Source: Hamadaea tsunoensis DSM 44101
GTDB lineage: Bacteria > Actinomycetota > Actinomycetes > Mycobacteriales > Micromonosporaceae
Length of the DNA: 64,000 nucleotides
NCBI RefSeq assembly: GCF_000428945.1
Contig: NZ_AUAX01000004.1
Coordinates: 186,001-250,000 of the forward strand
Reading direction: 5' to 3'
Numbering within the stretch: the first letter of the stretch is position 1; each line of letters begins with the position of its first letter. A program made the position numbers and the translations under genes. Shown piece after piece: positions 1 to 64,000 of this stretch. Below the pieces are notes generated by a model. It was not told the DNA's origin, made no database searches, and saw only the letters and a program-made list of their open reading frames with translations.

Positions 1-20
1 TACCGACCGGCCTGACAGCG

Positions 21-59
21 ACCGGCGGCCGGTACCGGATGCGGATACCGGCCGCCGGT
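21..59. terminator. Hairpin after the HAD phosphatase gene
   Basis: A perfect 14-bp inverted repeat (arms 21-34 and 46-59, ACCGGCGGCCGGTA on the left) with an 11-nt loop lies just past the 3' end of the minus-strand phosphatase gene. Position and strength suggest a transcription terminator. There is no clear U-tract, as is usual for high-GC actinomycete terminators. Confidence 0.55.
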
Positions 60-70
60 GTCCGACAGCG

Positions 71-724
71 TCAGGGGGTTCGCGGCAGGCGTTCGGGGGC
101 GACCACCGGCCGGACGTCGATCGCGTCGATGCCGGCCGCGGCGGCGGCCCGCAGTCCTTCGTCGCTGTCCTCGTACACCACCGCGTCCCGCGCCGGTACG
201 CCGAGCCGGGACAGGGCCAGCAGGTACAGATCGGGTGCGGGCTTGCCGTTGTCGACGTCCTCGCGCGTCACGATCACCGTGAAGAGGTCTCGGATGCCGA
301 GATGGTCCAGGGTCGGGGCGAAACTGACGGTCGTGCCGCCGGTGGCGATCGCCAGCCGGCGTCCCTGTGCTCGTGCCGTCCGTGCGATGTCGAGGACCGG
401 GCGGACCGGTTCGACGGTGTGCACGAACCGGTCGAGGAACGCGGCGTCGCGGCGCCGGGCGACGAGCGAGGAATCGAGGGGCGCGCCGGTTTCGGCGGCG
501 AGCAGACGGACCATCTCGTGCGTGGACAGCCCGGTCCGCTGATCGAACCAGTCGCGCCGCAGCAGATGCCCGTGCTCTTGCAGCCCTTCGCGCAGGCTGT
601 GGTAGTTCGCGGTCGTGGAGTCGGCCAGGGTGCCGTCCCAGTCGAACAGGAGCGCCTGGGCGTCGGGCGGCGGCTCCAGGGCAGCGGCCGAGATCGGGTC
701 CGTGGGATTCGGCTGTCGCCTCAT
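71..724 (-). CDS. HAD-family phosphatase (phosphoglycolate phosphatase / beta-phosphoglucomutase-like)
   Basis: Probable cytoplasmic hydrolase of a small phosphorylated metabolite. The nucleophile motif is DWDGT (Asp28, Asp30). The later HAD motifs are also visible: a Thr in IATGG, the Lys in NGKPAPD, and the acidic pair in VYEDSDEG. A cap domain lies between motifs I and II. The ATG at 724 is preferred: a TAGTGT box lies 8 nt upstream, resembling a leaderless promoter. A GTG at 736 would add four residues. It is divergent from the methyltransferase gene at 787. The substrate cannot be told from sequence. Confidence 0.85.
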   Translation of the reverse strand: MRRQPNPTDPISAAALEPPPDAQALLFDWDGTLADSTTANYHSLREGLQEHGHLLRRDWFDQRTGLSTHEMVRLLAAETGAPLDSSLVARRRDAAFLDRFVHTVEPVRPVLDIARTARAQGRRLAIATGGTTVSFAPTLDHLGIRDLFTVIVTREDVDNGKPAPDLYLLALSRLGVPARDAVVYEDSDEGLRAAAAAGIDAIDVRPVVAPERLPRTP

Positions 725-786
725 GAGGATCAACACTAGTCAAGCGGCGCCGGCCCCTGCCGTCCGGCGGATGAGACGATGCGGAG

Positions 787-1569
787 ATGGACGAATCGAC
801 GACGGGCGGCTTCGATCGCCGGACGGCCTCGGCGTGGCAGCACAGCTGGGACCGGCAGCAGGAGGCGTACATGCCCGACCGGGAGGAACGCTTCGCGGCG
901 ATGCTCGACGCCGTCGACGCGACCGCGCCCACCAGCCGTCCGCTGCGGGTCCTCGACCTGTGCGGCGGGACCGGTTCCATCAGCCTGCGGCTCGTACGCC
1001 GCCGTCCGGACGCCGCCGTGACGCTCGTCGACCTCGACCCCGCCCTGCTGCGTATCGCGCGCGGCTCGCTGCCCGACACTGTCGCCGTCGTCCAGGCCGA
1101 TCTGCGGGAGGCGGGCTGGCCGAGCCGGATCGGCCGGGATTTCGACGCGATCCTCACCGCGACCGCGCTGCACTGGTTCGCCGCCGACGAACTGTCCACT
1201 CTCTACGGACAGATCCTCGACCTGCTCGCCCCGGGCGGCATCTTCGTCAACGCCGACCACATGCCCGACGATGACCTGCCCGCATTGACCGAAGACCTGT
1301 ACGCCGCGGACAAGCGGCGCCGGGAAGCCCTGTACGCCACGGGAGCGGCGGTCTCGTGGGAGGGTTGGTGGAACCTGGTCGCGGCCGACCCGGTGCTCGG
1401 CCCGTTGAAGACCGAGCGGGACGAGCTGTTCAGCATCCACCACGGTCAGGAGTGGACCCCGCCGGTCGGCTGGCACCGCGACGCTTTGCTGGCAGCGGGG
1501 TTCGCCGAGGCCGGCCTGGTCTGGCGGGGCGGCCTGGACGCGGCCGTCGCCGCCCGGCGAGCCCGCTGA
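787..1569 (+). CDS. Class I SAM-dependent methyltransferase
   Basis: 260-aa soluble protein with a Rossmann methyltransferase core. Motif I is VLDLCGGTGS (about residues 55-64), followed by the acidic end of strand 2 (VDLDPALL) and the FDAILTATALHW segment typical of motif IV. It resembles trans-aconitate or ubiquinone/menaquinone-type small-molecule methyltransferases. No substrate-specific motif is recognised. It stands alone, divergent from the HAD gene and convergent with the next one. Confidence 0.85.
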   Translation: MDESTTGGFDRRTASAWQHSWDRQQEAYMPDREERFAAMLDAVDATAPTSRPLRVLDLCGGTGSISLRLVRRRPDAAVTLVDLDPALLRIARGSLPDTVAVVQADLREAGWPSRIGRDFDAILTATALHWFAADELSTLYGQILDLLAPGGIFVNADHMPDDDLPALTEDLYAADKRRREALYATGAAVSWEGWWNLVAADPVLGPLKTERDELFSIHHGQEWTPPVGWHRDALLAAGFAEAGLVWRGGLDAAVAARRAR

Positions 1570-1625
1570 GCCCGGACGGCGTACCCGAGGTTCGGAGCAG
1601 TAGTCGGCTGTCGGGCGTACGCCGG

Positions 1626-2246
1626 TCAGCGGCCGGATGCGAGCCAGGTGGCGAGTTCGCGGAGATCCTTGACGGGATGGTCGCCGTCGAGCCCGCGTAG
1701 CGTCGCGACCCGGGCTCCCGCCGCGCGGGCGGACCGGATGCCGGGGGCGGAGTCCTCGACCGCGAGGCACCGGGCCGGATCGACGCCGAGCCGATCGGCC
1801 GCGGCCAGGTACGGCTGCGGCGACGGCTTGCCCTCGGCCGTGTCCTCGACGGTGACGAGCACCGGCGGCGTGATGCCGGCGGCGCCGAGCCGGATGCCGG
1901 CCAGCCGCCGGTCCGCGCTCGTGACCACGGCCCACGGCAGGCCGAGCCGCCGCACGGTGTCCAGCAGTTCGGCGGCGCCGACCGTGGCCCGGATGTCGGA
2001 GACGTCCGCGTACTCCAGTTCGAGCTGCCGCTGCGCGGCGTGGCGGTGCTCGTCCGCCGTACGGCCGGGCAGCACGGCGATGGCCGTCGTGAGCGCGGTG
2101 TTGCCGTGCAGCCGCGGCTCCAGAGTGCTCATCGGTACGCCGTGCTCGGCGGCCCAACGCCGCCAGGAGCGTTCGACGGCCGCGTCCGAGTCGACCAGGG
2201 TGCCGTCCATGTCGAGCAGGACGGCGGCGAAGTCATGCGGTCCCAT
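1626..2246 (-). CDS. HAD-family hydrolase, beta-phosphoglucomutase-like
   Basis: 206 aa. The nucleophile motif DMDGT (Asp12, Asp14) is followed by a helical cap, VVTSADRR (motif II), the Lys of EGKPSPQP (motif III) and LAVEDSAPG (motif IV). This layout is that of the DhaH/YcjU/GPP group, which acts on sugar or glycerol phosphates. It is a second HAD gene 0.9 kb from the first, but the two proteins differ clearly and are not a recent duplication. Substrate unknown. Confidence 0.85.
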   Translation of the reverse strand: MGPHDFAAVLLDMDGTLVDSDAAVERSWRRWAAEHGVPMSTLEPRLHGNTALTTAIAVLPGRTADEHRHAAQRQLELEYADVSDIRATVGAAELLDTVRRLGLPWAVVTSADRRLAGIRLGAAGITPPVLVTVEDTAEGKPSPQPYLAAADRLGVDPARCLAVEDSAPGIRSARAAGARVATLRGLDGDHPVKDLRELATWLASGR

Positions 2247-2292
2247 GCGTCAAGCCTGCCAGAGGGCCCGATCGCCCTCGTATAGTCGTGCC

Positions 2293-2895
2293 ATGGAGCC
2301 GCCCGAGACATCGATCAGCGTACGCGGCGAAATGGACATGATGGAGGCGCCACCGCCGCCGGGCGCGCGGCGGCGGCTGGCCGGACTGGCCGATCTGCTC
2401 CTGCTGGCGGCGGCACTCGGCGCGGGTGCCGGATACCAGCTGGGCGACCGTCGCGACGCTGGGCGCTCGACGGGCGAGACGGCCACCGTGGCTCCGGTGA
2501 GCGCGGCCGTGAACGCGACCGGCCGGCGCTGCTCGCAACAGCTGGGCCTCCGGTTGCAGCTCGGGGTGGAGGTCGTCAACCGGTCCGGCCGCCCGGTGCG
2601 GCTGCAGGAGTTCGCCGCGACACTTCCCCTGGGTGGCATGCGGGTCGTCGGCACCAGCTGGGGCGCCTGCGGCGAGTTGTCGCCGGCTTCGGCCGGAATA
2701 CCGCAGAGCCTGCCACCCGGCGCGGCGGCGTGGATGTCGGCCGTCTTCGACGTGTACGGCCCTTGCCCCGCGCCGGATCCGGTCAGCTTCACCGTGCTGG
2801 TGGCCGACGACAACGACGCGGCGGCCGTCGACGCCGGCGGCTTCGCCGACCTCGGCGACGTCCCCTACTCCGGGTGCGGCAGCCCGGCCTCCTGA
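2293..2895 (+). CDS. Hypothetical membrane-anchored extracytoplasmic protein
   Basis: 200 aa, not recognised. A Pro-rich N-terminus precedes one hydrophobic segment (about residues 29-47, LADLLLLAAALGAGAG) that should act as signal anchor. The remaining domain, about 140 residues, has four cysteines and a beta-rich look. The start is decided by TATAGT at 2283-2288, 6 nt ahead of the ATG, a leaderless arrangement. It is divergent from the HAD gene. Confidence 0.6.
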   Translation: MEPPETSISVRGEMDMMEAPPPPGARRRLAGLADLLLLAAALGAGAGYQLGDRRDAGRSTGETATVAPVSAAVNATGRRCSQQLGLRLQLGVEVVNRSGRPVRLQEFAATLPLGGMRVVGTSWGACGELSPASAGIPQSLPPGAAAWMSAVFDVYGPCPAPDPVSFTVLVADDNDAAAVDAGGFADLGDVPYSGCGSPAS

Positions 2896-2982
2896 TGCAG
2901 TCCCGTCGGATCGCGGTGTCTCCAGCGGATCTTCGCGGACTTCGGCGAGCAGCCGCTGAGCGAACGGCGGTAGGTTGATCGC

Positions 2983-3642
2983 GTGATGTCTGAGCTGTCG
3001 TTGTCCGTCAAGGATCTGCGCGTGATCGTGCGGATCGACGGTGAGGCTGTCGGCAGCCTCGACGGCAGTGCCGGCCCTGACCCGTGGTTCGTGCTGGTGC
3101 CGGTCAACCGTTTCGTCGCGACCGTCGAGCCGACGACGGCGACGATCGCCTGCTGTCGTGGCTGCGGGCCGGATTGCAGCGCGGTCGAGGCGCGTATCCA
3201 GCGAGAAGGTGCCGTCGTGCGCTGGGTGTGGGGCGACCGGGAACAACGCGGGGAGAGCGGGCGGCGTACGACGCTGTTCGACGCCGGCGCCTACGACGCC
3301 GAAGTTTCCCGCTTGGGGGCCGACTTCGGCTGGGAGACTCCGCTGCGCCGGGCCGGGCGGCTGATCCTCAGCGACCTCCCGCTGCCGCCGGGGCTCGTCG
3401 GCGACAGGGTTTGTGGCGGCGGTTCCGGCCGGCTCGAGGTGTGGTTCACGGAGCCGGACGAGTACCAGGTCTTCGTGACCTTTCCCTGGGACGAAGCGCG
3501 GCCGGACGAGAGCGCGGCGGAGATACGGGCCGTGCTCGCCGGGCCGGTGGCCCTGTGGCCGGCCCGATGGCACAGCATCAGGGGAGACCGAGACGAACCA
3601 CCGGCGTACGCGGGCCCGGCCTGGCAGCGTGCAGTCCTGTGA
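2983..3642 (+). CDS. Hypothetical protein with a CC-x2-C-x3-C cluster
   Basis: About 219 aa, soluble, family not recognised. Near residue 56 the segment ACCRGCGPDC gives four closely spaced cysteines that could bind a metal; the rest is mixed and Trp-rich with no known motif. TAGGTT lies 6 nt before GTG 2983, a leaderless signature that favours this codon over the ATG that follows it. The gene is convergent with the sigma factor gene, with stops 2 nt apart. Confidence 0.6.
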   Translation: MMSELSLSVKDLRVIVRIDGEAVGSLDGSAGPDPWFVLVPVNRFVATVEPTTATIACCRGCGPDCSAVEARIQREGAVVRWVWGDREQRGESGRRTTLFDAGAYDAEVSRLGADFGWETPLRRAGRLILSDLPLPPGLVGDRVCGGGSGRLEVWFTEPDEYQVFVTFPWDEARPDESAAEIRAVLAGPVALWPARWHSIRGDRDEPPAYAGPAWQRAVL

Positions 3643-3644
3643 GG

Positions 3645-4922
3645 TCAGGCGGTCGCCGCTACGCAGGCGTACGCGCGGCGCAGCAGCACTTCCCGCTCCG
3701 GCCGGTTCCGGGTGAGCTCCGCGGCCTGCTCGAAGGCGACCCGGGCCTCCGTCATCCGGCCGAGCCGGGCGAGCAGGTCGCCGCGGACCGCGTACAGGAG
3801 ATGGTAGTTGTGCAGTCGTGCCGTGAGATCGTCCACGATGGACAGGGCGGCGGCGGTGCGGCCAGTCTCGGCGACGGCGACGGCGTGGTTGAGCCGCGCG
3901 ACGGGAGTGGGGGCCAGCTGGAGGAGAGTTTCGTACAGCAGGGCGATCTGCGCCCAGTCCGTGTCCTCGGGCCGGGCCGCCTGGGCGTGGCAGGCGGCGA
4001 TCGCGGCCTGCAGGACGTAGGGGCCGACCGGGCGCTGCAGCTCGCGGGCGCGCAGCAGGGTGGTGAACCCGCGCTGGATGAGTGACTGGTCCCAGCGGCC
4101 GCGGTCCTGCTCGGCCAGGGTGACCGGGCGGCCGTCGCCGTCCACGCGGGCCTGGAAGCGGGAGGCCTGGATCTCCATCAGCGCCACGAGCCCGTGGACC
4201 TCGGGCTCGTCCGGGGCGAGGCCGGCGAGCATGCGGCCGAGCCGCAGGGCCTCCTGGCACAGGTCGGTACGCAGCAGGTCGTCGCCGCCGGTGGCGGAGT
4301 AGCCCTCGTTGAAGATCAGGTAGACGACTTCGAGGACCGAGGCGAGCCGCTCGGCGCGTTCGGCCGGCGGGGGCACCTCGAAGGGGATGTCCTTCTCGCC
4401 GAGGGTGCGTTTGGCGCGCACGATCCGCTGGGCGATGGTCGGCTCGGGGACCACGAAGGCGCGGGCGATCTCCTCGGTGGTCAGACCGCCCAGCAGCCGC
4501 AGCGTCAGCGCGACCCGTGCCGGGGTGGCGAGCACGGGGTGGCAGGAGATGAAGATGAGCCGCAGGATGTCGTCTTCGATCTGATCCTCGTCGAGGACGG
4601 CGTCGAACTCCGCCGTGCCGTCGTACGCGGCCGTGCGTTGCCGGTCCTCGACGTCGCGGCCGAGGGTCTCGACCTTCTCGCGCAGCTTGTCGTCGCGCCG
4701 CAGGCGGTCGATCGCGCGGTGGCGGGCGGTCAGCATCAGCCAGCCGCCCGGGTTCTCGGGTACGCCGGTCCGGGGCCAGTCCTGCAACGCGGACACCAGG
4801 GCGTCCTGGGCGAGTTCCTCGGCGAGGCCGACGTCGCGGACGAGGCGGGTCAGGGCGCCGACGATGCGCGCCGACTCGAGCCGCCAGACGGCCTCGAGCC
4901 GGCGCTGGATCTCGATCTCCAC
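3645..4922 (-). CDS. ECF RNA polymerase sigma factor with C-terminal extension (DUF6596 type)
   Basis: 425 aa. Residues up to about 170 hold sigma region 2 (AEELAQDALVSALQDWP, then RHRAIDRLRRD) and region 4 (LTTEEIARAFVVPEPTIAQRIVRAKRTL). The long C-terminal part is the alpha-helical, TPR-like extension found in this sigma group (LYETLLQLAPTPVARLNHAV). Such factors lack a classical anti-sigma and are usually encoded beside a YCII/DGPF protein, exactly as here: the YCII gene ends 8 nt upstream. The GTG at 4922 gives the usual N-terminus. The regulon is not apparent. Confidence 0.9.
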   Translation of the reverse strand: MEIEIQRRLEAVWRLESARIVGALTRLVRDVGLAEELAQDALVSALQDWPRTGVPENPGGWLMLTARHRAIDRLRRDDKLREKVETLGRDVEDRQRTAAYDGTAEFDAVLDEDQIEDDILRLIFISCHPVLATPARVALTLRLLGGLTTEEIARAFVVPEPTIAQRIVRAKRTLGEKDIPFEVPPPAERAERLASVLEVVYLIFNEGYSATGGDDLLRTDLCQEALRLGRMLAGLAPDEPEVHGLVALMEIQASRFQARVDGDGRPVTLAEQDRGRWDQSLIQRGFTTLLRARELQRPVGPYVLQAAIAACHAQAARPEDTDWAQIALLYETLLQLAPTPVARLNHAVAVAETGRTAAALSIVDDLTARLHNYHLLYAVRGDLLARLGRMTEARVAFEQAAELTRNRPEREVLLRRAYACVAATA

Positions 4923-4930
4923 GGCGTGGG

Positions 4931-5260
4931 TCAGTCGCCCGGTCCGTAGACGCGGCGCATGTCGCCCTCGCCGTCGCCGACCACGCTCCAGAAGCGCTGG
5001 GCCAGTTCGCGCGCCTCCTCCTCGGTACGCGCCTCGATGAGGGCGAAGCTGACGATGGACTCCTTGGCCTCGGCGTACGGGCCGTCGGTCATGGTGACCT
5101 GGCCGTCGGCGGCCGAGAAGTGGGTGCCCTTCGGGTCGAGTCCGCCGCTGGCGAGCAGGACCCCGGCCTGGGTCAGCTCGGTGACGAAGGCGCCCATCCG
5201 GGCGTACAGCTCGGGGGTCGCGGGCGGTCCGCCGCCGTTGGTCGTCATCAGAAAACGCAC
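4931..5260 (-). CDS. YCII-related (DGPF) protein, partner of the sigma factor
   Basis: 109 aa. The sequence MRFLMTTNGGG, then FVTELTQAGVLLASGGLDP, then MTDGPYAEAKE is the classical DGPF/YCII pattern, a small ferredoxin-like fold with no established reaction. It lies 8 nt upstream of the ECF sigma gene on the same strand, an association conserved across actinobacteria and usually read as accessory or regulatory. GTG 5260 is preferred because it begins directly with the conserved first strand. Confidence 0.85.
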   Translation of the reverse strand: MRFLMTTNGGGPPATPELYARMGAFVTELTQAGVLLASGGLDPKGTHFSAADGQVTMTDGPYAEAKESIVSFALIEARTEEEARELAQRFWSVVGDGEGDMRRVYGPGD

Positions 5261-5370
5261 GCCGACATGGTCGCACAAAAAATCTTCGGAAAAGTTCTCC
5301 GGTGGTGTCGATCCGGGGCGGTCCCGTTCGCTGCCTGGATGGAGAAGAGCCGACGAGAAGGGCAGACATC

Positions 5371-5733
5371 ATGGCGAAGTTCGGCACGATCGACGAGTAT
5401 GTGGCCGCGCAGCCGGAGAACCTGCGGGCCGTCGCCGAGAAGATGGTCACGCTCATCGACGCGGCGCTGCCCGGCACCGGTGCCCTGTGGCAGGGGCATC
5501 CCGTGTGGAGCCTCGGCGCCGCGCCCGGCAAGCAGCCCGTCTGCCTCATCAAGGCGTACGCCTCCTATGTGACCTTCGGTCTGTGGCGGGGCCGGGAGCT
5601 CGACGATCCGGACGGCCGCATCGACACGAAGGGCGGGATGGCGCACGTGAAGCTGCGCGACCTGGCCGAGATCGACGCGGAGCTGTTCACCCGGTGGGTG
5701 CGGCAGTCGGCCGACCTGGAGCGCGCCGCCTGA
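5371..5733 (+). CDS. DUF1801 (YdhG-like) domain protein
   Basis: 120 aa. The pattern FGTIDEYVAAQPENLRAVAEKMVTLIDAALPG followed by LWQGHPVWSL and the C-terminal VKLRDLAEID is that of the DUF1801 fold, a small single-domain protein without proven enzymatic role. ATG 5371 is preceded by GAAGGGCAG. It is convergent with marR. Its 3' flank is an 81-bp palindromic repeat that may act as a bidirectional terminator. Confidence 0.75.
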   Translation: MAKFGTIDEYVAAQPENLRAVAEKMVTLIDAALPGTGALWQGHPVWSLGAAPGKQPVCLIKAYASYVTFGLWRGRELDDPDGRIDTKGGMAHVKLRDLAEIDAELFTRWVRQSADLERAA

Positions 5734-5753
5734 CGGCCCCGGCGCCCGCCCTC

Positions 5754-5834
5754 CAAGATCCCGCTTGGATCAGGTTTTCGCACGTAATCTTGGCTCAAGA
5801 TTCGGGTGATCTCCCTGATCCGAACGGGATCTTG
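5754..5834. repeat. 81-bp palindromic repeat, copy 1
   Basis: Nested palindrome: left arm 5754-5774, 11-nt spacer, inner palindrome AATCTTGgctCAAGATT at 5786-5802, 11-nt spacer, right arm 5814-5834. The outer arms pair with two mismatches. The same design recurs at 41679-41759 and 48497-48577. Read on the minus strand, the copy supplies the last codons and the stop codon of marR. Likely a REP- or MITE-like mobile palindrome that also serves as a terminator between convergent genes. Confidence 0.85.
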
Positions 5835-6264
5835 CGATCATCGCGGTCGCGTACGCGATGAGGCGGGCCTGGTCGGACGGCGCGAGACCGGCGGTCAGTT
5901 CGCCGATGCGGGCACTGAAGGCCGTCTCGACCTCGGCGGCCAGCCGTCGCCCGGCGGCCGTGGTGGCGACGTGGACCGCCCGCCGGTCCTGGGCGCTCGC
6001 CGTACGCGTCACCAGCCCCCGCCGCTCGGCCCGGTCGACGAGTCCGCTGATGGACGACTTGTCGAGGCCGAGGAGGCGGCCGAGCTCGTTCATGGTCGGC
6101 TCCCGGTCGCGCAGGATGCCCAGCAGCCGCGTCTGGACGATCGACAGCTCGTGGCGGCCGGCGAGCTCGGCGAGCGTGTCGTGGACGAGGAAGGAGAGCA
6201 GGGCGAGCGCGTCGACCAGATCGAGTCCGGCATCGGGGCCGGACTCGATGTCAGGGCGGTTCAC
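5770..6264 (-). CDS. MarR-family transcriptional regulator
   Basis: 164 aa. The winged helix spans about residues 45-110: SIVQTRLLGILRDREPTMNE, then LGLDKSSISGLVDRAERRGLVTR as recognition helix and wing approach. It probably represses itself and the divergent oxidoreductase at 6345 through the repeats at 6286-6327. GTG 6264 is the start, since the nearby ATG is out of frame. Oddity: roughly the last 19 residues (after TAMIARS) and the TGA come from the inserted 81-bp palindrome, so the native C-terminus was replaced. Confidence 0.88.
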   Translation of the reverse strand: MNRPDIESGPDAGLDLVDALALLSFLVHDTLAELAGRHELSIVQTRLLGILRDREPTMNELGRLLGLDKSSISGLVDRAERRGLVTRTASAQDRRAVHVATTAAGRRLAAEVETAFSARIGELTAGLAPSDQARLIAYATAMIARSRSDQGDHPNLEPRLRAKT

Positions 6265-6285
6265 GGCCCCATCCTACTTGAAAAA

Positions 6286-6327
6286 GTACGTGGCACAAAC
6301 TAAATTGGTACGTGCCACGAACCAATT
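6286..6327. promoter_or_regulatory. Candidate MarR operator and divergent promoter region
   Basis: The 80-bp gap between marR and the oxidoreductase is unusually AT-rich. GTACGTGGCAC (6286-6296) and GTACGTGCCAC (6308-6318) are direct repeats spaced exactly 22 bp, two helical turns. AATTGGT (6303-6309) and ACCAATT (6321-6327) form an inverted repeat across the second copy. This fits cooperative binding of MarR dimers that control both genes. Confidence 0.6.
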
Positions 6328-6344
6328 CATGAGGGAGTCACGGC

Positions 6345-7319
6345 ATGGACGCGTACGCCGCCGTCGTCCGGGAGTTCGGCAAGCCGCCCCGGTACGAGCC
6401 GTTCGAGCTGCCCGAACCGGAGCCGGGGCGGATCGTCGTGGACGTGCTCGCCGCCGGGCTGCACCCGCGGGTGCGTACAGGGGCGTCGGGCAAGCACTAC
6501 ACGAGCACGGGGAAGCTGCCGATGATCCCCGGGATCGACGGTGTCGGCCGGCGCGCGGACGGCCGGCTCGTCTACTTCGTGGCCGACGACGACGATCTCG
6601 GTTCGATGGTGACGCGGACGGCTGTGGACCCTCGGCGGACGGTCGAGCTGCCCGAGGACGTCGACGTGGCCACGGTCGCCGCCGCGATGAACCCGGCGAT
6701 GTCCTCGTGGGTCGCGTTGCGCCGGCGCGTACCGTTGCGGGCCGGGCAGTCCGTCCTCGTGCTCGGCGCCACCGGCAACGCCGGGCGGATGGCGGTCCAG
6801 GTCGCGAAGCGGCTCGGGGCCGGCCGGGTCGTCGGCGCGGGCCGGTCGCCGCAACGGCTGGCCGAACTTCCCGCGCTCGGCGCCGACGCCGTCGTCCGCC
6901 TCCCGGGCGGCGGGCCGGCCGATGCGCCGCTCGACAAGAACGCGCTCGCCGAAGCCGCCGCCGATGTCGACCTCGTGCTCGACTATCTGTGGGCCGAGCC
7001 GGCGAGCGAGGCGATCGTCGCGCTGCTGACCGCGCGTACGGACCGCAGCCGGGCGTTGGACTGGATCCAGATCGGCGCCGTGGCCGGGCCGACGATCGAG
7101 CTGCCCTCGGTCGTGTTCCGCTCGGCCAACTTCCGGCTGCAGGGCAACGGGCAGGGTGCGGTGTCGCCGAAGGCGTACGTGGCCGAACTGCCGTCGCTGG
7201 TCGCCGAGCTCCGGTCCGGCGGGATCACCGCCGCCGTACGCACGGCGCCGCTCGCCGACGTCGAACGCGTCTGGACCGAACCGGAGCCGGCGGGTGTGCG
7301 TACGGTGCTGACGACCTGA
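6345..7319 (+). CDS. Zinc-less MDR-family quinone oxidoreductase
   Basis: 324 aa medium-chain dehydrogenase/reductase. The N-terminal GroES-like part contains PMIPGIDGVGR. The Rossmann part contains VLVLGATGNAGRMAVQVAKRLGAGRVVGAGRS (about residues 145-176), an NADPH-type site. The catalytic-zinc ligands are absent, as in quinone/alkenal reductases. Divergent transcription from a MarR gene with operator-like repeats suggests induction by an electrophile or phenolic compound; the inducer is unknown. It is convergent with the next gene, whose stop follows immediately. Confidence 0.85.
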   Translation: MDAYAAVVREFGKPPRYEPFELPEPEPGRIVVDVLAAGLHPRVRTGASGKHYTSTGKLPMIPGIDGVGRRADGRLVYFVADDDDLGSMVTRTAVDPRRTVELPEDVDVATVAAAMNPAMSSWVALRRRVPLRAGQSVLVLGATGNAGRMAVQVAKRLGAGRVVGAGRSPQRLAELPALGADAVVRLPGGGPADAPLDKNALAEAAADVDLVLDYLWAEPASEAIVALLTARTDRSRALDWIQIGAVAGPTIELPSVVFRSANFRLQGNGQGAVSPKAYVAELPSLVAELRSGGITAAVRTAPLADVERVWTEPEPAGVRTVLTT

Positions 7320-8417
7320 TCAGGCGCGATTCCAGACCAGCCAGCCGTCGATCGTCGCCTGCGGTACGCGAGCCTCGCGGCCCAGTTTCGTGAACGCGTT
7401 CTCGATCGCCGGTGCCGTCGTCGCCATCCCGAACAGCGCCCGCGCGGCCGAGGTGACGATGCTCATCGCGGGGGAGACCCCGGAGCCGGAGCCGATGCCC
7501 GCGAATCCGCTCGCGGCGCCGACCGCCTGCACGAGGAGCTGGCGGTTCTCCGCCCGCGCCGCCTCGTAGGGGTTGTACCGCGTCGCCTGGTACGCCGCCT
7601 CGGCGATCACGTCCATCGGCAGCACCAGCGCGCGGCCGATCCCGATCAGCGCGATCCGCAACGTCTTGTAGTGCAGGTTGAGGGAGTCGCTCTCGCCCAG
7701 GTACTCGGTCTGCGCCCGGCGGGCGAAATGCTCGCCGCCGCTCTTCGACATGCCCAGCCGGATCATGAGCGGCACGACCCGCTGGGCGGCGCGTACCTCG
7801 CCGATCGCGTTGGCGCTGGCGTGGAAGGCGTAGGTGGCGACGGCGGCGCGGACGTCGTCCTCGAGATGCGGCACGGTGATCGCTGCGTACGAGTCCGGAA
7901 CAGGTGAGGCGGCGAGCTGCTCACGGGCCTGCGGCCGCAGTTCCAGGGCGTCCAGGACCCGCCAGCGCAGCGCCTCGTTGCACTCGTTGACCAGGCCGTC
8001 GTCGTCCACCGCCGCGACGTTGACCAGCTGCCAGATCAGCCGGCCGACCGCCTCGCGGTACCTGGTGTCGTCGTGGCGGACCTTGGCCCGCGCGATCGCG
8101 CCCGCCGCCAGTCCGCCGAGCGCGGCCAAAGCCTCGGTCAGCTGCGCCTCCTCGCCGCGCTTCTTCGCCGACAGGCCGAAGTTGCGGTCCCAGAAGCCGC
8201 GCCGCTGCTCGTTCAGGTACTGCGCGACCCCGCCGCCGAAGTTCGCCCCGAACTCCGCCGCCGTGTCCACAGTGGCCTGCGCGCGGCGCTGCGCCGGCGA
8301 CTGGTCGAGCACCCGGCGCAGCTCGCCGAACGCGGTCTGGGCGCGCGTACTGGGCTGGTAACTCTCCCAACGCGACAGTCCCCGGCCCATCGTCCGGGCC
8401 ACCTCCTGGCTCGCCAT
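7320..8417 (-). CDS. Conserved hypothetical protein, mostly alpha-helical
   Basis: 365 aa, family not recognised. Residues 40-150 are rich in Ala, Arg and Gln, with two Gly/Ala-rich stretches (ALAALGGLAAGAIARA, and GAASGFAGIGSGSG near residue 310) that might insert weakly into membranes. There is no signal peptide. ATG 8417 is preceded by AGGGGTGG. It is divergent from the LuxR/GAF regulator at 8545, with 127 bp between them, so the two may be co-regulated. Confidence 0.6.
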   Translation of the reverse strand: MASQEVARTMGRGLSRWESYQPSTRAQTAFGELRRVLDQSPAQRRAQATVDTAAEFGANFGGGVAQYLNEQRRGFWDRNFGLSAKKRGEEAQLTEALAALGGLAAGAIARAKVRHDDTRYREAVGRLIWQLVNVAAVDDDGLVNECNEALRWRVLDALELRPQAREQLAASPVPDSYAAITVPHLEDDVRAAVATYAFHASANAIGEVRAAQRVVPLMIRLGMSKSGGEHFARRAQTEYLGESDSLNLHYKTLRIALIGIGRALVLPMDVIAEAAYQATRYNPYEAARAENRQLLVQAVGAASGFAGIGSGSGVSPAMSIVTSAARALFGMATTAPAIENAFTKLGREARVPQATIDGWLVWNRA

Positions 8418-8544
8418 GCCGACCACCCCTGAAGATCGCACGCTCGTCCCCAGCCGATCGCCGCAGGACTTCTGGCGTGAAGGTAGGCCGAACCACCTGG
8501 CTCGCCAATCCCACGAAGCTGGGGGTACGCCGTAGGGTGAGCGC

Positions 8545-9657
8545 GTGGTGACGCGTACCCCTTCCGCCGCCCGCGTGCTGAGCCGGTTCGCCGGTGCGCT
8601 CGACGAGGACCGCAACGTGGTCGAGACGATCGACGTGGCCGCCGAGGCGCTGCTGTCCGCGGTCCCGGCCGACGTGTGGTGCGCGGTCGTCCTCGATCCG
8701 TCCACCCTGCTCGACACCGGCGGCGTGCACCGGGCCGGGTTCCCCGCCGAGGTCATGCCGCGGCTGTTCGAGATCGAGCACGCCGAGCAGGACGACGTCG
8801 ACAACCTGCGGGCGCTGACCCGGCGTACCGCACCGGTCAGCCTGCTCAGCCGGTCGACCGGCGGCGACCTCGCCACCAGCAAGTACTACCGGGAGATCCT
8901 CGCCCCGCTGCGGCTCGCCGACGAGCTGCGCGTCCTGCTGCGCGACGGGGAGCACACCTGGGGGCTGCTCGTGCTCTGCCGGTCCGCCGGCTCGCCCGCC
9001 TTCAGCGACGCCGAGCTGTCCGTCGCCGCCGAGGTCAGCCGCCCGGTCACCGTCGCCGCCCGCCGGTCGCTGCTGCTCACCGGCGTCGACGACGGCCTCG
9101 TCGACGACGCGCCCGGGGTCGTCATGCTCGCCGCCGACGGCACCCTCCTGTCGGTCTCACCCACCGCGGGCGCCTGGCTCGATCAGCTCGGCGAGGTCCG
9201 CACCGGCGGACTACCCCATCCGGTACGCGCGGTCGTCGCCGCCGCGCACGCGGCGCCGGACGCGAGCGCGTGGTCACGCGTACGCACGCCGGCCGGGACC
9301 TGGGCGACGATCCGCGCCTGGCGGATGAGCGGGCCGGCCGGCGGCGGGACCGTGATCTCGGTCGGCCCGGCCGAACCCGGGGAGCTGACGGCGATCGTGC
9401 TCGACGCGTACGGGCTGACCCCGCGGGAGCGCGACGTCACCCAGCTCGTCCTGCTCGGCCGGTCGGGCGCGCAGATCGGCGACCGGCTCGGCCTGTCGGT
9501 CTACACCGTCCAGGACCATCTCAAGAGCGTCTTCGACAAGACCGGCGTACGCAGCCGCCGCGACCTGGTCAGCCACCTGTTCACGAGGCACTATCTGCCG
9601 CAGTTGCAGCAGCCGTCGCTGTCCCTGGACGGCCGGCGGCATCCCGCCCCGGAGTAG
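8545..9657 (+). CDS. LuxR-family regulator with N-terminal GAF-like sensor
   Basis: 370 aa. The first 190 residues have GAF features (AEALLSAVPADVWCAVVLDPS; a second half with LRLADELRVLLRDGEHTWGLLVLCR). A middle PAS-like part (PGVVMLAADGTLLSVSPTAGAWL) follows. The C-terminus is a LuxR helix-turn-helix: LTPRERDVTQLVLLGRSG, then LSVYTVQDHLKSVFDKTGVRSRRDLV. TAGGGT at 8533-8538 lies 6 nt before GTG 8545, so it is probably leaderless. Its last 77 bp overlap the 3' end of the convergent membrane-protein gene. Confidence 0.85.
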   Translation: MVTRTPSAARVLSRFAGALDEDRNVVETIDVAAEALLSAVPADVWCAVVLDPSTLLDTGGVHRAGFPAEVMPRLFEIEHAEQDDVDNLRALTRRTAPVSLLSRSTGGDLATSKYYREILAPLRLADELRVLLRDGEHTWGLLVLCRSAGSPAFSDAELSVAAEVSRPVTVAARRSLLLTGVDDGLVDDAPGVVMLAADGTLLSVSPTAGAWLDQLGEVRTGGLPHPVRAVVAAAHAAPDASAWSRVRTPAGTWATIRAWRMSGPAGGGTVISVGPAEPGELTAIVLDAYGLTPRERDVTQLVLLGRSGAQIGDRLGLSVYTVQDHLKSVFDKTGVRSRRDLVSHLFTRHYLPQLQQPSLSLDGRRHPAPE

Positions 9658-10570
9658 GCCGCCACAGCAGATCGGCGAGGCCCGGCACGACCAGCGACGG
9701 CACCAGCAGGAAGATCAGGTACTGCACCGGCCACGCCACGAACACCAGCACCGGTACGCCCGCGACGGCCGGTCCCGGGAAATGCGCGTACGCCCAGTGG
9801 TGGTGGGCGGTGTTCAGGATCTCCATGACCACGGACAGGACCACGCTGGCGAGCAGGACGGCCGCCCCGGGCACCCAGTAGCCGTGGCGGACGGCCCCGG
9901 CGGGGGAGCAGAGCCGCCGGCGCAGCAGGAGACCCTGGGCGAGCAGCGCGGCACCGGTCAGCGCCGCCGCGATCAGGAAGAACGGCGGCGCGGCGGGGAC
10001 CGGGTGCGTCGGTGCGAGCGAGAAGCCCCGCCGCGCGTACCAGAGGATGGTGCATGTCAGCGACGTGAGCAGGGTGAGCGCGCCGAGGAGCAGGGGGACG
10101 GCCGGGGTGATCGAGACGCGCGGGCCGGGGCGCGCGACGGCGTCGAGGACCGCCTTGGCCGCGAGGTAGCTGGCCACGATGGACAGCCAGTAGAACGCGA
10201 AGCCGGGCAGGACGATCAGGCCGTAGAACCACGGTGTCCAGTAGGGATAGAACCAGAGCCGGCCCAGCCACTGCGCGCTCAGCTCCAGCACGACGCCGGC
10301 GGTGACGCCGCCGAGGAGCAGCCACGGCAGCCGGACCGGGTCGTCGATCACCATCCCGGCGAGCGACGGGGCGCCGAAGCGCTGGCAGACGCCTTCGCCG
10401 AGGAGGATGACGCCGACGGTGAACAGGGTGGTGCCGGCGCCGAGCACGAAGACCGGGACCACCGGCAGCCCGAACAGCCGCTCGGGATCGTCGAAGACGC
10501 GGCGCGGGGCCAGCAGCTGCCCGGCCGAGGCCGCGAGCAGCAGCAGACCGAGCCCGGTCTTGACGTTCAC
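9581..10570 (-). CDS. Polytopic membrane protein of unknown function
   Basis: 329 aa with about eight predicted membrane segments (for example LGLLLLAASAGQLLA, VFVLGAGTTLFTVGVILLG, GLIVLPGFAFYWLSIVASYL, WPVQYLIFLLVPSLVV). Aromatic motifs such as WLGRLWFYPYWTPWFYG stand out. No transporter or enzyme family is recognised. Its start is 3 nt from the stop of the 73-aa protein upstream, so the two form an operon. The 3' end overlaps the luxR-type gene by 77 bp on the opposite strand, which could give antisense interference. Confidence 0.7.
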   Translation of the reverse strand: MNVKTGLGLLLLAASAGQLLAPRRVFDDPERLFGLPVVPVFVLGAGTTLFTVGVILLGEGVCQRFGAPSLAGMVIDDPVRLPWLLLGGVTAGVVLELSAQWLGRLWFYPYWTPWFYGLIVLPGFAFYWLSIVASYLAAKAVLDAVARPGPRVSITPAVPLLLGALTLLTSLTCTILWYARRGFSLAPTHPVPAAPPFFLIAAALTGAALLAQGLLLRRRLCSPAGAVRHGYWVPGAAVLLASVVLSVVMEILNTAHHHWAYAHFPGPAVAGVPVLVFVAWPVQYLIFLLVPSLVVPGLADLLWRPTPGRDAAGRPGTATAAATAADSAS

Positions 10571-10573
10571 CCG

Positions 10574-10795
10574 TCAGCTGTCTTCCACGGCCAGCCGCCC
10601 CACCTCGCGGTACGCGGAGTCGTAGATCGCCTGTTCCTGGCCGGGTTCGAAGGTGATGTGCTGGAGGTTGCCGCCCCAGTAGCGCAGGATGCGGCCGAGC
10701 TCCTTGGCGGTGTCGTCGCCGAACTCGCTGATGTCGACCTGCATGCACTTCGGGCGGCTCGCGCGAGCGGCTCCCCGGCGGAGGAGAAACTTCAC
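10574..10795 (-). CDS. Small conserved hypothetical protein
   Basis: 73 aa, soluble, acidic C-terminal half, not recognised. A basic N-terminus (KFLLRRGAARASRPK) is followed by VDISEFGDDTAKELGRILRYWGG and an Ile/Tyr/Glu-rich end. Spacing of 3 nt to the following membrane-protein gene indicates translational coupling, so it is probably a cytoplasmic partner of that protein. Confidence 0.55.
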   Translation of the reverse strand: MKFLLRRGAARASRPKCMQVDISEFGDDTAKELGRILRYWGGNLQHITFEPGQEQAIYDSAYREVGRLAVEDS

Positions 10796-10879
10796 GATCC
10801 GATCGTGGCACAGCGGGCACGTCCCGGGTGCCGTGATGCGGGGGATCCGGCGCGCCGCACCGCGCCGGAGGCATCCGGA

Positions 10880-12088
10880 TCAGCCGTCGTAGCTGGCCTG
10901 CTCCACCGCGAACACGTTGCGGTGGCCGACCGTCTCCTGCAGCGACCACAGCAGGTCCGGGTTGGTGGTGTCCTCCCAGTAGCTGATGCTCTCGCCGCCG
11001 CCCACCCAGCCATAGGTGAACGCGCCGCCGGCCGGGGTCCAGTAGTAGAGCTTCTTGCTGCCCGAGGAGTTGAACCACCAGCGGCCGTTGTGCGAGGCCA
11101 CGCCGTTGAGCTGGGTCCACGGCAGCTGGAGGGCCTCCGAGGACGTGGTCGAGGCCGCGAACGTGGTGGCGCCCGAGGCGAACGGGAACCGGACCGCCCG
11201 CGACGGCCGGTTCGGATACGAGGTGCAACCCGACGCGCAGGTGTACTCGACCATGACGATCGAGCCGCTGACCCGGTCCAGCGAGATGCTCGACCAGGCG
11301 AGCGAGGTACCCGAGGTCGTGGCGGCGGTGATCGTCCCCACCTGCGGCAGCACGTACGCGTAGTTGTGCGCGTAGTACGTCGTGCCGTCGGACTGGCGGC
11401 CGATCTGGTCGGCGGTGCCGCCGGTGTTCGTCTTGAGGATCTTCTTCATGTTGAAGACCCGCATCCCGTGCCCGGTGTCGGCCACGTACAGGTAGTCGCC
11501 GTACCAGGACACGCCGCCCGCGTGGATCGGGATGTCCTTGAAGTTCGGCGCGGCGGCCGTGCCGGTCGGCTCTACGAGCAGCACCTTGCGGTACTTGTTC
11601 GGATAGGTGGCGTCCCAGTCGACCAGCGTGATCTTGCTACGGGCCTGGTCGCCGTCGCAGCCGTCCTTGGTGTACCAGCTCACCAGGATCAGCTGGTGGC
11701 CGTCGTAGTTGCCGCTGTTCGCGGTCCCGATGGCGTCCCGGCTGGTGGTGATGCCCTGCGGGTAGTTGGTGCAGTCGGTGTTGTCGCCGTCGTCGAACTT
11801 GAACCCGGAGCTGTAACCGGCGAGCCCGAGCGAGTCGGTGATCGCCTGCCGGTCGTGGTTCGCGTTGTCCATGACGGTGTGCACGGCCGCCGTACCCAGC
11901 TTGGCGATCAGCGCATTGTCGACGGTGTCGAACTGGGTGTAGTTGGCCGACAGGGTGAACTGGCTCGTCGGCAGGTTCGACGGGACCGATGCCGCGAGCG
12001 CGGGCGGTGCGCCGGTCAGGGCGGCGGCGCCGACGAGGACGGCGGCCATCAGGATCGGGGCCACCCGTCGTTGACGGAAGAGGAGCAT
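10880..12088 (-). CDS. Secreted protein, probable beta-propeller
   Basis: 402 aa. A Sec signal peptide covers residues 1-33 (basic start RQRRVAP, hydrophobic ILMAAVLVGAAALTG, cleavage near ALA-AS). The mature part is Trp/Tyr/Gly-rich and repeats the pattern GDYLYVADTGHGMRVF, IHAGGVSWYG, NGRWWFNSSGSKKLYYW, like blades of a propeller. Four cysteines suggest two disulfides outside the cell. The enzymatic role is unknown; it could be a lectin-like or structural exoprotein. Confidence 0.7.
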   Translation of the reverse strand: MLLFRQRRVAPILMAAVLVGAAALTGAPPALAASVPSNLPTSQFTLSANYTQFDTVDNALIAKLGTAAVHTVMDNANHDRQAITDSLGLAGYSSGFKFDDGDNTDCTNYPQGITTSRDAIGTANSGNYDGHQLILVSWYTKDGCDGDQARSKITLVDWDATYPNKYRKVLLVEPTGTAAAPNFKDIPIHAGGVSWYGDYLYVADTGHGMRVFNMKKILKTNTGGTADQIGRQSDGTTYYAHNYAYVLPQVGTITAATTSGTSLAWSSISLDRVSGSIVMVEYTCASGCTSYPNRPSRAVRFPFASGATTFAASTTSSEALQLPWTQLNGVASHNGRWWFNSSGSKKLYYWTPAGGAFTYGWVGGGESISYWEDTTNPDLLWSLQETVGHRNVFAVEQASYDG

Positions 12089-12186
12089 CGTTGCGACCTT
12101 TCGTCTGTCGCGATTGGATCGATCCCCGACACTAGTGATCTTCCCGGGTGATGTCGACCGCCGGCGATTTTTGTAGGGTGTGGCCC

Positions 12187-12606
12187 GTGGGCGTACCCGA
12201 CATCCGGCACCTGCTCGGCCAGGAACTGGCCGTCACTCTCGGCGACCTGACCACGACCCTCGAGGTGGTCGACTGGGCCGGGCTCCGCGCGGACTCCGAG
12301 GCGCTGGCGGCCCGCGCCCGCGGCCTCGGCCAGGACGAGATCAACGCCCTCTACCAGGGCGCCCGCGATCCGGTCGCGGAGATCGTCGAATACTTCCTCT
12401 TCGAGTACGCCGAGCGCGTCGAGGACGGCGACTGGCTGCCCTTCGGGCTGCTCGGGATCGGCTGCGGCCCTGAGAGCTACACCGAGATGACCAACGACGG
12501 GGCGCTCGTGTTCGATCTCGCCGCCGAAGCCGCCGTCCTCTGGGTACGCGACGACGAGGTCACACCGGTCGGTCACCTGGAGGATCTGCCGATCACCCGG
12601 GACTGA
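12187..12606 (+). CDS. Conserved hypothetical protein
   Basis: 139 aa, acidic and soluble, not recognised. It contains two helical stretches (DIRHLLGQELAVTLGDLTTTLEVVDW; ARDPVAEIVEYFLFEYAERV) and a C-terminal beta part (DGALVFDLAAEAAVLWVRD). TAGGGT at 12174-12179, 7 nt before GTG 12187, supports this start over an upstream ATG and suggests a leaderless message. It is divergent from the secreted protein. Confidence 0.6.
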   Translation: MGVPDIRHLLGQELAVTLGDLTTTLEVVDWAGLRADSEALAARARGLGQDEINALYQGARDPVAEIVEYFLFEYAERVEDGDWLPFGLLGIGCGPESYTEMTNDGALVFDLAAEAAVLWVRDDEVTPVGHLEDLPITRD

Positions 12607-12619
12607 TCAACCGCTGGAC

Positions 12620-12823
12620 GTGCTAGCCTTCCTGCGCGCCCCAGATGGGCCTACCCCCGGAGGTTCTGGCTACTTCAGCCGCCACGCCGAGATCGACGCG
12701 ATGTACGCGTTCTCTCGCGCGGGATCCGGGGCGTTGGTGCCCACGGGGTTTTGTCATCAGTGCGGCTGCTGAACGCCGTGAGCTTCCGATCGGGTCTTCG
12801 GATCGACCGGGAAGACGGTACGC
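12620..12823 (+). other. Leader of the VOC gene with small overlapping reading frames
   Basis: This 0.2-kb gap holds a TAGCCT box at 12624-12629, about 195 nt before the next gene, so a long 5' leader is possible. One frame (GTG 12620 to TGA 12772, 50 aa) has about 76% G/C at third positions and ends in a Cys-rich tail FCHQCGC. Another frame (ATG 12645 to TGA 12827, 60 aa) overlaps the next start as GTGA. It could be a leader peptide, a small protein or a gene remnant; I cannot decide. Confidence 0.3.
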
Positions 12824-13198
12824 GTGACAGTCACGTTCAACCACACCATCATCGCCGCCAAGGACAAGAACGCGTCGGCCGCGTTCTACCGGGCCCTGTT
12901 CGAACTGCCGGCGGCGCCTTCGTGGGGGCCGTTCGTCAACGTCCTGCTCGACGAGGGCGTCCTGCTCCAGTTCGCCGAGCCGCCGGTGGACATCCAGATG
13001 CAGCATTACGCGTTCCTCGTCGACGATGCGCGGTTCGCCCGGTGCCTGGCCTTTATCGAGGAGCAAAGCATCACGTACTGGGCCGACCCGCAGATGAAGC
13101 GGCCGGGCGAGACCAACACCGAGCACGGCGGCCGCGGGTTCTACTTCATGGATCCCGCGGGGCACGCGGTCGAGATCATCACTAGGCCGTACCTGTAG
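12824..13198 (+). CDS. VOC-family protein (glyoxalase/bleomycin resistance fold)
   Basis: 124 aa. Two beta-alpha-beta-beta-beta modules: VTFNHTIIAAKDKNASAAFY in the first, and GRGFYFMDPAGHAVEIITRPY with the terminal metal-site Glu in the second. His7 and the C-terminal Glu are typical metal-ligand positions. Length fits single-domain extradiol-dioxygenase-like VOC proteins. Reaction unknown. It starts with GTG inside a possible upstream reading frame (GTGA overlap). Confidence 0.8.
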   Translation: MTVTFNHTIIAAKDKNASAAFYRALFELPAAPSWGPFVNVLLDEGVLLQFAEPPVDIQMQHYAFLVDDARFARCLAFIEEQSITYWADPQMKRPGETNTEHGGRGFYFMDPAGHAVEIITRPYL

Positions 13199-13279
13199 CA
13201 GATCGAGCGCGACGACGCGCTGGGCCGAGGCCGGTCTTGGTGGCGACCTGGTCGGCGGGCCGACTCCGGTCGGTGGAGA

Positions 13280-13945
13280 TCACCGGCCGGAGCCGGCCGA
13301 CCAGGCGTGGTGGATCCGCTCGAACCGCGCCTCGCTCACATCCGCGGGATCGTCCAGGATCTGCAGGATCTGGCCGCCTTGCGGCAAGTCGTGGACCGCG
13401 AGGCCGAACGGGAGATCCGGGAGCGGTCGCCGGCCGGGCGAGCGGAGGTAGGTCCACCAACCGAGCCAGTGCGGCCACTCACCCTCGGCGACGGTGTCGT
13501 TCGGCAGGCCGGCGAGCTCCCAGATCTGCTCCAGGCACCACTCGTCGTTCACCCGCCCGTACGCCGCGCCGAACCGCCCGGCTGCGTCGGCCCAGAGCGC
13601 TGTCAGCAGGGCGTGCAGGTGCCGGAAAGGCTCGGCATCCGGGCCGGGCCGCCGCACGGCAAAGGCTTGGTTCAGGTACCAGACGATGCCTTCGTCCCCC
13701 GCTACGGAGACGAAGATGTCCACCTCGCCCAGCCAGAGCACGATGTTCTGGGCGCCCGTCGCGTACGCGGACACCAGGCCCGGCATGAAGGTGGGTCCGC
13801 CCTCGGTGTCGCAGATCGTGACCGTGCCCAGGGAGTTCGAGGCTGAGAGTCCGTAGGTGGCGGCCAGTTCCACGAACCGCGGCAGCAGATCGTCCGGCTG
13901 CTGCCCGTCGGCGAAATGCAGGTCCCAGGACCAGTCCGAGCTCAT
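13280..13945 (-). CDS. Hypothetical protein, possibly Imm52-like
   Basis: 221 aa, soluble, Trp-rich. It contains LVSAYATGAQNIVLWLGEVDIFVSVAG and EWPHWLGWWTYLRSPGRRPLPDLPFG, a length and style reminiscent of standalone immunity or SMI1/Imm-type proteins of actinobacteria. That comparison is impression only. Its start lies 9 nt downstream of the stop of the fabH-like gene, so the two may be transcribed together. No toxin gene is adjacent. Confidence 0.5.
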   Translation of the reverse strand: MSSDWSWDLHFADGQQPDDLLPRFVELAATYGLSASNSLGTVTICDTEGGPTFMPGLVSAYATGAQNIVLWLGEVDIFVSVAGDEGIVWYLNQAFAVRRPGPDAEPFRHLHALLTALWADAAGRFGAAYGRVNDEWCLEQIWELAGLPNDTVAEGEWPHWLGWWTYLRSPGRRPLPDLPFGLAVHDLPQGGQILQILDDPADVSEARFERIHHAWSAGSGR

Positions 13946-13954
13946 ATGGGGAGA

Positions 13955-14890
13955 TCAGGGGCAGCGGATGATCTGGCCGGCGTACGCGAGGCCGCCGCCG
14001 AAGCCGAGCAGCAGCACGGGCGACCCCGCCGGGATCTCGTGCCGTTCGACCAGTTTGGACAGTGCGATCGGGATGCTCGCGGCCGACGTGTTCCCGGATT
14101 CCGTGACGTCGCGGGCGATCACCGCCTTGGCGGCGCCGATCTTCTGGGTCACCGGCTCGATGATGCGCAGGTTCGCCTGGTGCAGCACGATGCCGCCGAG
14201 GTCGTCGGGGGTGAGCCCGGCGGTCTCGCAGATCTGGCGGGCGATCTCCGGCAGCTTCGTCGTGGCCCAGCGGTACACCGACTGCCCGGCCTGGGTGAAC
14301 TTCTGGTCGCCCTCGATGACGACGGCGTCGCCCATCTCCGGGAACGAGCCCCAGACGACCGGGCTGATCTCCGCCTCCTCGGCGGCGCTCACGACGACCG
14401 CCCCGGCGCCGTCCCCGACGAGTACGCAGGTCGTCCGGTCGGTCCAGTCGGTGAAGTCGCTCAGCCGCTCCGCGCCGACGACGATCGCGTGCCGGGCCGA
14501 GCCGACCCGGATCATCGCGTCGGCGAGGGCCAGCGCGTGGGAGAAGCCGGAGCACGCGGTGTTCACGTCGAGCACGGCCGGCGACGGCAGGCCGAGCCGG
14601 CGGGCCACGCGGGCGGCGATGTTCGGGCTGCGGTCCACCGCCGTGCAGGTCGCGACCACGACGAGGTCGATGTCCTCGGCCGCCAGCCCGGAGTTCGCGA
14701 GGGCGGACCGGGCCGCCTCGGCGGCGAGCAGGTCGAGCGGTTCCTCGGGGCCGGCGATCCGGCGCTCGCGGATGCCGACCCGGCTGCGGATCCACTCGTC
14801 GTTGGTCTCGACCATGGTCGCCAGCTCGTCGTTGGTGAGCACCCGGGCGGGCTGGAAATGACCGGCGGCGACGACTGCCGAACCACGCAT
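13955..14890 (-). CDS. fabH: Beta-ketoacyl-ACP synthase III (FabH-like)
   Basis: 311 aa, full length for KAS III. The catalytic triad is visible: Cys113 in NTACSGF, His237 in LHQANLRI and Asn267 in SGNTSAAS. It should condense an acyl-CoA with malonyl-ACP to start fatty-acid or polyketide chains. There is no ACP or fabD next to it, so it is an accessory copy. AAGGAG sits before ATG 14890. The TetR-type palindrome at 14919-14933 matches the one in front of the tetR gene at 27.2 kb, suggesting control by that repressor. Confidence 0.9.
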   Translation of the reverse strand: MRGSAVVAAGHFQPARVLTNDELATMVETNDEWIRSRVGIRERRIAGPEEPLDLLAAEAARSALANSGLAAEDIDLVVVATCTAVDRSPNIAARVARRLGLPSPAVLDVNTACSGFSHALALADAMIRVGSARHAIVVGAERLSDFTDWTDRTTCVLVGDGAGAVVVSAAEEAEISPVVWGSFPEMGDAVVIEGDQKFTQAGQSVYRWATTKLPEIARQICETAGLTPDDLGGIVLHQANLRIIEPVTQKIGAAKAVIARDVTESGNTSAASIPIALSKLVERHEIPAGSPVLLLGFGGGLAYAGQIIRCP

Positions 14891-14918
14891 CGACCCGCTC
14901 CTTTCGCAAGATCAGCTA

Positions 14919-14933
14919 GTAGACAGTGTCTAC
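14919..14933. promoter_or_regulatory. TetR-type operator upstream of fabH
   Basis: Perfect 15-bp palindrome GTAGACAGTGTCTAC, 28 nt ahead of the fabH start codon. The same 15 bp form the core of a 27-bp palindrome in front of the tetR gene (27223-27249). The flank AGTGTCTACCACAG also recurs there, at 27211-27224. Confidence 0.75.
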
Positions 14934-14992
14934 CACAGCCGTCGCGGGAGTGTCCACGGCCGTCCCACGCGGCGGACGCTATCGTCGGAGCG

Positions 14993-15457
14993 ATGACGGG
15001 CACCGGCGTACGCCTCGCGAACGCGGCCGACGCGGATGTCGCCGCCCGGCTCCTCGACGAGTTCAACCGCGAGTTCGACACCGAGACGCCGGGCCCCGCC
15101 GTCCTCGCCGACCGGCTGCGTACGCTGCTGGCGGGCGGCGGCCTGGTCGTCCTGCTGGCCGACGGCGATGCCGGGATCGCGGTCGTCTCGTTGCGGGTCA
15201 ACGTCTGGTACGCCGGCCCCGTCGCCCTGCTCGACGAGCTCTACGTCCGCCCCGAACTGCGCAACCGGCGCATCGGCCAGGCGCTGCTGGAGGCCGCGTG
15301 CGCCCAGGCGGTGGCCCGCGGCGCGGAACTGCTGGAGATCAATGTGGACGGTGTGGACCACGACGCCCGCCGGTTCTACGAGCGCCACGGCTTCTCGAAC
15401 ACCGAGCCGGGCGCCGGCGAGCCGATGTACTTCTACTACAAGGACCTCGCGCCCTAG
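14993..15457 (+). CDS. GNAT-family N-acetyltransferase
   Basis: 154 aa. The acetyl-CoA-binding motif A is present as LYVRPELRNRRIGQALLEAACAQAVARGAELLEINVD (R-x-x-G-x-G/A type). It is followed by the typical YERHGFSNTEPG beta-bulge region and a C-terminal aromatic strand (PMYFYYKDL). TATCGT lies 7 nt before the ATG, a probable leaderless start. Substrate unknown. It is divergent from fabH across the TetR operator, so it could be affected by the same repressor. Confidence 0.85.
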   Translation: MTGTGVRLANAADADVAARLLDEFNREFDTETPGPAVLADRLRTLLAGGGLVVLLADGDAGIAVVSLRVNVWYAGPVALLDELYVRPELRNRRIGQALLEAACAQAVARGAELLEINVDGVDHDARRFYERHGFSNTEPGAGEPMYFYYKDLAP

Positions 15458-15520
15458 AAGGATCTCGCGCACTACAAGGATCTCTCGCCGGGGTTGTAGG
15501 CGTACGGCACACTGTCGGGC

Positions 15521-16282
15521 GTGGGAACGATCTTCAGCGTCCTCTTCGTCGCCGCCGTGTTCGCCGGCGTTCTCGTGCTGGTGGTCGTCGGCAACCGGCC
15601 CGCACGGGCGTACACGGGCCCGGCGCTGACCGGCGAGGAGACGGCGTTTCTCAACGGCGGGCGCGGGTTGGCGGTGCAGGCGGCGATCGCGTCCCTGCGG
15701 GTGGCCGGCGGCGTGATCCCGGCCCGCAACGGCAAGCCGGCCGTGGCGACGCTGCCGCAGGCGACGCCGCTGGAACGAGCGGTCTCCGGGGCGCTGGTGG
15801 CCGGGCTCGTCGGGCCCGCGATCGTGCGCTCCACCGAGGTCGACATCGCCCTGGACTCCCTCGCCCGGTCCTTGCAGGCGCGCGGACTGCTCAACGCGCG
15901 GGAGAAGCGTACGAAGACGGCCGACGGACTGTTGCGCGCCCAGCGGCGCCAGTACGCGTACCTGGCCCCGACGCAGAACCCGGCCTGGACGACGTACGGG
16001 CCCGCGGCCGCCGCGCTCGGGGTCGGCCTGTTCGGCGCCGGGGTGCTGGCGACGGTGGATCCCGAGCTCCTCGGGCTCTTCCCGGTCCAGCGGTCGTTCG
16101 CGGGCGGCCCGTCGGGGACGAGTGACAGCGGCGGCTACTACGGCGGCAACACGACCTCGTACAGCTGCTCGTCCGACAGCGGCGGCTCGCATCACGGATG
16201 CTCGTCGTCCAGCTGTTCGTCATCGAGTTGCTCGTCGTCGAGTTGCGGCAGCTCCTGCGGCAGTTCGTGCGGGAGCAGCTGA
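15521..16282 (+). CDS. TIGR04222-type membrane protein with repetitive Cys tail (putative MNIO substrate)
   Basis: 253 aa. An N-terminal membrane segment (GTIFSVLFVAAVFAGVLVLVVVG) is followed by the TIGR04222-like body (ALTGEETAFLNGGRGLAVQAAIASLRVAGG; GPAIVRSTEVDIALDSLARSLQARG) and a second hydrophobic stretch near residues 165-185. From about residue 213 the protein is low-complexity Ser/Gly with seven cysteines: three CSSSS units and then three CGSS units. The family is known for such tails and for lying beside DUF692 genes. The stop overlaps the DUF692 start. I infer that the cysteines are modified by that enzyme. Confidence 0.8.
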   Translation: MGTIFSVLFVAAVFAGVLVLVVVGNRPARAYTGPALTGEETAFLNGGRGLAVQAAIASLRVAGGVIPARNGKPAVATLPQATPLERAVSGALVAGLVGPAIVRSTEVDIALDSLARSLQARGLLNAREKRTKTADGLLRAQRRQYAYLAPTQNPAWTTYGPAAAALGVGLFGAGVLATVDPELLGLFPVQRSFAGGPSGTSDSGGYYGGNTTSYSCSSDSGGSHHGCSSSSCSSSSCSSSSCGSSCGSSCGSS

Positions 16283-17070
16283 TGGGTGGGCTGCGCGGCC
16301 TCGGCATCGGCTGGCGGCCCGAGATCGCGGGCTACGTCGCCGGGCGTACGGATCTGGGATTCGTCGAGGTCATCGCGGAGTCGATCCACGAGCGGCTGCC
16401 GGACGGGCTGGCCGCCCTCCGCGACCGGGGCGTGCCGGTCGTCGCGCACGGCGTGGCCCTGGGCCTCGGCGGCGCCGAGCCCGTGCCCGGCGACCGGATC
16501 GAGCACTTCGCGCGGGCCGTCGCGGCGACCGGTGCGCCCGTCGCCAGCGAGCACATCGCCTTCGTCCGGGCCGGCGGCCTCGAAGCCGGCCACCTGCTGC
16601 CGCTGCCGCGCAGCCGCGAAGCGGTCGCCGCCGTGGTGGCCAATGCGCGACGCGTACAGGAGCAGCTCTCGGTGCCGCTCGCGCTCGAACCGATCGCGGC
16701 CCTCGTGGAATGGCCCGACGACGAGCTCACCGAGGCGCGCTTCCTCACCGAGATCCTCGACGCCACCGGCGCGCTGCTCCTGCTCGACATCGCCAACGTG
16801 TACGCGAACGCCGTCAACCGGGGCGAGGCGCCCGAACGCCTGCTCGACGAGCTCGACTGGGACCGCGTCGCGTACGTGCACGTTGCGGGCGGGGATCTCC
16901 GGGACGGGCTGTACCACGACACGCACGCGCATCGCGTACCCGAGGAGGTGCTGACGCTGCTGGAGAAGTATCCGGTGCCGGCGGCGATGCTCGAGCGCGA
17001 CGGCGCCTATCCGCCCGCGGCCGAGCTCGACGCGGAGCTGGCGGCGATCGCGCGGGCGGCCCGGCTGTGA
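16282..17070 (+). CDS. DUF692-family multinuclear non-heme iron oxidative enzyme (MNIO)
   Basis: 262 aa TIM-barrel enzyme of the MbnB/TglH/ChrH family, which uses two or three irons and O2 to modify peptide cysteines. Family landmarks: GIGWRPEI at the start, AESIHE, VVAHGVALGLGG, SEHIAF, LEPIAALVEW, LLLDIANVYANAVNRG, VHVAGG and YHDTHAHRVPEEV, which together hold the His/Glu/Asp metal ligands. The ATG overlaps the preceding stop (TGATG), and its ribosome-binding purines lie inside the Cys-tail codons. The product chemistry cannot be predicted from sequence alone. Confidence 0.88.
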   Translation: MGGLRGLGIGWRPEIAGYVAGRTDLGFVEVIAESIHERLPDGLAALRDRGVPVVAHGVALGLGGAEPVPGDRIEHFARAVAATGAPVASEHIAFVRAGGLEAGHLLPLPRSREAVAAVVANARRVQEQLSVPLALEPIAALVEWPDDELTEARFLTEILDATGALLLLDIANVYANAVNRGEAPERLLDELDWDRVAYVHVAGGDLRDGLYHDTHAHRVPEEVLTLLEKYPVPAAMLERDGAYPPAAELDAELAAIARAARL

Positions 17071-17450
17071 GCCTCGCGGAGCGGCAGGCGGCGCTGGTGG
17101 CCGCCCTCGTCGCCGGGGACGGGCCGCCGCCGGGCTTCGACCCGGCGCGCGTGCGGGCGACCGCCGACCAGCTGCTGCGCAAGCGGGCGGGGGAGGTGGG
17201 CCGCGCCTGGCCGTGGCTGCGTGCGAGTCTCGGGCCGCGCTGGACGGCGGAGTTCACGGCGTGGGCTGCGGGCCGCCCGCCGCGTGGCTCGCAGCGCGAC
17301 GGCTTCGACTTCGCGCAGACCCGGGAAGATCTTGACGAGTACGCCCGAGCCGAACTCGCCGACCGCGAGCGGCAGTGGGACGACGACGGCGCTCAGCCCC
17401 TCCGGCCTCGCCGAAGTCCCCTGCGCCGGTGGTGGCCGAGGCGGTCCTGA
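17067..17450 (+). CDS. Probable MNIO partner protein
   Basis: 127 aa, soluble, highly charged, no family motif I can name. Helical N-terminus (LAERQAALVAALVAGDG; FDPARVRATADQLLRKRAGEVGRAWPWLRASLG), then FTAWAAGRPPRGSQRDGFDFAQT and a basic C-terminus. It starts with GTG overlapping the MNIO stop (GTGA). Known MNIOs work with a small partner (MbnC, TglI, ChrI) that recognises the substrate. By position and coupling this protein is the candidate, although it is shorter than those. Confidence 0.6.
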   Translation: MSLAERQAALVAALVAGDGPPPGFDPARVRATADQLLRKRAGEVGRAWPWLRASLGPRWTAEFTAWAAGRPPRGSQRDGFDFAQTREDLDEYARAELADRERQWDDDGAQPLRPRRSPLRRWWPRRS

Positions 17451-17505
17451 CATTGCGGTCTGGCGGAGGTGCCCATATAGTGCCGTCTTGCCTATCAGAG
17501 GAGCA

Positions 17506-17940
17506 ATGGTGACCCTCGACGCGCCCGCGAACCGCAAGCTCTCGCCCGCCGAAGAGCGGAACCTGGAGAACATCGGCCGGAGCACCCGGTCGCGCCTGGG
17601 CTTCCTCGCCGGCCTGCTCCTGGTGAGTGGTCTGCTGCAGCTCGTCACCGTCGCCAACGGGTACGCCTCGGCGGCCGTCGACCCGCTGTGGGCGACCGTC
17701 GACCTGATCCCGGCCCTGCTGTCGCTCGTGCTGGCCGCCCTGCTGTGGTACCTGCGCGGCCACGACCACGTCGGCCGGGCTCTCGTCGTCACGGCCGTCT
17801 CGGTCGCGGTGCTGCGGGCGGCGCTGGCAGTCGTGACGGGGGTCGTGTCCGGGCAGTTCGTGGTGATCGCGGCGCTGCCCCTCCTCGTCTGCGCGTACGC
17901 CGTCCGCGTCATCCTCGAACGCGGCCGCGAAACCGCCTGA
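17506..17940 (+). CDS. Small integral membrane protein
   Basis: 144 aa with four likely membrane helices: LGFLAGLLLVSGLLQLVTVA, LWATVDLIPALLSLVLAALL, ALVVTAVSVAVLRAALAVVTG and FVVIAALPLLVCAYAVRVIL. The cytoplasmic N-terminus is SPAEERNLENIGRSTRSR. No known family. AGAGGAG precedes ATG 17506. It starts 55 nt after the MNIO partner gene on the same strand and could be part of that transcript, but it may have its own promoter. A strong hairpin follows it. Confidence 0.65.
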   Translation: MVTLDAPANRKLSPAEERNLENIGRSTRSRLGFLAGLLLVSGLLQLVTVANGYASAAVDPLWATVDLIPALLSLVLAALLWYLRGHDHVGRALVVTAVSVAVLRAALAVVTGVVSGQFVVIAALPLLVCAYAVRVILERGRETA

Positions 17941-17945
17941 GCCGC

Positions 17946-17988
17946 GAACGGCCGCGATCGCCTGGTGACTCGGCGACCGCGGCCGTTC
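17946..17988. terminator. Bidirectional terminator hairpin
   Basis: 17-bp arms (17946-17962 and 17972-17988) pair with one mismatch around a 9-nt loop, between the small membrane-protein gene and the convergent RHS gene. It ends the MNIO-side transcript on one strand and probably the RHS transcript on the other. Confidence 0.75.
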
Positions 17989-18020
17989 CTCCTCAGCCGT
18001 TCATGCTCGGCCGCGTCGGG

Positions 18021-21000
18021 TCAGTCGCCCCAGAGGATCACCGTGTAGGTCATCCCGCCCGCCGCCGACGGCCCGGGTGAGCCCAGGCCGACCATCGTGG
18101 TGACGGTCTGCGTCGAGCCCCAGCGGGCGTACTCCATGTCGACGGCGATGCCCACGCTGCCGCCGCCGTTGCCGGAGAAGAACCAGCCGGACTGGTCGGC
18201 GATGCTGCCGTTGGACTGGGCGATGCCGGCGCCGACCATGGCTCCCGGGATGCCGTACTTGGTCCCGAGGTCGAAGGTGACGTAGCCGCCCCAGCCTTTC
18301 TGATCATGTGCGAGGCAGAAGCTGGCCCCGCCGCCGCCCTGCGGAGTCATCCCGCCGCCGCCGAAGCAGAAGGCGACCATGCCCGGCTGGGCATTGGTGA
18401 CGATCTTCTGGTGGGCCGCGGCGGCGTTGTCCTTGAGCTGCTTCGAGCAGACGGTGGGCGCGAACCCGCACTCGTACGCGATGTTGCCCGGCGTCACGAG
18501 CGTGTCGGGCGGCCCGTCCTCCGGATTCCACCGGTCGTCCAGGCGCCGGGCCAACTCGTCGGGGTCGGCGCTGTCGCCCGGCAGCACGTAGCCGTTGATC
18601 GACACCGTGCCGTCGTAGTGGACGATCAGGACGGTCCCGTGTGGATAGATGGTCGTGCGCATCACGTCGTGCGGCTTGGGCGACGGCGTCGAGCCCGGCT
18701 CGCCGGAATGGCAGTTGCTGGCCGAATGGTGGGTGTCGCAGGGTTCGTTCCCGCCGCTCGGCGGAGCGGTCGGCGTACTGTCGTAGTCCTTGTCCTTGCC
18801 GCCGGGCCCGTAGTACTGGTCCTCGTTGCGCAGGCCCGTCGGGTCGCTCGCGCTGACCGGCGTGTTGTCGGCGTACGCGTACCCGTGCCAGCTCTGCGGA
18901 TCGTCCACCGCGAACACGGGGTCGACGGAGACGAAGCGGCCGAGGGCCTTGTCGTACTCGCGGGCGCCCACGTGCTCCAGGCCGGTCTGATCGTCGACGC
19001 CGCCGACGAAGCCGCGCGACGACGGCCAGGCTGCGGGCGGCATTCCGCGTACCTCCCCGAACGGCGTGGTACGCCGCTGCGTGATGCTGAGGTCCGTGGC
19101 CCGGAAGCTGTACTGCGTGGTGCCCTGGTGGTCACCGGTCTGCCAGGACAGGCCCGACGGCGTGCGTACGCCGACCGCCCCGGCGTCGCCGTGCTGGTAG
19201 GTGCGGGTGCAGCTGACGCCGGTGCTGTCCGACCGGCACTCGGTGTCCCCGAGGGTCAGCGTGGTCGCGGTGGAAGTCTTGGCCAGCAGGCGGTTGCCGG
19301 AGGCGGTGTAGACGTAGCTCGTCGTGGTGGCGCTGTCGGCCACACCGGCGAGGTGCCCCTCGGCGTCCCAGGTCAGCGTCTGGCCCGGCTTGCCGGCGAC
19401 ATTGCGGGTGACCGTGTTGCCCGCGCCGTCGTAGCCGAAGGTGCTGGTACCGGACCCGGCTCCGGTGCTGGTGACGCTGCTGACCGAGTGCGGCCGCACG
19501 GCACCGGACCCGGACGCCGGATAGGCGTACGTGTTGGTGGTGTTCCCGGACGAGGCGTGCTTGACCTCCGAGGTGCGGTCGCCGGTGGCGGTGTAGCCGT
19601 AGCTGGTCCAGTAGGGCGCGGGCCCGCCGAGCGCGCCCGTGCTCGGGTTGGTGGTGCAGTTGCCGTTGGCGGGGGTCCAGGCGTCGGTGAGCTGGCGCAG
19701 GTAGTCGTAGCGCAGGCACTGGGTGTCGTCCGGGCCGGCGCCGCGCTGCGACAGCTTGTCGGCGATGGCGGTCACGTTGCCGGCGGCGTCGTAGGAGTAG
19801 AAGGTGTCGGCGGCGACGACCGTGGCGAAGTCGCCCACCGTCTGGTGCTCGGCCAGCCGGCCGGTCCCGGGCTCGTACGTCCAGTACTGCAGGAGGCTCT
19901 TGCCCGAGCCGTCGGTCATCGCCACCGACGACAGCTCGCCGGTCTGCTGGTACTCGGTGCCGGTGACGTAGGTGCTCAGGCCGCTCAGCGTGGTCGGCTT
20001 GCCCAGGCTGTCGTAGCCGTACCGGAGGGTCTCGTCGGTCAGGCCGCCGAAGTTCGCGGTGCCGGTACGCACCGGGCTGGTGGCGGTGGCGAGGCCGCCG
20101 TCGGCGTTGTAGGTGTAGGCGGTCGTGTAGGTGCCGGCCAGCGCACCGGCGGCGGCCGGGAGTGTCATCGTCGAGCCGGTCTGCTGGTAGCGGCCGTTGT
20201 AGCCGGTGATGCCGCTGACGTAGGCGTTGCCGTCCGCGTCGTAGCGGGTCGAGGCGCTCAGCCGGCCCTTGGCGTTCGGCAGCGTGTCGAACGTCCACGA
20301 AGCCAGCCGGGCCCCGCTGGTCGAGGTCTGGTACTCGCCGGTCTTGCGGCCCAACTCGTCGTAGGCGAAGGCGAGGGTCACCCCGCGGCCGTCGGTCACG
20401 GTCAGTGCCTGGTCGGCGTCGTCGTACGTGGCGCTGTAGGCGCCCCGGTTCGGATCAGTGCCGGAGGTACGCCGCCGCCGCTGGTCGTACCCGGCGGTCC
20501 AGCGGTTGCCGGCCGGGTCGGTGACCGTGGCCAGATCGCCCGCCCGGGTGTAGGTACGGGTCGTGACGTCGTGCGTGCCACCGGCCAGGTTGCCGTGGTA
20601 CTGCCACACCGCGACCTCCTGCCCCCGGGCATCGGTCCACGTGCTGGTGCCGGTGCCGCCGGCCGGAACCGACACGTCCGTGTGGTCGCCCCCGTACGCC
20701 GTCGTCGTCTGCCAGCGTTGCACCGCGTTGACCTGGAACGCCGCGACGGTCGGCCGCTCGGCTCCGTCGTAGGTCGTGACGGTCTGGGCGGGCACGGCTA
20801 TGTCGGCGGTCGGCACGAACAGCGTCGTGCCGGGTGCCGAGGAGTTGAAGTACGCGGGGCGCGACTTCACCGCCAGCCCCCGGCTGTCGTAGAGGGTCTC
20901 GGCGACGGTCCGGCCGCCGCCCTCCGCGGGCCCCTGAACCTGCCGCTCCCGCAGCCATCCGTCGTAAAGGGTGTACGAGGTGATGTAGCCGGTCCCGGCC

Positions 21001-24000
21001 GGGTTGAGCTTGGCGGCCGCGATGGAGCTCGGCCCGGTCGCGTTGCGTACCGTGTAGGTGTACTTCTGATCGGGGGTCTGGCCGGCCTTGTCCCGCCCCG
21101 GCAGCCACACGCCCGTCAGCCGGCCCAGACCGTCGTACGACAGGTCTGTCCGGTTGGCGTTCTGATCTACGGTGGCCGTCTTCACGCCCCACGCCGGGTC
21201 GATGTCGGTCGTCGTCGTCCAGCCCTTGGCGTTCGTGGCGACCGTACGCGTCACCGGGCCCCCCGACGCCGGTGTGTACGCGGTCGACGTGCGGTGGTCG
21301 AGCGCGTCGTACGCGTCGAGGACCCGTCCGTACACGTCGAAGCCGGCCCGGCCGACCTGCCGGTAGACCGGGCTGCCGCCGTTGTAGCCGGCCAGCTGCT
21401 CGGTCCGGGTGACGTCTCCCTTGACGACCGTGGTCCCGTAGCCGGTCGCGCCGTCGTACCAGGTACGCACATCGGAGATCACGTCGACGGACCGGTCCGG
21501 CGTGGCGGCGCAGGCCACGCCGACGGTCTCCACCCGGGCGGGCAGCGTCAGCAGCGTACCGGCGGCGTTGGCGGCATAGGTGGTACGCGTACAGCGGTCG
21601 TCGGCGGCGGTGGCGACGTCGCCTTGATCGTCCACCTGCACGACCCGTCCCGTACGGTCTGCCGCGTAGGTGTTGACCGTGCGGGTGACCCGCGTGCCCG
21701 GTGCGTGATCGAGCACGGTGGTCGTGGTGCCGGCGGCGGTGGCGGTGACGTTCGCGGTCATCGTCACGCCGTTGAGCACCTGCGTGGCCGTCGGCCCGAA
21801 CCGGTACGGGTCCGACTTGGTCTTGGCGACGACGGTGCCGCCCGTACCGAGGTACGTGATCGACTCGCGGGTCATGCCGGCGAACCAGTCGGAGTCGGTC
21901 CAGGTGCCGCCGTCCGAGTCGGTGATCGACACCGACCGGGTGCCGGTCGCGGTACGGTCGCCGTCCATCCCGCGGAAGTAGGTGACGTCCTGGCGGGACT
22001 GGGTTTCGGTGGCGTCGCCGTGGATGACGCGGACCTGGTCGTAGCCGCGCCACTGGCCCCAGGTCCGGCGGGCCGGCAGGGCCAGCGGGTTGTCGTCGTA
22101 GTGCCAGGCCGGCGGCTGCGGATACTGGTAGGAGGTGACCTGGTCGGTGGTGCCGCCCACCTCGTCGCTGAGGGACACCGCGGTCACCACGTACTTGTGG
22201 AAGTACTCCAGCTTGGGCGTGGTCGCGCCCACCGGCATCCAGTAGGCCGGGAAGCACCGCTTGGTGTTGGTGTCCGGCGACGCGGGCATGTTCGACCCGG
22301 CCACGCACTCCGGAGCCGAATAGCTCACCGTGATGAGGCCGCCGCTGTCGGTCAGGATCGAGCGGATGCGGTAGCGGATGATGGAGTCCGTCGTACCGGC
22401 CTTGTCGACCCGGTTCGACATCTGGGTGGCGGTGAACACCACCGGCGGCGTGCACGTGGTGTCATCGAGTCCACAATGGTCGATCTGGCGCAACCACAGG
22501 ATCTTGGCCAGGCCGTCGCCGGGATCCTTGAAGTCGTGCGACAGCCGCCACTGCTCCACCCGCCGCCAGCTCTTCGCGCCGGACGCGACCCGGGTGGTCA
22601 CCGCACTCAGCTTCTTCGCGGTGAAGAACGTCGGCGAGTACTTGCCCGGACAGGTGGCCGTCGTGCACACCTGGTCCACCGGCACGTCGGGCCAGTTGGC
22701 CGCGTTGGCGCCGGTCAGCGTACAGGCGGCGCCGGCGGTCAGGCAGCGGTCGGTGACCGTGAACTGCACCTGGGCCGCGGCGGTTCCGGCGAAGACCGAG
22801 TCCACGCCGGCGTCCTGCCGGGTGCCGTAGTCGACCTCGCTGAGCCAGCCGCCCCGGACATACGTCGACACGTCGGCGTCGACCCGGTTGCGCGCGTACC
22901 GGTTGGTCTCGCGCTGGTAGAACAGCGACATGCTGTTGCCGTGCGGGTCGAGCACGTAATCCAGGTTCCACCGGTACGCCTGCTGGCAGCTCGACGCGCC
23001 GAAACCGCCTGCGGAGTTGCACGGCTCCCCGACGTTGTTGCCGTACACGGGCTCGAAGTAGACGGAGTTGGTCTCCGGGTCCGTGCCCGACCGGAAGCCC
23101 GGCAGCCGGTTGAGGCCGAAGAAGTACTGCGTACCATCGGTGGCCGTCAGCTTCCAGTACTCGCCGTCGTTGTCGCCGTTGTTCAGGCCGGTGTCCGTGA
23201 GCCGCTCGATCCGCGAGCCGTCCTCCTCCTTCGGCCGCCATGAACCGCTGCCGGAGTCGTAGACCAGCGTGGTGGACGTGCCGTTGAGGGTCAGGCTGGC
23301 GTTGTCGCCGGCCCAGCACAGGTCGCCGCTGGTGGACTGGCCGTCGTCGTTGCAGCCGCGGTACCCGCGCTCGATGGAGCCCGGCTGCCAGGCGAACCCT
23401 TCACCGAGCCAGGACGGCTGCGCGTTGGTCGCCGCGGTCTGCCCGTCCACCGCCTGCGCCGAGTAGCTGAACTGCACGTTCGGCGCCGGGCCGGACAGGC
23501 TGGGCGGCAGCCGCAGCGGGTAGCCCCAGCTGAAGCCGCCTCCGTTGCCGCCGGCGCTCCACACGCCGGACGCCTTCAGGTCGGTGGCCTTGTAGTCGCC
23601 GCCGTCCGACGACGGGCCGGCCGCCAGCGCGACCAACGTGCCGGTGGCGGCCATCGCGACCGGCGCCGTCAGGACGTGGTTGACGGTGTCGTTGCTCGTC
23701 ACCAGGTCGGTCGCCTGGCAGGCCGACAGCTCGGGTGTGCGCAGCGCGCACTCGGGCAACGTGGTCAGCCGCAGCCGCCGCGCCCAATCGGCCCCGTACG
23801 CGTCGCGGAAACGGGAGTAGTCCAGCCCCACCACGGCCGTCGACGCGGTCGTATCGGTCCGCCCGACGCGCATCACCAGATCGCGGCCGGCCCGGTTCGC
23901 CGAGGCCCGGTCCAGCATCGCGATGCGTACGCGGGCATTGGCATTGGCAGTGGCGTCGGCGGTTCGCGACGCGGCGGCGCGTACGCCGACGGGCAGGCCC

Positions 24001-24320
24001 GCCGCCCACGTGAGCGGGGAACCGTCGGTGAGCGATGCCGTGGCGCCGGCCGAGCCGGTGGCCGCGACGGCGGGGAGGGCGACCTCCACCGTTCCGGCGG
24101 CCGGCCAGACCGCGGCACCGGGCGGTGCGGCGGTATGCGTCGCGTCGGCCGGCGGCGCCTTGGCCACCGCGTCGCGTCCGGGTACCGAGGCGAGTTTCGC
24201 CGGGGCCGCCGGCCGCGGTGGCGCGCCCTGCGCCGCAGTCACACCGCTCGTGAGCCCGGCCACCAGGACCAGCACCAGCAGCGAGCGTCCAGATCGGACT
24301 ATCCGTGAGCCGCTTGTCAC
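18021..24320 (-). CDS. Secreted RHS/YD-repeat giant protein
   Basis: 2,099 aa. Signal peptide at residues 1-31 (RSLLVLVLVAGLTSGVTAAQG). Residues of about 250-450 resemble the SpvB/TcdB-like N-terminal part of actinobacterial RHS proteins (FSWGYPLRLPPSL, VQFSYSAQAVDGQTAATNAQPSWLG). A long array of YD repeats follows (YDGLGRLTGV, YDELGRKTGEY, YDAAGNVTAI). The RHS core lies near residues 1760-1830 (GLEHVGAREYDKALGRFVSVDP, YAYADNTPVSASDPTG). The last 270 or so residues are Gly-rich, beta-like and unidentified. In many systems this is the toxin tip, but there is no immunity gene downstream. Confidence 0.88.
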   Translation of the reverse strand: MTSGSRIVRSGRSLLVLVLVAGLTSGVTAAQGAPPRPAAPAKLASVPGRDAVAKAPPADATHTAAPPGAAVWPAAGTVEVALPAVAATGSAGATASLTDGSPLTWAAGLPVGVRAAASRTADATANANARVRIAMLDRASANRAGRDLVMRVGRTDTTASTAVVGLDYSRFRDAYGADWARRLRLTTLPECALRTPELSACQATDLVTSNDTVNHVLTAPVAMAATGTLVALAAGPSSDGGDYKATDLKASGVWSAGGNGGGFSWGYPLRLPPSLSGPAPNVQFSYSAQAVDGQTAATNAQPSWLGEGFAWQPGSIERGYRGCNDDGQSTSGDLCWAGDNASLTLNGTSTTLVYDSGSGSWRPKEEDGSRIERLTDTGLNNGDNDGEYWKLTATDGTQYFFGLNRLPGFRSGTDPETNSVYFEPVYGNNVGEPCNSAGGFGASSCQQAYRWNLDYVLDPHGNSMSLFYQRETNRYARNRVDADVSTYVRGGWLSEVDYGTRQDAGVDSVFAGTAAAQVQFTVTDRCLTAGAACTLTGANAANWPDVPVDQVCTTATCPGKYSPTFFTAKKLSAVTTRVASGAKSWRRVEQWRLSHDFKDPGDGLAKILWLRQIDHCGLDDTTCTPPVVFTATQMSNRVDKAGTTDSIIRYRIRSILTDSGGLITVSYSAPECVAGSNMPASPDTNTKRCFPAYWMPVGATTPKLEYFHKYVVTAVSLSDEVGGTTDQVTSYQYPQPPAWHYDDNPLALPARRTWGQWRGYDQVRVIHGDATETQSRQDVTYFRGMDGDRTATGTRSVSITDSDGGTWTDSDWFAGMTRESITYLGTGGTVVAKTKSDPYRFGPTATQVLNGVTMTANVTATAAGTTTTVLDHAPGTRVTRTVNTYAADRTGRVVQVDDQGDVATAADDRCTRTTYAANAAGTLLTLPARVETVGVACAATPDRSVDVISDVRTWYDGATGYGTTVVKGDVTRTEQLAGYNGGSPVYRQVGRAGFDVYGRVLDAYDALDHRTSTAYTPASGGPVTRTVATNAKGWTTTTDIDPAWGVKTATVDQNANRTDLSYDGLGRLTGVWLPGRDKAGQTPDQKYTYTVRNATGPSSIAAAKLNPAGTGYITSYTLYDGWLRERQVQGPAEGGGRTVAETLYDSRGLAVKSRPAYFNSSAPGTTLFVPTADIAVPAQTVTTYDGAERPTVAAFQVNAVQRWQTTTAYGGDHTDVSVPAGGTGTSTWTDARGQEVAVWQYHGNLAGGTHDVTTRTYTRAGDLATVTDPAGNRWTAGYDQRRRRTSGTDPNRGAYSATYDDADQALTVTDGRGVTLAFAYDELGRKTGEYQTSTSGARLASWTFDTLPNAKGRLSASTRYDADGNAYVSGITGYNGRYQQTGSTMTLPAAAGALAGTYTTAYTYNADGGLATATSPVRTGTANFGGLTDETLRYGYDSLGKPTTLSGLSTYVTGTEYQQTGELSSVAMTDGSGKSLLQYWTYEPGTGRLAEHQTVGDFATVVAADTFYSYDAAGNVTAIADKLSQRGAGPDDTQCLRYDYLRQLTDAWTPANGNCTTNPSTGALGGPAPYWTSYGYTATGDRTSEVKHASSGNTTNTYAYPASGSGAVRPHSVSSVTSTGAGSGTSTFGYDGAGNTVTRNVAGKPGQTLTWDAEGHLAGVADSATTTSYVYTASGNRLLAKTSTATTLTLGDTECRSDSTGVSCTRTYQHGDAGAVGVRTPSGLSWQTGDHQGTTQYSFRATDLSITQRRTTPFGEVRGMPPAAWPSSRGFVGGVDDQTGLEHVGAREYDKALGRFVSVDPVFAVDDPQSWHGYAYADNTPVSASDPTGLRNEDQYYGPGGKDKDYDSTPTAPPSGGNEPCDTHHSASNCHSGEPGSTPSPKPHDVMRTTIYPHGTVLIVHYDGTVSINGYVLPGDSADPDELARRLDDRWNPEDGPPDTLVTPGNIAYECGFAPTVCSKQLKDNAAAAHQKIVTNAQPGMVAFCFGGGGMTPQGGGGASFCLAHDQKGWGGYVTFDLGTKYGIPGAMVGAGIAQSNGSIADQSGWFFSGNGGGSVGIAVDMEYARWGSTQTVTTMVGLGSPGPSAAGGMTYTVILWGD

Positions 24321-24519
24321 AAGATCCTCCTTGGGGAGGGAATGATGCAGGCAGCGTAGGGATCGGGTCAGGCGGCGCGCTCATCGCCGACGGTCGATCA
24401 GGATCTTCCGGGCGACATGCTCGCATCGGCCCACACGCTGGGCAGACTCCGTCCGCCGAGCCGCCGGATCATGAGAGGCGGCAGTAAAAGCGGCAGAAGA
24501 GGCGGCAGTACGCCACGGC

Positions 24520-25842
24520 TCAGGACGCCGCGGCGGCCACCTCCACCTTGTCGGCGGGCGGTGCGTCGACGACGCCTTCGCGGGTGAGGAACCGCTCGGC
24601 CATGCGTACCGCCGGGTGGAGACCGGCCACGGCGAGCAGCGCGATGCCCGCGATCACGAGCCACCCGGCGCCGGGCAGGGCGGCCGGGTGCCATGCCATG
24701 GCCAGGAACGTGTAGAGGGCGGGTGCCCAGCGGCCGCCGAGGGTGGCGAACACCTCGGAGACGCCGCCGTACTCGCCGCGCCGCCGCGGGTCCATGAGCC
24801 GGGCCTGAAACGCCCAGTTGGCGCCCGAGAAGTACAGTTCCGCGCCGGTCACCGCGACGTGGCCCAGCCAGACCAGGAAGATCGTCAGCAGGCCGGCGGT
24901 GCTGTGGGTGGCCATGGTGATCAGGCAGGCGGCGACGAAGAAGGCGCCGGAGATGCGTACCGAGCGCAGGGCGTCCGCCGCCGTCTTCACGCCGCGCGAG
25001 GTGTAGGCGGGCAGGAAGATGCAGAGCACCGTGTTGGTGCCGAACAGCCAGGCCAGCAGCCAGTGCGGGGCGTCCGTCGCCTGCACCAGCCACAGCGGGA
25101 TGACGACGTTGAGCAGGACCTGGTTGGTCCACATCGTGCCGCTGAAGAAGCTGGTCAGCATCCAGCCGACGTTGCGCAGCGGCCCCCGGCGCTTCGGCCC
25201 GGCGGCCTTCTCGGTCGTGCGCTTCGCGGAAGCCCGCGCGATGTCGTGCGGCGCGCGCGGCAGCCGCGCGATGAACACCGCGTTGAGCAGGCCGATGGCC
25301 AGCGTGAACAGCGGCATCCACCGGATCAGCGACAGGTTGTCGACGGCGAGCGCGATCCCGCCGATGATCGCGCCGAGCGTGAAGCCGACGTTGAGCGAGG
25401 AGTACATGTAGGCCTGCGTCGCGACCCGCTCGTCCTCGGGCATCACGTCGAGGATGTACGCGTTGCGCCCGGCCCCCGCCGCGTTCTCGATGATCTCGAA
25501 GCAGACGACCATCGCGAGGTAGCCGCCGAAGCTGCCGATGAACGGCCAGGCGCCGAACATCAGGGCCGCGAGGAAGGCCCCGGCCGCCCACATCCGCTTC
25601 GGCCCGATCCGGTCGGTCAGCCGGCCGGCGGGGTACGCCATCAGGAATGACACCACGCCGGCGACGGTCAGACCGAGACCGACCTGAGCCGCCCGCAGGC
25701 CGACCACCTGGGTGAAGAAGACGGCCGAGCCGGTGAGGAAGGTCCCCTCGGCGGTGGCGAACAGCAGGGACTGGGTGGCGAGCCGGCGCGACAGCGGGGT
25801 CGGGGGGACCAGGCGGCGGAGGGAGGCTTTCAGACGGGGCAC
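24520..25842 (-). CDS. MFS transporter
   Basis: 440 aa with about 12 membrane helices. The MFS signature between helices 2 and 3 is present as GRLTDRIGPKRMW, with a related central-loop motif later (RLMDPRRRGEY). The pattern is that of drug or metabolite efflux carriers. Substrate unknown. It is a single gene, on the same strand as the RHS gene but 200 bp from its start, with a short tandem repeat (GAGGCGGCAGTA twice) in that gap. Convergence or co-transcription with the acyltransferase upstream (39-bp gap) is possible. Confidence 0.85.
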   Translation of the reverse strand: MPRLKASLRRLVPPTPLSRRLATQSLLFATAEGTFLTGSAVFFTQVVGLRAAQVGLGLTVAGVVSFLMAYPAGRLTDRIGPKRMWAAGAFLAALMFGAWPFIGSFGGYLAMVVCFEIIENAAGAGRNAYILDVMPEDERVATQAYMYSSLNVGFTLGAIIGGIALAVDNLSLIRWMPLFTLAIGLLNAVFIARLPRAPHDIARASAKRTTEKAAGPKRRGPLRNVGWMLTSFFSGTMWTNQVLLNVVIPLWLVQATDAPHWLLAWLFGTNTVLCIFLPAYTSRGVKTAADALRSVRISGAFFVAACLITMATHSTAGLLTIFLVWLGHVAVTGAELYFSGANWAFQARLMDPRRRGEYGGVSEVFATLGGRWAPALYTFLAMAWHPAALPGAGWLVIAGIALLAVAGLHPAVRMAERFLTREGVVDAPPADKVEVAAAAS

Positions 25843-25881
25843 GGGTCCATCTGACCAGGAACGGCCGGGGTGTTCACCCGA

Positions 25882-26544
25882 TTATCCGCCGAGATTCGCG
25901 TACCCCGATGCGGTCTCCTGGCCGGAGAGGCCCTGGATCGCCGCCATGATCTCGTCGGTGACCGCCCGGCGCGCCTTGTTCGGGTTGACCCCGTCGGGCG
26001 GCGTGAACCGCAGCGGCTCGCCGAAGCGAACGGTGACCCGGCCCAGGCGCGGCAGCTTCGAACCGACCGGCTGGAGGCGGTCCGTGCCGATCACCCCGAC
26101 CGGGATCACGGTCGCCCCGGTCTCCAGGGCCAGCCACGCTACCCCGGTACGCCCCCGGTGGATCCGCCCGTCCCGGGAACGGCTGCCCTCCGGGTGGATG
26201 CCGAACGCGCGCCCCTCGGTCAGCACCGTACGCGCGGCGTCGAGCGAGTCCTGCGCGGTGTGGATCTCGGTCCGGCTGATCGGGATGGCGTCCGTGCCCT
26301 CCAGGAACGTACGCGTGACCCAGCCCTTCGCGCCCGGCCGCACGAAGTACTCGGCCTTGGCCATGAACGCGACCGGCCGGGGACTGACGAGCGGGATGAC
26401 GAAACTGTCCAGCGCCGAGATGTGGTTGGCTGCCAGGATCACCGCCCCCGTACGCGGAACGTGTTCGCGTCCCTCGACCCGAGGCCGGTACACCATCCGG
26501 AACAGCGGGACGGCGAAGGCGCGTACGCCGGCCTGTAAGAGCAT
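25882..26544 (-). CDS. 1-acyl-sn-glycerol-3-phosphate acyltransferase (PlsC-like)
   Basis: 220 aa, membrane-associated. The acyltransferase box is NHISALDSF (H-x4-D type, about residues 41-49). The G-protein-like motif is HPEGSRSRDG (about residues 120-129), and VIPVGVIGTDR follows. It should transfer an acyl group to lysophosphatidic acid or a related acceptor. GAAAGGA precedes ATG 26544. It lies 95 bp downstream of tetR on the same strand, so it is probably controlled by that repressor together with the distant fabH. Confidence 0.88.
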   Translation of the reverse strand: MLLQAGVRAFAVPLFRMVYRPRVEGREHVPRTGAVILAANHISALDSFVIPLVSPRPVAFMAKAEYFVRPGAKGWVTRTFLEGTDAIPISRTEIHTAQDSLDAARTVLTEGRAFGIHPEGSRSRDGRIHRGRTGVAWLALETGATVIPVGVIGTDRLQPVGSKLPRLGRVTVRFGEPLRFTPPDGVNPNKARRAVTDEIMAAIQGLSGQETASGYANLGG

Positions 26545-26639
26545 CGATGTCCTTTCAGGACGGATCTGGTGATGGCGGTGGTGACGGACGGCGACGGTGA
26601 CGGCCAATCGGCGTCGGCTGGCCGGCGGGGCCGGCGTGC

Positions 26640-27206
26640 TCAGGCGGCCGGGCCGAGGTGGCCGTCGACCGCGGACGCGAGCAGGCCGTCGATGTCCTCG
26701 ACCCCCGCCGCCAGCTGGAGGCTGCCCCACAGGTGCAGCTGGGCGATGCCCTGCAGGTTCGCCCACAGGACGGTCGCGGTGACCCGCGGCGGCCGGCCGG
26801 GGGCCAGGGCCTGCTCGACGAGGCGTACCAGGGTGTCGAACAGGGTCAGGCTGTCCTGGCGGAGGCCGATCTGATTGCCGCGCAGCAGGTCGTGGCGGAA
26901 CATCAACTCGAACATACCCCGCTCGGCCTGCGCGAACGCCACGTACGCCCGGCTCAGCGCGTGCACCCGCGCCCGCGGCTCGGCGACGCCCTCGACGACC
27001 GCCGCGATCCGCGCGCCGAGATCGCGGTAGCCGACCCGCGCGATCGCGCCGAGCAGGCTCTGGTGCGTCGGGAAGTAGCGCCGGGGCGCCCCGTGGGAGA
27101 CGCCGGCCCGCCGGGCGATCTCGCGCAGCGACAACGCCTCGACGCCCTCCCGGCGTACGAGGTCGACACCGGCCTCGACAAGGCGGTCCTGCAAGGTCGT
27201 CTGCAC
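26640..27206 (-). CDS. TetR-family transcriptional repressor
   Basis: 188 aa. N-terminal helix-turn-helix (ALSLREIARRAGVSHGAPRRYFPTHQSLLGAI, about residues 23-55); the C-terminal helical domain should bind the ligand, with a TetR C-terminal pattern seen in regulators of lipid metabolism. GTG 27206 starts the gene. A 27-bp palindrome just upstream is the likely autoregulatory operator. Its core recurs before fabH, so the regulon probably includes plsC, fabH and the gene at 27264. Confidence 0.88.
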   Translation of the reverse strand: MQTTLQDRLVEAGVDLVRREGVEALSLREIARRAGVSHGAPRRYFPTHQSLLGAIARVGYRDLGARIAAVVEGVAEPRARVHALSRAYVAFAQAERGMFELMFRHDLLRGNQIGLRQDSLTLFDTLVRLVEQALAPGRPPRVTATVLWANLQGIAQLHLWGSLQLAAGVEDIDGLLASAVDGHLGPAA

Positions 27207-27210
27207 AGGG

Positions 27211-27249
27211 AGTGTCTACCACAGTCGCGTAGACAGTGTCTACGCGACT
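27211..27249. promoter_or_regulatory. TetR operator (27-bp palindrome plus half site)
   Basis: A perfect 27-bp palindrome at 27223-27249, centred on G27236, has core GTAGACAGTGTCTAC. A half site AGTGTCTACCACAG precedes it at 27211-27224. A TATGAT -10 box for the plus-strand DUF4279 gene (27249-27254) abuts the palindrome, so binding would block both divergent genes. Confidence 0.8.
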
Positions 27250-27263
27250 ATGATCCGCTCCCG

Positions 27264-27758
27264 ATGACTGACGAGACCCCCCTCTGCCGGCAGCGGGCGT
27301 ATCTGTACGTCGCCCGGGACATCGAACTCGCCGGGGCCGTACCGGACGAGCACGAGCAGATCCTGATGGACTTCGACCCCGCCGAGGTCACCCGCCTGAC
27401 CGGCCTCGACCCCACCGCCGCCGTCCGCCGCGGCGAGCCGGGCCGGCGCGGCCCCCGCCGCTTCAGCACCTGGAAGCTCGAACTGCCCGAGCAGGACACC
27501 TTCTACACCGAGGACGTCGTCCTCCCGCTGCTCGACCTGGTCGAGCCGCACGCGGACCGCCTCCAGGCCACCCGTGAGCAGCTCGGCCTGAGCGCCGGCA
27601 TCATGGTCGTCATCCACATGCGGGGCGTACGCGATCCCGACGGCGGTCTGGTCGTGTCCACGGCGGCCGTCGGCTACTCGCAGGCGACGGTGCGCCGGTT
27701 GACCGCGCTCGACCTGTCCATCGACCATGATCAGTACGTGTCGCTGCCGGACGACTGA
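27264..27758 (+). CDS. DUF4279 domain protein
   Basis: 164 aa. The order YLYVARDIEL, MDFDPAEVTRLTGLDPTAAVRRGEPG, FSTWKLELPEQDT and VVIHMRGVRD is that of DUF4279, a small soluble domain of unknown biochemical role often listed among immunity-like proteins. The promoter overlaps the TetR palindrome, so it is probably repressed with tetR. It is convergent with the LPVTG protein gene. Confidence 0.7.
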   Translation: MTDETPLCRQRAYLYVARDIELAGAVPDEHEQILMDFDPAEVTRLTGLDPTAAVRRGEPGRRGPRRFSTWKLELPEQDTFYTEDVVLPLLDLVEPHADRLQATREQLGLSAGIMVVIHMRGVRDPDGGLVVSTAAVGYSQATVRRLTALDLSIDHDQYVSLPDD

Positions 27759-27806
27759 CCCTTCTCCGCCGAGCCGACCTTTGCGGTCCGGAGCCGTCCG
27801 GCGGGA

Positions 27807-29180
27807 TCAGCCTCGGCGTCGGCGTACCGCGAGCAGGATCGCGCCGCCCGCGGCGAGCAGGAGGATCGCGAGGCCGGCGAGCCGCACCGGCGAGGACGAT
27901 CCCGTGACCGGCAGACCGGACGGCGAGGTGCTCGGGCCGTGCGTCGGCGGCAGGGTGCTCGGCGAGACCGGCGCGCCGCTGGGCGACGGCGTGGCCGAGC
28001 CGGAGGGCGGGGCGGTGGGCGGGATCTCCGAGCCGGACGGCGACGGCGAGACCGGGGCCGACGGGGACGGCGAGACCGACGGGGACGGCGAGACCGGCGC
28101 GGTGACCGACGGCGACGGTGTGACGGGGGGCTGCGCGCAGGTCGCCGGGAGGAAGTCGTCCGGCGGCACGACGACCGGCGCGCGCACGACGTTGGTGTGC
28201 GTGCCGGACTCGATGTCGAAGATCTGGCCGCCGGTCTGCGAGGCGTCGAAGAAGATGATCGGGTCCGCGGCCGAGTCGCCGGTGACCGTGCCGTTGTTCA
28301 CCGTCTGCCCGGAGAACGTGTACCGGCCGGCGCCGGTGATCCCGCTGCCCGCGTTGTTGTTGAACGTCGTCCCGACCACCAGCCCCGTCGTCGTCTGCTG
28401 GTACGCGTCGTTGTTGATGAACTGCCCGCCGTCGACGTCGATGATGCCGTGGTTGGTGGCGCTGTTGTCGTTGACGAAGTCGGTGGAGAACAGCCGGCAC
28501 TCGTTGACGAGGGTTCCGTTGCTGTTGACGTTGATCGTCCCCGCGACCGTCTGTACGCCGCCGTTGGTCAGCGAACCGGTGACGGTGAGGTTGCCGCCGA
28601 GGTTGACGGTGCCGTTGGAGGTCACGGTCGCGCCCGCGTGGATGTCGACCCCGCCGTTGACGTTGATGGTCCCGTCGTTGACGACGTTCGCCCCGGTCTG
28701 CAGGTTGATCGCGCTGTCCACGTTGATCGTGCCGCCCGGCAGGTTGACCACCGCGATCGGTGAGTTGTTGTTGATGTTGGTGATGTTGATCGTCCCGCCG
28801 TTCTCGACGGATGCCCCGGCCACGGTGACGAGCGGGGGAAAGGTGGCGGTGCCCTGGTTGAGCAGGCGTCCGCCGGGCGTGGCCACCGACGTGGGCGCGA
28901 AGGTGGCGCCGCTTTCCACGCAGATGGTCGCGGCGGTCGGCCAGTTCGTGACGTTGCCGGTGTAGGTGCCCGGCGCCGCGATGAGGACGACGTCGCCGGC
29001 GGCCAGGTTCAGGTTCAGGTTGCCGCCGTTCACGGTCTGGGTCGGCGAGGCGCATTCGCTCGCGTAGTCGGCCTGCGCGGCGGGCGCCCCCGCGATCAGG
29101 TACGCGCACCCGAGCGCGACGGCGGAGGCGGCGGCCGCGAGCAGGGCCATACGGGACCGGGCAAACATCACGATCGCCAT
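27807..29180 (-). CDS. LPVTG-anchored surface protein with beta-helix-like repeats
   Basis: 457 aa. A signal peptide covers about residues 1-37 (cleavage near AQA-DYA). The body repeats short units rich in Asn, Gly, Thr and Ile/Val (GGTINITNINN, GTINVNGGVDI, GTVNLGGNLTV), like right-handed beta-helices of adhesins. A Ser/Pro-rich wall-spanning spacer (PSPS repeats) follows, then the sorting signal LPVTG, a hydrophobic segment and RRRRG. It should be covalently linked to peptidoglycan by a sortase. A class F sortase gene lies at 43.8 kb, but a housekeeping sortase elsewhere is as likely. Confidence 0.85.
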   Translation of the reverse strand: MAIVMFARSRMALLAAAASAVALGCAYLIAGAPAAQADYASECASPTQTVNGGNLNLNLAAGDVVLIAAPGTYTGNVTNWPTAATICVESGATFAPTSVATPGGRLLNQGTATFPPLVTVAGASVENGGTINITNINNNSPIAVVNLPGGTINVDSAINLQTGANVVNDGTINVNGGVDIHAGATVTSNGTVNLGGNLTVTGSLTNGGVQTVAGTINVNSNGTLVNECRLFSTDFVNDNSATNHGIIDVDGGQFINNDAYQQTTTGLVVGTTFNNNAGSGITGAGRYTFSGQTVNNGTVTGDSAADPIIFFDASQTGGQIFDIESGTHTNVVRAPVVVPPDDFLPATCAQPPVTPSPSVTAPVSPSPSVSPSPSAPVSPSPSGSEIPPTAPPSGSATPSPSGAPVSPSTLPPTHGPSTSPSGLPVTGSSSPVRLAGLAILLLAAGGAILLAVRRRRG

Positions 29181-29736
29181 TTAAACAACGATGTACCGAT
29201 TCATTGCGGTAGAAACGCCAGGTCACAGGTATATCAGGTGACTTTTCCGAGTCCGGGGAGGACGGTGCCCCGGCGGGTCGGGCGCGAACCGGGTGTGCTG
29301 CGCGTATCCAAACGCGAGGTTCATGGTCTACACTTCGGGCCTTCCCTCCGCGCGGCCACCCGACGGCCGAACCCGACCCCGGGCCGGAAACGGCCAACCC
29401 TGGACTGTGGACACTTGTCCCAGTCGTGAAGATTTTTCCGTGTTCATACGCGAATCGCCCAAGATTCGGCATCCCCCGGATCTCCCGGCTTCACCGGGAT
29501 CGGCGGAGATCGGCCGCCCCCAAGGACTCCGGCCGGTCCGGCTCCACTGTGCAGAGAAGATCGACTGACCACCTTCGCGGGTGGTGACGGACTGAAGGGT
29601 GACGTGATCTGTCGGCTGGGCGACAGATGTTTTCGCAGGTCAAAGCCTTTGGGTGAGCCAAATCACGCCTTAATGCCGGATTGGCGACATCATTTGGCAT
29701 GATTGACGACCTGGGATCTTGGGTAGGGTGGCGCTC
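29181..29736. other. Gene-free region with several hairpins
   Basis: I see no gene here. The first 60 bp are AT-rich and should hold the promoter of the LPVTG gene. The last 170 bp contain ACCACC/GGTGGT (29568-29585), a perfect 8-bp stem ATCTGTCG/CGACAGAT (29607-29628) followed by GTTTTC, and GCCAAAT/ATTTGGC (29657-29698). A TAGGGT box at 29724-29729 serves the next gene. The hairpins could belong to a small RNA or a terminator. Confidence 0.4.
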
Positions 29737-30333
29737 ATGTCAGTGGACGCGTCACCCCTCCTCGGCATGCCGCGCCCGGATCAGGTCACCACGGCCGCCG
29801 AGTTCCTCGCCGCGATGCGAGCGCTCCGCGGCTCGGTCGGCCTGACCTACCGGCAACTCGAGGAGCGGGCACTCGCCCGGGGTGAGACCCTCACCCGCGG
29901 CATGATTCCCAACGCGATGGCCCGCGGCCGCGTACCGCAGGCGCGGACGGTCGCGTCCTTCGTCCGGGCGTGCGGCGGTGACCGCCGCACCGTCGAGGCC
30001 TGGTTGGCCGTCCGCAAGCGGATCACCGCGACGGACCGCGCCGTCACCGACCTCGCGCACGAGGTGGAGGTGTGGCTCAACGGCCGCTGGCGGTCCCGGT
30101 CGGGGGAGAGCCGCGCCCCGCACCGCACGGTCACCCACCTCACGCCCGAGCTGTCGATGATCGGCCTCGACGGCGACATGGAGAGCACCGGCCAGTTCAC
30201 CTCCCGGCGCCTGGCCGAGGCCGTGCAGAACGCCGAGGGCGACCGGTGGATCGGCGTACACCGCCGGGCGACCAAGGAGCGGCCGCCGGGACTGGCCCGC
30301 TTCGCCCGCCGCCTCGTCAGCCGCTCCGCGTAG
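29737..30333 (+). CDS. Helix-turn-helix regulator (XRE-like N-terminus)
   Basis: 198 aa. Residues of about 12-85 look like a degenerate XRE domain (AAEFLAAMRALRGSVGLTYRQLEERALARGETLTRGMI; ARGRVPQARTVASFVRACGG). The rest is basic, without a known ligand domain. TAGGGT ends 7 nt before ATG 29737, a leaderless start. It sits directly upstream of the lanthipeptide operon but is separated from it by a strong terminator. It may be the operon's regulator, but there is no direct evidence. Confidence 0.7.
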   Translation: MSVDASPLLGMPRPDQVTTAAEFLAAMRALRGSVGLTYRQLEERALARGETLTRGMIPNAMARGRVPQARTVASFVRACGGDRRTVEAWLAVRKRITATDRAVTDLAHEVEVWLNGRWRSRSGESRAPHRTVTHLTPELSMIGLDGDMESTGQFTSRRLAEAVQNAEGDRWIGVHRRATKERPPGLARFARRLVSRSA

Positions 30334-30353
30334 CGGACCCGTCAGCTCCGACC

Positions 30354-30381
30354 AGCCGCGCCGGCCCTAGCCGGCGCGGCT
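30354..30381. terminator. Terminator of the helix-turn-helix gene
   Basis: Perfect 12-bp stem AGCCGCGCCGGC / GCCGGCGCGGCT with a 4-nt loop, 20 bp after the stop codon and followed by CTTGC. It isolates the lanthipeptide operon from the upstream gene. Confidence 0.75.
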
Positions 30382-30422
30382 CTTGCACGTCCCCCGCTGC
30401 CCTCCCGCCCCCGGGCCGATTC

Positions 30423-30502
30423 CCCCGACGATCTTGCGCGAATGTCTCAAAAATCGCCGGGAATGCCCGGAATGCCGGTACATTCGCGCAAGATCGTCGG
30501 GG
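30423..30502. repeat. 80-bp palindrome with 23-bp perfect arms
   Basis: Arms 30423-30445 and 30480-30502 are perfect inverted repeats. The 34-nt middle holds a smaller hairpin CCGGG-AATG-CCCGG (30457-30470). Size and nested design recall the 81-bp repeat family elsewhere in the window, but the sequence is different. It lies between the terminator and the lanthipeptide promoter. Confidence 0.75.
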
Positions 30503-30538
30503 ATCATCGGCGAGGGGCGACGGTCAACAGGGCGGGTC

Positions 30539-30577
30539 ACATTGTTGACGCTATATGTGTCAAAGTTTTGAACAATG
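30539..30577 (+). promoter_or_regulatory. AT-rich promoter/operator region of the lanthipeptide operon
   Basis: An AT-rich island in GC-rich surroundings. TTGACG (30545-30550) is a possible -35 element. Nested inverted repeats are TTGAC/GTCAA (30545-30563) and CATTGTT/AACAATG (30540-30546 and 30571-30577). The symmetry suggests binding of a dimeric regulator over the promoter. The -10 box is not certain. Confidence 0.45.
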
Positions 30578-30653
30578 ACATGTTTCAATCAGTCATCCCT
30601 CCGGTCATGTCGGTCGACCTCGACGTGACCGGCCGAGCGATGAAGGAGGAACC

Positions 30654-30839
30654 ATGTCGCAGGAACACGCCGCCGCGACGGTGGCCCAGTGGCGTACGGC
30701 CGCCGGACCGCAGAACCCGGCCGGCCCGCTGTTCAGCGGTGGCCAGTACACCGAGGCCGAGCTGCGGATGAAGACCGGTCTGCCGACCAACCGGTGCGGC
30801 ACCGCGTGCACCTGGTCGTCGACGCGGTACTGCTGCTGA
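30654..30839 (+). CDS. lanA: Class II lanthipeptide precursor (LanA)
   Basis: 61 aa. A strong ribosome-binding site (AAGGAGG, 30643-30649) precedes the ATG. The leader carries NPAG (residues 21-24) and the helix-like YTEAELRMKTG, both typical of class II leaders. The C-terminal CGTACTWSSTRYCC has Cys at 48, 52, 60 and 61, Thr at 50, 53 and 57, and Ser at 55 and 56: four cysteines for up to four (methyl)lanthionines. No Gly-Gly precedes the core; cleavage near PTNR-C is possible. It ends 9 nt before lanM. No known lantibiotic with this core comes to mind. Confidence 0.85.
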   Translation: MSQEHAAATVAQWRTAAGPQNPAGPLFSGGQYTEAELRMKTGLPTNRCGTACTWSSTRYCC

Positions 30840-30848
30840 GCGCAGCCG

Positions 30849-33683
30849 GTGACGGCCAGCGACACCGCTGACTTCACCGCGTCGCTGGGCTGCCTGATCG
30901 ATCCGGCCATGGCCGGGCTGGCAGCCCAGCTCGCGGAAGTCCGCGGGGTGACCTCCGACGAACGTGGCGTCCTCCTGGACGCGCTGCGCGAATCCCTGCG
31001 CGGCACTCTGCACCGCAAGCTGACCCGGCTGCTGGTGCTCGACCTCAACGCCGCCCGCGTCACCGGCCGGCTGACCGCGCCGACCTCCGCCGGACGCTGG
31101 GACGAGTTCATCGCGATGACGCGCACGGAGGCGTACTGGGCGGAGGTGGCGGGGCACTATCCACCGGTTCCCGGCCGGGTGGCGACCATTGTGGGCAACC
31201 GCTGCGCCGCCGCGCTCACCCTCGCCCGCCGGTACGCCGCCGACAAGGCGTACCTCGGCATCGGGGATCTGCGCAACGCCTCCTTCGGCGACGGGGACAG
31301 CCACCGTGGCGGTCAGGCCGTCGCCCTGTTGCGCGGCACCGGCGGAACGACCGTCTACAAGCCCCGCTCGGTACGCGTCGACGCCGTCCTCGAAGCCTTC
31401 CTCCGCGCCCTGCCGACCGAGCTGCGCATCCCGTCGGTGCTCGCCCGGCGGGACGACGGCGGCGACTACGGCTGGGCGGAGTACGTCGAGCACACCTACT
31501 GTGCCGGCGACGCCGAACTCGGCCGGTTCTACACCGGCGTAGGCCACCTGCTGGCCGTGATGCGCCTGCTCGGCGGGTCGGACCTGCACTCGGAGAACAT
31601 GATCGCGGTCGGCCCGGTGCCGGTCGTCGTCGACTGCGAGACGCTGTTCACCCCCGCGATCCCGGCGAAGCCGTCCGGCCTCGGCGGCGCCGTCGACCGG
31701 GCCGGCGACCTGATCGACGGGACGGTTCTGCGTACCGGGCTGCTGCCGGGGCGCGGCGTCGCGCTCGGCTGGCGCGGCGTGGACGCGTCGGCCGTCGGCG
31801 GGCTGCCCGGCCAGCAGCCGATGGGGGAGCGGCCCGTGCTCGTCGGCGCGGGGACCGACGAGGCGTACATCGGGTTGGAGACCTTCGATCCGGGGGTCGC
31901 GCAGAACCATCCGAGCCCGCAGCCGGCGCTGGGCGAGCACTGGGACCGGGTCGTCGAGGGCTTCGACGAGATCACCGCGGCCCTGCGCGAGCTGGACAAG
32001 AAGGGGCGGCTGGAGGGTCTGCTGGCCCCGTTCGCCGACTGCCCGATCCGCGTCGTCGTCCGCTCCACCGAGGGGTACGCCGAGATCGAGCGGATGCTGT
32101 GGCACCCGGTGTCGCTGCACGAACCGGAGCCGGCGCTGGACCGCGCGGCGCAGATCCTCGCCGACATGGCCCACTCGGTCCCGGGCGCGCCCGACGACCC
32201 GGACGTGATCGCCGCCGAGCTCGCCGACCTGCAGGACGGCGACATCCCGTTCTTCGCCACCACCCCGGCGACCGGGCAGCTGGCCGGCCCCCGCGGTACG
32301 CGCTGGCACCCGGTCAAGGATCTCGTCGCGGATTCCCTGCTGCGCTGGCGGGAGGCCGATCTCGGCCTGGAGCGCCGCGTGATCCGGTCGGCGCTGGTGT
32401 CGGCGTACCTGAACGAGGGGTGGCTGCCGGCCGACGCGTCGCTCCGGCCGGCGAGCGTGTCAACGGACGACCTGGGGATGCGGCGCCGCGCCGTGATCAG
32501 GAAGATCATCGAGCGGACGGTCGACGAGGCCGTCCACGGGGACGACGGCACCGTCACGTGGATCTCGCCGATCCTCAACCCGACCGGCTGGGCGGTGCAG
32601 GCCCTCAGCCCCGACTTCTACGGCGGCGCCCCCGGTGTGGCGATCGTCGTGGCGGCGTACCGGCGGGAGGTGGCGGCGGGCCGGGCCGATCCGGTGGCCG
32701 GGCTCGACGACCTGCTCGACGGTCTGCTCAGGACGATGGAGCTGACCGAGATCAAGGTCGACGACGACCTCGCCTCCGAGTTCGACGTCCGCCCGCCGCC
32801 GCTCGGCTCGCAGATCGGCCTGGGCGGCCAGATCTGGTCCTGGCTCGTCCTCGAACGCCTCGGCGTCACCGTGGCCGAGGAGCGGCCGCGGAACCTGGCG
32901 AAGCACATCCCCGCGGCGCTCGCGGTCGACGACGAGTTCTCGCTCATGATCGGCGCGTCCGGGGCGGTGGTGCCGCTGCTCGACCTGGCCGAGCGGACCG
33001 GCGAGGAACGGTACGTCGACCTCGCCCGGCAACTCGGCGACCGGCTCGTCGAAACGGCGAAGGAGGTGCCGCTGCCGTGGGGCGGGGTCGGCGCGGTCTG
33101 GCCCACGCCGCGCTGGCCGGCCGGGCTTGGCGGGCTCGTGCACGGCTCGACCGGCATCGGCTGGGCGCTCGCCCGGCTGTTCCTCCACACCGGACAGACC
33201 CGGTACGCCGACCGGGCGCGGGAGGCGTTCGCCTTCGAGGATCTCCTGTGGGACCCGGCCGAACAGGCGTGGCGGGACCTGCGTGAACCCTCCCGGTGCT
33301 CGGCGGCCTGGTGCCACGGCACGGTCGGCATCGGCCTGCTCGCCCACGACCTGCGCGTACGCGGCTTCGAACGGCCGGATCTCGCACCGGTCGCGGCCCG
33401 CACGACGTTCGACGTGGCGCTCGGCTGGAACCACACGCTGTGCCACGGGGACCTCGGCGCGTGGGAACTGTTCGACCTCGCTCCGCCGCCCGGCGCCGAC
33501 CTCGGGCTGTTCGAGGCCGAGCTCGTCACCGCCATCGAGGAGCACGGCCCCGTCACCGGCCTCGCCCGCAACGCCTTCACGCCGGGCCTGCTGCCGGGCG
33601 CGGGCGGGATCGCGTACCAGTTGCTGCGCTTCGATCGGTCGGCCGGGCTGCCCTCGGTCCTCGTGCCCGGAGGTGCCCGCTGA
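30849..33683 (+). CDS. lanM: Class II lanthipeptide synthetase LanM
   Basis: 944 aa, bifunctional. N-terminal dehydratase (DUF4135): VYKPRS with Lys171, GSDLHSEN (Asp245, His247, Asn250) and VDCETLF (Asp262, Glu264), the residues that phosphorylate and eliminate Ser/Thr. C-terminal LanC-like cyclase: GLVHGSTGIG (His765), then zinc ligands Cys822 (WCHGTVGIG), Cys865 and His866 (LCHGDLG). All key residues are intact, so the enzyme should be active. GTG start, 9 nt after the precursor stop. The following exporter gene begins at or close to its end. Confidence 0.95.
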   Translation: MTASDTADFTASLGCLIDPAMAGLAAQLAEVRGVTSDERGVLLDALRESLRGTLHRKLTRLLVLDLNAARVTGRLTAPTSAGRWDEFIAMTRTEAYWAEVAGHYPPVPGRVATIVGNRCAAALTLARRYAADKAYLGIGDLRNASFGDGDSHRGGQAVALLRGTGGTTVYKPRSVRVDAVLEAFLRALPTELRIPSVLARRDDGGDYGWAEYVEHTYCAGDAELGRFYTGVGHLLAVMRLLGGSDLHSENMIAVGPVPVVVDCETLFTPAIPAKPSGLGGAVDRAGDLIDGTVLRTGLLPGRGVALGWRGVDASAVGGLPGQQPMGERPVLVGAGTDEAYIGLETFDPGVAQNHPSPQPALGEHWDRVVEGFDEITAALRELDKKGRLEGLLAPFADCPIRVVVRSTEGYAEIERMLWHPVSLHEPEPALDRAAQILADMAHSVPGAPDDPDVIAAELADLQDGDIPFFATTPATGQLAGPRGTRWHPVKDLVADSLLRWREADLGLERRVIRSALVSAYLNEGWLPADASLRPASVSTDDLGMRRRAVIRKIIERTVDEAVHGDDGTVTWISPILNPTGWAVQALSPDFYGGAPGVAIVVAAYRREVAAGRADPVAGLDDLLDGLLRTMELTEIKVDDDLASEFDVRPPPLGSQIGLGGQIWSWLVLERLGVTVAEERPRNLAKHIPAALAVDDEFSLMIGASGAVVPLLDLAERTGEERYVDLARQLGDRLVETAKEVPLPWGGVGAVWPTPRWPAGLGGLVHGSTGIGWALARLFLHTGQTRYADRAREAFAFEDLLWDPAEQAWRDLREPSRCSAAWCHGTVGIGLLAHDLRVRGFERPDLAPVAARTTFDVALGWNHTLCHGDLGAWELFDLAPPPGADLGLFEAELVTAIEEHGPVTGLARNAFTPGLLPGAGGIAYQLLRFDRSAGLPSVLVPGGAR

Positions 33684-33727
33684 CCGACGAACTCGCCGCG
33701 CCGGAGTGGCGGCTCGAGGACGCGTCC

Positions 33728-35551
33728 GTGCGCACGCTCGGACCGTGGGGGCTGCTGCGCCGGCTCGGCGAGGCCGCGCGGCCCATCGCCGGCATCATCC
33801 GGTCCGCGGCCCCGCGTCCCGCCGCCCTCATCCTCGCCGCCCAGGTCGCCGCCGGCCTCGCGGGCGCCACCGGCCTGCTCGCGACCACCGGCGTCCTGGA
33901 GAACCTCCTCGCCGCCGGGCCCACCCCCGAGCGCATCGCCGCGGCCCTGCCCGGCCTCCTGCTCGTCATCTTCGGGTACGCGACGCGGGGTGCCCTGGAT
34001 CTCGTCACGGCGTTCGCGGCCGCCCGGCTCGTCCCGGCCGTCCGGCGCGCGGCCGAGCAGCGGCTCTACGCCGCCGCCGTGGCGGTCGAGTTGAGCGCGT
34101 TCGACGACGCGACCTTCTACGACCGGCTGCACCGGGCCCGGGACCGGGCCGTCCCGCACATCGAGCGGGCCGCCGAGAACCTCGTCGAGCTGCTCGGCGC
34201 CCTGTTCGCGCTGGCGGCCGCGGCGACGACGGTCGGCGTACTGCACCCGGTGCTGCTGCCGGTGCTGGTGCTCGGGGTCGCCCCGGAAGCCTGGGCGGTG
34301 CTGCGGGCGGCCCGGGTCGAGTTCGCCACGATGACGGTCACGGCCACCCTCGCCCGTCGCGTGTGGATGATCGCCGACCTGGCCACCAAGCGCGAGGCGG
34401 CCGCCGAGATCCGCGCCTGCCAGGCCGAGGCGTACGTGCTGGACGACTATGCCCGCGCGGCGGAAGCGTTGCGGCGTCAGGAGACCGTCGTCGGCACGAT
34501 GCTCGCGCGGACGCGGGCGGCCGGCCGGATATTCGCCGGGGCGGGGATCGCGCTGACCTACGTCGCGCTCGCCGTCCTGCTCGACGTCGGATGGGTCGCG
34601 CTGCCGGTCGCCGGCACCGCCGTCATCGCCATCCGGGCCTCCGTCGGCGCGCTGACCCGGCTCGTCGTCTCCGGCAACCGGATCGTCGAACAGGCCCTGT
34701 ACGTGGCCGACTACCGCTCGTTCCTCACCGACGCCCACGCCCGGCGCGGCTCCACACCGGGCCGCCCGGTGACCGGGGGACCGCGCGTGATCCGGGTCGA
34801 GGACGTCACCTTCCGCTATCCGGGTTCGGCCCGCCCCGCCCTGAGCCAGGTCGACCTGACCATCCACGCGGGACAGACGATCGCCCTGGTCGGCGAGAAC
34901 GGCTCCGGCAAGACGACCCTCGCGAAACTGCTCGCCGGCCTCTACCGGCCGACCGAGGGCGCCGTCCGCTGGGACGGCGACGATCTGCGTACGCTCGACG
35001 CCGACGGGCTCGCCGCCCAGATCGTCATGGTCCAGCAGGAACCCGTCCGCTGGCCCGCCACCGCCCGCGCCAACGTACGCGTCGGCCGGTCGACGCGGAC
35101 GGACGACGATGACGAGATGCTGCTCCGGGTCGCGCGGCAGGCTCGGGCGGACGAGGTCGTCGACCGGCTGCCGCAGCGGTGGGAGACCCTGCTGTCGCGG
35201 TACTTCCGGGGCGGGCAGGAGCTGTCGGGCGGCCAGTGGCAGCGGATGGCGATCGCCCGCGGCCTCTACCGCGACGCGCCCCTGCTGCTCTGGGACGAGC
35301 CGACGGCACCCCTCGACGCCCGGGCCGAGGCCGCCGTCTACGAATCGCTGCGGCAGCTGGCCGAAGGGCGTACCGTCCTGCTGATCACGCACCGGCTGGC
35401 GAGCGTCCGGTACGCCGACCGGATCTTCCTGCTGCACCAGGGCGAACTCGTCGAGCAGGGCACCCACGCCGAGCTCATGGCCGCCGACGGCCGCTACGCC
35501 GAGCTGTACGCCCTGCAGTCGCGGATGTACGCCCCGGCGGAGCCGGTATGA
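33728..35551 (+). CDS. ABC exporter, fused membrane and ATPase domains (LanT-like without peptidase)
   Basis: About 607 aa from GTG 33728; a CTG at 33680, overlapping the lanM stop, would add 16 residues and cannot be excluded. Six-helix membrane domain in the first 330 residues. The nucleotide-binding domain has Walker A VGENGSGKTT (near residue 390), signature LSGGQWQRMAIARG (near 500), Walker B LLLWDEP and His loop LLITHRLASV. There is no N-terminal C39 peptidase, so the leader must be removed by another protease. It probably exports the modified peptide. Confidence 0.88.
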   Translation: MRTLGPWGLLRRLGEAARPIAGIIRSAAPRPAALILAAQVAAGLAGATGLLATTGVLENLLAAGPTPERIAAALPGLLLVIFGYATRGALDLVTAFAAARLVPAVRRAAEQRLYAAAVAVELSAFDDATFYDRLHRARDRAVPHIERAAENLVELLGALFALAAAATTVGVLHPVLLPVLVLGVAPEAWAVLRAARVEFATMTVTATLARRVWMIADLATKREAAAEIRACQAEAYVLDDYARAAEALRRQETVVGTMLARTRAAGRIFAGAGIALTYVALAVLLDVGWVALPVAGTAVIAIRASVGALTRLVVSGNRIVEQALYVADYRSFLTDAHARRGSTPGRPVTGGPRVIRVEDVTFRYPGSARPALSQVDLTIHAGQTIALVGENGSGKTTLAKLLAGLYRPTEGAVRWDGDDLRTLDADGLAAQIVMVQQEPVRWPATARANVRVGRSTRTDDDDEMLLRVARQARADEVVDRLPQRWETLLSRYFRGGQELSGGQWQRMAIARGLYRDAPLLLWDEPTAPLDARAEAAVYESLRQLAEGRTVLLITHRLASVRYADRIFLLHQGELVEQGTHAELMAADGRYAELYALQSRMYAPAEPV

Positions 35552-36876
35552 CCGGGGACTGGGACGACCTCGCCGGGAAGCTGTCGCGCGGACTGCTCCG
35601 TCCGCACCATTCCGCGTACTCCCGGGTGAGACGGAGCTGGGTGGGCGGGGAGCGCGACGTGCTGCCCGAGGCCGTCGCGGTGTGCGCGGACGAGGGCGAC
35701 GTGGCCGCGGCGCTGGAGTTCGCGCGGACCCGGTCCGTCCCCTTCGCGGTACGCAGCGGCGGCCACAGCTACACGGACGCGTCCAGCACCCCGGGCCTGC
35801 TCATCCTGCTCGCCGACCTCGACGCCGTACGCCTCGACGGCGACCTCGTGACGGTCGGCCCGGGCGCCCGCCTCGGCGACGTGGCCGCGACGCTCGCCGC
35901 CCACGGACGGTGCCTGCCCACGGGTTCCTGCGCGTCGGTGGCCCTCGGCGGCAGCGTGCTCGCCGGCGGCTTCGGCTTCCTCGGCCGGACGTTCGGCCTG
36001 ACCTGCGACGCGCTCGTGTCCGCTCGCATCCTGCTGCCGTCGGGCGAATGGGCGTCCGACGGCGACGTGGACTGGGCCGTGCGGGGCGGCGGAGCGGTCG
36101 GGATCGCGACCTCCTACACGCTGCGCACGTTCCCGCTGCCCGACGTGACGATCTTCGCCGGCCGGTGGCCGCTCGCCGCCGCGGCGCCGGTGCTGTACCG
36201 CTGGCAGCACGCCCTGCCGAGGCTGCCCGGCGACGTGGCCGCCCACGTGTCGCTGACCCTGCCGGACTTTCCCGACGAGGAGCCGTTCGTCGAGCTGTTC
36301 GGCTGCACGCTCGGCTCGCCCGTCCCGTCCTTCCTGCTCTCCGGCTGCTCGGACCTGTTCGTCCGCGACCTCTCCGGTCCGGCCGCGGCGTCCTATGTAT
36401 CCGGTGGAATGTGGCGGCGGGGTGAGGTCTTTCCCGTTTCCTCGACCGTTCCGCCGGCTCCGGGGTTCCAGCGGTCCGCGTCGGCGTTCGTCGCCCGCCC
36501 GATCCCGGCGACCGGGCTGGCGGCGCTGGTGGCCGCGCTGGAGCAGGTGCCGGGGGAGCAGCGGGACGTCGAGTTCACGCCCTGGGGCGGCGCCTACGGT
36601 GCCGTGTCCGCATCGGACAGTGCGTTCGTGCACCGCGACGACCTGTTCCTGGTGGCGGTCCGGGCGGTCCTCGGCGCGTCGGCCGCCGCGGCCCGGCGCT
36701 CGGCGGCTTCGGACTGGGTCCGCCGCTGTGCCGAGGCGGTCTCGCCCTATGCGACCGGCCGCTCGTACCAGGGTTACGCCGGACCGTCGCTGTCGCCGGA
36801 GTTCTACGGGTCGTCGGCCGCGCGCCTCGCGACGATCGTCCGGCGGCACGACCCCGACGGGTTGTTCGGCCGCTGA
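35548..36876 (+). CDS. Berberine-bridge-type FAD-linked oxidase
   Basis: 442 aa. FAD-binding PCMH-type fold: VRSGGHSYTD with His73 (8-alpha-histidyl FAD site) and PTGSCASVALGGSVLAGGFG with Cys128 (position of the 6-S-cysteinyl bond), so a bicovalent flavin is plausible. The BBE-like C-terminus is GYAGPSLSPEFYG with DPDGLFG at the end. Such enzymes oxidise C-H, C-N or alcohol groups using O2. The ATG overlaps the exporter stop (ATGA), making it the fourth gene of the lanthipeptide operon and a likely tailoring oxidase. There is no signal peptide, so it acts in the cytoplasm. Confidence 0.88.
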   Translation: MTGDWDDLAGKLSRGLLRPHHSAYSRVRRSWVGGERDVLPEAVAVCADEGDVAAALEFARTRSVPFAVRSGGHSYTDASSTPGLLILLADLDAVRLDGDLVTVGPGARLGDVAATLAAHGRCLPTGSCASVALGGSVLAGGFGFLGRTFGLTCDALVSARILLPSGEWASDGDVDWAVRGGGAVGIATSYTLRTFPLPDVTIFAGRWPLAAAAPVLYRWQHALPRLPGDVAAHVSLTLPDFPDEEPFVELFGCTLGSPVPSFLLSGCSDLFVRDLSGPAAASYVSGGMWRRGEVFPVSSTVPPAPGFQRSASAFVARPIPATGLAALVAALEQVPGEQRDVEFTPWGGAYGAVSASDSAFVHRDDLFLVAVRAVLGASAAAARRSAASDWVRRCAEAVSPYATGRSYQGYAGPSLSPEFYGSSAARLATIVRRHDPDGLFGR

Positions 36877-36912
36877 ATGGGGGGAAGTTCAAGATCCCTT
36901 TAAGGATTTTGT

Positions 36913-37674
36913 CCCGGGTTCGTCGATCTCACTTCCGCTCCTCCCGCGGGAGACCGTTCCGCCCCTATCGCTGCGCTCCGGGGACTCCACTGCCAGGTGA
37001 GTGGGGCGACGCATCATCCACCGCGCTTCGGTCACGGTTTCGCCCCAACCCCCACCCGGACTTTGTCGCGACTGTCCGACATGACCGTTGGGTGGTCGGC
37101 TCGTCGGTGATCGTTCGCGGCTGGGATGTAGTTTCGGAGGTATTCCCTCGATCCATTGCGGCGGAGATGTCGCTACGGCCGGTTTTCTGCATTTCCACCG
37201 CTGTGGATCTTGGGCGAAGGGCGCGTTTTTACATCTCAGCCGCTGTGGATCATGTCCAAGCCGGCCAGCCATCCGCTGTGGCCCGGGATGCGGGAACGAT
37301 CTTCCGCGGTACGGACACCGGGTCCCGTTTTCTTGATCATTTACGGCTGAGGTGTCAATCCGGCCCGTTCTGCATGATCGTTTACGCGTCTGGTGTAGCG
37401 GAAGCCGGTCAATGCGCTCCAGGACCGTAAACGATCATGCATCGGGTGGCTCTTTTCGCACCTCAACCGTAAACGATCATCTCATCGGCTGCCCGCTGGG
37501 TGCACAAGTCGGACAGTCGCGACAAAGGCCGGTCGGGGGTTCGGGTGAAACGGTGACCGGGCGACGGCGGACGATGCTCGCCCCACTCAGGTGGCAGTGG
37601 AGGTCCCGCCCGGGTTTGGCGGGGCCGGAACGGTCTCCCGCGTGAGGAGCGGAAGTGAGATCGACGAACCCGGG
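36913..37674. repeat. 762-bp non-coding element with long inverted-repeat arms
   Basis: Arms 36913-37080 and 37508-37674 are imperfect inverted repeats of about 168 bp, including a nearly perfect 31-bp outer part and a perfect 19-bp inner part (37062-37080 with 37508-37526). The 430-bp middle has four copies of an ATGATCGTTTAC-like word (37334, 37374, and inverted at 37427 and 37469) and CCGCTGTGGATC at 37198 and 37240. I find no convincing gene. The block lies after the lanthipeptide operon. It could be a fold-back element, a decayed transposon or a structured RNA. Confidence 0.7.
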
Positions 37675-37707
37675 CCAGGCGGAACTAAAAGATCTTGATT
37701 TTGGTGT

Positions 37708-39114
37708 TCAGCTCATCGGGAGCACCCGGGCGATGCGGATCGACGTGCTGGGCGATCCCACCGCCGGATAGGCCACGCTGCCGTCCGCGTACGCCTTGAA
37801 CGCCAGGTAGTCGTGGTCGCGTACGCCGATGGTGAACTTCGCGCCGACCGTCTTGCCGGTCGCCGAGTCGTAGACCTGCGCGGCCAGCCCCGATCCCGAG
37901 GCCCAGGCGAGCAGCATCCGGCCGCCGTAGGTCACCAGGTGCGGATGGCTCGACGACGCGCCCGTCCGGATCGTGGTGTCCGTGGCGGCGGTCGTGAAAT
38001 GTTCGAGGCGTACCTGGCCGCCCTGGCTCCACGCCGTCCAGTAGCCCTTGGTCTTCGCCAGCACGAGGTCACCGCCGAACAGCGTGCCGTCGCAGGTCCC
38101 GCTCGCGACCGTGCGGTACGGGTCCGGCCGGGCGATGCGGCAGTCGTTGTCGGTCGCGCAGACCATCGCGAAGTGCCCGGTACGCGCATCCCACGCGATC
38201 CGCGTCGTCCAGCTGTGGCTGCACCCGACCTCGAAGCTGTCGTGGCCCGACAGCAGCGCGCCGGACGGGGAGACGACCTGCATCCGGTCGCCCTCGTGGA
38301 TGTCCACACAGGATCCGTTCTGGACGGTGATGGCCACCCCGAAGTACGCGGCGTAGTTCTTGCCGTCCGAGGCGAGCCGGCCGTGATGCTGGTACCACCA
38401 CACGAAGCGGGCGCCGGCGTCGAAGCCGCCCCGCGTACCGGTGAGGTTGGTGACCTGGCGCTCCCAGACCTGTTTGCCGGAGTTGTCGAAGCGGACCATG
38501 TGCATCGTGTTGCAGGGGCTCGCCGTCCCGCCGCACAGCGGACCCGTGTGGCAGGTGCCCCGCCGCGTCAGCAGCAGTACGCCGCCCGTCGCGTCCGCCT
38601 GCACGTCCTGCAGGTCGATGCCGGTGAAGCTGGTCGGCGTACCGACGAGGTGGTCGGCGCAGTCGAGCCTGCCCAGGTACACCTTGTCGTTCGGGCCGAG
38701 CCAGGCCAGCCATGATCCACCGGACGGGGTGGCCGCGATCGCCATCGGGAGCGGATCGGTGTCGGCCTCGGAGCCGTACCCGGCCACCTTCATGTTCACG
38801 TTAACATTCGTGACCGTGACCTTGGGCGAGGTGCTCGCCACGCGTCCGCAGGGGCCGGACGCGGACGGTGTGGCGCTCGGCGACACGGAAGCGGAAGCCG
38901 TGGCCGACACGGAAGCCGACCCGGATCCGCCGGGAGCCGCCGAGGCGGGTCCACTCGCGACGGTGCCCGGCTCGGCGGCCGTCGTGCGCGAGGGGGACAG
39001 TGCGGCGTAGGTGGTGATCCCCGCCGCGGCCGTCACTGCGACCGCGCCCGCCAGGATCGCGAACAGCAGCCCGCGCCGCGGTCGCGGCCGGTGCCTCCCG
39101 GTTCCGGACTCCAT
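37708..39114 (-). CDS. Membrane-anchored extracellular protein, propeller-like
   Basis: 468 aa. A short cytoplasmic basic start (RHRPRPRRG) precedes a signal anchor (LLFAILAGAVAVTAAAGITTY), then a Ser/Ala-rich linker of about 50 residues, then a 350-residue domain with repeated motifs (GGSWLAWLGPNDKVYLG, GVLLLTRRGTC, RFVWWYQHHGRLASDG, GYWTAWSQGGQVRLEH), suggesting a beta-propeller. Several cysteine pairs fit an oxidising exterior. Function unknown. ATG 39114 is chosen because an upstream GTG would add six residues before the basic start. Confidence 0.65.
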   Translation of the reverse strand: MESGTGRHRPRPRRGLLFAILAGAVAVTAAAGITTYAALSPSRTTAAEPGTVASGPASAAPGGSGSASVSATASASVSPSATPSASGPCGRVASTSPKVTVTNVNVNMKVAGYGSEADTDPLPMAIAATPSGGSWLAWLGPNDKVYLGRLDCADHLVGTPTSFTGIDLQDVQADATGGVLLLTRRGTCHTGPLCGGTASPCNTMHMVRFDNSGKQVWERQVTNLTGTRGGFDAGARFVWWYQHHGRLASDGKNYAAYFGVAITVQNGSCVDIHEGDRMQVVSPSGALLSGHDSFEVGCSHSWTTRIAWDARTGHFAMVCATDNDCRIARPDPYRTVASGTCDGTLFGGDLVLAKTKGYWTAWSQGGQVRLEHFTTAATDTTIRTGASSSHPHLVTYGGRMLLAWASGSGLAAQVYDSATGKTVGAKFTIGVRDHDYLAFKAYADGSVAYPAVGSPSTSIRIARVLPMS

Positions 39115-39325
39115 GCTGTTCACCCTCCGCGACAAGCGATGCCGGCGTGCGGCCCGGCGCGGACTCTACCGGTGGGACATGTCCGGGACGGTGCGGGGCC
39201 GTCAGGCGCGGTCGATGTACGTGGTGGCCGGTGACGCCCAGATGGTGGCCGGCGCCGGCAGGTGACGACGCCACCTGCGGGATCCAAGGGAAGGTGAGTC
39301 CTCCGCTTGGTACCGTCGAAGAGCG

Positions 39326-39718
39326 ATGACCTTCACGAGCCTGATGGATCACGTCGCCCAGCTCTTCGAGGCGGTGGGCGTACTGGTGCTCGTCCTCGGG
39401 CTCGTCTGGTCGATCGCCTTCGCCCTGCGGCTGTGGTCGCGTGCGGGCGGCCGGCGGGCGTACCAGGCGCTGCGGGAGACGTTCGGCGGTGTGCTGCTGC
39501 TGGGGCTGGAGATCCTCGTGGCCGCCGACCTCATCCGGACCGTCGCGGTCGCCCCGACGTTGGAGAACGTCCTCGTTCTCGGGCTGATCGTGCTCATCCG
39601 GACCTTCCTCAGCTTCTCCCTCCAACTGGAGATCGACGGCCGCCCACCGTGGCGGGCGGCCGTCACCAGCGGGGCGTCCACGATCGCCGCCGCCGTCCGC
39701 AAGGACAGATCCGCTTAG
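39326..39718 (+). CDS. DUF1622 family membrane protein
   Basis: 130 aa. Three hydrophobic segments: LFEAVGVLVLVLGLVWSIAFAL, FGGVLLLGLEILVAADLIRT and TLENVLVLGLIVLIRTFLSFSLQLEIDG. This order, with the C-terminal FSLQLEI-type ending, matches DUF1622, small inner-membrane proteins of unknown role. Single gene, divergent from the propeller-like protein and convergent with the nuclease-like gene (6-bp gap). Confidence 0.8.
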   Translation: MTFTSLMDHVAQLFEAVGVLVLVLGLVWSIAFALRLWSRAGGRRAYQALRETFGGVLLLGLEILVAADLIRTVAVAPTLENVLVLGLIVLIRTFLSFSLQLEIDGRPPWRAAVTSGASTIAAAVRKDRSA

Positions 39719-39724
39719 GGACGC

Positions 39725-41539
39725 TCAGCTGATCCGGGTGATGGCGTTCCAGCCGCTGTCGCCGACCTGCGTACGCGGGCCGTCGGCCGGGTCGCCGGCG
39801 GCACCGGTTCCGCCCGCATAGAACTGCAGCGTGCCGTCGCCGGCGGTGGCCCAGAGGTCGGCCGTGCCGTTGCCGTCGGCGTCCCCGGCGGCGATCAGCG
39901 GGCGGTTGGCGAGCGTCCAGCCCCGGGTGCCGTAGACCGTCCGGGCGCCGAACGTTGCGCCCGCCTGGCCCCGGTAGAGGTAGAGCACGCCGCTCGCGGT
40001 GTCGCGGGCCAGCAGGTCGGGCCGGCCGTCGTGGTCGGCGTCGCCGGGAGCGCTCAAGGTCATCACACCCCAGCCGCCGGTGCCGATCAGGCGGCCGGCG
40101 AGCAGCGCGGGCCGGTGGGCCGGATCGCCCGGGTACAGGTACAGCTGGTCGCCGCGGATCGCCACGACGTCCGGGTAGCCGTCGCCGGTCAGGTCGCCGA
40201 CGCTGAGCACCTGCGACACGGCCGACCAGCCGGTGGCGCCCACCGCGACGCGGCTGCCGAGCCGGCCGTAGCCGAGGTTCGGGTAGATCCAGAGGCCGTC
40301 GCCGACGCGGGCGAGCACGTCCTCGGTGCCGTCGCCGGTGAAGTCGCCCCGGTGGCTGATCGCCGCGCCCGTCCAGCCGCCGGTGCCGATGACGCCGTTC
40401 GGCCACACGACCGAGCCGTCGCCGCGGCCCGCGTACAGGCGCAGCTTGCCGTCGCCGTCGATGGCCGCCAGGTCGGGCAGCCCGTCCCCGGTCAGGTCGC
40501 CCGCCGTCGCCGGCGGGTCGGCGGGGGTACGCGTACGCAGGTAGCCGATGAGCGGCGCGTGATCGGAGTCGCCGTTCGACGCGGGCAGCCCCAGCTGCGA
40601 CGTGTCCACCCGGGAGAGATCGGCGTCGCAGTAGTGGAACAGCGAGCCGGCGCCGGGCAGCGAGGCGAAGATGTGGTCCCGCTTGGTCCAGACACCGCCG
40701 CCGGTTGTCCACGCGAAGTGCGTGACCTCGTTGACCGCGTCCCCGCTGGAGTAGGAATGCCGGTCGCACTCGTCGAACGCGTCCTCCAGCGGTTGCAGAA
40801 GAGTGGTGTCCGGAAACATGTTGAAGTCGCCGCCGAGCACGAGGTCGTAGCGGTCCGCCCAGACGTCGGCGCGGACGTTCTCGATCTGCGCGCCCCGTCG
40901 GGGGTCCTTCACCTCGGCAAGGATGTGAGTGGTGCAGATCCGCGTGGTCCACTCGGCGGTGCGTACGCACAGCAGCGGCAGCTGCTGCGCGCTGTAGGCC
41001 GGGGTGGCGGGGACGGTGTCCTGCCGGGTGGTCTCGGTGATCGTGGCCTTCACCGCGACGGCCACGCCGAGGTCGCCTTTGAGCTCGACGGTGTCTTTGT
41101 TGTCCCGGCAGTTGCCGGTGCCGTCCGGGCGGGCCGCCTTCGCGTGCACGACGCTCCACCCCGGACCGAGATCGGCGGCGAGCAGGCTGAGCTGGCTGCC
41201 GTCCTCGCCGCCGCAGATCTCCTGCAAGAGGATGACGTTCGCGTCGTGCGCCGCGGCGGCGTCGGCGATGTGCTGAGCCTTGTACACCGGTTCGTTGCGG
41301 TGCGGGCAGTACCCGGCCATGCCCGGATCGCCGCCCGCCTCCCCGCAGACGTTCCACGTCATGACCCGCAGCTCGGGCGAGGACGCCGAGGTACTGAGGG
41401 TGGCTGCCGTGGTGGTCGTCGGGGCGGCCCGCAGGGTGGCCGGAAGGGCAGCGGGTCGGGCGAGGACGGGCGATGGGCCGGGCAGCAGAGCGAGGGCGAT
41501 CCCGGCCACCGCGGCGACCCATCGGAAACGATTACGCAT
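39725..41539 (-). CDS. Secreted endonuclease/exonuclease/phosphatase-fold protein with FG-GAP repeats
   Basis: 604 aa. Signal peptide at residues 1-29 (RFRWVAAVAGIALALLPG). Residues of about 55-350 form an EEP (DNase I-like) domain: VMTWNVCGE, LLQEICGG with the metal Glu, VLGGDFNMFPD and the terminal SDHAPLIG. About 240 residues of FG-GAP/VCBS repeats follow (GDLTGDGLPDLAAIDGDG, GDFTGDGTEDVLARVGDG, GDADHDGRPDLLARD), likely calcium-binding blades. It should act outside the cell on nucleic acid or phosphoesters. ATG 41539 begins the signal peptide. Confidence 0.85.
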   Translation of the reverse strand: MRNRFRWVAAVAGIALALLPGPSPVLARPAALPATLRAAPTTTTAATLSTSASSPELRVMTWNVCGEAGGDPGMAGYCPHRNEPVYKAQHIADAAAAHDANVILLQEICGGEDGSQLSLLAADLGPGWSVVHAKAARPDGTGNCRDNKDTVELKGDLGVAVAVKATITETTRQDTVPATPAYSAQQLPLLCVRTAEWTTRICTTHILAEVKDPRRGAQIENVRADVWADRYDLVLGGDFNMFPDTTLLQPLEDAFDECDRHSYSSGDAVNEVTHFAWTTGGGVWTKRDHIFASLPGAGSLFHYCDADLSRVDTSQLGLPASNGDSDHAPLIGYLRTRTPADPPATAGDLTGDGLPDLAAIDGDGKLRLYAGRGDGSVVWPNGVIGTGGWTGAAISHRGDFTGDGTEDVLARVGDGLWIYPNLGYGRLGSRVAVGATGWSAVSQVLSVGDLTGDGYPDVVAIRGDQLYLYPGDPAHRPALLAGRLIGTGGWGVMTLSAPGDADHDGRPDLLARDTASGVLYLYRGQAGATFGARTVYGTRGWTLANRPLIAAGDADGNGTADLWATAGDGTLQFYAGGTGAAGDPADGPRTQVGDSGWNAITRIS

Positions 41540-41678
41540 GCCCCGATGATCGTCCTGCGCTCGTCCACTGTCTATTGTGGCCACCATCGCACACCGGCGT
41601 TGTCCCCCCGGAGCCCCGTCCACTCGTGCCCCGGCCCCGGGCCCCAGGCACCCAGGCACCCGGGCTCCAAGCCCGCCC

Positions 41679-41759
41679 CATGATCCCGTTTGGATCAGGG
41701 AAATCACCCGAATCTTGGCCCAAGATTACGTGCGAAAACCTGATCCAAACGGGATCATG
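41679..41759. repeat. 81-bp palindromic repeat, copy 2 (inverted orientation)
   Basis: Arms 41679-41699 and 41739-41759 pair almost perfectly. The inner palindrome AATCTTGGCCCAAGATT is at 41711-41727, and the two spacers are 11 nt each. The spacers are swapped relative to copy 1, so the element is inverted. A decayed extra half (CCAAACGGGATCATGG) follows at 41768. It occupies the gap between the LLM gene and the start of the nuclease-like gene. Confidence 0.85.
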
Positions 41760-41824
41760 GCATGCGTCCAAACGGGATCATGGCGGGCGCACGAACCGGA
41801 TCAGGGCGGGCGCCCGCGCGGGGG

Positions 41825-42865
41825 TCAGAAGAGCTCGGTCGCGAGAAGTTCGAGGGTGTGTTCCCGGGCCGGATAGCGCCGCGGATCCTCGTCCGCGCTC
41901 GCCGAACCGGTCGGGGAGATCATGACCTCGTCCGCCCCGAGCCCGTCCGCGTACGCGCGCAGGCCCCGTGCCACCGGACCCGGCTCGCCGATGAACCAGG
42001 CGGGTCCGGCCGTGAGATCGGCGATGAGCTGCTGCTCCAGCGGGGTCAGCGCGGTCGCGGCCGCCTCCTCGACGGTGGCCATCGGCTCCATCGGCCGGCC
42101 GGAGCGCATGAACGCGATCCGCTGCAGATGCGGCAGGGCGAGCGCCCGCGCTTCCTCGTCGGTGTCGGCGACGACCGCGTTGGCCGTGACGAACACGCGC
42201 GGGGCCGCCAGCAGCTCGGATGGCCGGAAATTGTCGCGGTAGAGGTCCAGCGCCCGCTCGGTGCCCTGCCCGCCGAAGAAGTGCGACGCGAACACGTAGG
42301 GCAGGCCGAGGCTGGCCGCCAGCCGGGCCGAGTAGTCCGACGAGCCGAGCAGCCAGATGTCCGGCACCGAAGCCGCCGCCGGAGTCGCCCGCAGGTCGTA
42401 CGCCGAGTCGTCGGCCAGGCGTACCTTGGCGCCCTCGGCCGCGAGGAAGGCCGCGATCGCCTGGACGTTGCCCGGGAAGTCCTCCACGCCGGCGTCCCGT
42501 GCCCGGCCGAGCACGGCCGACACGACGGGATCGCTGCCGGGGGCCCGGCCCAGGCCGAGATCGATGCGACCGGGCGCGTACGCCTCCAGCAGCGCGAACT
42601 GCTCGGCGACGATGAGCGGCTGGTGGTTGGGCAGCATCACGCCGCCGGAGCCGATCCGGATCCGCTGCGTGTGCGCCGCGATCAACGCGATCAGCACGGG
42701 CGGGCTCGTCGAGCCGACGGACGGCATGTTGTGGTGTTCCGCCACCCAGTACCGGTGGTAGCCGAGCCGGTCGGCCGTCCCGGCCAGGGCCAGCGAGGCG
42801 GCGAGCGCGTCGGCGGTCGACTGGCCGGTGCGTACCGTCATGAGATCCAAAACGGAGAGCTTCAC
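41825..42865 (-). CDS. LLM-class flavin-dependent oxidoreductase
   Basis: 346 aa bacterial-luciferase-like TIM barrel. YHRYWVAEHHNMPSV, SGGVMLPNHQPLIVAEQFALLEAYAPGRIDLGLGRAPG and DIWLLGSSDYSARLAASLGLPYVFASHF are the hallmark segments of the MsnO8-type subgroup, which uses reduced FMN and O2 or F420. Single gene with unknown substrate. Not linked to the lanthipeptide operon by position (5 kb away). Confidence 0.88.
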   Translation of the reverse strand: MKLSVLDLMTVRTGQSTADALAASLALAGTADRLGYHRYWVAEHHNMPSVGSTSPPVLIALIAAHTQRIRIGSGGVMLPNHQPLIVAEQFALLEAYAPGRIDLGLGRAPGSDPVVSAVLGRARDAGVEDFPGNVQAIAAFLAAEGAKVRLADDSAYDLRATPAAASVPDIWLLGSSDYSARLAASLGLPYVFASHFFGGQGTERALDLYRDNFRPSELLAAPRVFVTANAVVADTDEEARALALPHLQRIAFMRSGRPMEPMATVEEAAATALTPLEQQLIADLTAGPAWFIGEPGPVARGLRAYADGLGADEVMISPTGSASADEDPRRYPAREHTLELLATELF

Positions 42866-42956
42866 CGGTTCACCCTATCCCGCTCGCGGTGCGCTCCGAA
42901 CGATGCAGGGGTGGGTCAGGGGGAACCGTGGCGCGCGTCACTTCGTCTGCTCCGGC

Positions 42957-43829
42957 ATGGGGAACCGGATCCGTGCGGCCGTCCTGGCCGCCCTCGCCTT
43001 CGCACTGGTCACCGCCTGCACCGCGCCCGCGTCCGCGCCCGGGCCGCAGGTCACCATCACCGTCCCTCCGCGCCACCCCGCGCCGATCGATCCCGGGACG
43101 GTCGCCTCCGCCGACGCCCTCGGCCTGCTCGACGCGTTCCAGCCGCCCGCCGGGGCGGTCGCCCTCCCCGGCGCGCCGGCCGAGATCGCGCCCGAAGTGT
43201 GGTCCGTAGGCATCCCTTCCGTCACGCAGCTGCGGCAGCAGACCCGCTACTGGAAGGTCGCCGGCGGCCGGCCGGCGATCGCCGTCCCCGCCGGCAGCAC
43301 CGCGGCCGGCACCGAGAGCGGCAGCGGTCCGGCCGGTTCGTCGAGCGGCCAGATCTTCGCCTGGCCGGCCACCGACATCCTGACCGAGCGCCAGCTCGAG
43401 GTCAGCACCTCCACCCGCGGCGACACGACCTACCTGCGGGTGGACGCTCTGGTCGTCTACCGTCCGGCCAAGCCCGCCTCGGCGACGATCCCTTCAGGAG
43501 TACGCGACGCGGCGGTCACGGTCACCGAGGACATCTCGCGACACGAGACCCGGCAGGCGGTGACCGACCCCGCGAAGCTGGACGAGTTCGTGCGCCTCGT
43601 CAACGATCTGCGGACCGTCCCCGACGGCAGGATGAACTGCCCGATCTCGCACGGCCTCACGGTGAGCACCGAACTCTCGGCGACCGCGGGCGGCCCGGTG
43701 CTGTCGACGGTCGTGATCACCACGTCGAGCTGCGTCCGGCTGACCGTGCAGCCGACCGGCGGTGACATCACCTTCCTCGACCCGTCCAGCCGCGACCACC
43801 TGCTCGACCTGCTCGGCGTCGCTCACTGA
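42957..43829 (+). CDS. Hypothetical lipoprotein
   Basis: 290 aa. Lipoprotein signal: NRIRAAVLAALAFALVTAC, with Cys as the lipidated residue (lipobox L-V-T-A-C). A Pro-rich linker and a mixed alpha/beta domain without known motifs follow; two cysteines (NCPISHG, SSCVRL) could pair. ATG 42957 is chosen because it begins the signal. Its end overlaps the convergent sortase gene by 7 bp. Confidence 0.65.
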   Translation: MGNRIRAAVLAALAFALVTACTAPASAPGPQVTITVPPRHPAPIDPGTVASADALGLLDAFQPPAGAVALPGAPAEIAPEVWSVGIPSVTQLRQQTRYWKVAGGRPAIAVPAGSTAAGTESGSGPAGSSSGQIFAWPATDILTERQLEVSTSTRGDTTYLRVDALVVYRPAKPASATIPSGVRDAAVTVTEDISRHETRQAVTDPAKLDEFVRLVNDLRTVPDGRMNCPISHGLTVSTELSATAGGPVLSTVVITTSSCVRLTVQPTGGDITFLDPSSRDHLLDLLGVAH

Positions 43830-44425
43830 CCGGTCGGTGCCGGTGTCGCCAGGACCACGATGTTGTCGCGGTAGTGCCCGGTCGAGCTGTCGAACGGGCC
43901 ACCACAGGTGATCAGCGCCAGCCGCGGCGGGCCCGTCGTCGTGAACAGGTCCGCCGGAAGGGCCTGCTTGCGATAGCGGGCCACGCCCGTGACCGCGTAC
44001 GCGACGGTCGTGCGGCCGGCCGTGATCTCGACGCGGTCGCCGGCGGCCACGTCCCGGAGGGCGAAGAACGCGCCGCGCCCGGTGCTGTCGTCGACGTGCC
44101 CGGCGAGCACGACCGTCCCCTGGACGTCGGAGGGCAGCGCGCCACCCGTCCACCAGCCGACCCGGCGTACGTCGGCGGGGAGGGCGAGCGCACCGCCGGG
44201 TTCGGTCCCGACCGGATCGACCGGCGCGCTGATCCGCCGGCCGGCGAGGACCACGAGGCTCGGCAGCCCGCCGTCGGCAGCCGCGGCGGGCTCGGCCGGG
44301 CGGACGACCGGGGTGTTGCTCAAGGCGGCGACCAGGGCACCGACCGCCAGCCACACCCCGGACCCGATGAGCAGCGTGGACGTACGCATCCGGCCGATCC
44401 TCGGGCCGGCGGGGCGAGGCTTCAT
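43823..44425 (-). CDS. Class F sortase
   Basis: 200 aa. N-terminal membrane anchor (LLIGSGVWLAVGALVAAL), then a sortase beta-barrel with catalytic His110 (LAGHVDD), Cys174 (LITCGG) and Arg186 (YRDNIVV). Class F enzymes are typical of actinobacteria and cleave LPxTG-like signals. No substrate gene is adjacent; the LPVTG protein at 27.8 kb is a possible one. ATG 44425 overlaps the stop of the DUF4142 gene (ATGA), so the two are co-translated. Confidence 0.88.
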   Translation of the reverse strand: MKPRPAGPRIGRMRTSTLLIGSGVWLAVGALVAALSNTPVVRPAEPAAAADGGLPSLVVLAGRRISAPVDPVGTEPGGALALPADVRRVGWWTGGALPSDVQGTVVLAGHVDDSTGRGAFFALRDVAAGDRVEITAGRTTVAYAVTGVARYRKQALPADLFTTTGPPRLALITCGGPFDSSTGHYRDNIVVLATPAPTGQ

Positions 44426-45075
44426 GCGCGGCGCTCGCGGCGGCGCAGCCACAGTCCTGTCAGGACGATCGACACGCCCAGCCCGGCCGCCAGCATCAGC
44501 ACCAGATCCGGCCGGGGATCGGCGAACCCGCCGCTGCCCGTCTCCACCCGGGCGGGCGGACTCCACTGCGCGGCCAGCCTGCCGAGCGCGTCATGGTGCG
44601 CGGCCAGGGTCGGCGCCGCATCGGCCGCGAGCTGCTTCACGGTCTGCTCGGAGCCGTTGGCCAGCTCGGTCTCCCCGTCGTTCATGGCCAGCACGTGCGC
44701 CTGCGTACGCGACGACACCCACAACCGGTCGAACGCCGTGCCGGACGCGCCGGACAGGCTCGCGTACACGCGCTGCTGATCCTCGGTCGGTTCGGCCGGC
44801 AGGCGTACGCCGAGCTGCTGGGCGACCCCGCTGAGCCGCACATCCAGGTCGGCATGCTCGTGGACGAAGGTCGCCGCCAACTCGCGTACGCCGGCGGAGG
44901 TGCCCTGCTGCTCGCCCAGCCGGCCGGCGGCGATCTCGGCGAGATGGGACTGATGCGCGGCGACGAGATACTGCCTGTCCTGCGCGGACGGCTCGACCCG
45001 CAGCCGAGCGGCGGCCGGACTGCCCGTCAGCAGGACGGCGGCCGCGACGGCGGCGATCGTCCACAGTGTTCGCAT
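44422..45075 (-). CDS. DUF4142 exported protein with C-terminal membrane anchor
   Basis: 217 aa. Signal peptide (RTLWTIAAVAAAVLLTGSPAAA), a ferritin-like four-helix DUF4142 domain (QDRQYLVAAHQSHLAEIAAGRLGEQQG; VRELAATFVHEHADLDVRLSGVAQQLG), then a membrane helix (LVLMLAAGLGVSIVLTGLWL) and RRRERR. The anchor and basic tail resemble a sortase-type tail, but no LPxTG is present; PPARVETG precedes the anchor. Co-transcribed with the class F sortase. It might be a substrate with an unusual motif, which is inference only. Confidence 0.78.
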   Translation of the reverse strand: MRTLWTIAAVAAAVLLTGSPAAARLRVEPSAQDRQYLVAAHQSHLAEIAAGRLGEQQGTSAGVRELAATFVHEHADLDVRLSGVAQQLGVRLPAEPTEDQQRVYASLSGASGTAFDRLWVSSRTQAHVLAMNDGETELANGSEQTVKQLAADAAPTLAAHHDALGRLAAQWSPPARVETGSGGFADPRPDLVLMLAAGLGVSIVLTGLWLRRRERRA

Positions 45076-45162
45076 GGTGCCCCCTCAGGGTCGGGCTACC
45101 GGAACGGGGCTACCCGAAGCGCGGCCGGGATAAACCAGCGTCGACCCGCGGCGGCGAAGCCG

Positions 45163-45264
45163 TCAAGCAGCGGGCGCCCGCCCCAGTATGAGTCCTGTGA
45201 AGGCACTGGCCTGGTAGACCTCCCCTTGGTCCGTCCAGTCCGGTTCGATCAGGTGATCCGCCAT
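45163..45264 (-). CDS. Putative 33-aa small protein
   Basis: A short reading frame in a 230-bp gap: an acidic N-terminal half (ADHLIEPDWTDQGEVYQ) and a hydrophobic ALILGR-like end. Supported mainly by TACCCT placed exactly 6 nt before the ATG, the leaderless pattern used by neighbouring genes. Not recognised. It could be chance. Confidence 0.35.
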   Translation of the reverse strand: MADHLIEPDWTDQGEVYQASAFTGLILGRAPAA

Positions 45265-45306
45265 GGCCGCAGGGTAGTCGAACCGGACCGGACGCGACGC
45301 TCGTGA

Positions 45307-46107
45307 TCAACCGCGGAAGAAGTCCCGGAGCATGCCGGCGAGGAGGTCGGACGCCGGGCCGTGGTCCTGCCCTTCGAGCGTCACCAGCGGCGCGCCGAAC
45401 AGCTCCGCCGCGGCGGCCGCCGAGTTCTGGAGCCATTGCTCGCTGGCGCTGCCGCGGCCGGCCAGGACCGGGATCGTCACCGTGGCCCACCGGTCGCGGG
45501 GCAGCGGCTTGCCGGTGATGAACGGGTCGGTGATCTCGGTGTCGTAGGGCAGGGTGTGCGCGACCGCCTCGAATCCGGGCCACACCGGCGCGTGCTTCAT
45601 CTGCGCGACGAACTCCGCCGGGACGCCGACGCCGTCGGTGAGGAAGGCCTCCACGGTCGCGGTGCGGTCCTGCGTCGCCAGTGCCCGGACCCGGTCGAGG
45701 TGCCCTGCCGGGGACGGCATACGCGTGTCGTCGACGAGGGTCGCCGGTTCGTAGAGGGCGATCTTCGCGGCGGGTACGCCGGCCACCACCGCGTCGAGGG
45801 CGAGGATGGCGCCGGACGAGTGGCCGAACAGGTACAGCGGGTCCGGGGCGGTCGCGGCCAGGGCGGCGATGTCCTCGATCTCGCGTTCGATCGCGTACGG
45901 CTGGGTGTCGGTGCTGTCGCCCCGGCCCCGGCGGTCGTAGTGGTAGACGGTGAAGCCTTCCTCGGACAGCAGCCGGGCGGCCTCGGCCGTGGTCGGGTCG
46001 AAGGCGCGGTGCTGGAACGCGCCGCCGACGAAGATCACCGCCGGGCCGCCCGTTCCGTACCGGTCGTACGCGATCGTGGTGCCGTCGGCGGAGATGACCT
46101 TGTGCAT
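45307..46107 (-). CDS. Alpha/beta hydrolase
   Basis: 266 aa. Nucleophile elbow GHSSG with Ser97, oxyanion-side FVGGAFQHRAFD, and catalytic His in QDHGP. Of the haloperoxidase/epoxide-hydrolase-like size. The start is 6 nt downstream of the stop of the MFS efflux gene, so the two are one operon: perhaps hydrolysis or detoxification of a compound handled by the pump. Substrate unknown. Confidence 0.85.
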   Translation of the reverse strand: MHKVISADGTTIAYDRYGTGGPAVIFVGGAFQHRAFDPTTAEAARLLSEEGFTVYHYDRRGRGDSTDTQPYAIEREIEDIAALAATAPDPLYLFGHSSGAILALDAVVAGVPAAKIALYEPATLVDDTRMPSPAGHLDRVRALATQDRTATVEAFLTDGVGVPAEFVAQMKHAPVWPGFEAVAHTLPYDTEITDPFITGKPLPRDRWATVTIPVLAGRGSASEQWLQNSAAAAAELFGAPLVTLEGQDHGPASDLLAGMLRDFFRG

Positions 46108-46113
46108 GGTGGT

Positions 46114-47610
46114 TCAGCCTTTCACGAGTTCGGGAGTGGAACCGTCGGCGGAGCCGGATTGCTCCGCCGCGCGTACAGGACGAAGAACGGTGAGCACGGT
46201 GACCGCGACGACGGCCAGGACCAGCGCGCTGAGGCCGGCGCAGACGTGCAGGCCGGAGACGAACGCCGAGCGTGCGGTGTCGAGCAGCTCGGGGCCGGCG
46301 ACCTGGGCGGCGCCGGTCAGCGAGTCGCGGACCTGGGCGGGGGCGTCCGCGGGCAGGTGGGCGCGGTAGATCGCCGTGCCGAGCGTGCCGAGCAGCGCGA
46401 TGCCGAGCGCGAAGCCGAACTCGCCGCCGGTCTCGTTGATCGCGGCGGCCGATCCGGCGCGCTCGGCCGGTGCGGCGCTGATGACCATGGAGGTGCCGAG
46501 GGTGATGAACGGGCCCGCGCCGAGGTTGGTCAGCGCCCAGGCGACGATGAGCGGCGCCGGTCCGGAGTGGACGCCCACGGTCGTGACCAGCAGCAGCCCC
46601 ACGGCCGACACGGCCAGCCCGCCACTGATCAGGTACGCGGCCGGAATCCGCCGGGCGAGCAGCGGCGCGCCGAGGACGCTGAGGATGTTGGTGGCCGTCA
46701 TGGGCAGCATCCAGAACCCGGCGTCCAGAGCGGACAGACCGGCGACGAGCTGCAGGTACTCGGTGTAGAACAGCATCAGCGCGCCCATGAGCATGGTGCC
46801 GAAGAACATCCCGCCCAGCGCCACGCTGAACGACCGGTTGCCGAACAGCCGCAGGTCGAGCAGGGGATCGTCGAGCCTGCGCTGCCGGCGGACGAACAGC
46901 AGGCCGACGCCCGCCCCGGCGATCAGGGCCAGGGCCGGCAGCGGGCGCGGGTCCCGGGCCAGCTCCTTGATCCCGTAGATGACCGGCAGGATCGTGCCCA
47001 GCGAGAGGGCCACGCTGACCAGGTCGAGCCGTCGCGCGCCGGGGGCCCGGTACTCGGGCAGGAAGATCGGCCCCAGGACCATCAGAACCAGCATCACCGG
47101 TACGCCGAGCAGGAACACCGAGCCCCACCAGAAGCGGCCCAGCAGGAATCCGCCGACGACGGGGCCGGCCGCGGCGCCGCCGAGGAAGCAGGCGAACCAG
47201 ATTCCGACCGCGAGCCCGCGCTGCTTCGCGTCGGTGAACATCGTGGTGATCAGCGACAGCGAGCTCGGTGCGATGGTCGCGCCGGCCACGCCGAGCAGCG
47301 CGCGGGCGGCGATCAGCGTACCGGCGGTCGGGGCGAAGGCGCCCAGCACGCTCGCCGCGGCGAATCCGGCCGCGCCGAGCAGGAGCAGCCGCCGTCGGCC
47401 GATGCGGTCGCCGAGCGTACCCATGGTGATGAGGAAGCCGGCCAGCAGGAAGCCGTAGATGTCCATGATCCACAGTTGCTGGTTGGCGGAGGCGTCGAGC
47501 GCCTCGCCGATGTGCGGCAGGGCCAGCAGCATGACGAAGACGTCGATCGAGACGAGGAGCGTCGGCAAGGCCAGGACGGCCAGCCCCACCCACTTCTTGT
47601 TCGTGTTCAC
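46114..47610 (-). CDS. DHA2-family MFS drug efflux transporter
   Basis: 498 aa with about 14 membrane helices, the EmrB/QacA type driven by proton antiport. Motif D1-like DVFVMLLALPHIGEAL is in helix 1; motif A is GTLGDRIGRRRLLLLG (about residues 63-78); the motif-C-like region is GPVVGGFLLGRFWWG. Operon with the alpha/beta hydrolase downstream. It is divergent from the exonuclease III gene, with 65 bp between them. Confidence 0.88.
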   Translation of the reverse strand: MNTNKKWVGLAVLALPTLLVSIDVFVMLLALPHIGEALDASANQQLWIMDIYGFLLAGFLITMGTLGDRIGRRRLLLLGAAGFAAASVLGAFAPTAGTLIAARALLGVAGATIAPSSLSLITTMFTDAKQRGLAVGIWFACFLGGAAAGPVVGGFLLGRFWWGSVFLLGVPVMLVLMVLGPIFLPEYRAPGARRLDLVSVALSLGTILPVIYGIKELARDPRPLPALALIAGAGVGLLFVRRQRRLDDPLLDLRLFGNRSFSVALGGMFFGTMLMGALMLFYTEYLQLVAGLSALDAGFWMLPMTATNILSVLGAPLLARRIPAAYLISGGLAVSAVGLLLVTTVGVHSGPAPLIVAWALTNLGAGPFITLGTSMVISAAPAERAGSAAAINETGGEFGFALGIALLGTLGTAIYRAHLPADAPAQVRDSLTGAAQVAGPELLDTARSAFVSGLHVCAGLSALVLAVVAVTVLTVLRPVRAAEQSGSADGSTPELVKG

Positions 47611-47675
47611 ACCACGTGGTCGGAGCCGCCGACGTTTCCTCTACATGTTCCCTGCGGCAGGTTACGGTGACTTTC

Positions 47676-48458
47676 ATGCGTCTTGCGACCTGGAACGTGA
47701 ACTCCGTCAACGCACGCCTTCCGCGCCTGGTGGAGTGGCTCGAAGCGGTCGAACCGGACATCCTGTGCCTCCAGGAGACGAAGACCGCCGAGTTCCCGGC
47801 CGCCGACGCCGAGCGGCTCGGCTACGAGATCGCCGCGTTCGGCGACGGCCGCTGGAACGGGGTCGCGCTGCTGTCGCGGGTCGGCCTCGACGGCGTCGCC
47901 GAAGGCTTCCCGGGCGAGCCCGGCTTTCCCGACCCGGCCGGCCCCCGCGAGGCCCGCGCCGTCGGAGCCACGTGCGGCGGCCTGCGCGTCTGGTCGGTCT
48001 ACGTGCCGAACGGGCGTACGCCGGAAGACCCGCACTACCAGTACAAGCTGGCCTGGCTGGCGGCCCTGCGCGAGGCGCTCGGCAGCGAACTGGGCTCGTT
48101 CGAGCGGCTGGCCGTGTGCGGGGACTTCAACGTGGCGCCGACCGACGCGGACGTGTGGGACCCGGCGCAGTTCGTCGGGGCCACCCACGTCACGCCGCCC
48201 GAGCGGGAGGCGCTGGCGCGGCTGCGGGAGCTGGGCCTGTCGGACGTGGTGCCGACGCCGATGAAAGGCCCGTTCCCGTTCACCTACTGGGACTACCGGG
48301 CCGGCATGTTCCATCAGAACAAGGGAATGCGCATCGACCTCGTGTACGCGTCCGCGCCGGTGGCGAACGGGGTGTCCGGGGCGTACGTCGACCGGGAGGC
48401 GCGTAAGGGAAAGGGGCCCTCCGACCACGCCCCGATCGTGGTCGACCTGTCCGTCTAA
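47676..48458 (+). CDS. xth: Exodeoxyribonuclease III
   Basis: 260 aa, standard length for ExoIII/AP endonuclease. Metal and catalytic residues: ATWNVNSVNARL (Asn7), LCLQETK (Glu34), VCGDFNVAPTD, YWDYRAGMFHQNKGMRIDLVY, and the C-terminal SDHAPIVVDL. It repairs abasic sites and 3'-blocked ends in DNA. TACGGT lies 7 nt before ATG 47676, so probably leaderless. An 81-bp palindrome follows its 3' end. Confidence 0.93.
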   Translation: MRLATWNVNSVNARLPRLVEWLEAVEPDILCLQETKTAEFPAADAERLGYEIAAFGDGRWNGVALLSRVGLDGVAEGFPGEPGFPDPAGPREARAVGATCGGLRVWSVYVPNGRTPEDPHYQYKLAWLAALREALGSELGSFERLAVCGDFNVAPTDADVWDPAQFVGATHVTPPEREALARLRELGLSDVVPTPMKGPFPFTYWDYRAGMFHQNKGMRIDLVYASAPVANGVSGAYVDREARKGKGPSDHAPIVVDLSV

Positions 48459-48496
48459 ACCCTCACTGCCGGCCGCGGGCCGCCGTGGGCCGGTCC

Positions 48497-48577
48497 CAAG
48501 ATCCCGTTTGGATCAGGGATCGCCACGTAATCTTGGCCCAAGATTCGGGTGATTTCCCTGATCCAAACCGGATCAAG
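48497..48577. repeat. 81-bp palindromic repeat, copy 3
   Basis: Arms 48497-48517 and 48557-48577, inner palindrome AATCTTGGCCCAAGATT at 48529-48545, spacers of 11 nt. Same orientation as copy 1. It lies between convergent genes (exonuclease III and the DCC protein), a position suited to bidirectional termination. Confidence 0.85.
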
Positions 48578-48607
48578 GAGCGAGCGGGGTGCGGGCGAGC
48601 GGGCGGG

Positions 48608-48982
48608 TCAGGGGGTGAGGGGGTGGGGGAGGGCGCAGGCTTCGGTGCCGCCTGGTAGGCGGTGCCGGTTGGCGGCGACCAGCCGGTACGCCGGCCACGC
48701 CGCCGCGGCCACCCAGCGCCGCTGCAGGATCCAGCCCGCGATCCGCCACACCGGCCGGCCGGTACGCAGGACCGCCCCCATCGCGGCCGGCCCGGCGAGG
48801 TGCGTCTCGCCGTCGATCCACTGGACGGCCCGCGTGCATTCGTCGGCGGTGATCCCGAGAGCCGCCAGGTCGGCCGCCTGCCAGGGGCGTACGCGGGCCT
48901 CGGGCCGGATCCGCTCGCGCAGGAAGCGGGCGCAGGTGGTGCAGAATCCACAGTCCCCGTCGAAGAGGAAGATCCCCGTCAT
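48608..48982 (-). CDS. DCC-family thiol-disulfide oxidoreductase (DUF393)
   Basis: 124 aa. The family motif FDGDCGFCTTC (Asp8-x-Asp10-Cys11-x-x-Cys14) opens the protein; ALGITADECTRAVQWIDGETHLAGPAAMGAVLR is the typical middle. The predicted fold is thioredoxin-like; the redox partner is unknown. ATG 48982 gives the canonical start. Confidence 0.88.
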   Translation of the reverse strand: MTGIFLFDGDCGFCTTCARFLRERIRPEARVRPWQAADLAALGITADECTRAVQWIDGETHLAGPAAMGAVLRTGRPVWRIAGWILQRRWVAAAAWPAYRLVAANRHRLPGGTEACALPHPLTP

Positions 48983-49003
48983 GCCCTGATTCTGCGCCTG
49001 CCG

Positions 49004-49723
49004 TCAGTACGCCGAATAGGCGGTGTGCAGCCGGTCACGGATGGCGTCCGTCACGCTCTTGCCGAGGGCCAGGTCACGACCGTTGACCATCACGTAGGTC
49101 GCCTTCAGCACCGCGAAGGTGTTGGCCACCGGGGTCGGCACCGGTCCGGGTTTCCCTGTCGCGAACAGCCGGTCGACCGGCGCCAGCCAGGCCGTGGCGT
49201 CCGCTTCGGACAGTTCCGGCCGTTCGAGGCAGGTGCGGATCGCCTGCGCGACGCGGTCGTCCTCCTGGTGCGCGTACTGGTAGGTGGTCGGGGCCACGAC
49301 CCGCTCGCCGATGGCCGTGAGGATCTCCACCGGATCGACGTCGGGCGACGCGCCCAGCGTGCCCGCGAGATCGGCCCCGTGCGCGATCGCGTGCAGCCAG
49401 CCCAGCCGCTCGTCCCAGCCGCGGATGTCCTGCTCCGCGGGCCACCAGGCGAGGAACGCGTCCTTCCACCGCAGCGTCGCCGCCGGGCCGGCCAGGCCGC
49501 GCTCCACTGCCAGCGCCACCACCAGCGGTGCGAACGTCCGTGCCTGCACCTCGGGGTGATCGAAGTGCGCGGCCGCCGCGTCGCCGAGCGGTTCGATCCG
49601 CCCGTCCAGCTCCCCGTCTGTGATCAATTTCCAGAGCCGGGAGTACGCGTAGCCGTCGCGTACGGCGGGATCGGGGTCGGTCAGCTTGCGGACGAGATCA
49701 TCGAGCTCGGTGTCGTCGGTCAC
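49004..49723 (-). CDS. DUF2785 family protein
   Basis: 239 aa, alpha-helical and soluble. LVRKLTDPDPAVRDGYAYSRLWKLI at the start, RGWDERLGWLHAIAHGADLAG in the middle and TWLAP-like repeats match DUF2785, a helical-repeat family with no known reaction. Last gene of a three-gene operon: its start overlaps the kinase-like gene's stop by 4 nt. Confidence 0.75.
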   Translation of the reverse strand: MTDDTELDDLVRKLTDPDPAVRDGYAYSRLWKLITDGELDGRIEPLGDAAAAHFDHPEVQARTFAPLVVALAVERGLAGPAATLRWKDAFLAWWPAEQDIRGWDERLGWLHAIAHGADLAGTLGASPDVDPVEILTAIGERVVAPTTYQYAHQEDDRVAQAIRTCLERPELSEADATAWLAPVDRLFATGKPGPVPTPVANTFAVLKATYVMVNGRDLALGKSVTDAIRDRLHTAYSAY

Positions 49724-50574
49724 GGATGAGAGCGTAGCGGATACAGCCAGTCAAGAGCATCGATACTCTTGGCGCGGTACCTCTCCAGGCCCGTTTCGAG
49801 GCCGTATGCCAGATCCTCCAGCACGGTGCACCGCGCGTAGAAGCGTGCCCGCTCCCGGAGGTTGCCGTGCGCCGGATAGCCGCCGAGGGCGGTGTCGAGC
49901 GCGGCGGGGCCGAGGTCGCGCAGGATCAACCCGAAGTCGTACGCGGGGTCGACGAGGGCGGCGTCGCTCCAGTCGATCACGCCGGAGACGGTCGCCTCGT
50001 CGGTGACCAGGACGTGCTCGATCCCGAGGTCGTTGTGCGAGAAGACGAGGTCGGACCCGCGGTCCGGCGGCGGGCTGCCGAGGAACGCCTCGATCCGCTC
50101 CCGGTGCACCGGTACGCGGTCCGCGACGGCGGCGTACTCCTCGGCGGCGTCCCGCAGCCACTCCGTCATCGGCTGGTCGTCGGCGTCCGCGAGGCCGGCC
50201 CAGTGTCCTATCGGGACGGTGTGCAGCGCGGTCAGCAGCTCCCCGAGGGTGGCGGCGACCGCGGTGGCGTCCCCGCGCGGCTGGTCGATCAGCGGCGTGC
50301 CGGGCAGTTTGCGGTACGCGATGCAGCCCAGTTCCGCCGCCACGAACACCGGCGCGGGAACGGGCACGGGGGAGCGGGCGGCGACGGCGGACAGCAGCCG
50401 GGCCTCGCGCTCGGTCCGGGCCGGATCCGGCGTCCGCGCGAACCGGACGATGAGCTCCCCGTCCACTTCGTACGCGACGTTGTCCAGGCCGGCCCCGATC
50501 TCGGCGACCGACCCCGTCCCCCGTCCCGGCAGGTACGCGCCGACGAGCCGCCGGATCTCGGCGAGGCCGGGCAT
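49720..50574 (-). CDS. Aminoglycoside phosphotransferase (APH) family kinase
   Basis: 284 aa kinase-like fold. Nucleotide-binding N-lobe (IGAGLDNVAYEVDGELIVRFAR), catalytic loop FSHNDLGIEHVL with the Asp retained, though the usual downstream Asn is His, and the metal motif VIDWSDAALVDPAYDFG. It may phosphorylate a small alcohol or antibiotic. The context, downstream of a NUDIX hydrolase (1-nt overlap), argues for a metabolic rather than a resistance role. ATG 50574. Confidence 0.85.
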   Translation of the reverse strand: MPGLAEIRRLVGAYLPGRGTGSVAEIGAGLDNVAYEVDGELIVRFARTPDPARTEREARLLSAVAARSPVPVPAPVFVAAELGCIAYRKLPGTPLIDQPRGDATAVAATLGELLTALHTVPIGHWAGLADADDQPMTEWLRDAAEEYAAVADRVPVHRERIEAFLGSPPPDRGSDLVFSHNDLGIEHVLVTDEATVSGVIDWSDAALVDPAYDFGLILRDLGPAALDTALGGYPAHGNLRERARFYARCTVLEDLAYGLETGLERYRAKSIDALDWLYPLRSHP

Positions 50575-51014
50575 CAGGCGGCCCGGGCCGCCACGAAGCC
50601 CCACTCCGAATACGGGACGCCGCGTTCATAGCAGCTCAGGGCCTGTTCGGCGTATCCGACCATGTTGCGGGGGAGCTTCTGCAGGTCGAACCAGTGCACG
50701 TCGGCGCACTTGTGCGGCTCGGCGTTGACCGGGTCGCCGTCCCAGCCGGTCACCTCGAAGAACAGGTTGAGGCGGCTCGGCCTGCCCCAGTAGTGCAGGG
50801 CGTGGACGAGGTGCGCGTGCGCGGGATCGACGATCACGCCGAGTTCCTCCCAGGACTCGCGCACGAGCGCCGTCAGTGCCGGTTCCTGCTCGACGTGGCC
50901 GGACGGCAGGTGCCAGCGCCCGTCCGCCCAGCCGGTGCCCTGGCGCAGGCCGAGCAGCACGCTGGGGCCACGGCGCAGGATGGCGTGCACGGCGAGGACG
51001 GCGGGTTCGCGCAT
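50574..51014 (-). CDS. NUDIX hydrolase
   Basis: 146 aa from ATG 51014. The Nudix box is GHVEQEPALTALVRESWEEL followed by GV, matching GX5EX7REUXEEXGU. It hydrolyses a nucleoside diphosphate linked to another moiety; substrate unknown. First gene of an operon with the kinase and DUF2785. The start is chosen because a well-formed promoter ends 6 nt upstream, leaving no leader. ATG 51032 would lie inside the -10/-35 spacer. Confidence 0.87.
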   Translation of the reverse strand: MREPAVLAVHAILRRGPSVLLGLRQGTGWADGRWHLPSGHVEQEPALTALVRESWEELGVIVDPAHAHLVHALHYWGRPSRLNLFFEVTGWDGDPVNAEPHKCADVHWFDLQKLPRNMVGYAEQALSCYERGVPYSEWGFVAARAA

Positions 51015-51020
51015 CGGAGT

Positions 51021-51049
51021 ATTGTCGAACATTTGTTCCAAAATTGCAA
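51021..51049 (-). promoter_or_regulatory. Housekeeping-type promoter of the NUDIX operon
   Basis: Read on the minus strand: -35 TTGCAA (51049-51044), a 17-nt spacer, -10 GACAAT (51026-51021), then 6 nt to ATG 51014. It predicts a leaderless transcript. The stretch is conspicuously AT-rich. Confidence 0.6.
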
Positions 51050-51076
51050 GCTCAGGGCCGCCGGTACCATCGGCTC

Positions 51077-51119
51077 ATGAACGGTGGCACAGCATGAACG
51101 GTGGCACGGCATGAACGGC
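51077..51119 (+). repeat. Triplicated 17-bp start-codon repeat
   Basis: Two complete copies of a 17-bp unit (ATGAACGGTGGCACAGC and the same with GGC at the end) are followed by ATGAACGGC, so three identical ATGAACGG words start at 51077, 51094 and 51111. Because 17 is not a multiple of three, only the third is in frame with the DUF1992 gene. It looks like replication slippage. Confidence 0.85.
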
Positions 51120-51506
51120 TACCCGATGCCCCATGAGTCCCCGATCGACCGGGCGATCCGCGAGGCTACGGAACGGGGCGACTTCGACGACCTGCCCGGC
51201 CTCGGCAAGCCGCTGCCGGACTCCGGCCGCTCCTACGACGAGGACTGGTGGCTCAAGGACCTGATCCGCCGCGAGAACCTCACCGACATCGCCCCGGCGA
51301 CGCTGCTCGTGCGCAAGGAGGCCGAGGGCGTCGGCGAGACCGTGGCGAAGTTCACCACCGAGGCCCGCGTACGCGAAGCCGTCGCCGAGCTCAACGAGCG
51401 CATCTGGCAGGTGCGGCGGGGCCTGGTCGACGGGCCGCCGGTGCCGATCGCGCTGCTCGACGCCGACGCCGTCGTGACGGAGTGGCGCCGCCGCCGGGCT
51501 GCCTAG
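51111..51506 (+). CDS. DUF1992 (DnaJ homologue C28-like) protein
   Basis: 131 aa. HESPIDRAIREATERGDFDDLPGLGKPLP and DLIRRENLTDIAPATLLVRKEAE are the hallmarks of DUF1992, a small helical domain without known enzymatic activity. ATG 51111 is the only in-frame member of the triplicated start. The TAG stop is supplied by the end (CTAG) of the inserted 204-bp element. Confidence 0.85.
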   Translation: MNGYPMPHESPIDRAIREATERGDFDDLPGLGKPLPDSGRSYDEDWWLKDLIRRENLTDIAPATLLVRKEAEGVGETVAKFTTEARVREAVAELNERIWQVRRGLVDGPPVPIALLDADAVVTEWRRRRAA

Positions 51507-51706
51507 GGCCTGTCTCCCGGATCATTCGCGGCCCGTTGGCGGCCTCAGACGACGATCGGCGGCGCTTGAGTCTTCGCCGACAGGCCACCAGCCTGACGAC
51601 GAAGATCAAGCTTGCCGAATCGCCGCTGACCGCTCCTGGCGGCTCGCGCAAGCGCTCCCCGGCGAGACTCGCCACCGGACCACGAGATCCGGGAGACAGG
51701 CCCTAG
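51503..51706. mobile_element. 204-bp MITE-like element with perfect 21-bp terminal inverted repeats
   Basis: Ends at 51503-51523 and 51686-51706 are perfect inverted repeats beginning CTAGGGCCTGTCTCCCGG. There is no transposase inside. Ends reading GGGCCTGTCTC within a CTAG target are reminiscent of IS5-family elements of actinomycetes, so it is probably a non-autonomous derivative moved in trans. CTAG could be a 4-bp target duplication; being palindromic, it cannot be told from the end itself. Both flanking convergent genes stop at the TAG of these ends. Confidence 0.85.
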
Positions 51707-53091
51707 ATCGCGGGCGTGATGTCGCCGAGCTGCCAGTCCCGGTCGAAGTACGCCTGCTCCGGCCCGTACAGCCGGAAGTACGCGAACCAGTGCCGCCCGG
51801 GCAGCGTCGGGATCCAGTTCGCCTCCCGGCCGGCCGGCGGCCGGGGGCCGAAGTGGACGACGACCGAACCGTCGGGCTCGCGTACCAGGTCGTCGCGGGA
51901 GCCCCGGTCGCCGCGCTCCCATTCGGTGTCCATCAGGCACCGGGTCTCGACGTCGTAGACGGTCACCGACCAGAACAGCCGCGCCGGCGGCCCGGCCGGG
52001 ATGTGCAGCGTGTAGTTCACGCCGCCGTCCAGCCAGTCGCCGCCGACGTCCGCGTACGTGGCCAGGTAGGCCTGCCCCTTGCCGGGCGTCTGGCTCTTCA
52101 TGGCCGACGAGAAGCTGACGGCCTCGTAGAAGTACGACGCCCGCTCCAGGAGCTCGTCGTAGCCGTCGGCCCGCTGCGTCGAGTTGTCCAGGACGATCGT
52201 GAAGTCCCAGTGCCGGTCGGGCCAGTAGCGTACGCCCGGGAACCGCTTGGCGAAGGTGTTGGCCTGCGCCATCAGCTCCCCGGCCGCCGCGCCCGCCGTC
52301 AGGATGCGGGCCAGCCGCTGGTCCGGCGCGAACGGCCGGCCCTTCTCGATCCCGAGCTGGCGCAGCATCGCCAGGTAGAACCGGTCGCGCTCGTCGACGA
52401 TCTCGCTCTGGTAGATCTCGTGCAGACGCTCCCAGTACGCGAGTCCGCGCGGCTGGTCGCCCGACCACGGCCGGTCCGCGGGCGACACGACGCGGGTGAC
52501 GGCGGTGTCGGCCTCGCCGTACGGGTAGACGCGTACGCCGTGGACCAGCTCGGCGGCCCGCTCCGGATCGCCGTCGAGGGTGCGGAAGCCGAACATGACA
52601 TGCGTACCGGTGGCTTTGAGCTCGTGGAAGGCCTCGCCCTCGACGGCCGGCGACGGCACTCCCGGCGGCAGGACCAGGTACGCGCCGCCCTGGCTCTGGT
52701 CCGGCCCGAGCTCGCCCATCATGCCGAACTCGACCTGCCAGAAGTCGGAGACGCCGCCGGCGATCGGCCCGGCCGGCAGTTCGATGACGACGGGCCCGGT
52801 CTCGGCGAGGTCGATGAACGTGAGGATGTACGGCGTGGTCGCGTTGGCGGTGATGATCCCCAGCCGGTCGCGGTAGCTGACGTAGTGGACCAGATCCAGG
52901 CTGCCGGCCCCGAAGACGTCGCGGTGCACGGCCCGCCACTGCGCGTACGAGACGATCGGCAGCGCCCACAGGTACGCCTGCGTCGCGAGCTGGTAGTCCA
53001 GCTCGTCGAAGATGATCGGCAGATCCTGGCGGAGGGGTAGGTCGCGGTCGATCGTGACCGTCCCGAGGCGACCGGGCAGCGGCGTGTCCAT
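51703..53091 (-). CDS. DUF1254/DUF1214 domain protein
   Basis: 462 aa. N-terminal DUF1254 (YQLATQAYLWALPIVSYAQW, then VSYRDRLGIITANATTPYILTFIDLAETGPVVIELP) and C-terminal DUF1214 (YTLHIPAGPPARLFWSVTVYDVETRCLMD, WIPTLPGRHWFAYFRLYGPEQAYFD). Function is unsettled. ATG 53091 is used; no clear signal peptide. The stop codon comes from the end of the 204-bp element, so the original C-terminus may be altered by a residue or so. Confidence 0.87.
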   Translation of the reverse strand: MDTPLPGRLGTVTIDRDLPLRQDLPIIFDELDYQLATQAYLWALPIVSYAQWRAVHRDVFGAGSLDLVHYVSYRDRLGIITANATTPYILTFIDLAETGPVVIELPAGPIAGGVSDFWQVEFGMMGELGPDQSQGGAYLVLPPGVPSPAVEGEAFHELKATGTHVMFGFRTLDGDPERAAELVHGVRVYPYGEADTAVTRVVSPADRPWSGDQPRGLAYWERLHEIYQSEIVDERDRFYLAMLRQLGIEKGRPFAPDQRLARILTAGAAAGELMAQANTFAKRFPGVRYWPDRHWDFTIVLDNSTQRADGYDELLERASYFYEAVSFSSAMKSQTPGKGQAYLATYADVGGDWLDGGVNYTLHIPAGPPARLFWSVTVYDVETRCLMDTEWERGDRGSRDDLVREPDGSVVVHFGPRPPAGREANWIPTLPGRHWFAYFRLYGPEQAYFDRDWQLGDITPAI

Positions 53092-53163
53092 GCTCCCGAT
53101 CGTAGGGACAAAACCGACACCGAATGCCAGAACCTCTAAGATAGGTGCCTGCCCCACCCCCGC

Positions 53164-53184
53164 CAAGATCCGGTTGGGATCAGG
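53164..53184. repeat. Half copy of the 81-bp palindrome
   Basis: A single 21-bp arm with two differences from the consensus arm, without the inner palindrome or the second arm. The TGA stop of the padR gene (53182-53180) lies within it, just as the marR stop lies within the arm of copy 1. Confidence 0.65.
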
Positions 53185-53749
53185 CTGCGCGGCGGATTTC
53201 GCGGGCGGCGGGCCGGGCCTGCTCGCTGACGAGGGCGGGCAGTTCCGTCTCGACGTCGTCGAGGAAGGACAGATCCGCCGTGACGTGCCGGGCGGCCGCC
53301 GCGAGCAGCAGCCGGACCATCGGCTCCCGGTCGGGGTCGCGGCGCAGCTGCTCCAGGTTGCGCAATTCCTGCAGCAGGTGCGTGCGCTGCGTGTCCACCA
53401 CGGAACCGGCGAGTTCCCGGTCGCCGCTGCGGGCCGCCGCCATCACCTTGAGGAAGAAGTCGTCCCGGAAGCCCGCCGTACGCGGTGACGGCGAGGACAT
53501 CCAGGCCGTCAGCTCGGCCGCGCCGGCGGGAGTCATCGCGTAGACGACGCGGTCCGGCTTGACGTCCTGGGCGACCCGGCTGGACTGGACCAGCCCGTCC
53601 CGGCTGAGCCGGTCGAGCACCTGGTACAGGTGGCCGATGTTGAGCGCGCCCCACTGCGGCCCGATCGCCGCCTCGAAGGCGCCTTTCAGCTCGTAACCGT
53701 GGCTGGGTCCGGTACGCAGCAGGGCGAGCACGGCGTGCTGGATCGGCAT
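53180..53749 (-). CDS. PadR-family transcriptional regulator
   Basis: 189 aa. N-terminal winged helix (QHAVLALLRTGPSHGYELKGAFEAAIG, ALNIGHLYQVLDRLSRDGLVQSSRV) and the C-terminal helical dimerisation part of the Vir_act_alpha_C type. Divergent from an ABC exporter pair across 54 bp containing a palindrome, so it probably represses that exporter. ATG 53749. Confidence 0.9.
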   Translation of the reverse strand: MPIQHAVLALLRTGPSHGYELKGAFEAAIGPQWGALNIGHLYQVLDRLSRDGLVQSSRVAQDVKPDRVVYAMTPAGAAELTAWMSSPSPRTAGFRDDFFLKVMAAARSGDRELAGSVVDTQRTHLLQELRNLEQLRRDPDREPMVRLLLAAAARHVTADLSFLDDVETELPALVSEQARPAAREIRRAA

Positions 53750-53769
53750 GGAGGACAGAATAGCTCTTG

Positions 53770-53782
53770 CATTGTGACAATG
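53770..53782. promoter_or_regulatory. Candidate PadR operator
   Basis: CATTGTGACAATG, a perfect 13-bp palindrome in the 54-bp divergent region, immediately before the AAGGAGG ribosome-binding site of the ABC gene. Confidence 0.55.
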
Positions 53783-53803
53783 TAAGGAGGCACACTCGTC
53801 GCC

Positions 53804-54568
53804 ATGACAGCAGCGGGGGCGAATCCGGCCGGGGCCGGTGCGGCAGTCGTGGTCGAGGGTCTGACCCGGCGGTTCCGCAGCGGCGGAGCGGAGATAGTCG
53901 CGGTCGACGACGTCGGCCTGGTGTTCGAGGCCGGCGGCATGACCGCCGTCACCGGGCCCAGCGGCTCGGGCAAGTCCACGCTGCTGCACCTGATCGGCGC
54001 GATCGAGGCACCGGACGCGGGCACGGTCACAGTGGACGGCACCGAGATCACGCGGCTGCGGCGGGGCCGGCTGTCCGCGTACCGCCGGGGTGTGGGGTTC
54101 GTCTTCCAGCGCTATCACCTGCTGCCGGCGCTGACGGCGCTGGACAACGTGATCGCCCCGGCGCTGGCCTACCGCACGGGGTTCGACCGCGCGGCGCGGG
54201 CCCGCGAACTGCTCGCGGCGGTCGGCCTCGCGGGGCGGGAGAACGCGCTGCCCGCGCAGCTGTCCGGCGGCCAGCAGCAGCGGGTCGCGATCGCGCGGGC
54301 ACTGATCGGGCAGCCGCGGCTGCTGCTCGCCGACGAGCCGACCGGCAACCTGGACTCCGCGACCGGCGGTGAGATCCTCGACCTGCTGGCCCGGCTGCGC
54401 GCCGAGCATGCGATGACGGTGCTGATCGCCACCCACGAGCAGCACGTCGCGGCCGCCTGCGACCGGGTGATCCGGCTGCGCGACGGGCGCGTGGTGCACG
54501 ACGCCGACCTGCGCGGCGGGCCGGACAAGGAAGAGACGCTGGCCCGGGTAGAGGGGCTGCGGCTGTGA
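53804..54568 (+). CDS. ABC transporter ATP-binding protein (MacB/LolD type)
   Basis: 254 aa. Walker A GPSGSGKST (about residues 50-58), signature LSGGQQQRVAIARAL, Walker B LLLADEPTGNLD, His loop IATHEQH. The FQRYHLLPALTALDNV Q-loop segment is characteristic of the LolD/MacB group that drives FtsX-type permeases. Its stop overlaps the permease start (GTGA). PadR control suggests induction by a toxic compound, cell-wall antibiotic or peptide. Confidence 0.92.
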   Translation: MTAAGANPAGAGAAVVVEGLTRRFRSGGAEIVAVDDVGLVFEAGGMTAVTGPSGSGKSTLLHLIGAIEAPDAGTVTVDGTEITRLRRGRLSAYRRGVGFVFQRYHLLPALTALDNVIAPALAYRTGFDRAARARELLAAVGLAGRENALPAQLSGGQQQRVAIARALIGQPRLLLADEPTGNLDSATGGEILDLLARLRAEHAMTVLIATHEQHVAAACDRVIRLRDGRVVHDADLRGGPDKEETLARVEGLRL

Positions 54569-57246
54569 TCCGGCTGATCCTCGCGCACCTGCGCCACCGG
54601 GCCGGCCGGTCGCTGGCGCTGCTGGCCGGGGTGCTCGTCGCCACCACCGGGTTCACCGTCCTGACCGGCAGCGTGGCGACCGCCCAGCTGCAGGTGAAGG
54701 GCGAGGTCAACGCCGAGTTCCGGGGCGCCTACGACATCCTGGTCCGGCCGAAGGGCGCCCGGTCCGCGATCGAGTCGGAGCGCGACCTGGTCCAGCCCAA
54801 CTACCTGTCCGGGATCTACGGCGGGATCACCACCGCGCAGTGGCACGAGATCGAGCAGGTCGCCGGGGTGGAGGTGGCCGCGCCGATCGCGAGCCTCGGC
54901 TACACCGCGACCCTGCGGTTCGTCACCCCGGACCTGACCGACCTCGTCGACCGGTCGGCCGACCGCCAGCTGCTGCGCCTCGACCCCACCTGGTACGCCG
55001 ACCGCGACCTCACCGCCGTGACCGACGAGCCGCAGTACGTCTACGTGACGAAGCATCCGCTCGTGGTGTCGCCGGCCGGCACCTGCGGTCCGGACTCGAT
55101 CGCCGAGGTGCTGCCGGACGGCGGCCGCAGGCCGTTGTGCGGGCTGGGCGTCGCCCGGTCGGCGCTGCGGGCGTACCAGCTGCTGCCGAACGGATCCTTC
55201 CTGGACGGTTCGCTGCTCGGCATCGCCGACCTGGCCGAGCGGACCGCGCCCCGGCTGGTGATCGGGCTGCCGTGGTGGAGCGTCATGGGCACCGCCGCCG
55301 TCGACCCCGCGCAGGAGGCCCGGCTCGTCGGCCTCGACCACGCGGTCGTCCAGGGCCGCTACCTGACCGCGACCGACACGATCGGCGAGCACCACGGCAT
55401 CCCCGTCCTGTACGCCGAGCAGCCGGCCGTCGAGGAGAGCCTGAGCGTCGGCATCGCCCGGATGCCCGGATCCGCCGCGGCCGCCGTACCCGGGGCGGAT
55501 CCGCTGCGGCTGCACGACACCCTGAGCGCGGCCAAGGCCCTGCACGTCCGCACGACCGACTTCCCGACCAGCAAGCCCGTCCTCGACGTGACCCGGCCGC
55601 ACGGGATCGCCTTCCTCAACAACCTCATGCAGGGCGGCCTGCCGCAGTACACCGTGGACCCGGACGGCGCCCTGCGCGCGGTGGTCCAGCATCCGGACTC
55701 GACCGGCTGGGCCTCGACCATCAACACCGCCGGGGCCGACGCGCCCGCGTTCCTCACCGACACCCCCTTCCGCGTCATGCGTACGCAGGAGAAGGACGGC
55801 CCGATCCTGGCGGCCGAATGGGTCGGCGTCCTGGACCCGGCGAAGATCTCGGGTTTCTCCGCGAACTCCCGCGTGCCCCTGGAGACCTACCAGGCCGCCC
55901 AGGCGACCGGCGCCGACCAGGCCACCCGGGACCGGCTCGGCGGGCAGCCGCTGCGCCCAGCCAGCAATCCGCAGGGCTACTTCGTCGCGCCGCCGCTGCT
56001 GCTGATGCCCCTCCAGGCGCTGCCGAGCCTGCTCGGGCCGGCGAAGGCCGACGCGGCGATCTCGGCCGTCCGCGTCCGCGTGTCCGATGTCAACACTCTG
56101 GATCCGACCACCCGGGAACGGATCCGGAGCATCGCGGAGACGATCGCGACGCGTACCGGGCTGGACGTCGACATCACCGTCGGGTCCTCGCTGGCGCCGC
56201 AGACCGTCGTGCTCCCGGCGGGCCGGTTCGGGCGGCCGGAGCTGCGCCTGTCCGAGCTGTGGTCCAAGAAGGGCGTGGCCGTCGCGATCATCACCGCCGT
56301 CGACCGCAAGAGCGCGCTGCTGTTCGGCCTGATCCTCGTGGTCTGCGTGCTCTTCCTCGGCAACGCGGCCGTCGCCGCCGTCCGCGACCGGCGCCGCGAG
56401 CTGGCCGTGCTGGCGTGCCTCGGCTGGCCCGGGCGAAGACTCGCCGGCCTCATCGCCGGGGAGGTCGCCGTCGTGGCGCTCGCCGGCGGGATCGGCGCGG
56501 CCCTGCTCACCTGGCCGCTCGGCCGGCTCGCCGGGATCACCGTCTCCTGGCGGCACGCGCTGCTCGCCCTGCCCGTGGCGCTGCTGCTGGCGATGGTCGC
56601 CGCGATCGAGCCCGCGCTCCAGGCCGCCCGGGCGCATCCGGCCGCCGCGCTCGCGCCGCGGGTCGCCCGGGTCCGCCGCCGCCGGCTCGTCCGCGCCCGG
56701 TCCGTGGCCGGCCTGGCCCTGAGCAACGCCCGGCGGCGGCCCGCGCGTACCGCCCTGGGCGTCGCGGCGGTCGCCTTCGGCGTCGGGGCGTTCACCCCGG
56801 TCGCCACCCTCGTCTGGGTCTTCCACGGGCAGGTCACCGGCACGCTGCTCGGCGACGCCGTCTCGGTCACCGTCCGCCCGGTCGACACCCTCGCGGTCGC
56901 GGCCACCCTGGTCCTGGCGGCCTTCGCGCTGGCCGACGTCCTCTACCTCAACGTACGCGAGCGCGCCGCCGAACTGGCCACGCTGCGGGCCACCGGCTGG
57001 ACGGCGGCCGCCGTGACGCGCCTGATCGCGTACGAGGGGATGCTCATCGGGGTTCTCGGCGCGCTGCTCGGCGCCGGACTCGGCCTCGGTCTGGTCCGCG
57101 CGTTCGTCGGCGGCGTCAGCGCGTACGCCTGGGGTGCGGCGGGCGCGGCCGCGGCGATCGGGTGCGTGCTCGCGGCGCTGGCGGTGCTGCTGCCCGCGCG
57201 GGTGGTGCACCGGTTGCCCCTCGCCGGCCTCCTCGCGGCGGAGTAG
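54565..57246 (+). CDS. FtsX-family ABC transporter permease
   Basis: 893 aa. One N-terminal membrane helix (LALLAGVLVATTGFTVLTGS), an extracytoplasmic domain of about 530 residues, then a cluster of helices (ALLFGLILVVCVLFLGNAAVAAV, LAGLIAGEVAVVALAGGIGAALL) and a second FtsX-like block near the C-terminus (VRERAAELATLRATGWTAAAVTRLIAYEGMLIGVLG). The repeated RRREL/ELATLRATGW motifs are the FtsX signature. Mechanotransmission-type exporter or signalling complex with the ATPase encoded upstream. Confidence 0.9.
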   Translation: MIRLILAHLRHRAGRSLALLAGVLVATTGFTVLTGSVATAQLQVKGEVNAEFRGAYDILVRPKGARSAIESERDLVQPNYLSGIYGGITTAQWHEIEQVAGVEVAAPIASLGYTATLRFVTPDLTDLVDRSADRQLLRLDPTWYADRDLTAVTDEPQYVYVTKHPLVVSPAGTCGPDSIAEVLPDGGRRPLCGLGVARSALRAYQLLPNGSFLDGSLLGIADLAERTAPRLVIGLPWWSVMGTAAVDPAQEARLVGLDHAVVQGRYLTATDTIGEHHGIPVLYAEQPAVEESLSVGIARMPGSAAAAVPGADPLRLHDTLSAAKALHVRTTDFPTSKPVLDVTRPHGIAFLNNLMQGGLPQYTVDPDGALRAVVQHPDSTGWASTINTAGADAPAFLTDTPFRVMRTQEKDGPILAAEWVGVLDPAKISGFSANSRVPLETYQAAQATGADQATRDRLGGQPLRPASNPQGYFVAPPLLLMPLQALPSLLGPAKADAAISAVRVRVSDVNTLDPTTRERIRSIAETIATRTGLDVDITVGSSLAPQTVVLPAGRFGRPELRLSELWSKKGVAVAIITAVDRKSALLFGLILVVCVLFLGNAAVAAVRDRRRELAVLACLGWPGRRLAGLIAGEVAVVALAGGIGAALLTWPLGRLAGITVSWRHALLALPVALLLAMVAAIEPALQAARAHPAAALAPRVARVRRRRLVRARSVAGLALSNARRRPARTALGVAAVAFGVGAFTPVATLVWVFHGQVTGTLLGDAVSVTVRPVDTLAVAATLVLAAFALADVLYLNVRERAAELATLRATGWTAAAVTRLIAYEGMLIGVLGALLGAGLGLGLVRAFVGGVSAYAWGAAGAAAAIGCVLAALAVLLPARVVHRLPLAGLLAAE

Positions 57247-57249
57247 CCG

Positions 57250-57732
57250 TCACGCCGACAGGGCGGCGGCCAGGTCGCTCGTGCCGCCCGCCGAGTCCAG
57301 CCGACGCTCCGCCCGGGCCACCCGCTTGTCCGTCGGGTACGCGATCAGCAGCCACAGCAGCACGGCGATGACGGCCGACACGTAGTACGGGACCACGGTC
57401 TGCACGATGAACGACACGACCAGGGCGAACAGCGCCGGGGCCTCGATGATCGCGAACTGGAGGAAGAAGGCGCGCTGGAACGCGGCGACCCCCTGCTTGC
57501 GCGCCTGCGGCCCGGAGGTGCCGGGCGGCAGCGGCCGCAGCCGGCCCACCAGCGGCGCTGCCACGGCCGACAGGACGGACAGGCCGGTGGTGACCGCGAA
57601 CAGCACGTCGTGCGGCCAGGTCACGGGCACGGTGAAGGTCGCGACGACGCCGAACAGCACGAGCGCGCCGGTGATGTTGCCGCCGACGATGCGCAGGCCG
57701 GTGATCGGGGTCTGGGACGGCCGGGAGGTCAT
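57250..57732 (-). CDS. Small integral membrane protein
   Basis: 160 aa with four hydrophobic segments (ITGALVLFGVVATFTVPVTW, VLFAVTTGLSVLSAVAAPLVG, FFLQFAIIEAPALFALVVSFIV and YYVSAVIAVLLWLLIAYP). No family recognised. Convergent with the permease gene (3-bp gap) and divergent from the HTH_42 gene. Confidence 0.65.
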   Translation of the reverse strand: MTSRPSQTPITGLRIVGGNITGALVLFGVVATFTVPVTWPHDVLFAVTTGLSVLSAVAAPLVGRLRPLPPGTSGPQARKQGVAAFQRAFFLQFAIIEAPALFALVVSFIVQTVVPYYVSAVIAVLLWLLIAYPTDKRVARAERRLDSAGGTSDLAAALSA

Positions 57733-57774
57733 GGCGGACAGCATAGAGCCCGGCGGCCCGATACCCTGGCGATC

Positions 57775-58902
57775 ATGCAGGTGTCCCGTCCGGCCGTCTC
57801 CTGGGATCAGGCCCTGGCCCGGCGGGTCGAACGGCATTTCACCCCGCGCGACACCCCGGCCGCCGCGGCGCACGCCATCAGCGGTGCCCAGGCCCAGATC
57901 CCGTCGGCCGGCGAGCACTCGCTGGCGCTGCGGGTCGTCGGCGGTACGCGTACCGGCGTGCAGGATGCGCTGTGGAACGAGCGGTCGGTGGTGCGTACGC
58001 ACGGGCCGCGGGGGACCGTCCATCTGCTCCCGGCCGCCGACCTTCCCCTGTGGACGGGTGCCCTGTCGGCCCTGCCGTCGACGAGCCCGATGCCGGACGG
58101 CGTACGCCTGACGCCCGAGCAGACCGAGGCCGTGGTGGCCGCCATCGGGGCCGCTCTCGACGGGAACGACCTGACCCTCGACGAGCTGCACGAGCAGGTG
58201 GTCGCGACGGCCGGGCCGTGGGCGGGCGACCTCGTCATGCCGGCCTTCCAGACGATGTGGCCCCGCTGGCGGCAGGCGCTCGGCACCGCGGCCCGCCGCG
58301 GGGTGCTCTGTTTCGGCCCCAACCGCGGCCGCGCGGTCACGTACGCCCACCCGCACACCACTCCGCTGCCCGGCCCGGAAGCGTTGCGGGACCTGGTCTT
58401 CCGGTACCTGTGGAGCTACGGGCCGGGCACCGCGCGGACGTTCGCCCAGTGGCTCGGCGCGCCGCCGGCCTGGTCCGCCGAGCTGTTCGCCGGGCTGCCG
58501 CTCGTCGAGGTGGACTTCGAGGGCGCCCCGGCCTGGGTGGCGCCCGGCGACGACACGTTCGCGGCGGAGCCGCCCTCGGGGGTGCGGCTGCTGCCGTACT
58601 TCGACGCGTACGGGATCGGGGCGATGCCGCGTACGCGGGTGTTCCCGGGCGCGATGGCTCAGCGGGCGCTCGCGAACGGGCAGGCGGGCAACTTCCCCGT
58701 GGTGCTGGTGGACGGGGTCGTCGCCGGGGTCTGGCACCAGAAGCGCGGCGGCCGGCGGATCGCCGTGACCGTCGAGTTCGGCGCGGACCCGGACGCTCGC
58801 GTCCGCGCGGCGCTGGATCGGGAGGTCGAGCGGCTGGGCGTGATCCTCGAAGGCGTGCCGGCGCTGACCCTCGGCCCCGTCGCGGTGGGACCGCACGCCT
58901 GA
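57775..58902 (+). CDS. Winged-helix DNA-binding domain protein (HTH_42, AlkX/YcaQ-like)
   Basis: 375 aa. GVQDALWNERSVVRTHGPRGTVHLLPAADLPLW, LVFRYLWSYGPGTARTFAQWLG and LLPYFDAYGIG are landmarks of the HTH_42 family, which includes DNA crosslink-repair glycosylase YcaQ and many uncharacterised actinobacterial members. Whether this one is a glycosylase is unknown. TACCCT at 57762-57767, 7 nt before ATG 57775, indicates a leaderless message. Confidence 0.85.
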   Translation: MQVSRPAVSWDQALARRVERHFTPRDTPAAAAHAISGAQAQIPSAGEHSLALRVVGGTRTGVQDALWNERSVVRTHGPRGTVHLLPAADLPLWTGALSALPSTSPMPDGVRLTPEQTEAVVAAIGAALDGNDLTLDELHEQVVATAGPWAGDLVMPAFQTMWPRWRQALGTAARRGVLCFGPNRGRAVTYAHPHTTPLPGPEALRDLVFRYLWSYGPGTARTFAQWLGAPPAWSAELFAGLPLVEVDFEGAPAWVAPGDDTFAAEPPSGVRLLPYFDAYGIGAMPRTRVFPGAMAQRALANGQAGNFPVVLVDGVVAGVWHQKRGGRRIAVTVEFGADPDARVRAALDREVERLGVILEGVPALTLGPVAVGPHA

Positions 58903-58953
58903 CCTGCGCGTCGCTACCGTGAGTGACTGAATTCGCGTGCGAGACTACACTCC

Positions 58954-59454
58954 GTGACTTTCCTTGGTGTTCTTCTCGCCGCCGCCGGGCTGCTCGCGCC
59001 CGGCGCCGCCGGTACGGTGCCCCTCCCCGAGCGGGCGCCGGACCTGTTCAACGCGACGGTCCGGGCGATCGGCGTCAGCCCGTCGGTCGCGTCCTGCCTG
59101 CCGGTCTCGGGCAGCATCGAGATCCGCTCCGGTGAATCGGCCGGGACGGTCTTCGCCCGGCCGGCCGGCGACCCCGTGCGGGCCTGCGCGGAGAGCGCCG
59201 GCCGGCTGCCGATCTCCCCGGTCACCGTCCAGGTCGTCGCGATGGGCAGGCCGGACATCGACGAACCGCTCACGATCGTCGCCGACCTGCGCCGCCCCGG
59301 GATCGGCGGCTCGGTCGTGCTGCTCACGGGATCGATCCAGCTTGCGGCCCCGACCGGCGTACCGATCGGGGAGTGCGTGGAGGTCGCCCGGGACTGGGGC
59401 AGCTGGCGGTCGCCGTTCGCGCTGACGGCCGTCGTGGATTTCTGCGCGGTGTAG
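58954..59454 (+). CDS. Small secreted hypothetical protein
   Basis: 166 aa starting with GTG. Signal peptide TFLGVLLAAAGLLAPGAAG (cleavage near residue 20), then a compact beta-rich domain with four cysteines. Not recognised. It follows the HTH_42 gene by 51 bp; an own promoter is possible. Confidence 0.6.
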   Translation: MTFLGVLLAAAGLLAPGAAGTVPLPERAPDLFNATVRAIGVSPSVASCLPVSGSIEIRSGESAGTVFARPAGDPVRACAESAGRLPISPVTVQVVAMGRPDIDEPLTIVADLRRPGIGGSVVLLTGSIQLAAPTGVPIGECVEVARDWGSWRSPFALTAVVDFCAV

Positions 59455-59537
59455 GGCCTGAGGTCTCCGGCGGGTGTGGCGCCGATCGCACCGCCCGGCC
59501 GCCGGAATCACTTGCGCGCCGTCGCGGCCGGCATTAC

Positions 59538-59571
59538 TGTATCGATTTAGAAGGCAGCTGGATCGATACAG
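59538..59571. promoter_or_regulatory. Candidate operator of the LacI-type gene
   Basis: CTGTATCGAT (59538-59547) and ATCGATACAG (59562-59571) are perfect 10-bp inverted repeats with a 14-nt gap, ending 17 nt before the lacI-type start. The spacing is wider than a classical LacI operator, so two half-operators or another regulator are alternatives. Confidence 0.55.
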
Positions 59572-59588
59572 AACCGGAAAGGCCCACC

Positions 59589-60647
59589 ATGCGGCCCACC
59601 CTGCAGACCGTGGCCGACGTCGTCGGCGTCTCCCGCAGCACCGTGTCCAACGCGTACTCGAAGCCGGACCAGCTCTCCCCGGAGCTGCGCGAGCGCATCC
59701 TCGACACCGCGCGCGACCTCGGCTACGCCGGCCCCAATCCGGCCGCCCGGTCACTGCGCAAGGGCCGCGTCGGCGCCATCGGGATCCTGTTCAGCGCCAC
59801 CCTCTCGTACGCTTTCACCGACCCGTACGCCGTGCAGTTCCTGCGGGGCGTCGCGGAGATGGCCGAGCGCCACGAGACCGGCCTGCTGCTCATGCCGCTG
59901 TCGGACGGCGACTCGGTGTCGGCGGCGGTCGACAACGCGGTCGTGGACGGCTTCTGCATCTACTGCCTGCCCGACTGGCACGCCTCCTGGGACGCCGTAC
60001 GCGCCCGCAACCTGCCGATCGTCGTGGCCGAACGCCGGGACGAGGGCCATCCCGACGCGCGGTACGTCGGCATCGACGAAGCGGCCGCGACCCGTAACGC
60101 CGGACGGCACATCACGGGCTTCGGCCACCGCCAGGTCGCGCTGATCGCCGACTGGATCATTACAGAACGGGAGACCCGGCCGGTGGCGGTCGGCGAGGTC
60201 GCCGAGCTGCCCTACTACGTCACCCGGGAACGGTTCGCCGGCTACCGCGACGCGCTGACCGAGGCCGGCATCGACTGGTCCGACGTGCTGACGATCAACG
60301 CCGCCCAGAACAGCCGGGCCGCCGGAGCCGAAGCGGCCGCGTACGCGCTGGACCGGTCGCCCCGCGCGACGGCCATCATGGCGGTGAGCGACCAGCTGGC
60401 CCTCGGCGTCCTCGACGCGCTCGCCGAACGCGGCCTGCAACCCGGCCGGGACGTCTCGGTCGTCGGCTTCGACGACATCGCCGACGCCGCCGGGGCCCGG
60501 CTCACCACCATCTCCCAGCCCGCCCTGGAAAAGGGGCGCATCGCGGGCGGCCTGCTGCTCGACCCGCCCGACGATCCGGCCGAGGGCCGCGTCGTCCTGC
60601 CCACCCGCCTCGTGGTCCGGGCCTCGACCGGCCCGGCCCCGCACTGA
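59589..60647 (+). CDS. LacI-family transcriptional regulator
   Basis: 352 aa. DNA-binding domain: TLQTVADVVGVSRSTVSNAY (residues 4-23) and the hinge SPELRERILDTARDLGYAGPNPAARSLR. The periplasmic-binding-protein-like ligand domain is intact, with VGFDDIADAAGARLTTISQP near the end. The effector is unknown; no sugar genes are next to it, and the sialidase at 62.2 kb is the only carbohydrate gene close by. Probably autoregulated through the inverted repeat upstream. Confidence 0.9.
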   Translation: MRPTLQTVADVVGVSRSTVSNAYSKPDQLSPELRERILDTARDLGYAGPNPAARSLRKGRVGAIGILFSATLSYAFTDPYAVQFLRGVAEMAERHETGLLLMPLSDGDSVSAAVDNAVVDGFCIYCLPDWHASWDAVRARNLPIVVAERRDEGHPDARYVGIDEAAATRNAGRHITGFGHRQVALIADWIITERETRPVAVGEVAELPYYVTRERFAGYRDALTEAGIDWSDVLTINAAQNSRAAGAEAAAYALDRSPRATAIMAVSDQLALGVLDALAERGLQPGRDVSVVGFDDIADAAGARLTTISQPALEKGRIAGGLLLDPPDDPAEGRVVLPTRLVVRASTGPAPH

Positions 60648-60672
60648 GATCCCACCTACCGGAGGAGAAGTC

Positions 60673-60861
60673 ATGGACCCGCTCGGTTACATCGTCGGCG
60701 TCGGTCTCGCGTACGACGAAGCGCACTCGGCCATGCCCTGCGCACCCGTCATCCCAGAGAAGCGCAGGCGCGTGAGCCGCCCGCCGCGCAACCACCCCAT
60801 CCGGCGCGCGACCGCGGCCTCGCTGCGCAACGTCGCAGCCTGGGTGGAACCGGCCTGCTGA
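60673..60861 (+). CDS. Small basic protein
   Basis: 62 aa, preceded by a good ribosome-binding site (GGAGGAGAAG) 25 bp after the lacI-type stop, so probably co-transcribed. N-terminus DPLGYIVGVGLAYDEAHSA, then a basic stretch (EKRRRVSRPPRNHPIRR) and a terminal Cys. Not recognised. A terminator hairpin follows. Confidence 0.55.
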   Translation: MDPLGYIVGVGLAYDEAHSAMPCAPVIPEKRRRVSRPPRNHPIRRATAASLRNVAAWVEPAC

Positions 60862-60870
60862 GCCGGTCAT

Positions 60871-60917
60871 GAGACGGATCGCGTGGCCGTGCGGGGGCGC
60901 TCGGCCGCGCGATCTCT
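60871..60917. terminator. Terminator after the small basic protein gene
   Basis: GATCGCGTGGCCG (60877-60889) pairs with CGGCCGCGCGATC (60902-60914) with one mismatch. GAGA/TCTC extends the stem beyond a small bulge. It ends the lacI-type transcript. Confidence 0.6.
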
Positions 60918-60998
60918 CATAGCACTCTCGTGGCGCTACAGGTGGTCTCCACCGGAATTCGCTTGCGACCCTCTTGCGCCGGTCACATCCTGACGGCC

Positions 60999-61343
60999 AT
61001 GAAACTCATGTACTGCGCCCACTGCGAAGACATCGTCAGGCTCTTCCCGGAGAAGCGCTCCTGCCGGTGCGGCAAATCCTGGGGCTACTACCTCGACGAC
61101 AACGCCACCACCGTGCAGACCTGGCCGGGCCTGTCCATCGGGATCGCGAACCCCGACTTCGCCGCCGCCCACCAGACGTTCCTGGCGGAGCCGAACGTCT
61201 TCTCACCGGTCCTGTCCATGCGGGCCTGGATCAACCCCGCCTCCGAAGTCGATGTGAAGTTCGTCGAGGGCGAGCCGATCGCCGACGAACAGGCCGAGCC
61301 GCTCGCGGATGAGCCGCCTGCGGCTATCTCCGGGCGATCGTGA
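60999..61343 (+). CDS. Small protein with N-terminal zinc-ribbon-like motif
   Basis: 114 aa. MYCAHCEDIVRLFPEKRSCRCGKSWGYYLDD contains CxxC followed by CxC, a likely zinc knuckle. The C-terminal part ends in an acidic, Ala/Pro-rich tail. Not recognised. The 3' end overlaps the convergent methyltransferase gene by 20 bp. Confidence 0.65.
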   Translation: MKLMYCAHCEDIVRLFPEKRSCRCGKSWGYYLDDNATTVQTWPGLSIGIANPDFAAAHQTFLAEPNVFSPVLSMRAWINPASEVDVKFVEGEPIADEQAEPLADEPPAAISGRS

Positions 61344-62052
61344 CGATCTCCCGGCTGGTCGTGTCGACGGGGGAGCCGTCCCAGTCGCCGTACTGCGCCT
61401 CGATGGTGAAGCCCGCCTCGGCCAGGAACCGGTTCAGCGCGGCCACGTCGAGGAAGCGCAGCCGGGCGTGGCCGACCCCGAGCACCGTGCCGTCGGGCGT
61501 CGCGGTCGTCTCGTGGAAGGCGACCACGTCGCCCGCCACCTCGTCCACGGTGTGCCAGACCTTCAGTTCCCGGCCGGCCGCGTCGGTGAGCACGGCGACA
61601 TCGTCCGGGTCGGACACATCCCAGCCCTCCCAGGCCCGCGCCTGCGGATGCCGCGTCTCGAACACGAACCTTCCGTCCGGCCCGAGGGCCTCGCGGACCG
61701 CCGTCAACGAGGCGCGCAGTTCGCCGTCGGTGACCAGGCACTGGAAGGCGTGGCCGGTCATCGTCGCCAGCGCGAAGTCCCCGCGCGGCGCGTCGGCGGC
61801 CGTGCCCTCGGTCCACTCGATGTCCGTGCGGCGGCGGGCCCGGTCCAGCGAGGCCCGGTCGGGATCGAGACCCACCAGGCGTCCGCCGTGCCCGCGGTCG
61901 CGGATCAGGTGCAGCATCGCGCCGGTTCCGCAGCCCACATCGAGTACGCTTTCGGCCGCCATCAGCAGCCCGAAGTAGAACCGGTCGCCCGGGTGCGCGT
62001 CCGGATTCCACGGGTTGAGCAGGTCGTACAGGGCGGCCGGGTCGAGGTCCAT
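61324..62052 (-). CDS. Class I SAM-dependent methyltransferase
   Basis: 242 aa. Motif I VLDVGCGTGAML, acidic residue in VGLDPDRASLDRAR, FALATMTGHAFQCL and PDGRFVFETRHP. The substrate-binding region after motif V is beta-rich, as in small-molecule methyltransferases of the Methyltransf_25 group. ATG 62052 is preferred; an upstream ATG would add 25 atypical residues. Divergent from the sialidase gene. Confidence 0.87.
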   Translation of the reverse strand: MDLDPAALYDLLNPWNPDAHPGDRFYFGLLMAAESVLDVGCGTGAMLHLIRDRGHGGRLVGLDPDRASLDRARRRTDIEWTEGTAADAPRGDFALATMTGHAFQCLVTDGELRASLTAVREALGPDGRFVFETRHPQARAWEGWDVSDPDDVAVLTDAAGRELKVWHTVDEVAGDVVAFHETTATPDGTVLGVGHARLRFLDVAALNRFLAEAGFTIEAQYGDWDGSPVDTTSREIVTIARR

Positions 62053-62158
62053 CGGGCGATCATGGTGGTTCGCGGCCGTCGCGGGCAATCGGAATAGCCG
62101 CCGGATAGTGATCAAATGAACATCCACTGTGGAGCCGAGTCCGGCCTAGCCTGGACCG

Positions 62159-64000
62159 GTGCGCTTGATGAAACTTCTCGCCGCCGCTCTGCTGGCCGCG
62201 ATCCTGGTGCCCGGCGGCACGATCGTCCCCGGTGACCGCGCGCTCGCGAGCGGCACCACCGCATCCCAGCCGCTGGCGGGCACCGAGCGGGTGCTCTTCC
62301 GGGGCGGCACCGACGGCTACGGCTGCTTCCGCATTCCCTCGCTGGTGCGTACCGACACCGGCGTTCTGCTGGCGTTCGCCGAGGCCAGGGTCTCGCCGAC
62401 CTGTGCCGACCGGGGCGACATCGACATCGTCGTACGCCGCTCGACCAACGACGGGCGTACGTGGGGGCCGATCCAGGTCGTGCTCTCCGGGGCGCCCGGT
62501 GACGCGTCGGCACCCTATACGCGGGGCAACGCCGCGCCGGTGGTCGACCGCTCGACCGGCCGCATCCTGCTGCTGTCCACCTCGAACGCCGCGACGCCCG
62601 GCGGCCTGCGCCTGCCGTGGGTGCAGCACAGCGACGACGAGGGCGTGACCTGGAGCGCGGCCGCCCCGATCACGGCCACCTTCGCGGGCACGAGCTCCGG
62701 CTGGTTCGCGACCGGTCCCGCCCACGGCGTCCAGCTGCGGCACGGCGCGTACGTCGGCCGGCTGGTGGTCGGGGCGCAGCAGAGCGTCGGCGGGCTGACC
62801 TACGCCGGCGTCCTGTACAGCGACGACGGCGGCGGCACCTGGGCAGCGAGCCGGGTGGCGGGCGAGGCCGTGTTCACGCCGGGCGAGGTGACCGTCGCCG
62901 AACTGCCCAACGGATCGGTGTACGCCAACGCCCGCAACAACGTCGACCCGAACCACCGGGTGTACTCGGTCAGCGCCGACGGCGGCACCACCTTCCCCGC
63001 GTACGCGGCCGCGCCGACGCTCGTGACGGCACAGGTGCAGGGGGCGGTCCTCGCGCCGCAGGCGTTCTACCGGAGCACGCCCGGCGATCTGCTGCTCTAC
63101 AGTGGACCGTCCGATCCCACGAACCGCGAAGACATGTGGCTTCGGTACTCGGCGGACGGCGGGCGTACCTGGGCCAAGGCTTCGAAGGGGCAGCTCAACG
63201 CCCAGCGGGCCGGCTACTCCGACCTGGCCGAACTCGGCGGCGGCGAACTCGGGGTCCTCTACGAGGCGGGCGCCGACTTCTCCGCCGACGAACTGCGGTT
63301 CAACCGGATCTCGCCCGCCGCGCTCGGCATCACCGGCACGTTCACCGGATCGGTGTCCGCCCAGACCGCTCCGGCCGAGGGGCCGACCACACCGGACGCC
63401 TCGCCGCAGGCGAACGACGCGTACCTGGCCGGGAACGCGACCGTGGCGGGCAACGCCCTGACGCTCGCCGCCCCGGGCGACTACGCCGACATCCCGTACG
63501 CGCGCAGTCTCGACGTCGGCGGCCAGGACTTCTCGGTGTCGCTGCGCTTCCGGCACTCGGCGACGACGGCCACCGCCGCCCGGGTGCTGCTGTGGGCGTA
63601 CGGGGTCGGGTCGGCGCCGCCGCAGATCTGGGTACGCCTGCAACCCGCCCAGGACCGCGTGTACGCGTGGGTGCAGGGCGCGCAGGGCGGGGCGGCGGTC
63701 ACGGTCGGCGATCCGTCGCCGGCGGCCGCGTTCGGCGACGGCGGCTGGCACACGTTCACTCTGACGCGGACCGGCGGCCAGGTCACGGCCACCGTCGACA
63801 GCCTCACCGCGTCCGCCACCGGCGTCGCGGGCCCGGTGACCGGTGCCGCTCCGACCGGGCTGCGCCTCGGGGCCAAGCAGGACAGCACGCTCAGCGATCC
63901 CTTCACCGGTTCGCTGGCCGACGTCCGCCTCACGGTCGCGGGGTCGGCCCGCCTGTGGCTGCCGTTCAGCGTGATCGACAAGGCCGTCGCGGCGACGCGT
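62159..64000 (+). CDS. Exo-alpha-sialidase with C-terminal LamG-like domain (3' end outside window)
   Basis: At least 614 aa, continuing past the window. Signal peptide KLLAAALLAAILVPGGTI. Sialidase hallmarks: FRIP motif in YGCFRIPSLV, and five Asp-box-like repeats (STNDGRTW, SDDEGVTW, SDDGGGTW, SADGGTTF, SADGGRTW), forming the six-bladed propeller that removes terminal sialic acids. From about residue 440 a LamG/concanavalin-like domain follows (DIPYARSLDVGGQDFSVSLRF, DGGWHTFTLTR). TAGCCT lies 6 nt before GTG 62159 (leaderless), favouring it over ATG 62168. Confidence 0.9.
   Translation, partial: MRLMKLLAAALLAAILVPGGTIVPGDRALASGTTASQPLAGTERVLFRGGTDGYGCFRIPSLVRTDTGVLLAFAEARVSPTCADRGDIDIVVRRSTNDGRTWGPIQVVLSGAPGDASAPYTRGNAAPVVDRSTGRILLLSTSNAATPGGLRLPWVQHSDDEGVTWSAAAPITATFAGTSSGWFATGPAHGVQLRHGAYVGRLVVGAQQSVGGLTYAGVLYSDDGGGTWAASRVAGEAVFTPGEVTVAELPNGSVYANARNNVDPNHRVYSVSADGGTTFPAYAAAPTLVTAQVQGAVLAPQAFYRSTPGDLLLYSGPSDPTNREDMWLRYSADGGRTWAKASKGQLNAQRAGYSDLAELGGGELGVLYEAGADFSADELRFNRISPAALGITGTFTGSVSAQTAPAEGPTTPDASPQANDAYLAGNATVAGNALTLAAPGDYADIPYARSLDVGGQDFSVSLRFRHSATTATAARVLLWAYGVGSAPPQIWVRLQPAQDRVYAWVQGAQGGAAVTVGDPSPAAAFGDGGWHTFTLTRTGGQVTATVDSLTASATGVAGPVTGAAPTGLRLGAKQDSTLSDPFTGSLADVRLTVAGSARLWLPFSVIDKAVAATR

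What the first reader, a model, noticed from the sequence alone, without database searches (positions are those of the whole stretch)
30654..36876. Class II lanthipeptide operon with a distinctive four-Cys core and a dedicated FAD oxidase
Seen: a 61-aa precursor with an NPAG-type leader and core CGTACTWSSTRYCC, an intact LanM, a peptidase-less ABC exporter and a BBE-type oxidase, with very short spacings or overlaps throughout. Known: LanM makes (methyl)lanthionines; BBE-like flavoenzymes are not standard lanthipeptide tailoring enzymes. Inference: a compact peptide with up to four rings, two ending on adjacent Cys60-Cys61, then oxidised. I recall no described lanthipeptide with this core.
Basis: partly seen in the sequence, partly recalled or inferred. 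Interest (0 to 1): 0.88.

Follow-up and report, generated by a model that had tools for sequence, protein, structure and literature searches.

The report
Lanthipeptide operon with dedicated flavin oxidase
A bacterium carries a four-gene kit for making a small ring-rich peptide, and its fourth gene belongs to a branch of flavin oxidases that appears to be dedicated to such peptides, pointing to a chemical modification not yet described for them.

Summary
In detail: window 30654-36876 encodes a 61-aa precursor, an intact LanM, a peptidase-less ABC exporter and a BBE-type flavin oxidase, tightly packed. The precursor is a DUF6229 protein, a family whose studied members are class II lanthipeptide precursors such as rhodanocin. 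The core is not unique: genome G854 has a precursor identical at 53 of 61 residues with the same four genes.

The oxidase is the new part. It stands beside LanM in 27 distinct clusters. In a 46-row tree the oxidases found beside lanthipeptide synthetases form one clade (99/98), spanning DUF6229 class II, mersacidin-type class II and class IV clusters. Of six strong genome hits that were not rows of the query profile, five stood beside LanM or LanL; of eight weaker ones, none did. The reaction is unknown. Ten of 27 cores lack Trp and Tyr from the first Cys on, favouring a Cys-, Ser- or Thr-derived target. I found no BBE-like enzyme acting on a lanthipeptide in the searched library.

The parts
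30654..30839 (+). Class II lanthipeptide precursor, 61 aa, DUF6229 (PF19740); NPAG leader, core around RCGTACTWSSTRYCC
   Evidence: PF19740 E 5.4e-18, 65.1 bits; 53 of 61 residues identical to the precursor in L132, 18 codon differences of which 10 synonymous
30849..33683 (+). LanM, bifunctional class II lanthipeptide synthetase, GTG start
   Evidence: TIGR03897 471 bits, cut-off 304; DUF4135 and LANC_like domains
33680..35551 (+). ABC exporter without peptidase domain; start codon unsure (CTG 33680 best fits relatives)
   Evidence: ABC_tran 117 bits; 55-58% identical to ABC genes in L014, L015 and L017 at the same place
35548..36876 (+). BBE-type (VAO/PCMH fold) flavin oxidase, His73 and Cys128 at the covalent-FAD positions
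   Evidence: FAD_binding_4; model pLDDT 90.2, closest folds EncM and BBE-like enzymes; one clade of lanthipeptide-linked oxidases

Best explanation
This is a complete small operon for an oxidised class II lanthipeptide. Step 1 (inferred from family): LanM dehydrates Ser/Thr of the core and closes thioether rings on Cys48, 52, 60 and 61, probably in a rhodanocin-like interlocked pattern. Step 2 (dedication supported by the data, chemistry inferred): the flavin oxidase, with FAD held by His73 and Cys128, removes two electrons from the LanM-modified peptide and passes them to O2. It recognises the modified core rather than the leader. The favoured target is a Cys-, Ser- or Thr-derived residue (a thioether, an unreacted hydroxyl or a free terminal Cys), giving a mass change of about -2 Da. 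Step 3 (inferred): the ABC protein exports the peptide, and the leader is cut by a protease encoded elsewhere; none was recognised in the window cluster or among the gene families that recur beside these clusters.
For: Oxidase adjacent to LanM in 27 distinct DUF6229 clusters, order precursor-LanM-ABC-oxidase in 25 of the 27. In a 46-row tree the 27 oxidases beside lanthipeptide synthetases (22 DUF6229, 3 other class II, 2 class IV) form one clade 99/98, one change of state; the 19 other rows have no LanM or LanL match in the stretches held. The clade crosses three unrelated leader types and two synthetase classes: LanL 1008 and 1016 bits, mersacidin-type precursors with cores such as STACTKWSGLTPPRRCCC. 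Genome searches with the oxidase profile: 17 distinct hits of 531 bits or more, 16 beside a synthetase; 11 of the 17 are rows of the profile itself, and of the other six, five are beside a synthetase; 0 of 8 weaker hits. Purifying selection on the oxidase, dN/dS 0.11-0.34 in five close pairs and 0.45 for window versus L132. His73 and Cys128 in 26 of 27 each. From the first Cys on, five of 27 clusters have no Trp, Tyr or Phe and five more have only Phe. No PF02441 (LanD family) gene near the oxidase clusters in 10 genomes.
Against: No product is known. The oxidase is absent from many clusters with very similar cores, for example L044 CGTACTASRTRYCC, so the core alone does not call for it. The link between oxidase and the C-x2,3-C-[TS] motif is not significant once relatedness is allowed for (median p 0.25). 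One close relative of the clade, L171, has no LanM or LanL beside it. L128 lacks the His and L136 lacks the Cys. The 531-bit line was drawn after seeing the scores, at the window's own score, which is the lowest of the 17. Six of the eight weaker hits come from one genus, so they are few independent cases. Class IV cores share little with the class II ones, so one common reaction is an assumption. The core's N-terminal border is unknown; counted from 14 residues after NPAG, 8 rather than 10 of 27 clusters lack Trp and Tyr, and 3 rather than 5 lack Trp, Tyr and Phe.
Confidence: 0.66

Rival explanations
1. The oxidase acts on Trp54 or Tyr59 of the core, as an aromatic-oxidising BBE-like enzyme.
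For: Window and L132 cores have W and Y; relatives of the enzyme such as Clz9/Tcz9 act on the phenolic substrate CBGA (EncM's polyketide substrate recalled). Within LanM clade B, cores with W/Y/F are commoner in oxidase clusters (24 of 27 against 14 of 24, p 0.02 not corrected for relatedness).
Against: Ten of 27 oxidase-bearing clusters have no Trp or Tyr from the first Cys on (8 of 27 if counted from 14 residues after NPAG).
Confidence: 0.15
2. The oxidase replaces LanD: it oxidises the C-terminal Cys to an enethiol with decarboxylation, giving an aminovinyl-cysteine ring.
For: C-terminal Cys in 26 of 27 DUF6229 oxidase clusters and in the five mersacidin-type precursors of three clusters; no PF02441 gene close to the oxidase clusters in 10 genomes.
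Against: Terminal Cys is just as universal without the oxidase (43 of 43 clusters with a precursor in LanM clade A); L126 cores and the five class IV candidate cores do not end in Cys. LanD enzymes are of another flavoprotein fold (recalled).
Confidence: 0.13
3. The oxidase is a neighbour with its own small-molecule substrate, not part of the lanthipeptide pathway.
For: BBE-like genes are common: six places in this genome (seven rows, two of them pieces of one gene).
Against: ATGA overlap; recurrence in 27 clusters; single clade tied to three lanthipeptide types. One BBE-like gene per about 1.6 Mb makes such adjacency by chance very unlikely (my estimate).
Confidence: 0.06
4. The oxidase is a self-protection enzyme that inactivates the peptide inside the cell or activates it outside, rather than a structural tailoring step.
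For: No immunity gene was recognised among recurring flank families, which were named by eye only; the BBE-like enzymes SfmCy2 and NapU mature or inactivate prodrugs (passages).
Against: No signal peptide was tested here; nothing shows that the product is toxic to its host.
Confidence: 0.07

Closest known systems
Rhodanocin (LanII of Dyella sp. 333MFSha, DUF6229; PMC9576775, passages read)
   Same: DUF6229 leader family, class II LanM, core pattern C..CT.S resembling the window core, no native leader protease known
   Different: Three thioether rings; seven of eight Rhodanobacteraceae rows fall on the side of the LanM tree where 0 of 46 rows have the oxidase; the words FAD, oxidase and flavin do not occur in that paper's main text
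DUF6229 lanthipeptide clusters of Lysobacter (PMC11451712, passages read)
   Same: 21 of 27 unique class II precursors there are DUF6229
   Different: FAD does not occur in the text; its flavin oxidoreductases belong to polyketide clusters
FAD-dependent oxidoreductases noted in class IV lanthipeptide clusters (PMC7268733, passages read)
   Same: Independent notice that class IV clusters hold FAD-dependent oxidoreductases of unknown role
   Different: No family, clade or link to class II is given in the passages read; supplements were not available
BBE-like oxidases Clz9/Tcz9 and EncM
   Same: Closest solved structures by profile; EncM closest by Foldseek; bicovalent FAD in Clz9/Tcz9 (PMC12632287, passages)
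   Different: About 25% identity to EncM; small-molecule substrates; a 2024 review of BBE-like enzymes in natural products has no occurrence of RiPP, ribosomal, lanthi or lantibiotic as word starts
Flavin enzymes of known lanthipeptide pathways: LanD (MrsD, MicD), LanJB (CrnJ), MibH halogenase (PMC10373908, PMC12328550, passages)
   Same: Flavin-dependent lanthipeptide tailoring
   Different: Other reactions; other protein families as far as I recall (only LanD's PF02441 was looked for)

Membership tests
Class II lanthipeptide gene cluster | Bifunctional LanM with dehydratase and LanC-like domains | tested here: met
   TIGR03897 over cut-off, DUF4135 and LANC_like
Class II lanthipeptide gene cluster | Precursor with leader and Cys/Ser/Thr-rich core next to LanM | tested here: met
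   9 nt upstream of LanM; homologous precursors in 97 of 101 locus rows examined
Class II lanthipeptide gene cluster | Thioether rings in the product | not testable with these tools
   Needs mass spectrometry or NMR
DUF6229 (PF19740) precursors | Score above the gathering cut-off over the whole model | tested here: met
   65.1 bits against 25, profile 2-62 of 62
Rhodanocin group | Ring pattern Thr6-Cys11, Cys8-Ser14, Thr12-Cys23 | tested here: inconclusive
   Motif compatible by reading, but a fourth Cys is present and rings cannot be seen
BBE-like flavin oxidases | FAD_binding_4 domain and VAO/PCMH fold | tested here: met
   Foldseek top hits EncM and BBE-like enzymes, TM 0.86 on the query
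BBE-like flavin oxidases | His and Cys for bicovalent FAD | tested here: met
   H73 and C128 by alignment
BBE-like flavin oxidases | C-terminal BBE domain (PF08031) with Y/FxN motif | tested here: not met
   No PF08031 match in the window protein; YQG in place of YxN in 5 of 27 members, window included. Of five relatives, four are over the PF08031 cut-off and sister L132 just under it
LanD cysteine decarboxylases | Flavoprotein family PF02441 | tested here: not met
   No such hit for the oxidase in Pfam at E up to 1

The most novel reading that the evidence does not exclude
A family of BBE-like flavin oxidases has become a general tailoring enzyme of lanthipeptides. It is leader-independent, has been passed between class II systems with unrelated leaders and class IV systems, and installs an undescribed oxidative change on a Cys-, Ser- or Thr-derived residue (possibly an unsaturated thioether). 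It would be the first BBE-like enzyme shown to act on a ribosomal peptide of this kind.
Probability: 0.42. Interest if true: 0.76.

Novelty: new variant of a known kind. Interest (0 to 1): 0.6.

Why it matters
Lanthipeptide tailoring enzymes are much sought for peptide engineering. An oxidase that travels between leader types and synthetase classes is likely to read the ringed core itself, which is what makes an enzyme portable. The clade gives 32 test cases (27 DUF6229; 3 mersacidin-type and 2 class IV) and a with/without comparison between similar cores.

Tried and rejected
A correlation between core features and oxidase presence looked good uncorrected (C-x2,3-C-[TS] in 27 of 27 oxidase clusters against 15 of 24 without, p 0.0004) but fails when relatedness is allowed for; I do not use it as evidence. 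Aromatic oxidation as the universal reaction is disfavoured. Promoter and terminator scans gave nothing beyond shuffles. P0005 upstream of the precursor has only a weak HTH match, E 0.83. Families that recur beside oxidase clusters (grouped by BLAST and named by eye) were LanM, precursor, oxidase, ABC, one whose start looks like a SARP regulator (11 groups; name recalled) and one resembling a response regulator (8 groups; name recalled). The gene caller was crude: several listed families are reverse-strand artefacts and it missed some of the four core genes. Proteases were not searched by profile. Nearest solved relatives were checked for a peptide substrate and turned out to be cannabinoid-cyclising enzymes.

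Literature searches that found no BBE-like enzyme acting on a lanthipeptide: 7 papers, one opened; 71 papers held two or more terms, 30 were listed; 8 listed. Seen as passages only: PMC9576775, PMC11451712, PMC7268733, PMC12632287, PMC11375781, PMC10373908, PMC12328550. All other papers were seen in listings only. The library lacks most subscription journals, so a published case could have been missed.

Rows dropped or doubled: L129 and L130 are copies of L022 and L021 and were left out of the counts; L016 and L091 are the same locus and both stand in the LanM tree (98 rows, 97 different); L138 is partial and was left out. L082 has a distant BBE-like gene far from LanM and was counted as without. 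The scan kept 80 of 155 relatives. Contigs of L033, L039, L040 and L058 end near the LanM gene, so absence of the oxidase there is not shown. The tree left out ten of the 48 rows for speed (five of them near-copies, five distant paralogues) and added eight.
Full report
What is there. The window lies in a 9.48-Mb genome (G000:C4:186001-250000). Four genes run in one direction from 30654 to 36876: a 61-aa precursor, LanM, an ABC exporter and a flavin oxidase. The precursor stop and LanM start are 9 nt apart, the ABC gene overlaps LanM by 4 nt if its CTG start is right, and the oxidase ATG overlaps the ABC stop as ATGA. The LanM passes TIGR03897 with 471 bits (cut-off 304). The ABC protein has no peptidase domain hit.

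The precursor family. The precursor is a full-length DUF6229 protein (E 5.4e-18). A 2022 study showed that a DUF6229 precursor from Dyella gives a class II lanthipeptide, rhodanocin, and its authors believe that DUF6229 includes at least two groups with different ring patterns (PMC9576775, passages). Most Lysobacter class II precursors in another study belong to it (21 of 27, PMC11451712, passages). DUF6229 was found in 6 of 397 genomes drawn from the order (5 over the cut-off), 15 of 354 of the family (14 over) and 3 of 396 drawn from the phylum (1 over, the window itself). So the core is not without relatives. The closest found, in genome G854 (L132), has a precursor identical at 53 of 61 residues, ending CGTACTWSATRYCC; its enzymes are less alike: ABC 76%, LanM 61-66% in two pieces, oxidase 53%. 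The product is thus more conserved than its enzymes (inference).

Relatives. A home-made profile found a DUF6229-like precursor in 97 of 101; three of the four without one (L055, L056, L059) begin at the LanM gene. The oxidase stands beside LanM in 27 distinct clusters. Named hosts include Pseudonocardiaceae, Streptosporangiaceae, Micromonosporaceae and one gammaproteobacterium, Vulcaniibacterium. Order precursor-LanM-ABC-oxidase on one strand holds in 25 of 27; L126 has LanM-oxidase-ABC and several precursors, L136 has no ABC match. In a LanM tree of 98 rows the oxidase is on one side only: 0 of 46 rows on one side, 27 of 52 on the other, with at least 10 changes. L131 carries a remnant of the oxidase C-terminus after LanM, which reads as recent loss.

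The oxidase is a dedicated clade. In a careful tree of 46 oxidases, the 27 that stand beside a lanthipeptide synthetase fall in one clade, bootstrap 99 and SH-aLRT 98, and the trait needs one change. The 19 rows labelled otherwise have no LanM or LanL match in the 10-20 kb held around them. The clade includes oxidases from clusters that were not searched for: two class IV clusters with LanL over its NCBIfam cut-off (1008 and 1016 against 650 bits) and an S9-type peptidase, and three class II clusters with mersacidin/lichenicidin-type precursors (TIGR03898 at 23.5, 21.3 and 27.6 bits against 23.5, so one is below the cut-off). Two genome searches with the oxidase profile (354 and 397 genomes, partly the same ones) gave 17 distinct hits of 531 bits or more: 11 DUF6229, 3 other class II, 2 class IV and one, L171, beside a radical-SAM-containing gene group without LanM or LanL. 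The 11 DUF6229 hits are rows of the query profile, so the fair count is five of six new hits beside a synthetase. The 8 weaker hits (476-505 bits, six of them from one genus) have no LanM or LanL match nearby. The line at 531 bits was drawn after seeing the scores. Class I and class III synthetases were not looked for separately. The mersacidin-type cores (STACTKWSGLTPPRRCCC and similar) resemble the window core (TACTWSSTRYCC) although the leaders are unrelated, which points to recognition of the core (inference).

What the oxidase looks like. His73 and Cys128, at the bicovalent FAD positions, are each present in 26 of 27 members, and Gly126 and Val131 in 27 of 27. A model from 27 sequences has mean pLDDT 90.2; Foldseek puts EncM first, then BBE-like enzymes; by profile Clz9/Tcz9 come first. 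Entry titles (BBE G164A, a dehydrogenase; Phl p 4 I153V, an oxidase) make Gly126 and Val131 gatekeepers for O2 if my recalled numbering is right, so an O2-using oxidase is the likely reading. The window protein and four relatives have YQG where 22 of 27 have YxN, and the window protein has no Pfam BBE-domain match, while four of five relatives do. dN/dS in five close pairs is 0.11-0.34.

What it may do. Of the 27 oxidase-bearing clusters, ten have no Trp or Tyr from the first Cys on, five of them no Phe either; from 14 residues after NPAG the numbers are 8 and 3. So Trp or Tyr is unlikely to be the common target. C-terminal Cys is nearly universal, but with and without the oxidase alike, and the class IV candidate cores do not end in Cys. 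No gene of the LanD family PF02441 lies near the oxidase clusters of ten genomes; the nearest is over 100 kb away on the same contig. What the substrates share is Cys and Ser/Thr and hence, probably, thioethers. I therefore favour oxidation at such a residue after LanM or LanL, but the atom is not known. A rhodanocin-like pattern would use Cys48, Cys52 and one Cys of the terminal pair, and 12 of 27 clusters have no Ser or Thr between the motif Ser and the terminal CC, so there one terminal Cys must pair upstream or stay free. A free terminal thiol would be one candidate substrate.

Against this reading. The oxidase is missing from clusters with nearly the same core, the core-motif link fails after correction for relatedness, two members lack one of the two FAD anchors, and genome G1016 has DUF6229 clusters without and a class IV cluster with the oxidase, so action in trans cannot be excluded. 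No chemistry is shown here.

Novelty. Flavin enzymes of lanthipeptide pathways named in passages of two reviews are LanD, LanJB and halogenases. A 2024 review of BBE-like enzymes has no occurrence of RiPP, ribosomal, lanthi or lantibiotic as word starts. A 2020 survey noted FAD-dependent oxidoreductases in class IV clusters without function (PMC7268733, passage). The operon is a new variant of a known kind; the oxidase clade is the part that merits work.

Noticed in passing
L170 8978-15279 and L186 2631-9892: Class IV lanthipeptide clusters (LanL, S9-type peptidase, small acidic-leader candidate precursors such as MEMELDALELLHEEQPLTGGCTVETC...) with the same oxidase clade; L186 has four candidate precursors.
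   Followed up: partly
L187 3663-10404, L188 3252-10726, L189 3612-10381: Mersacidin-type class II clusters whose cores end in CCC, most with C-T-x-W-S/T, close to the window core despite an unrelated leader; L188 has three precursors.
   Followed up: partly
L126 8518-10636: Five or six tandem DUF6229 precursors in one cluster; the complete cores do not end in Cys and most carry C..C[TS]GSIC.
   Followed up: no
L131 6178-9672: A reduced cluster: precursor and LanM with an oxidase C-terminal remnant and no ABC match.
   Followed up: no
L171 3907-10596: Nearest relative of the clade without LanM or LanL, beside a protein with radical SAM and lysyl-tRNA-synthetase-like parts and a phosphodiesterase; possibly another peptide pathway.
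   Followed up: partly
L052: A record titled Rhodococcus rhodnii has a cluster almost identical to Kibdelosporangium aridum (L050); the title or the assembly may be wrong.
   Followed up: no
L043 14776-16206: A gammaproteobacterium (Vulcaniibacterium) has the four-gene cluster with an oxidase nested among actinobacterial ones, suggesting transfer between phyla.
   Followed up: no
window 39725-41707: Predicted protein with endonuclease/exonuclease/phosphatase and FG-GAP repeats, outside the operon.
   Followed up: no
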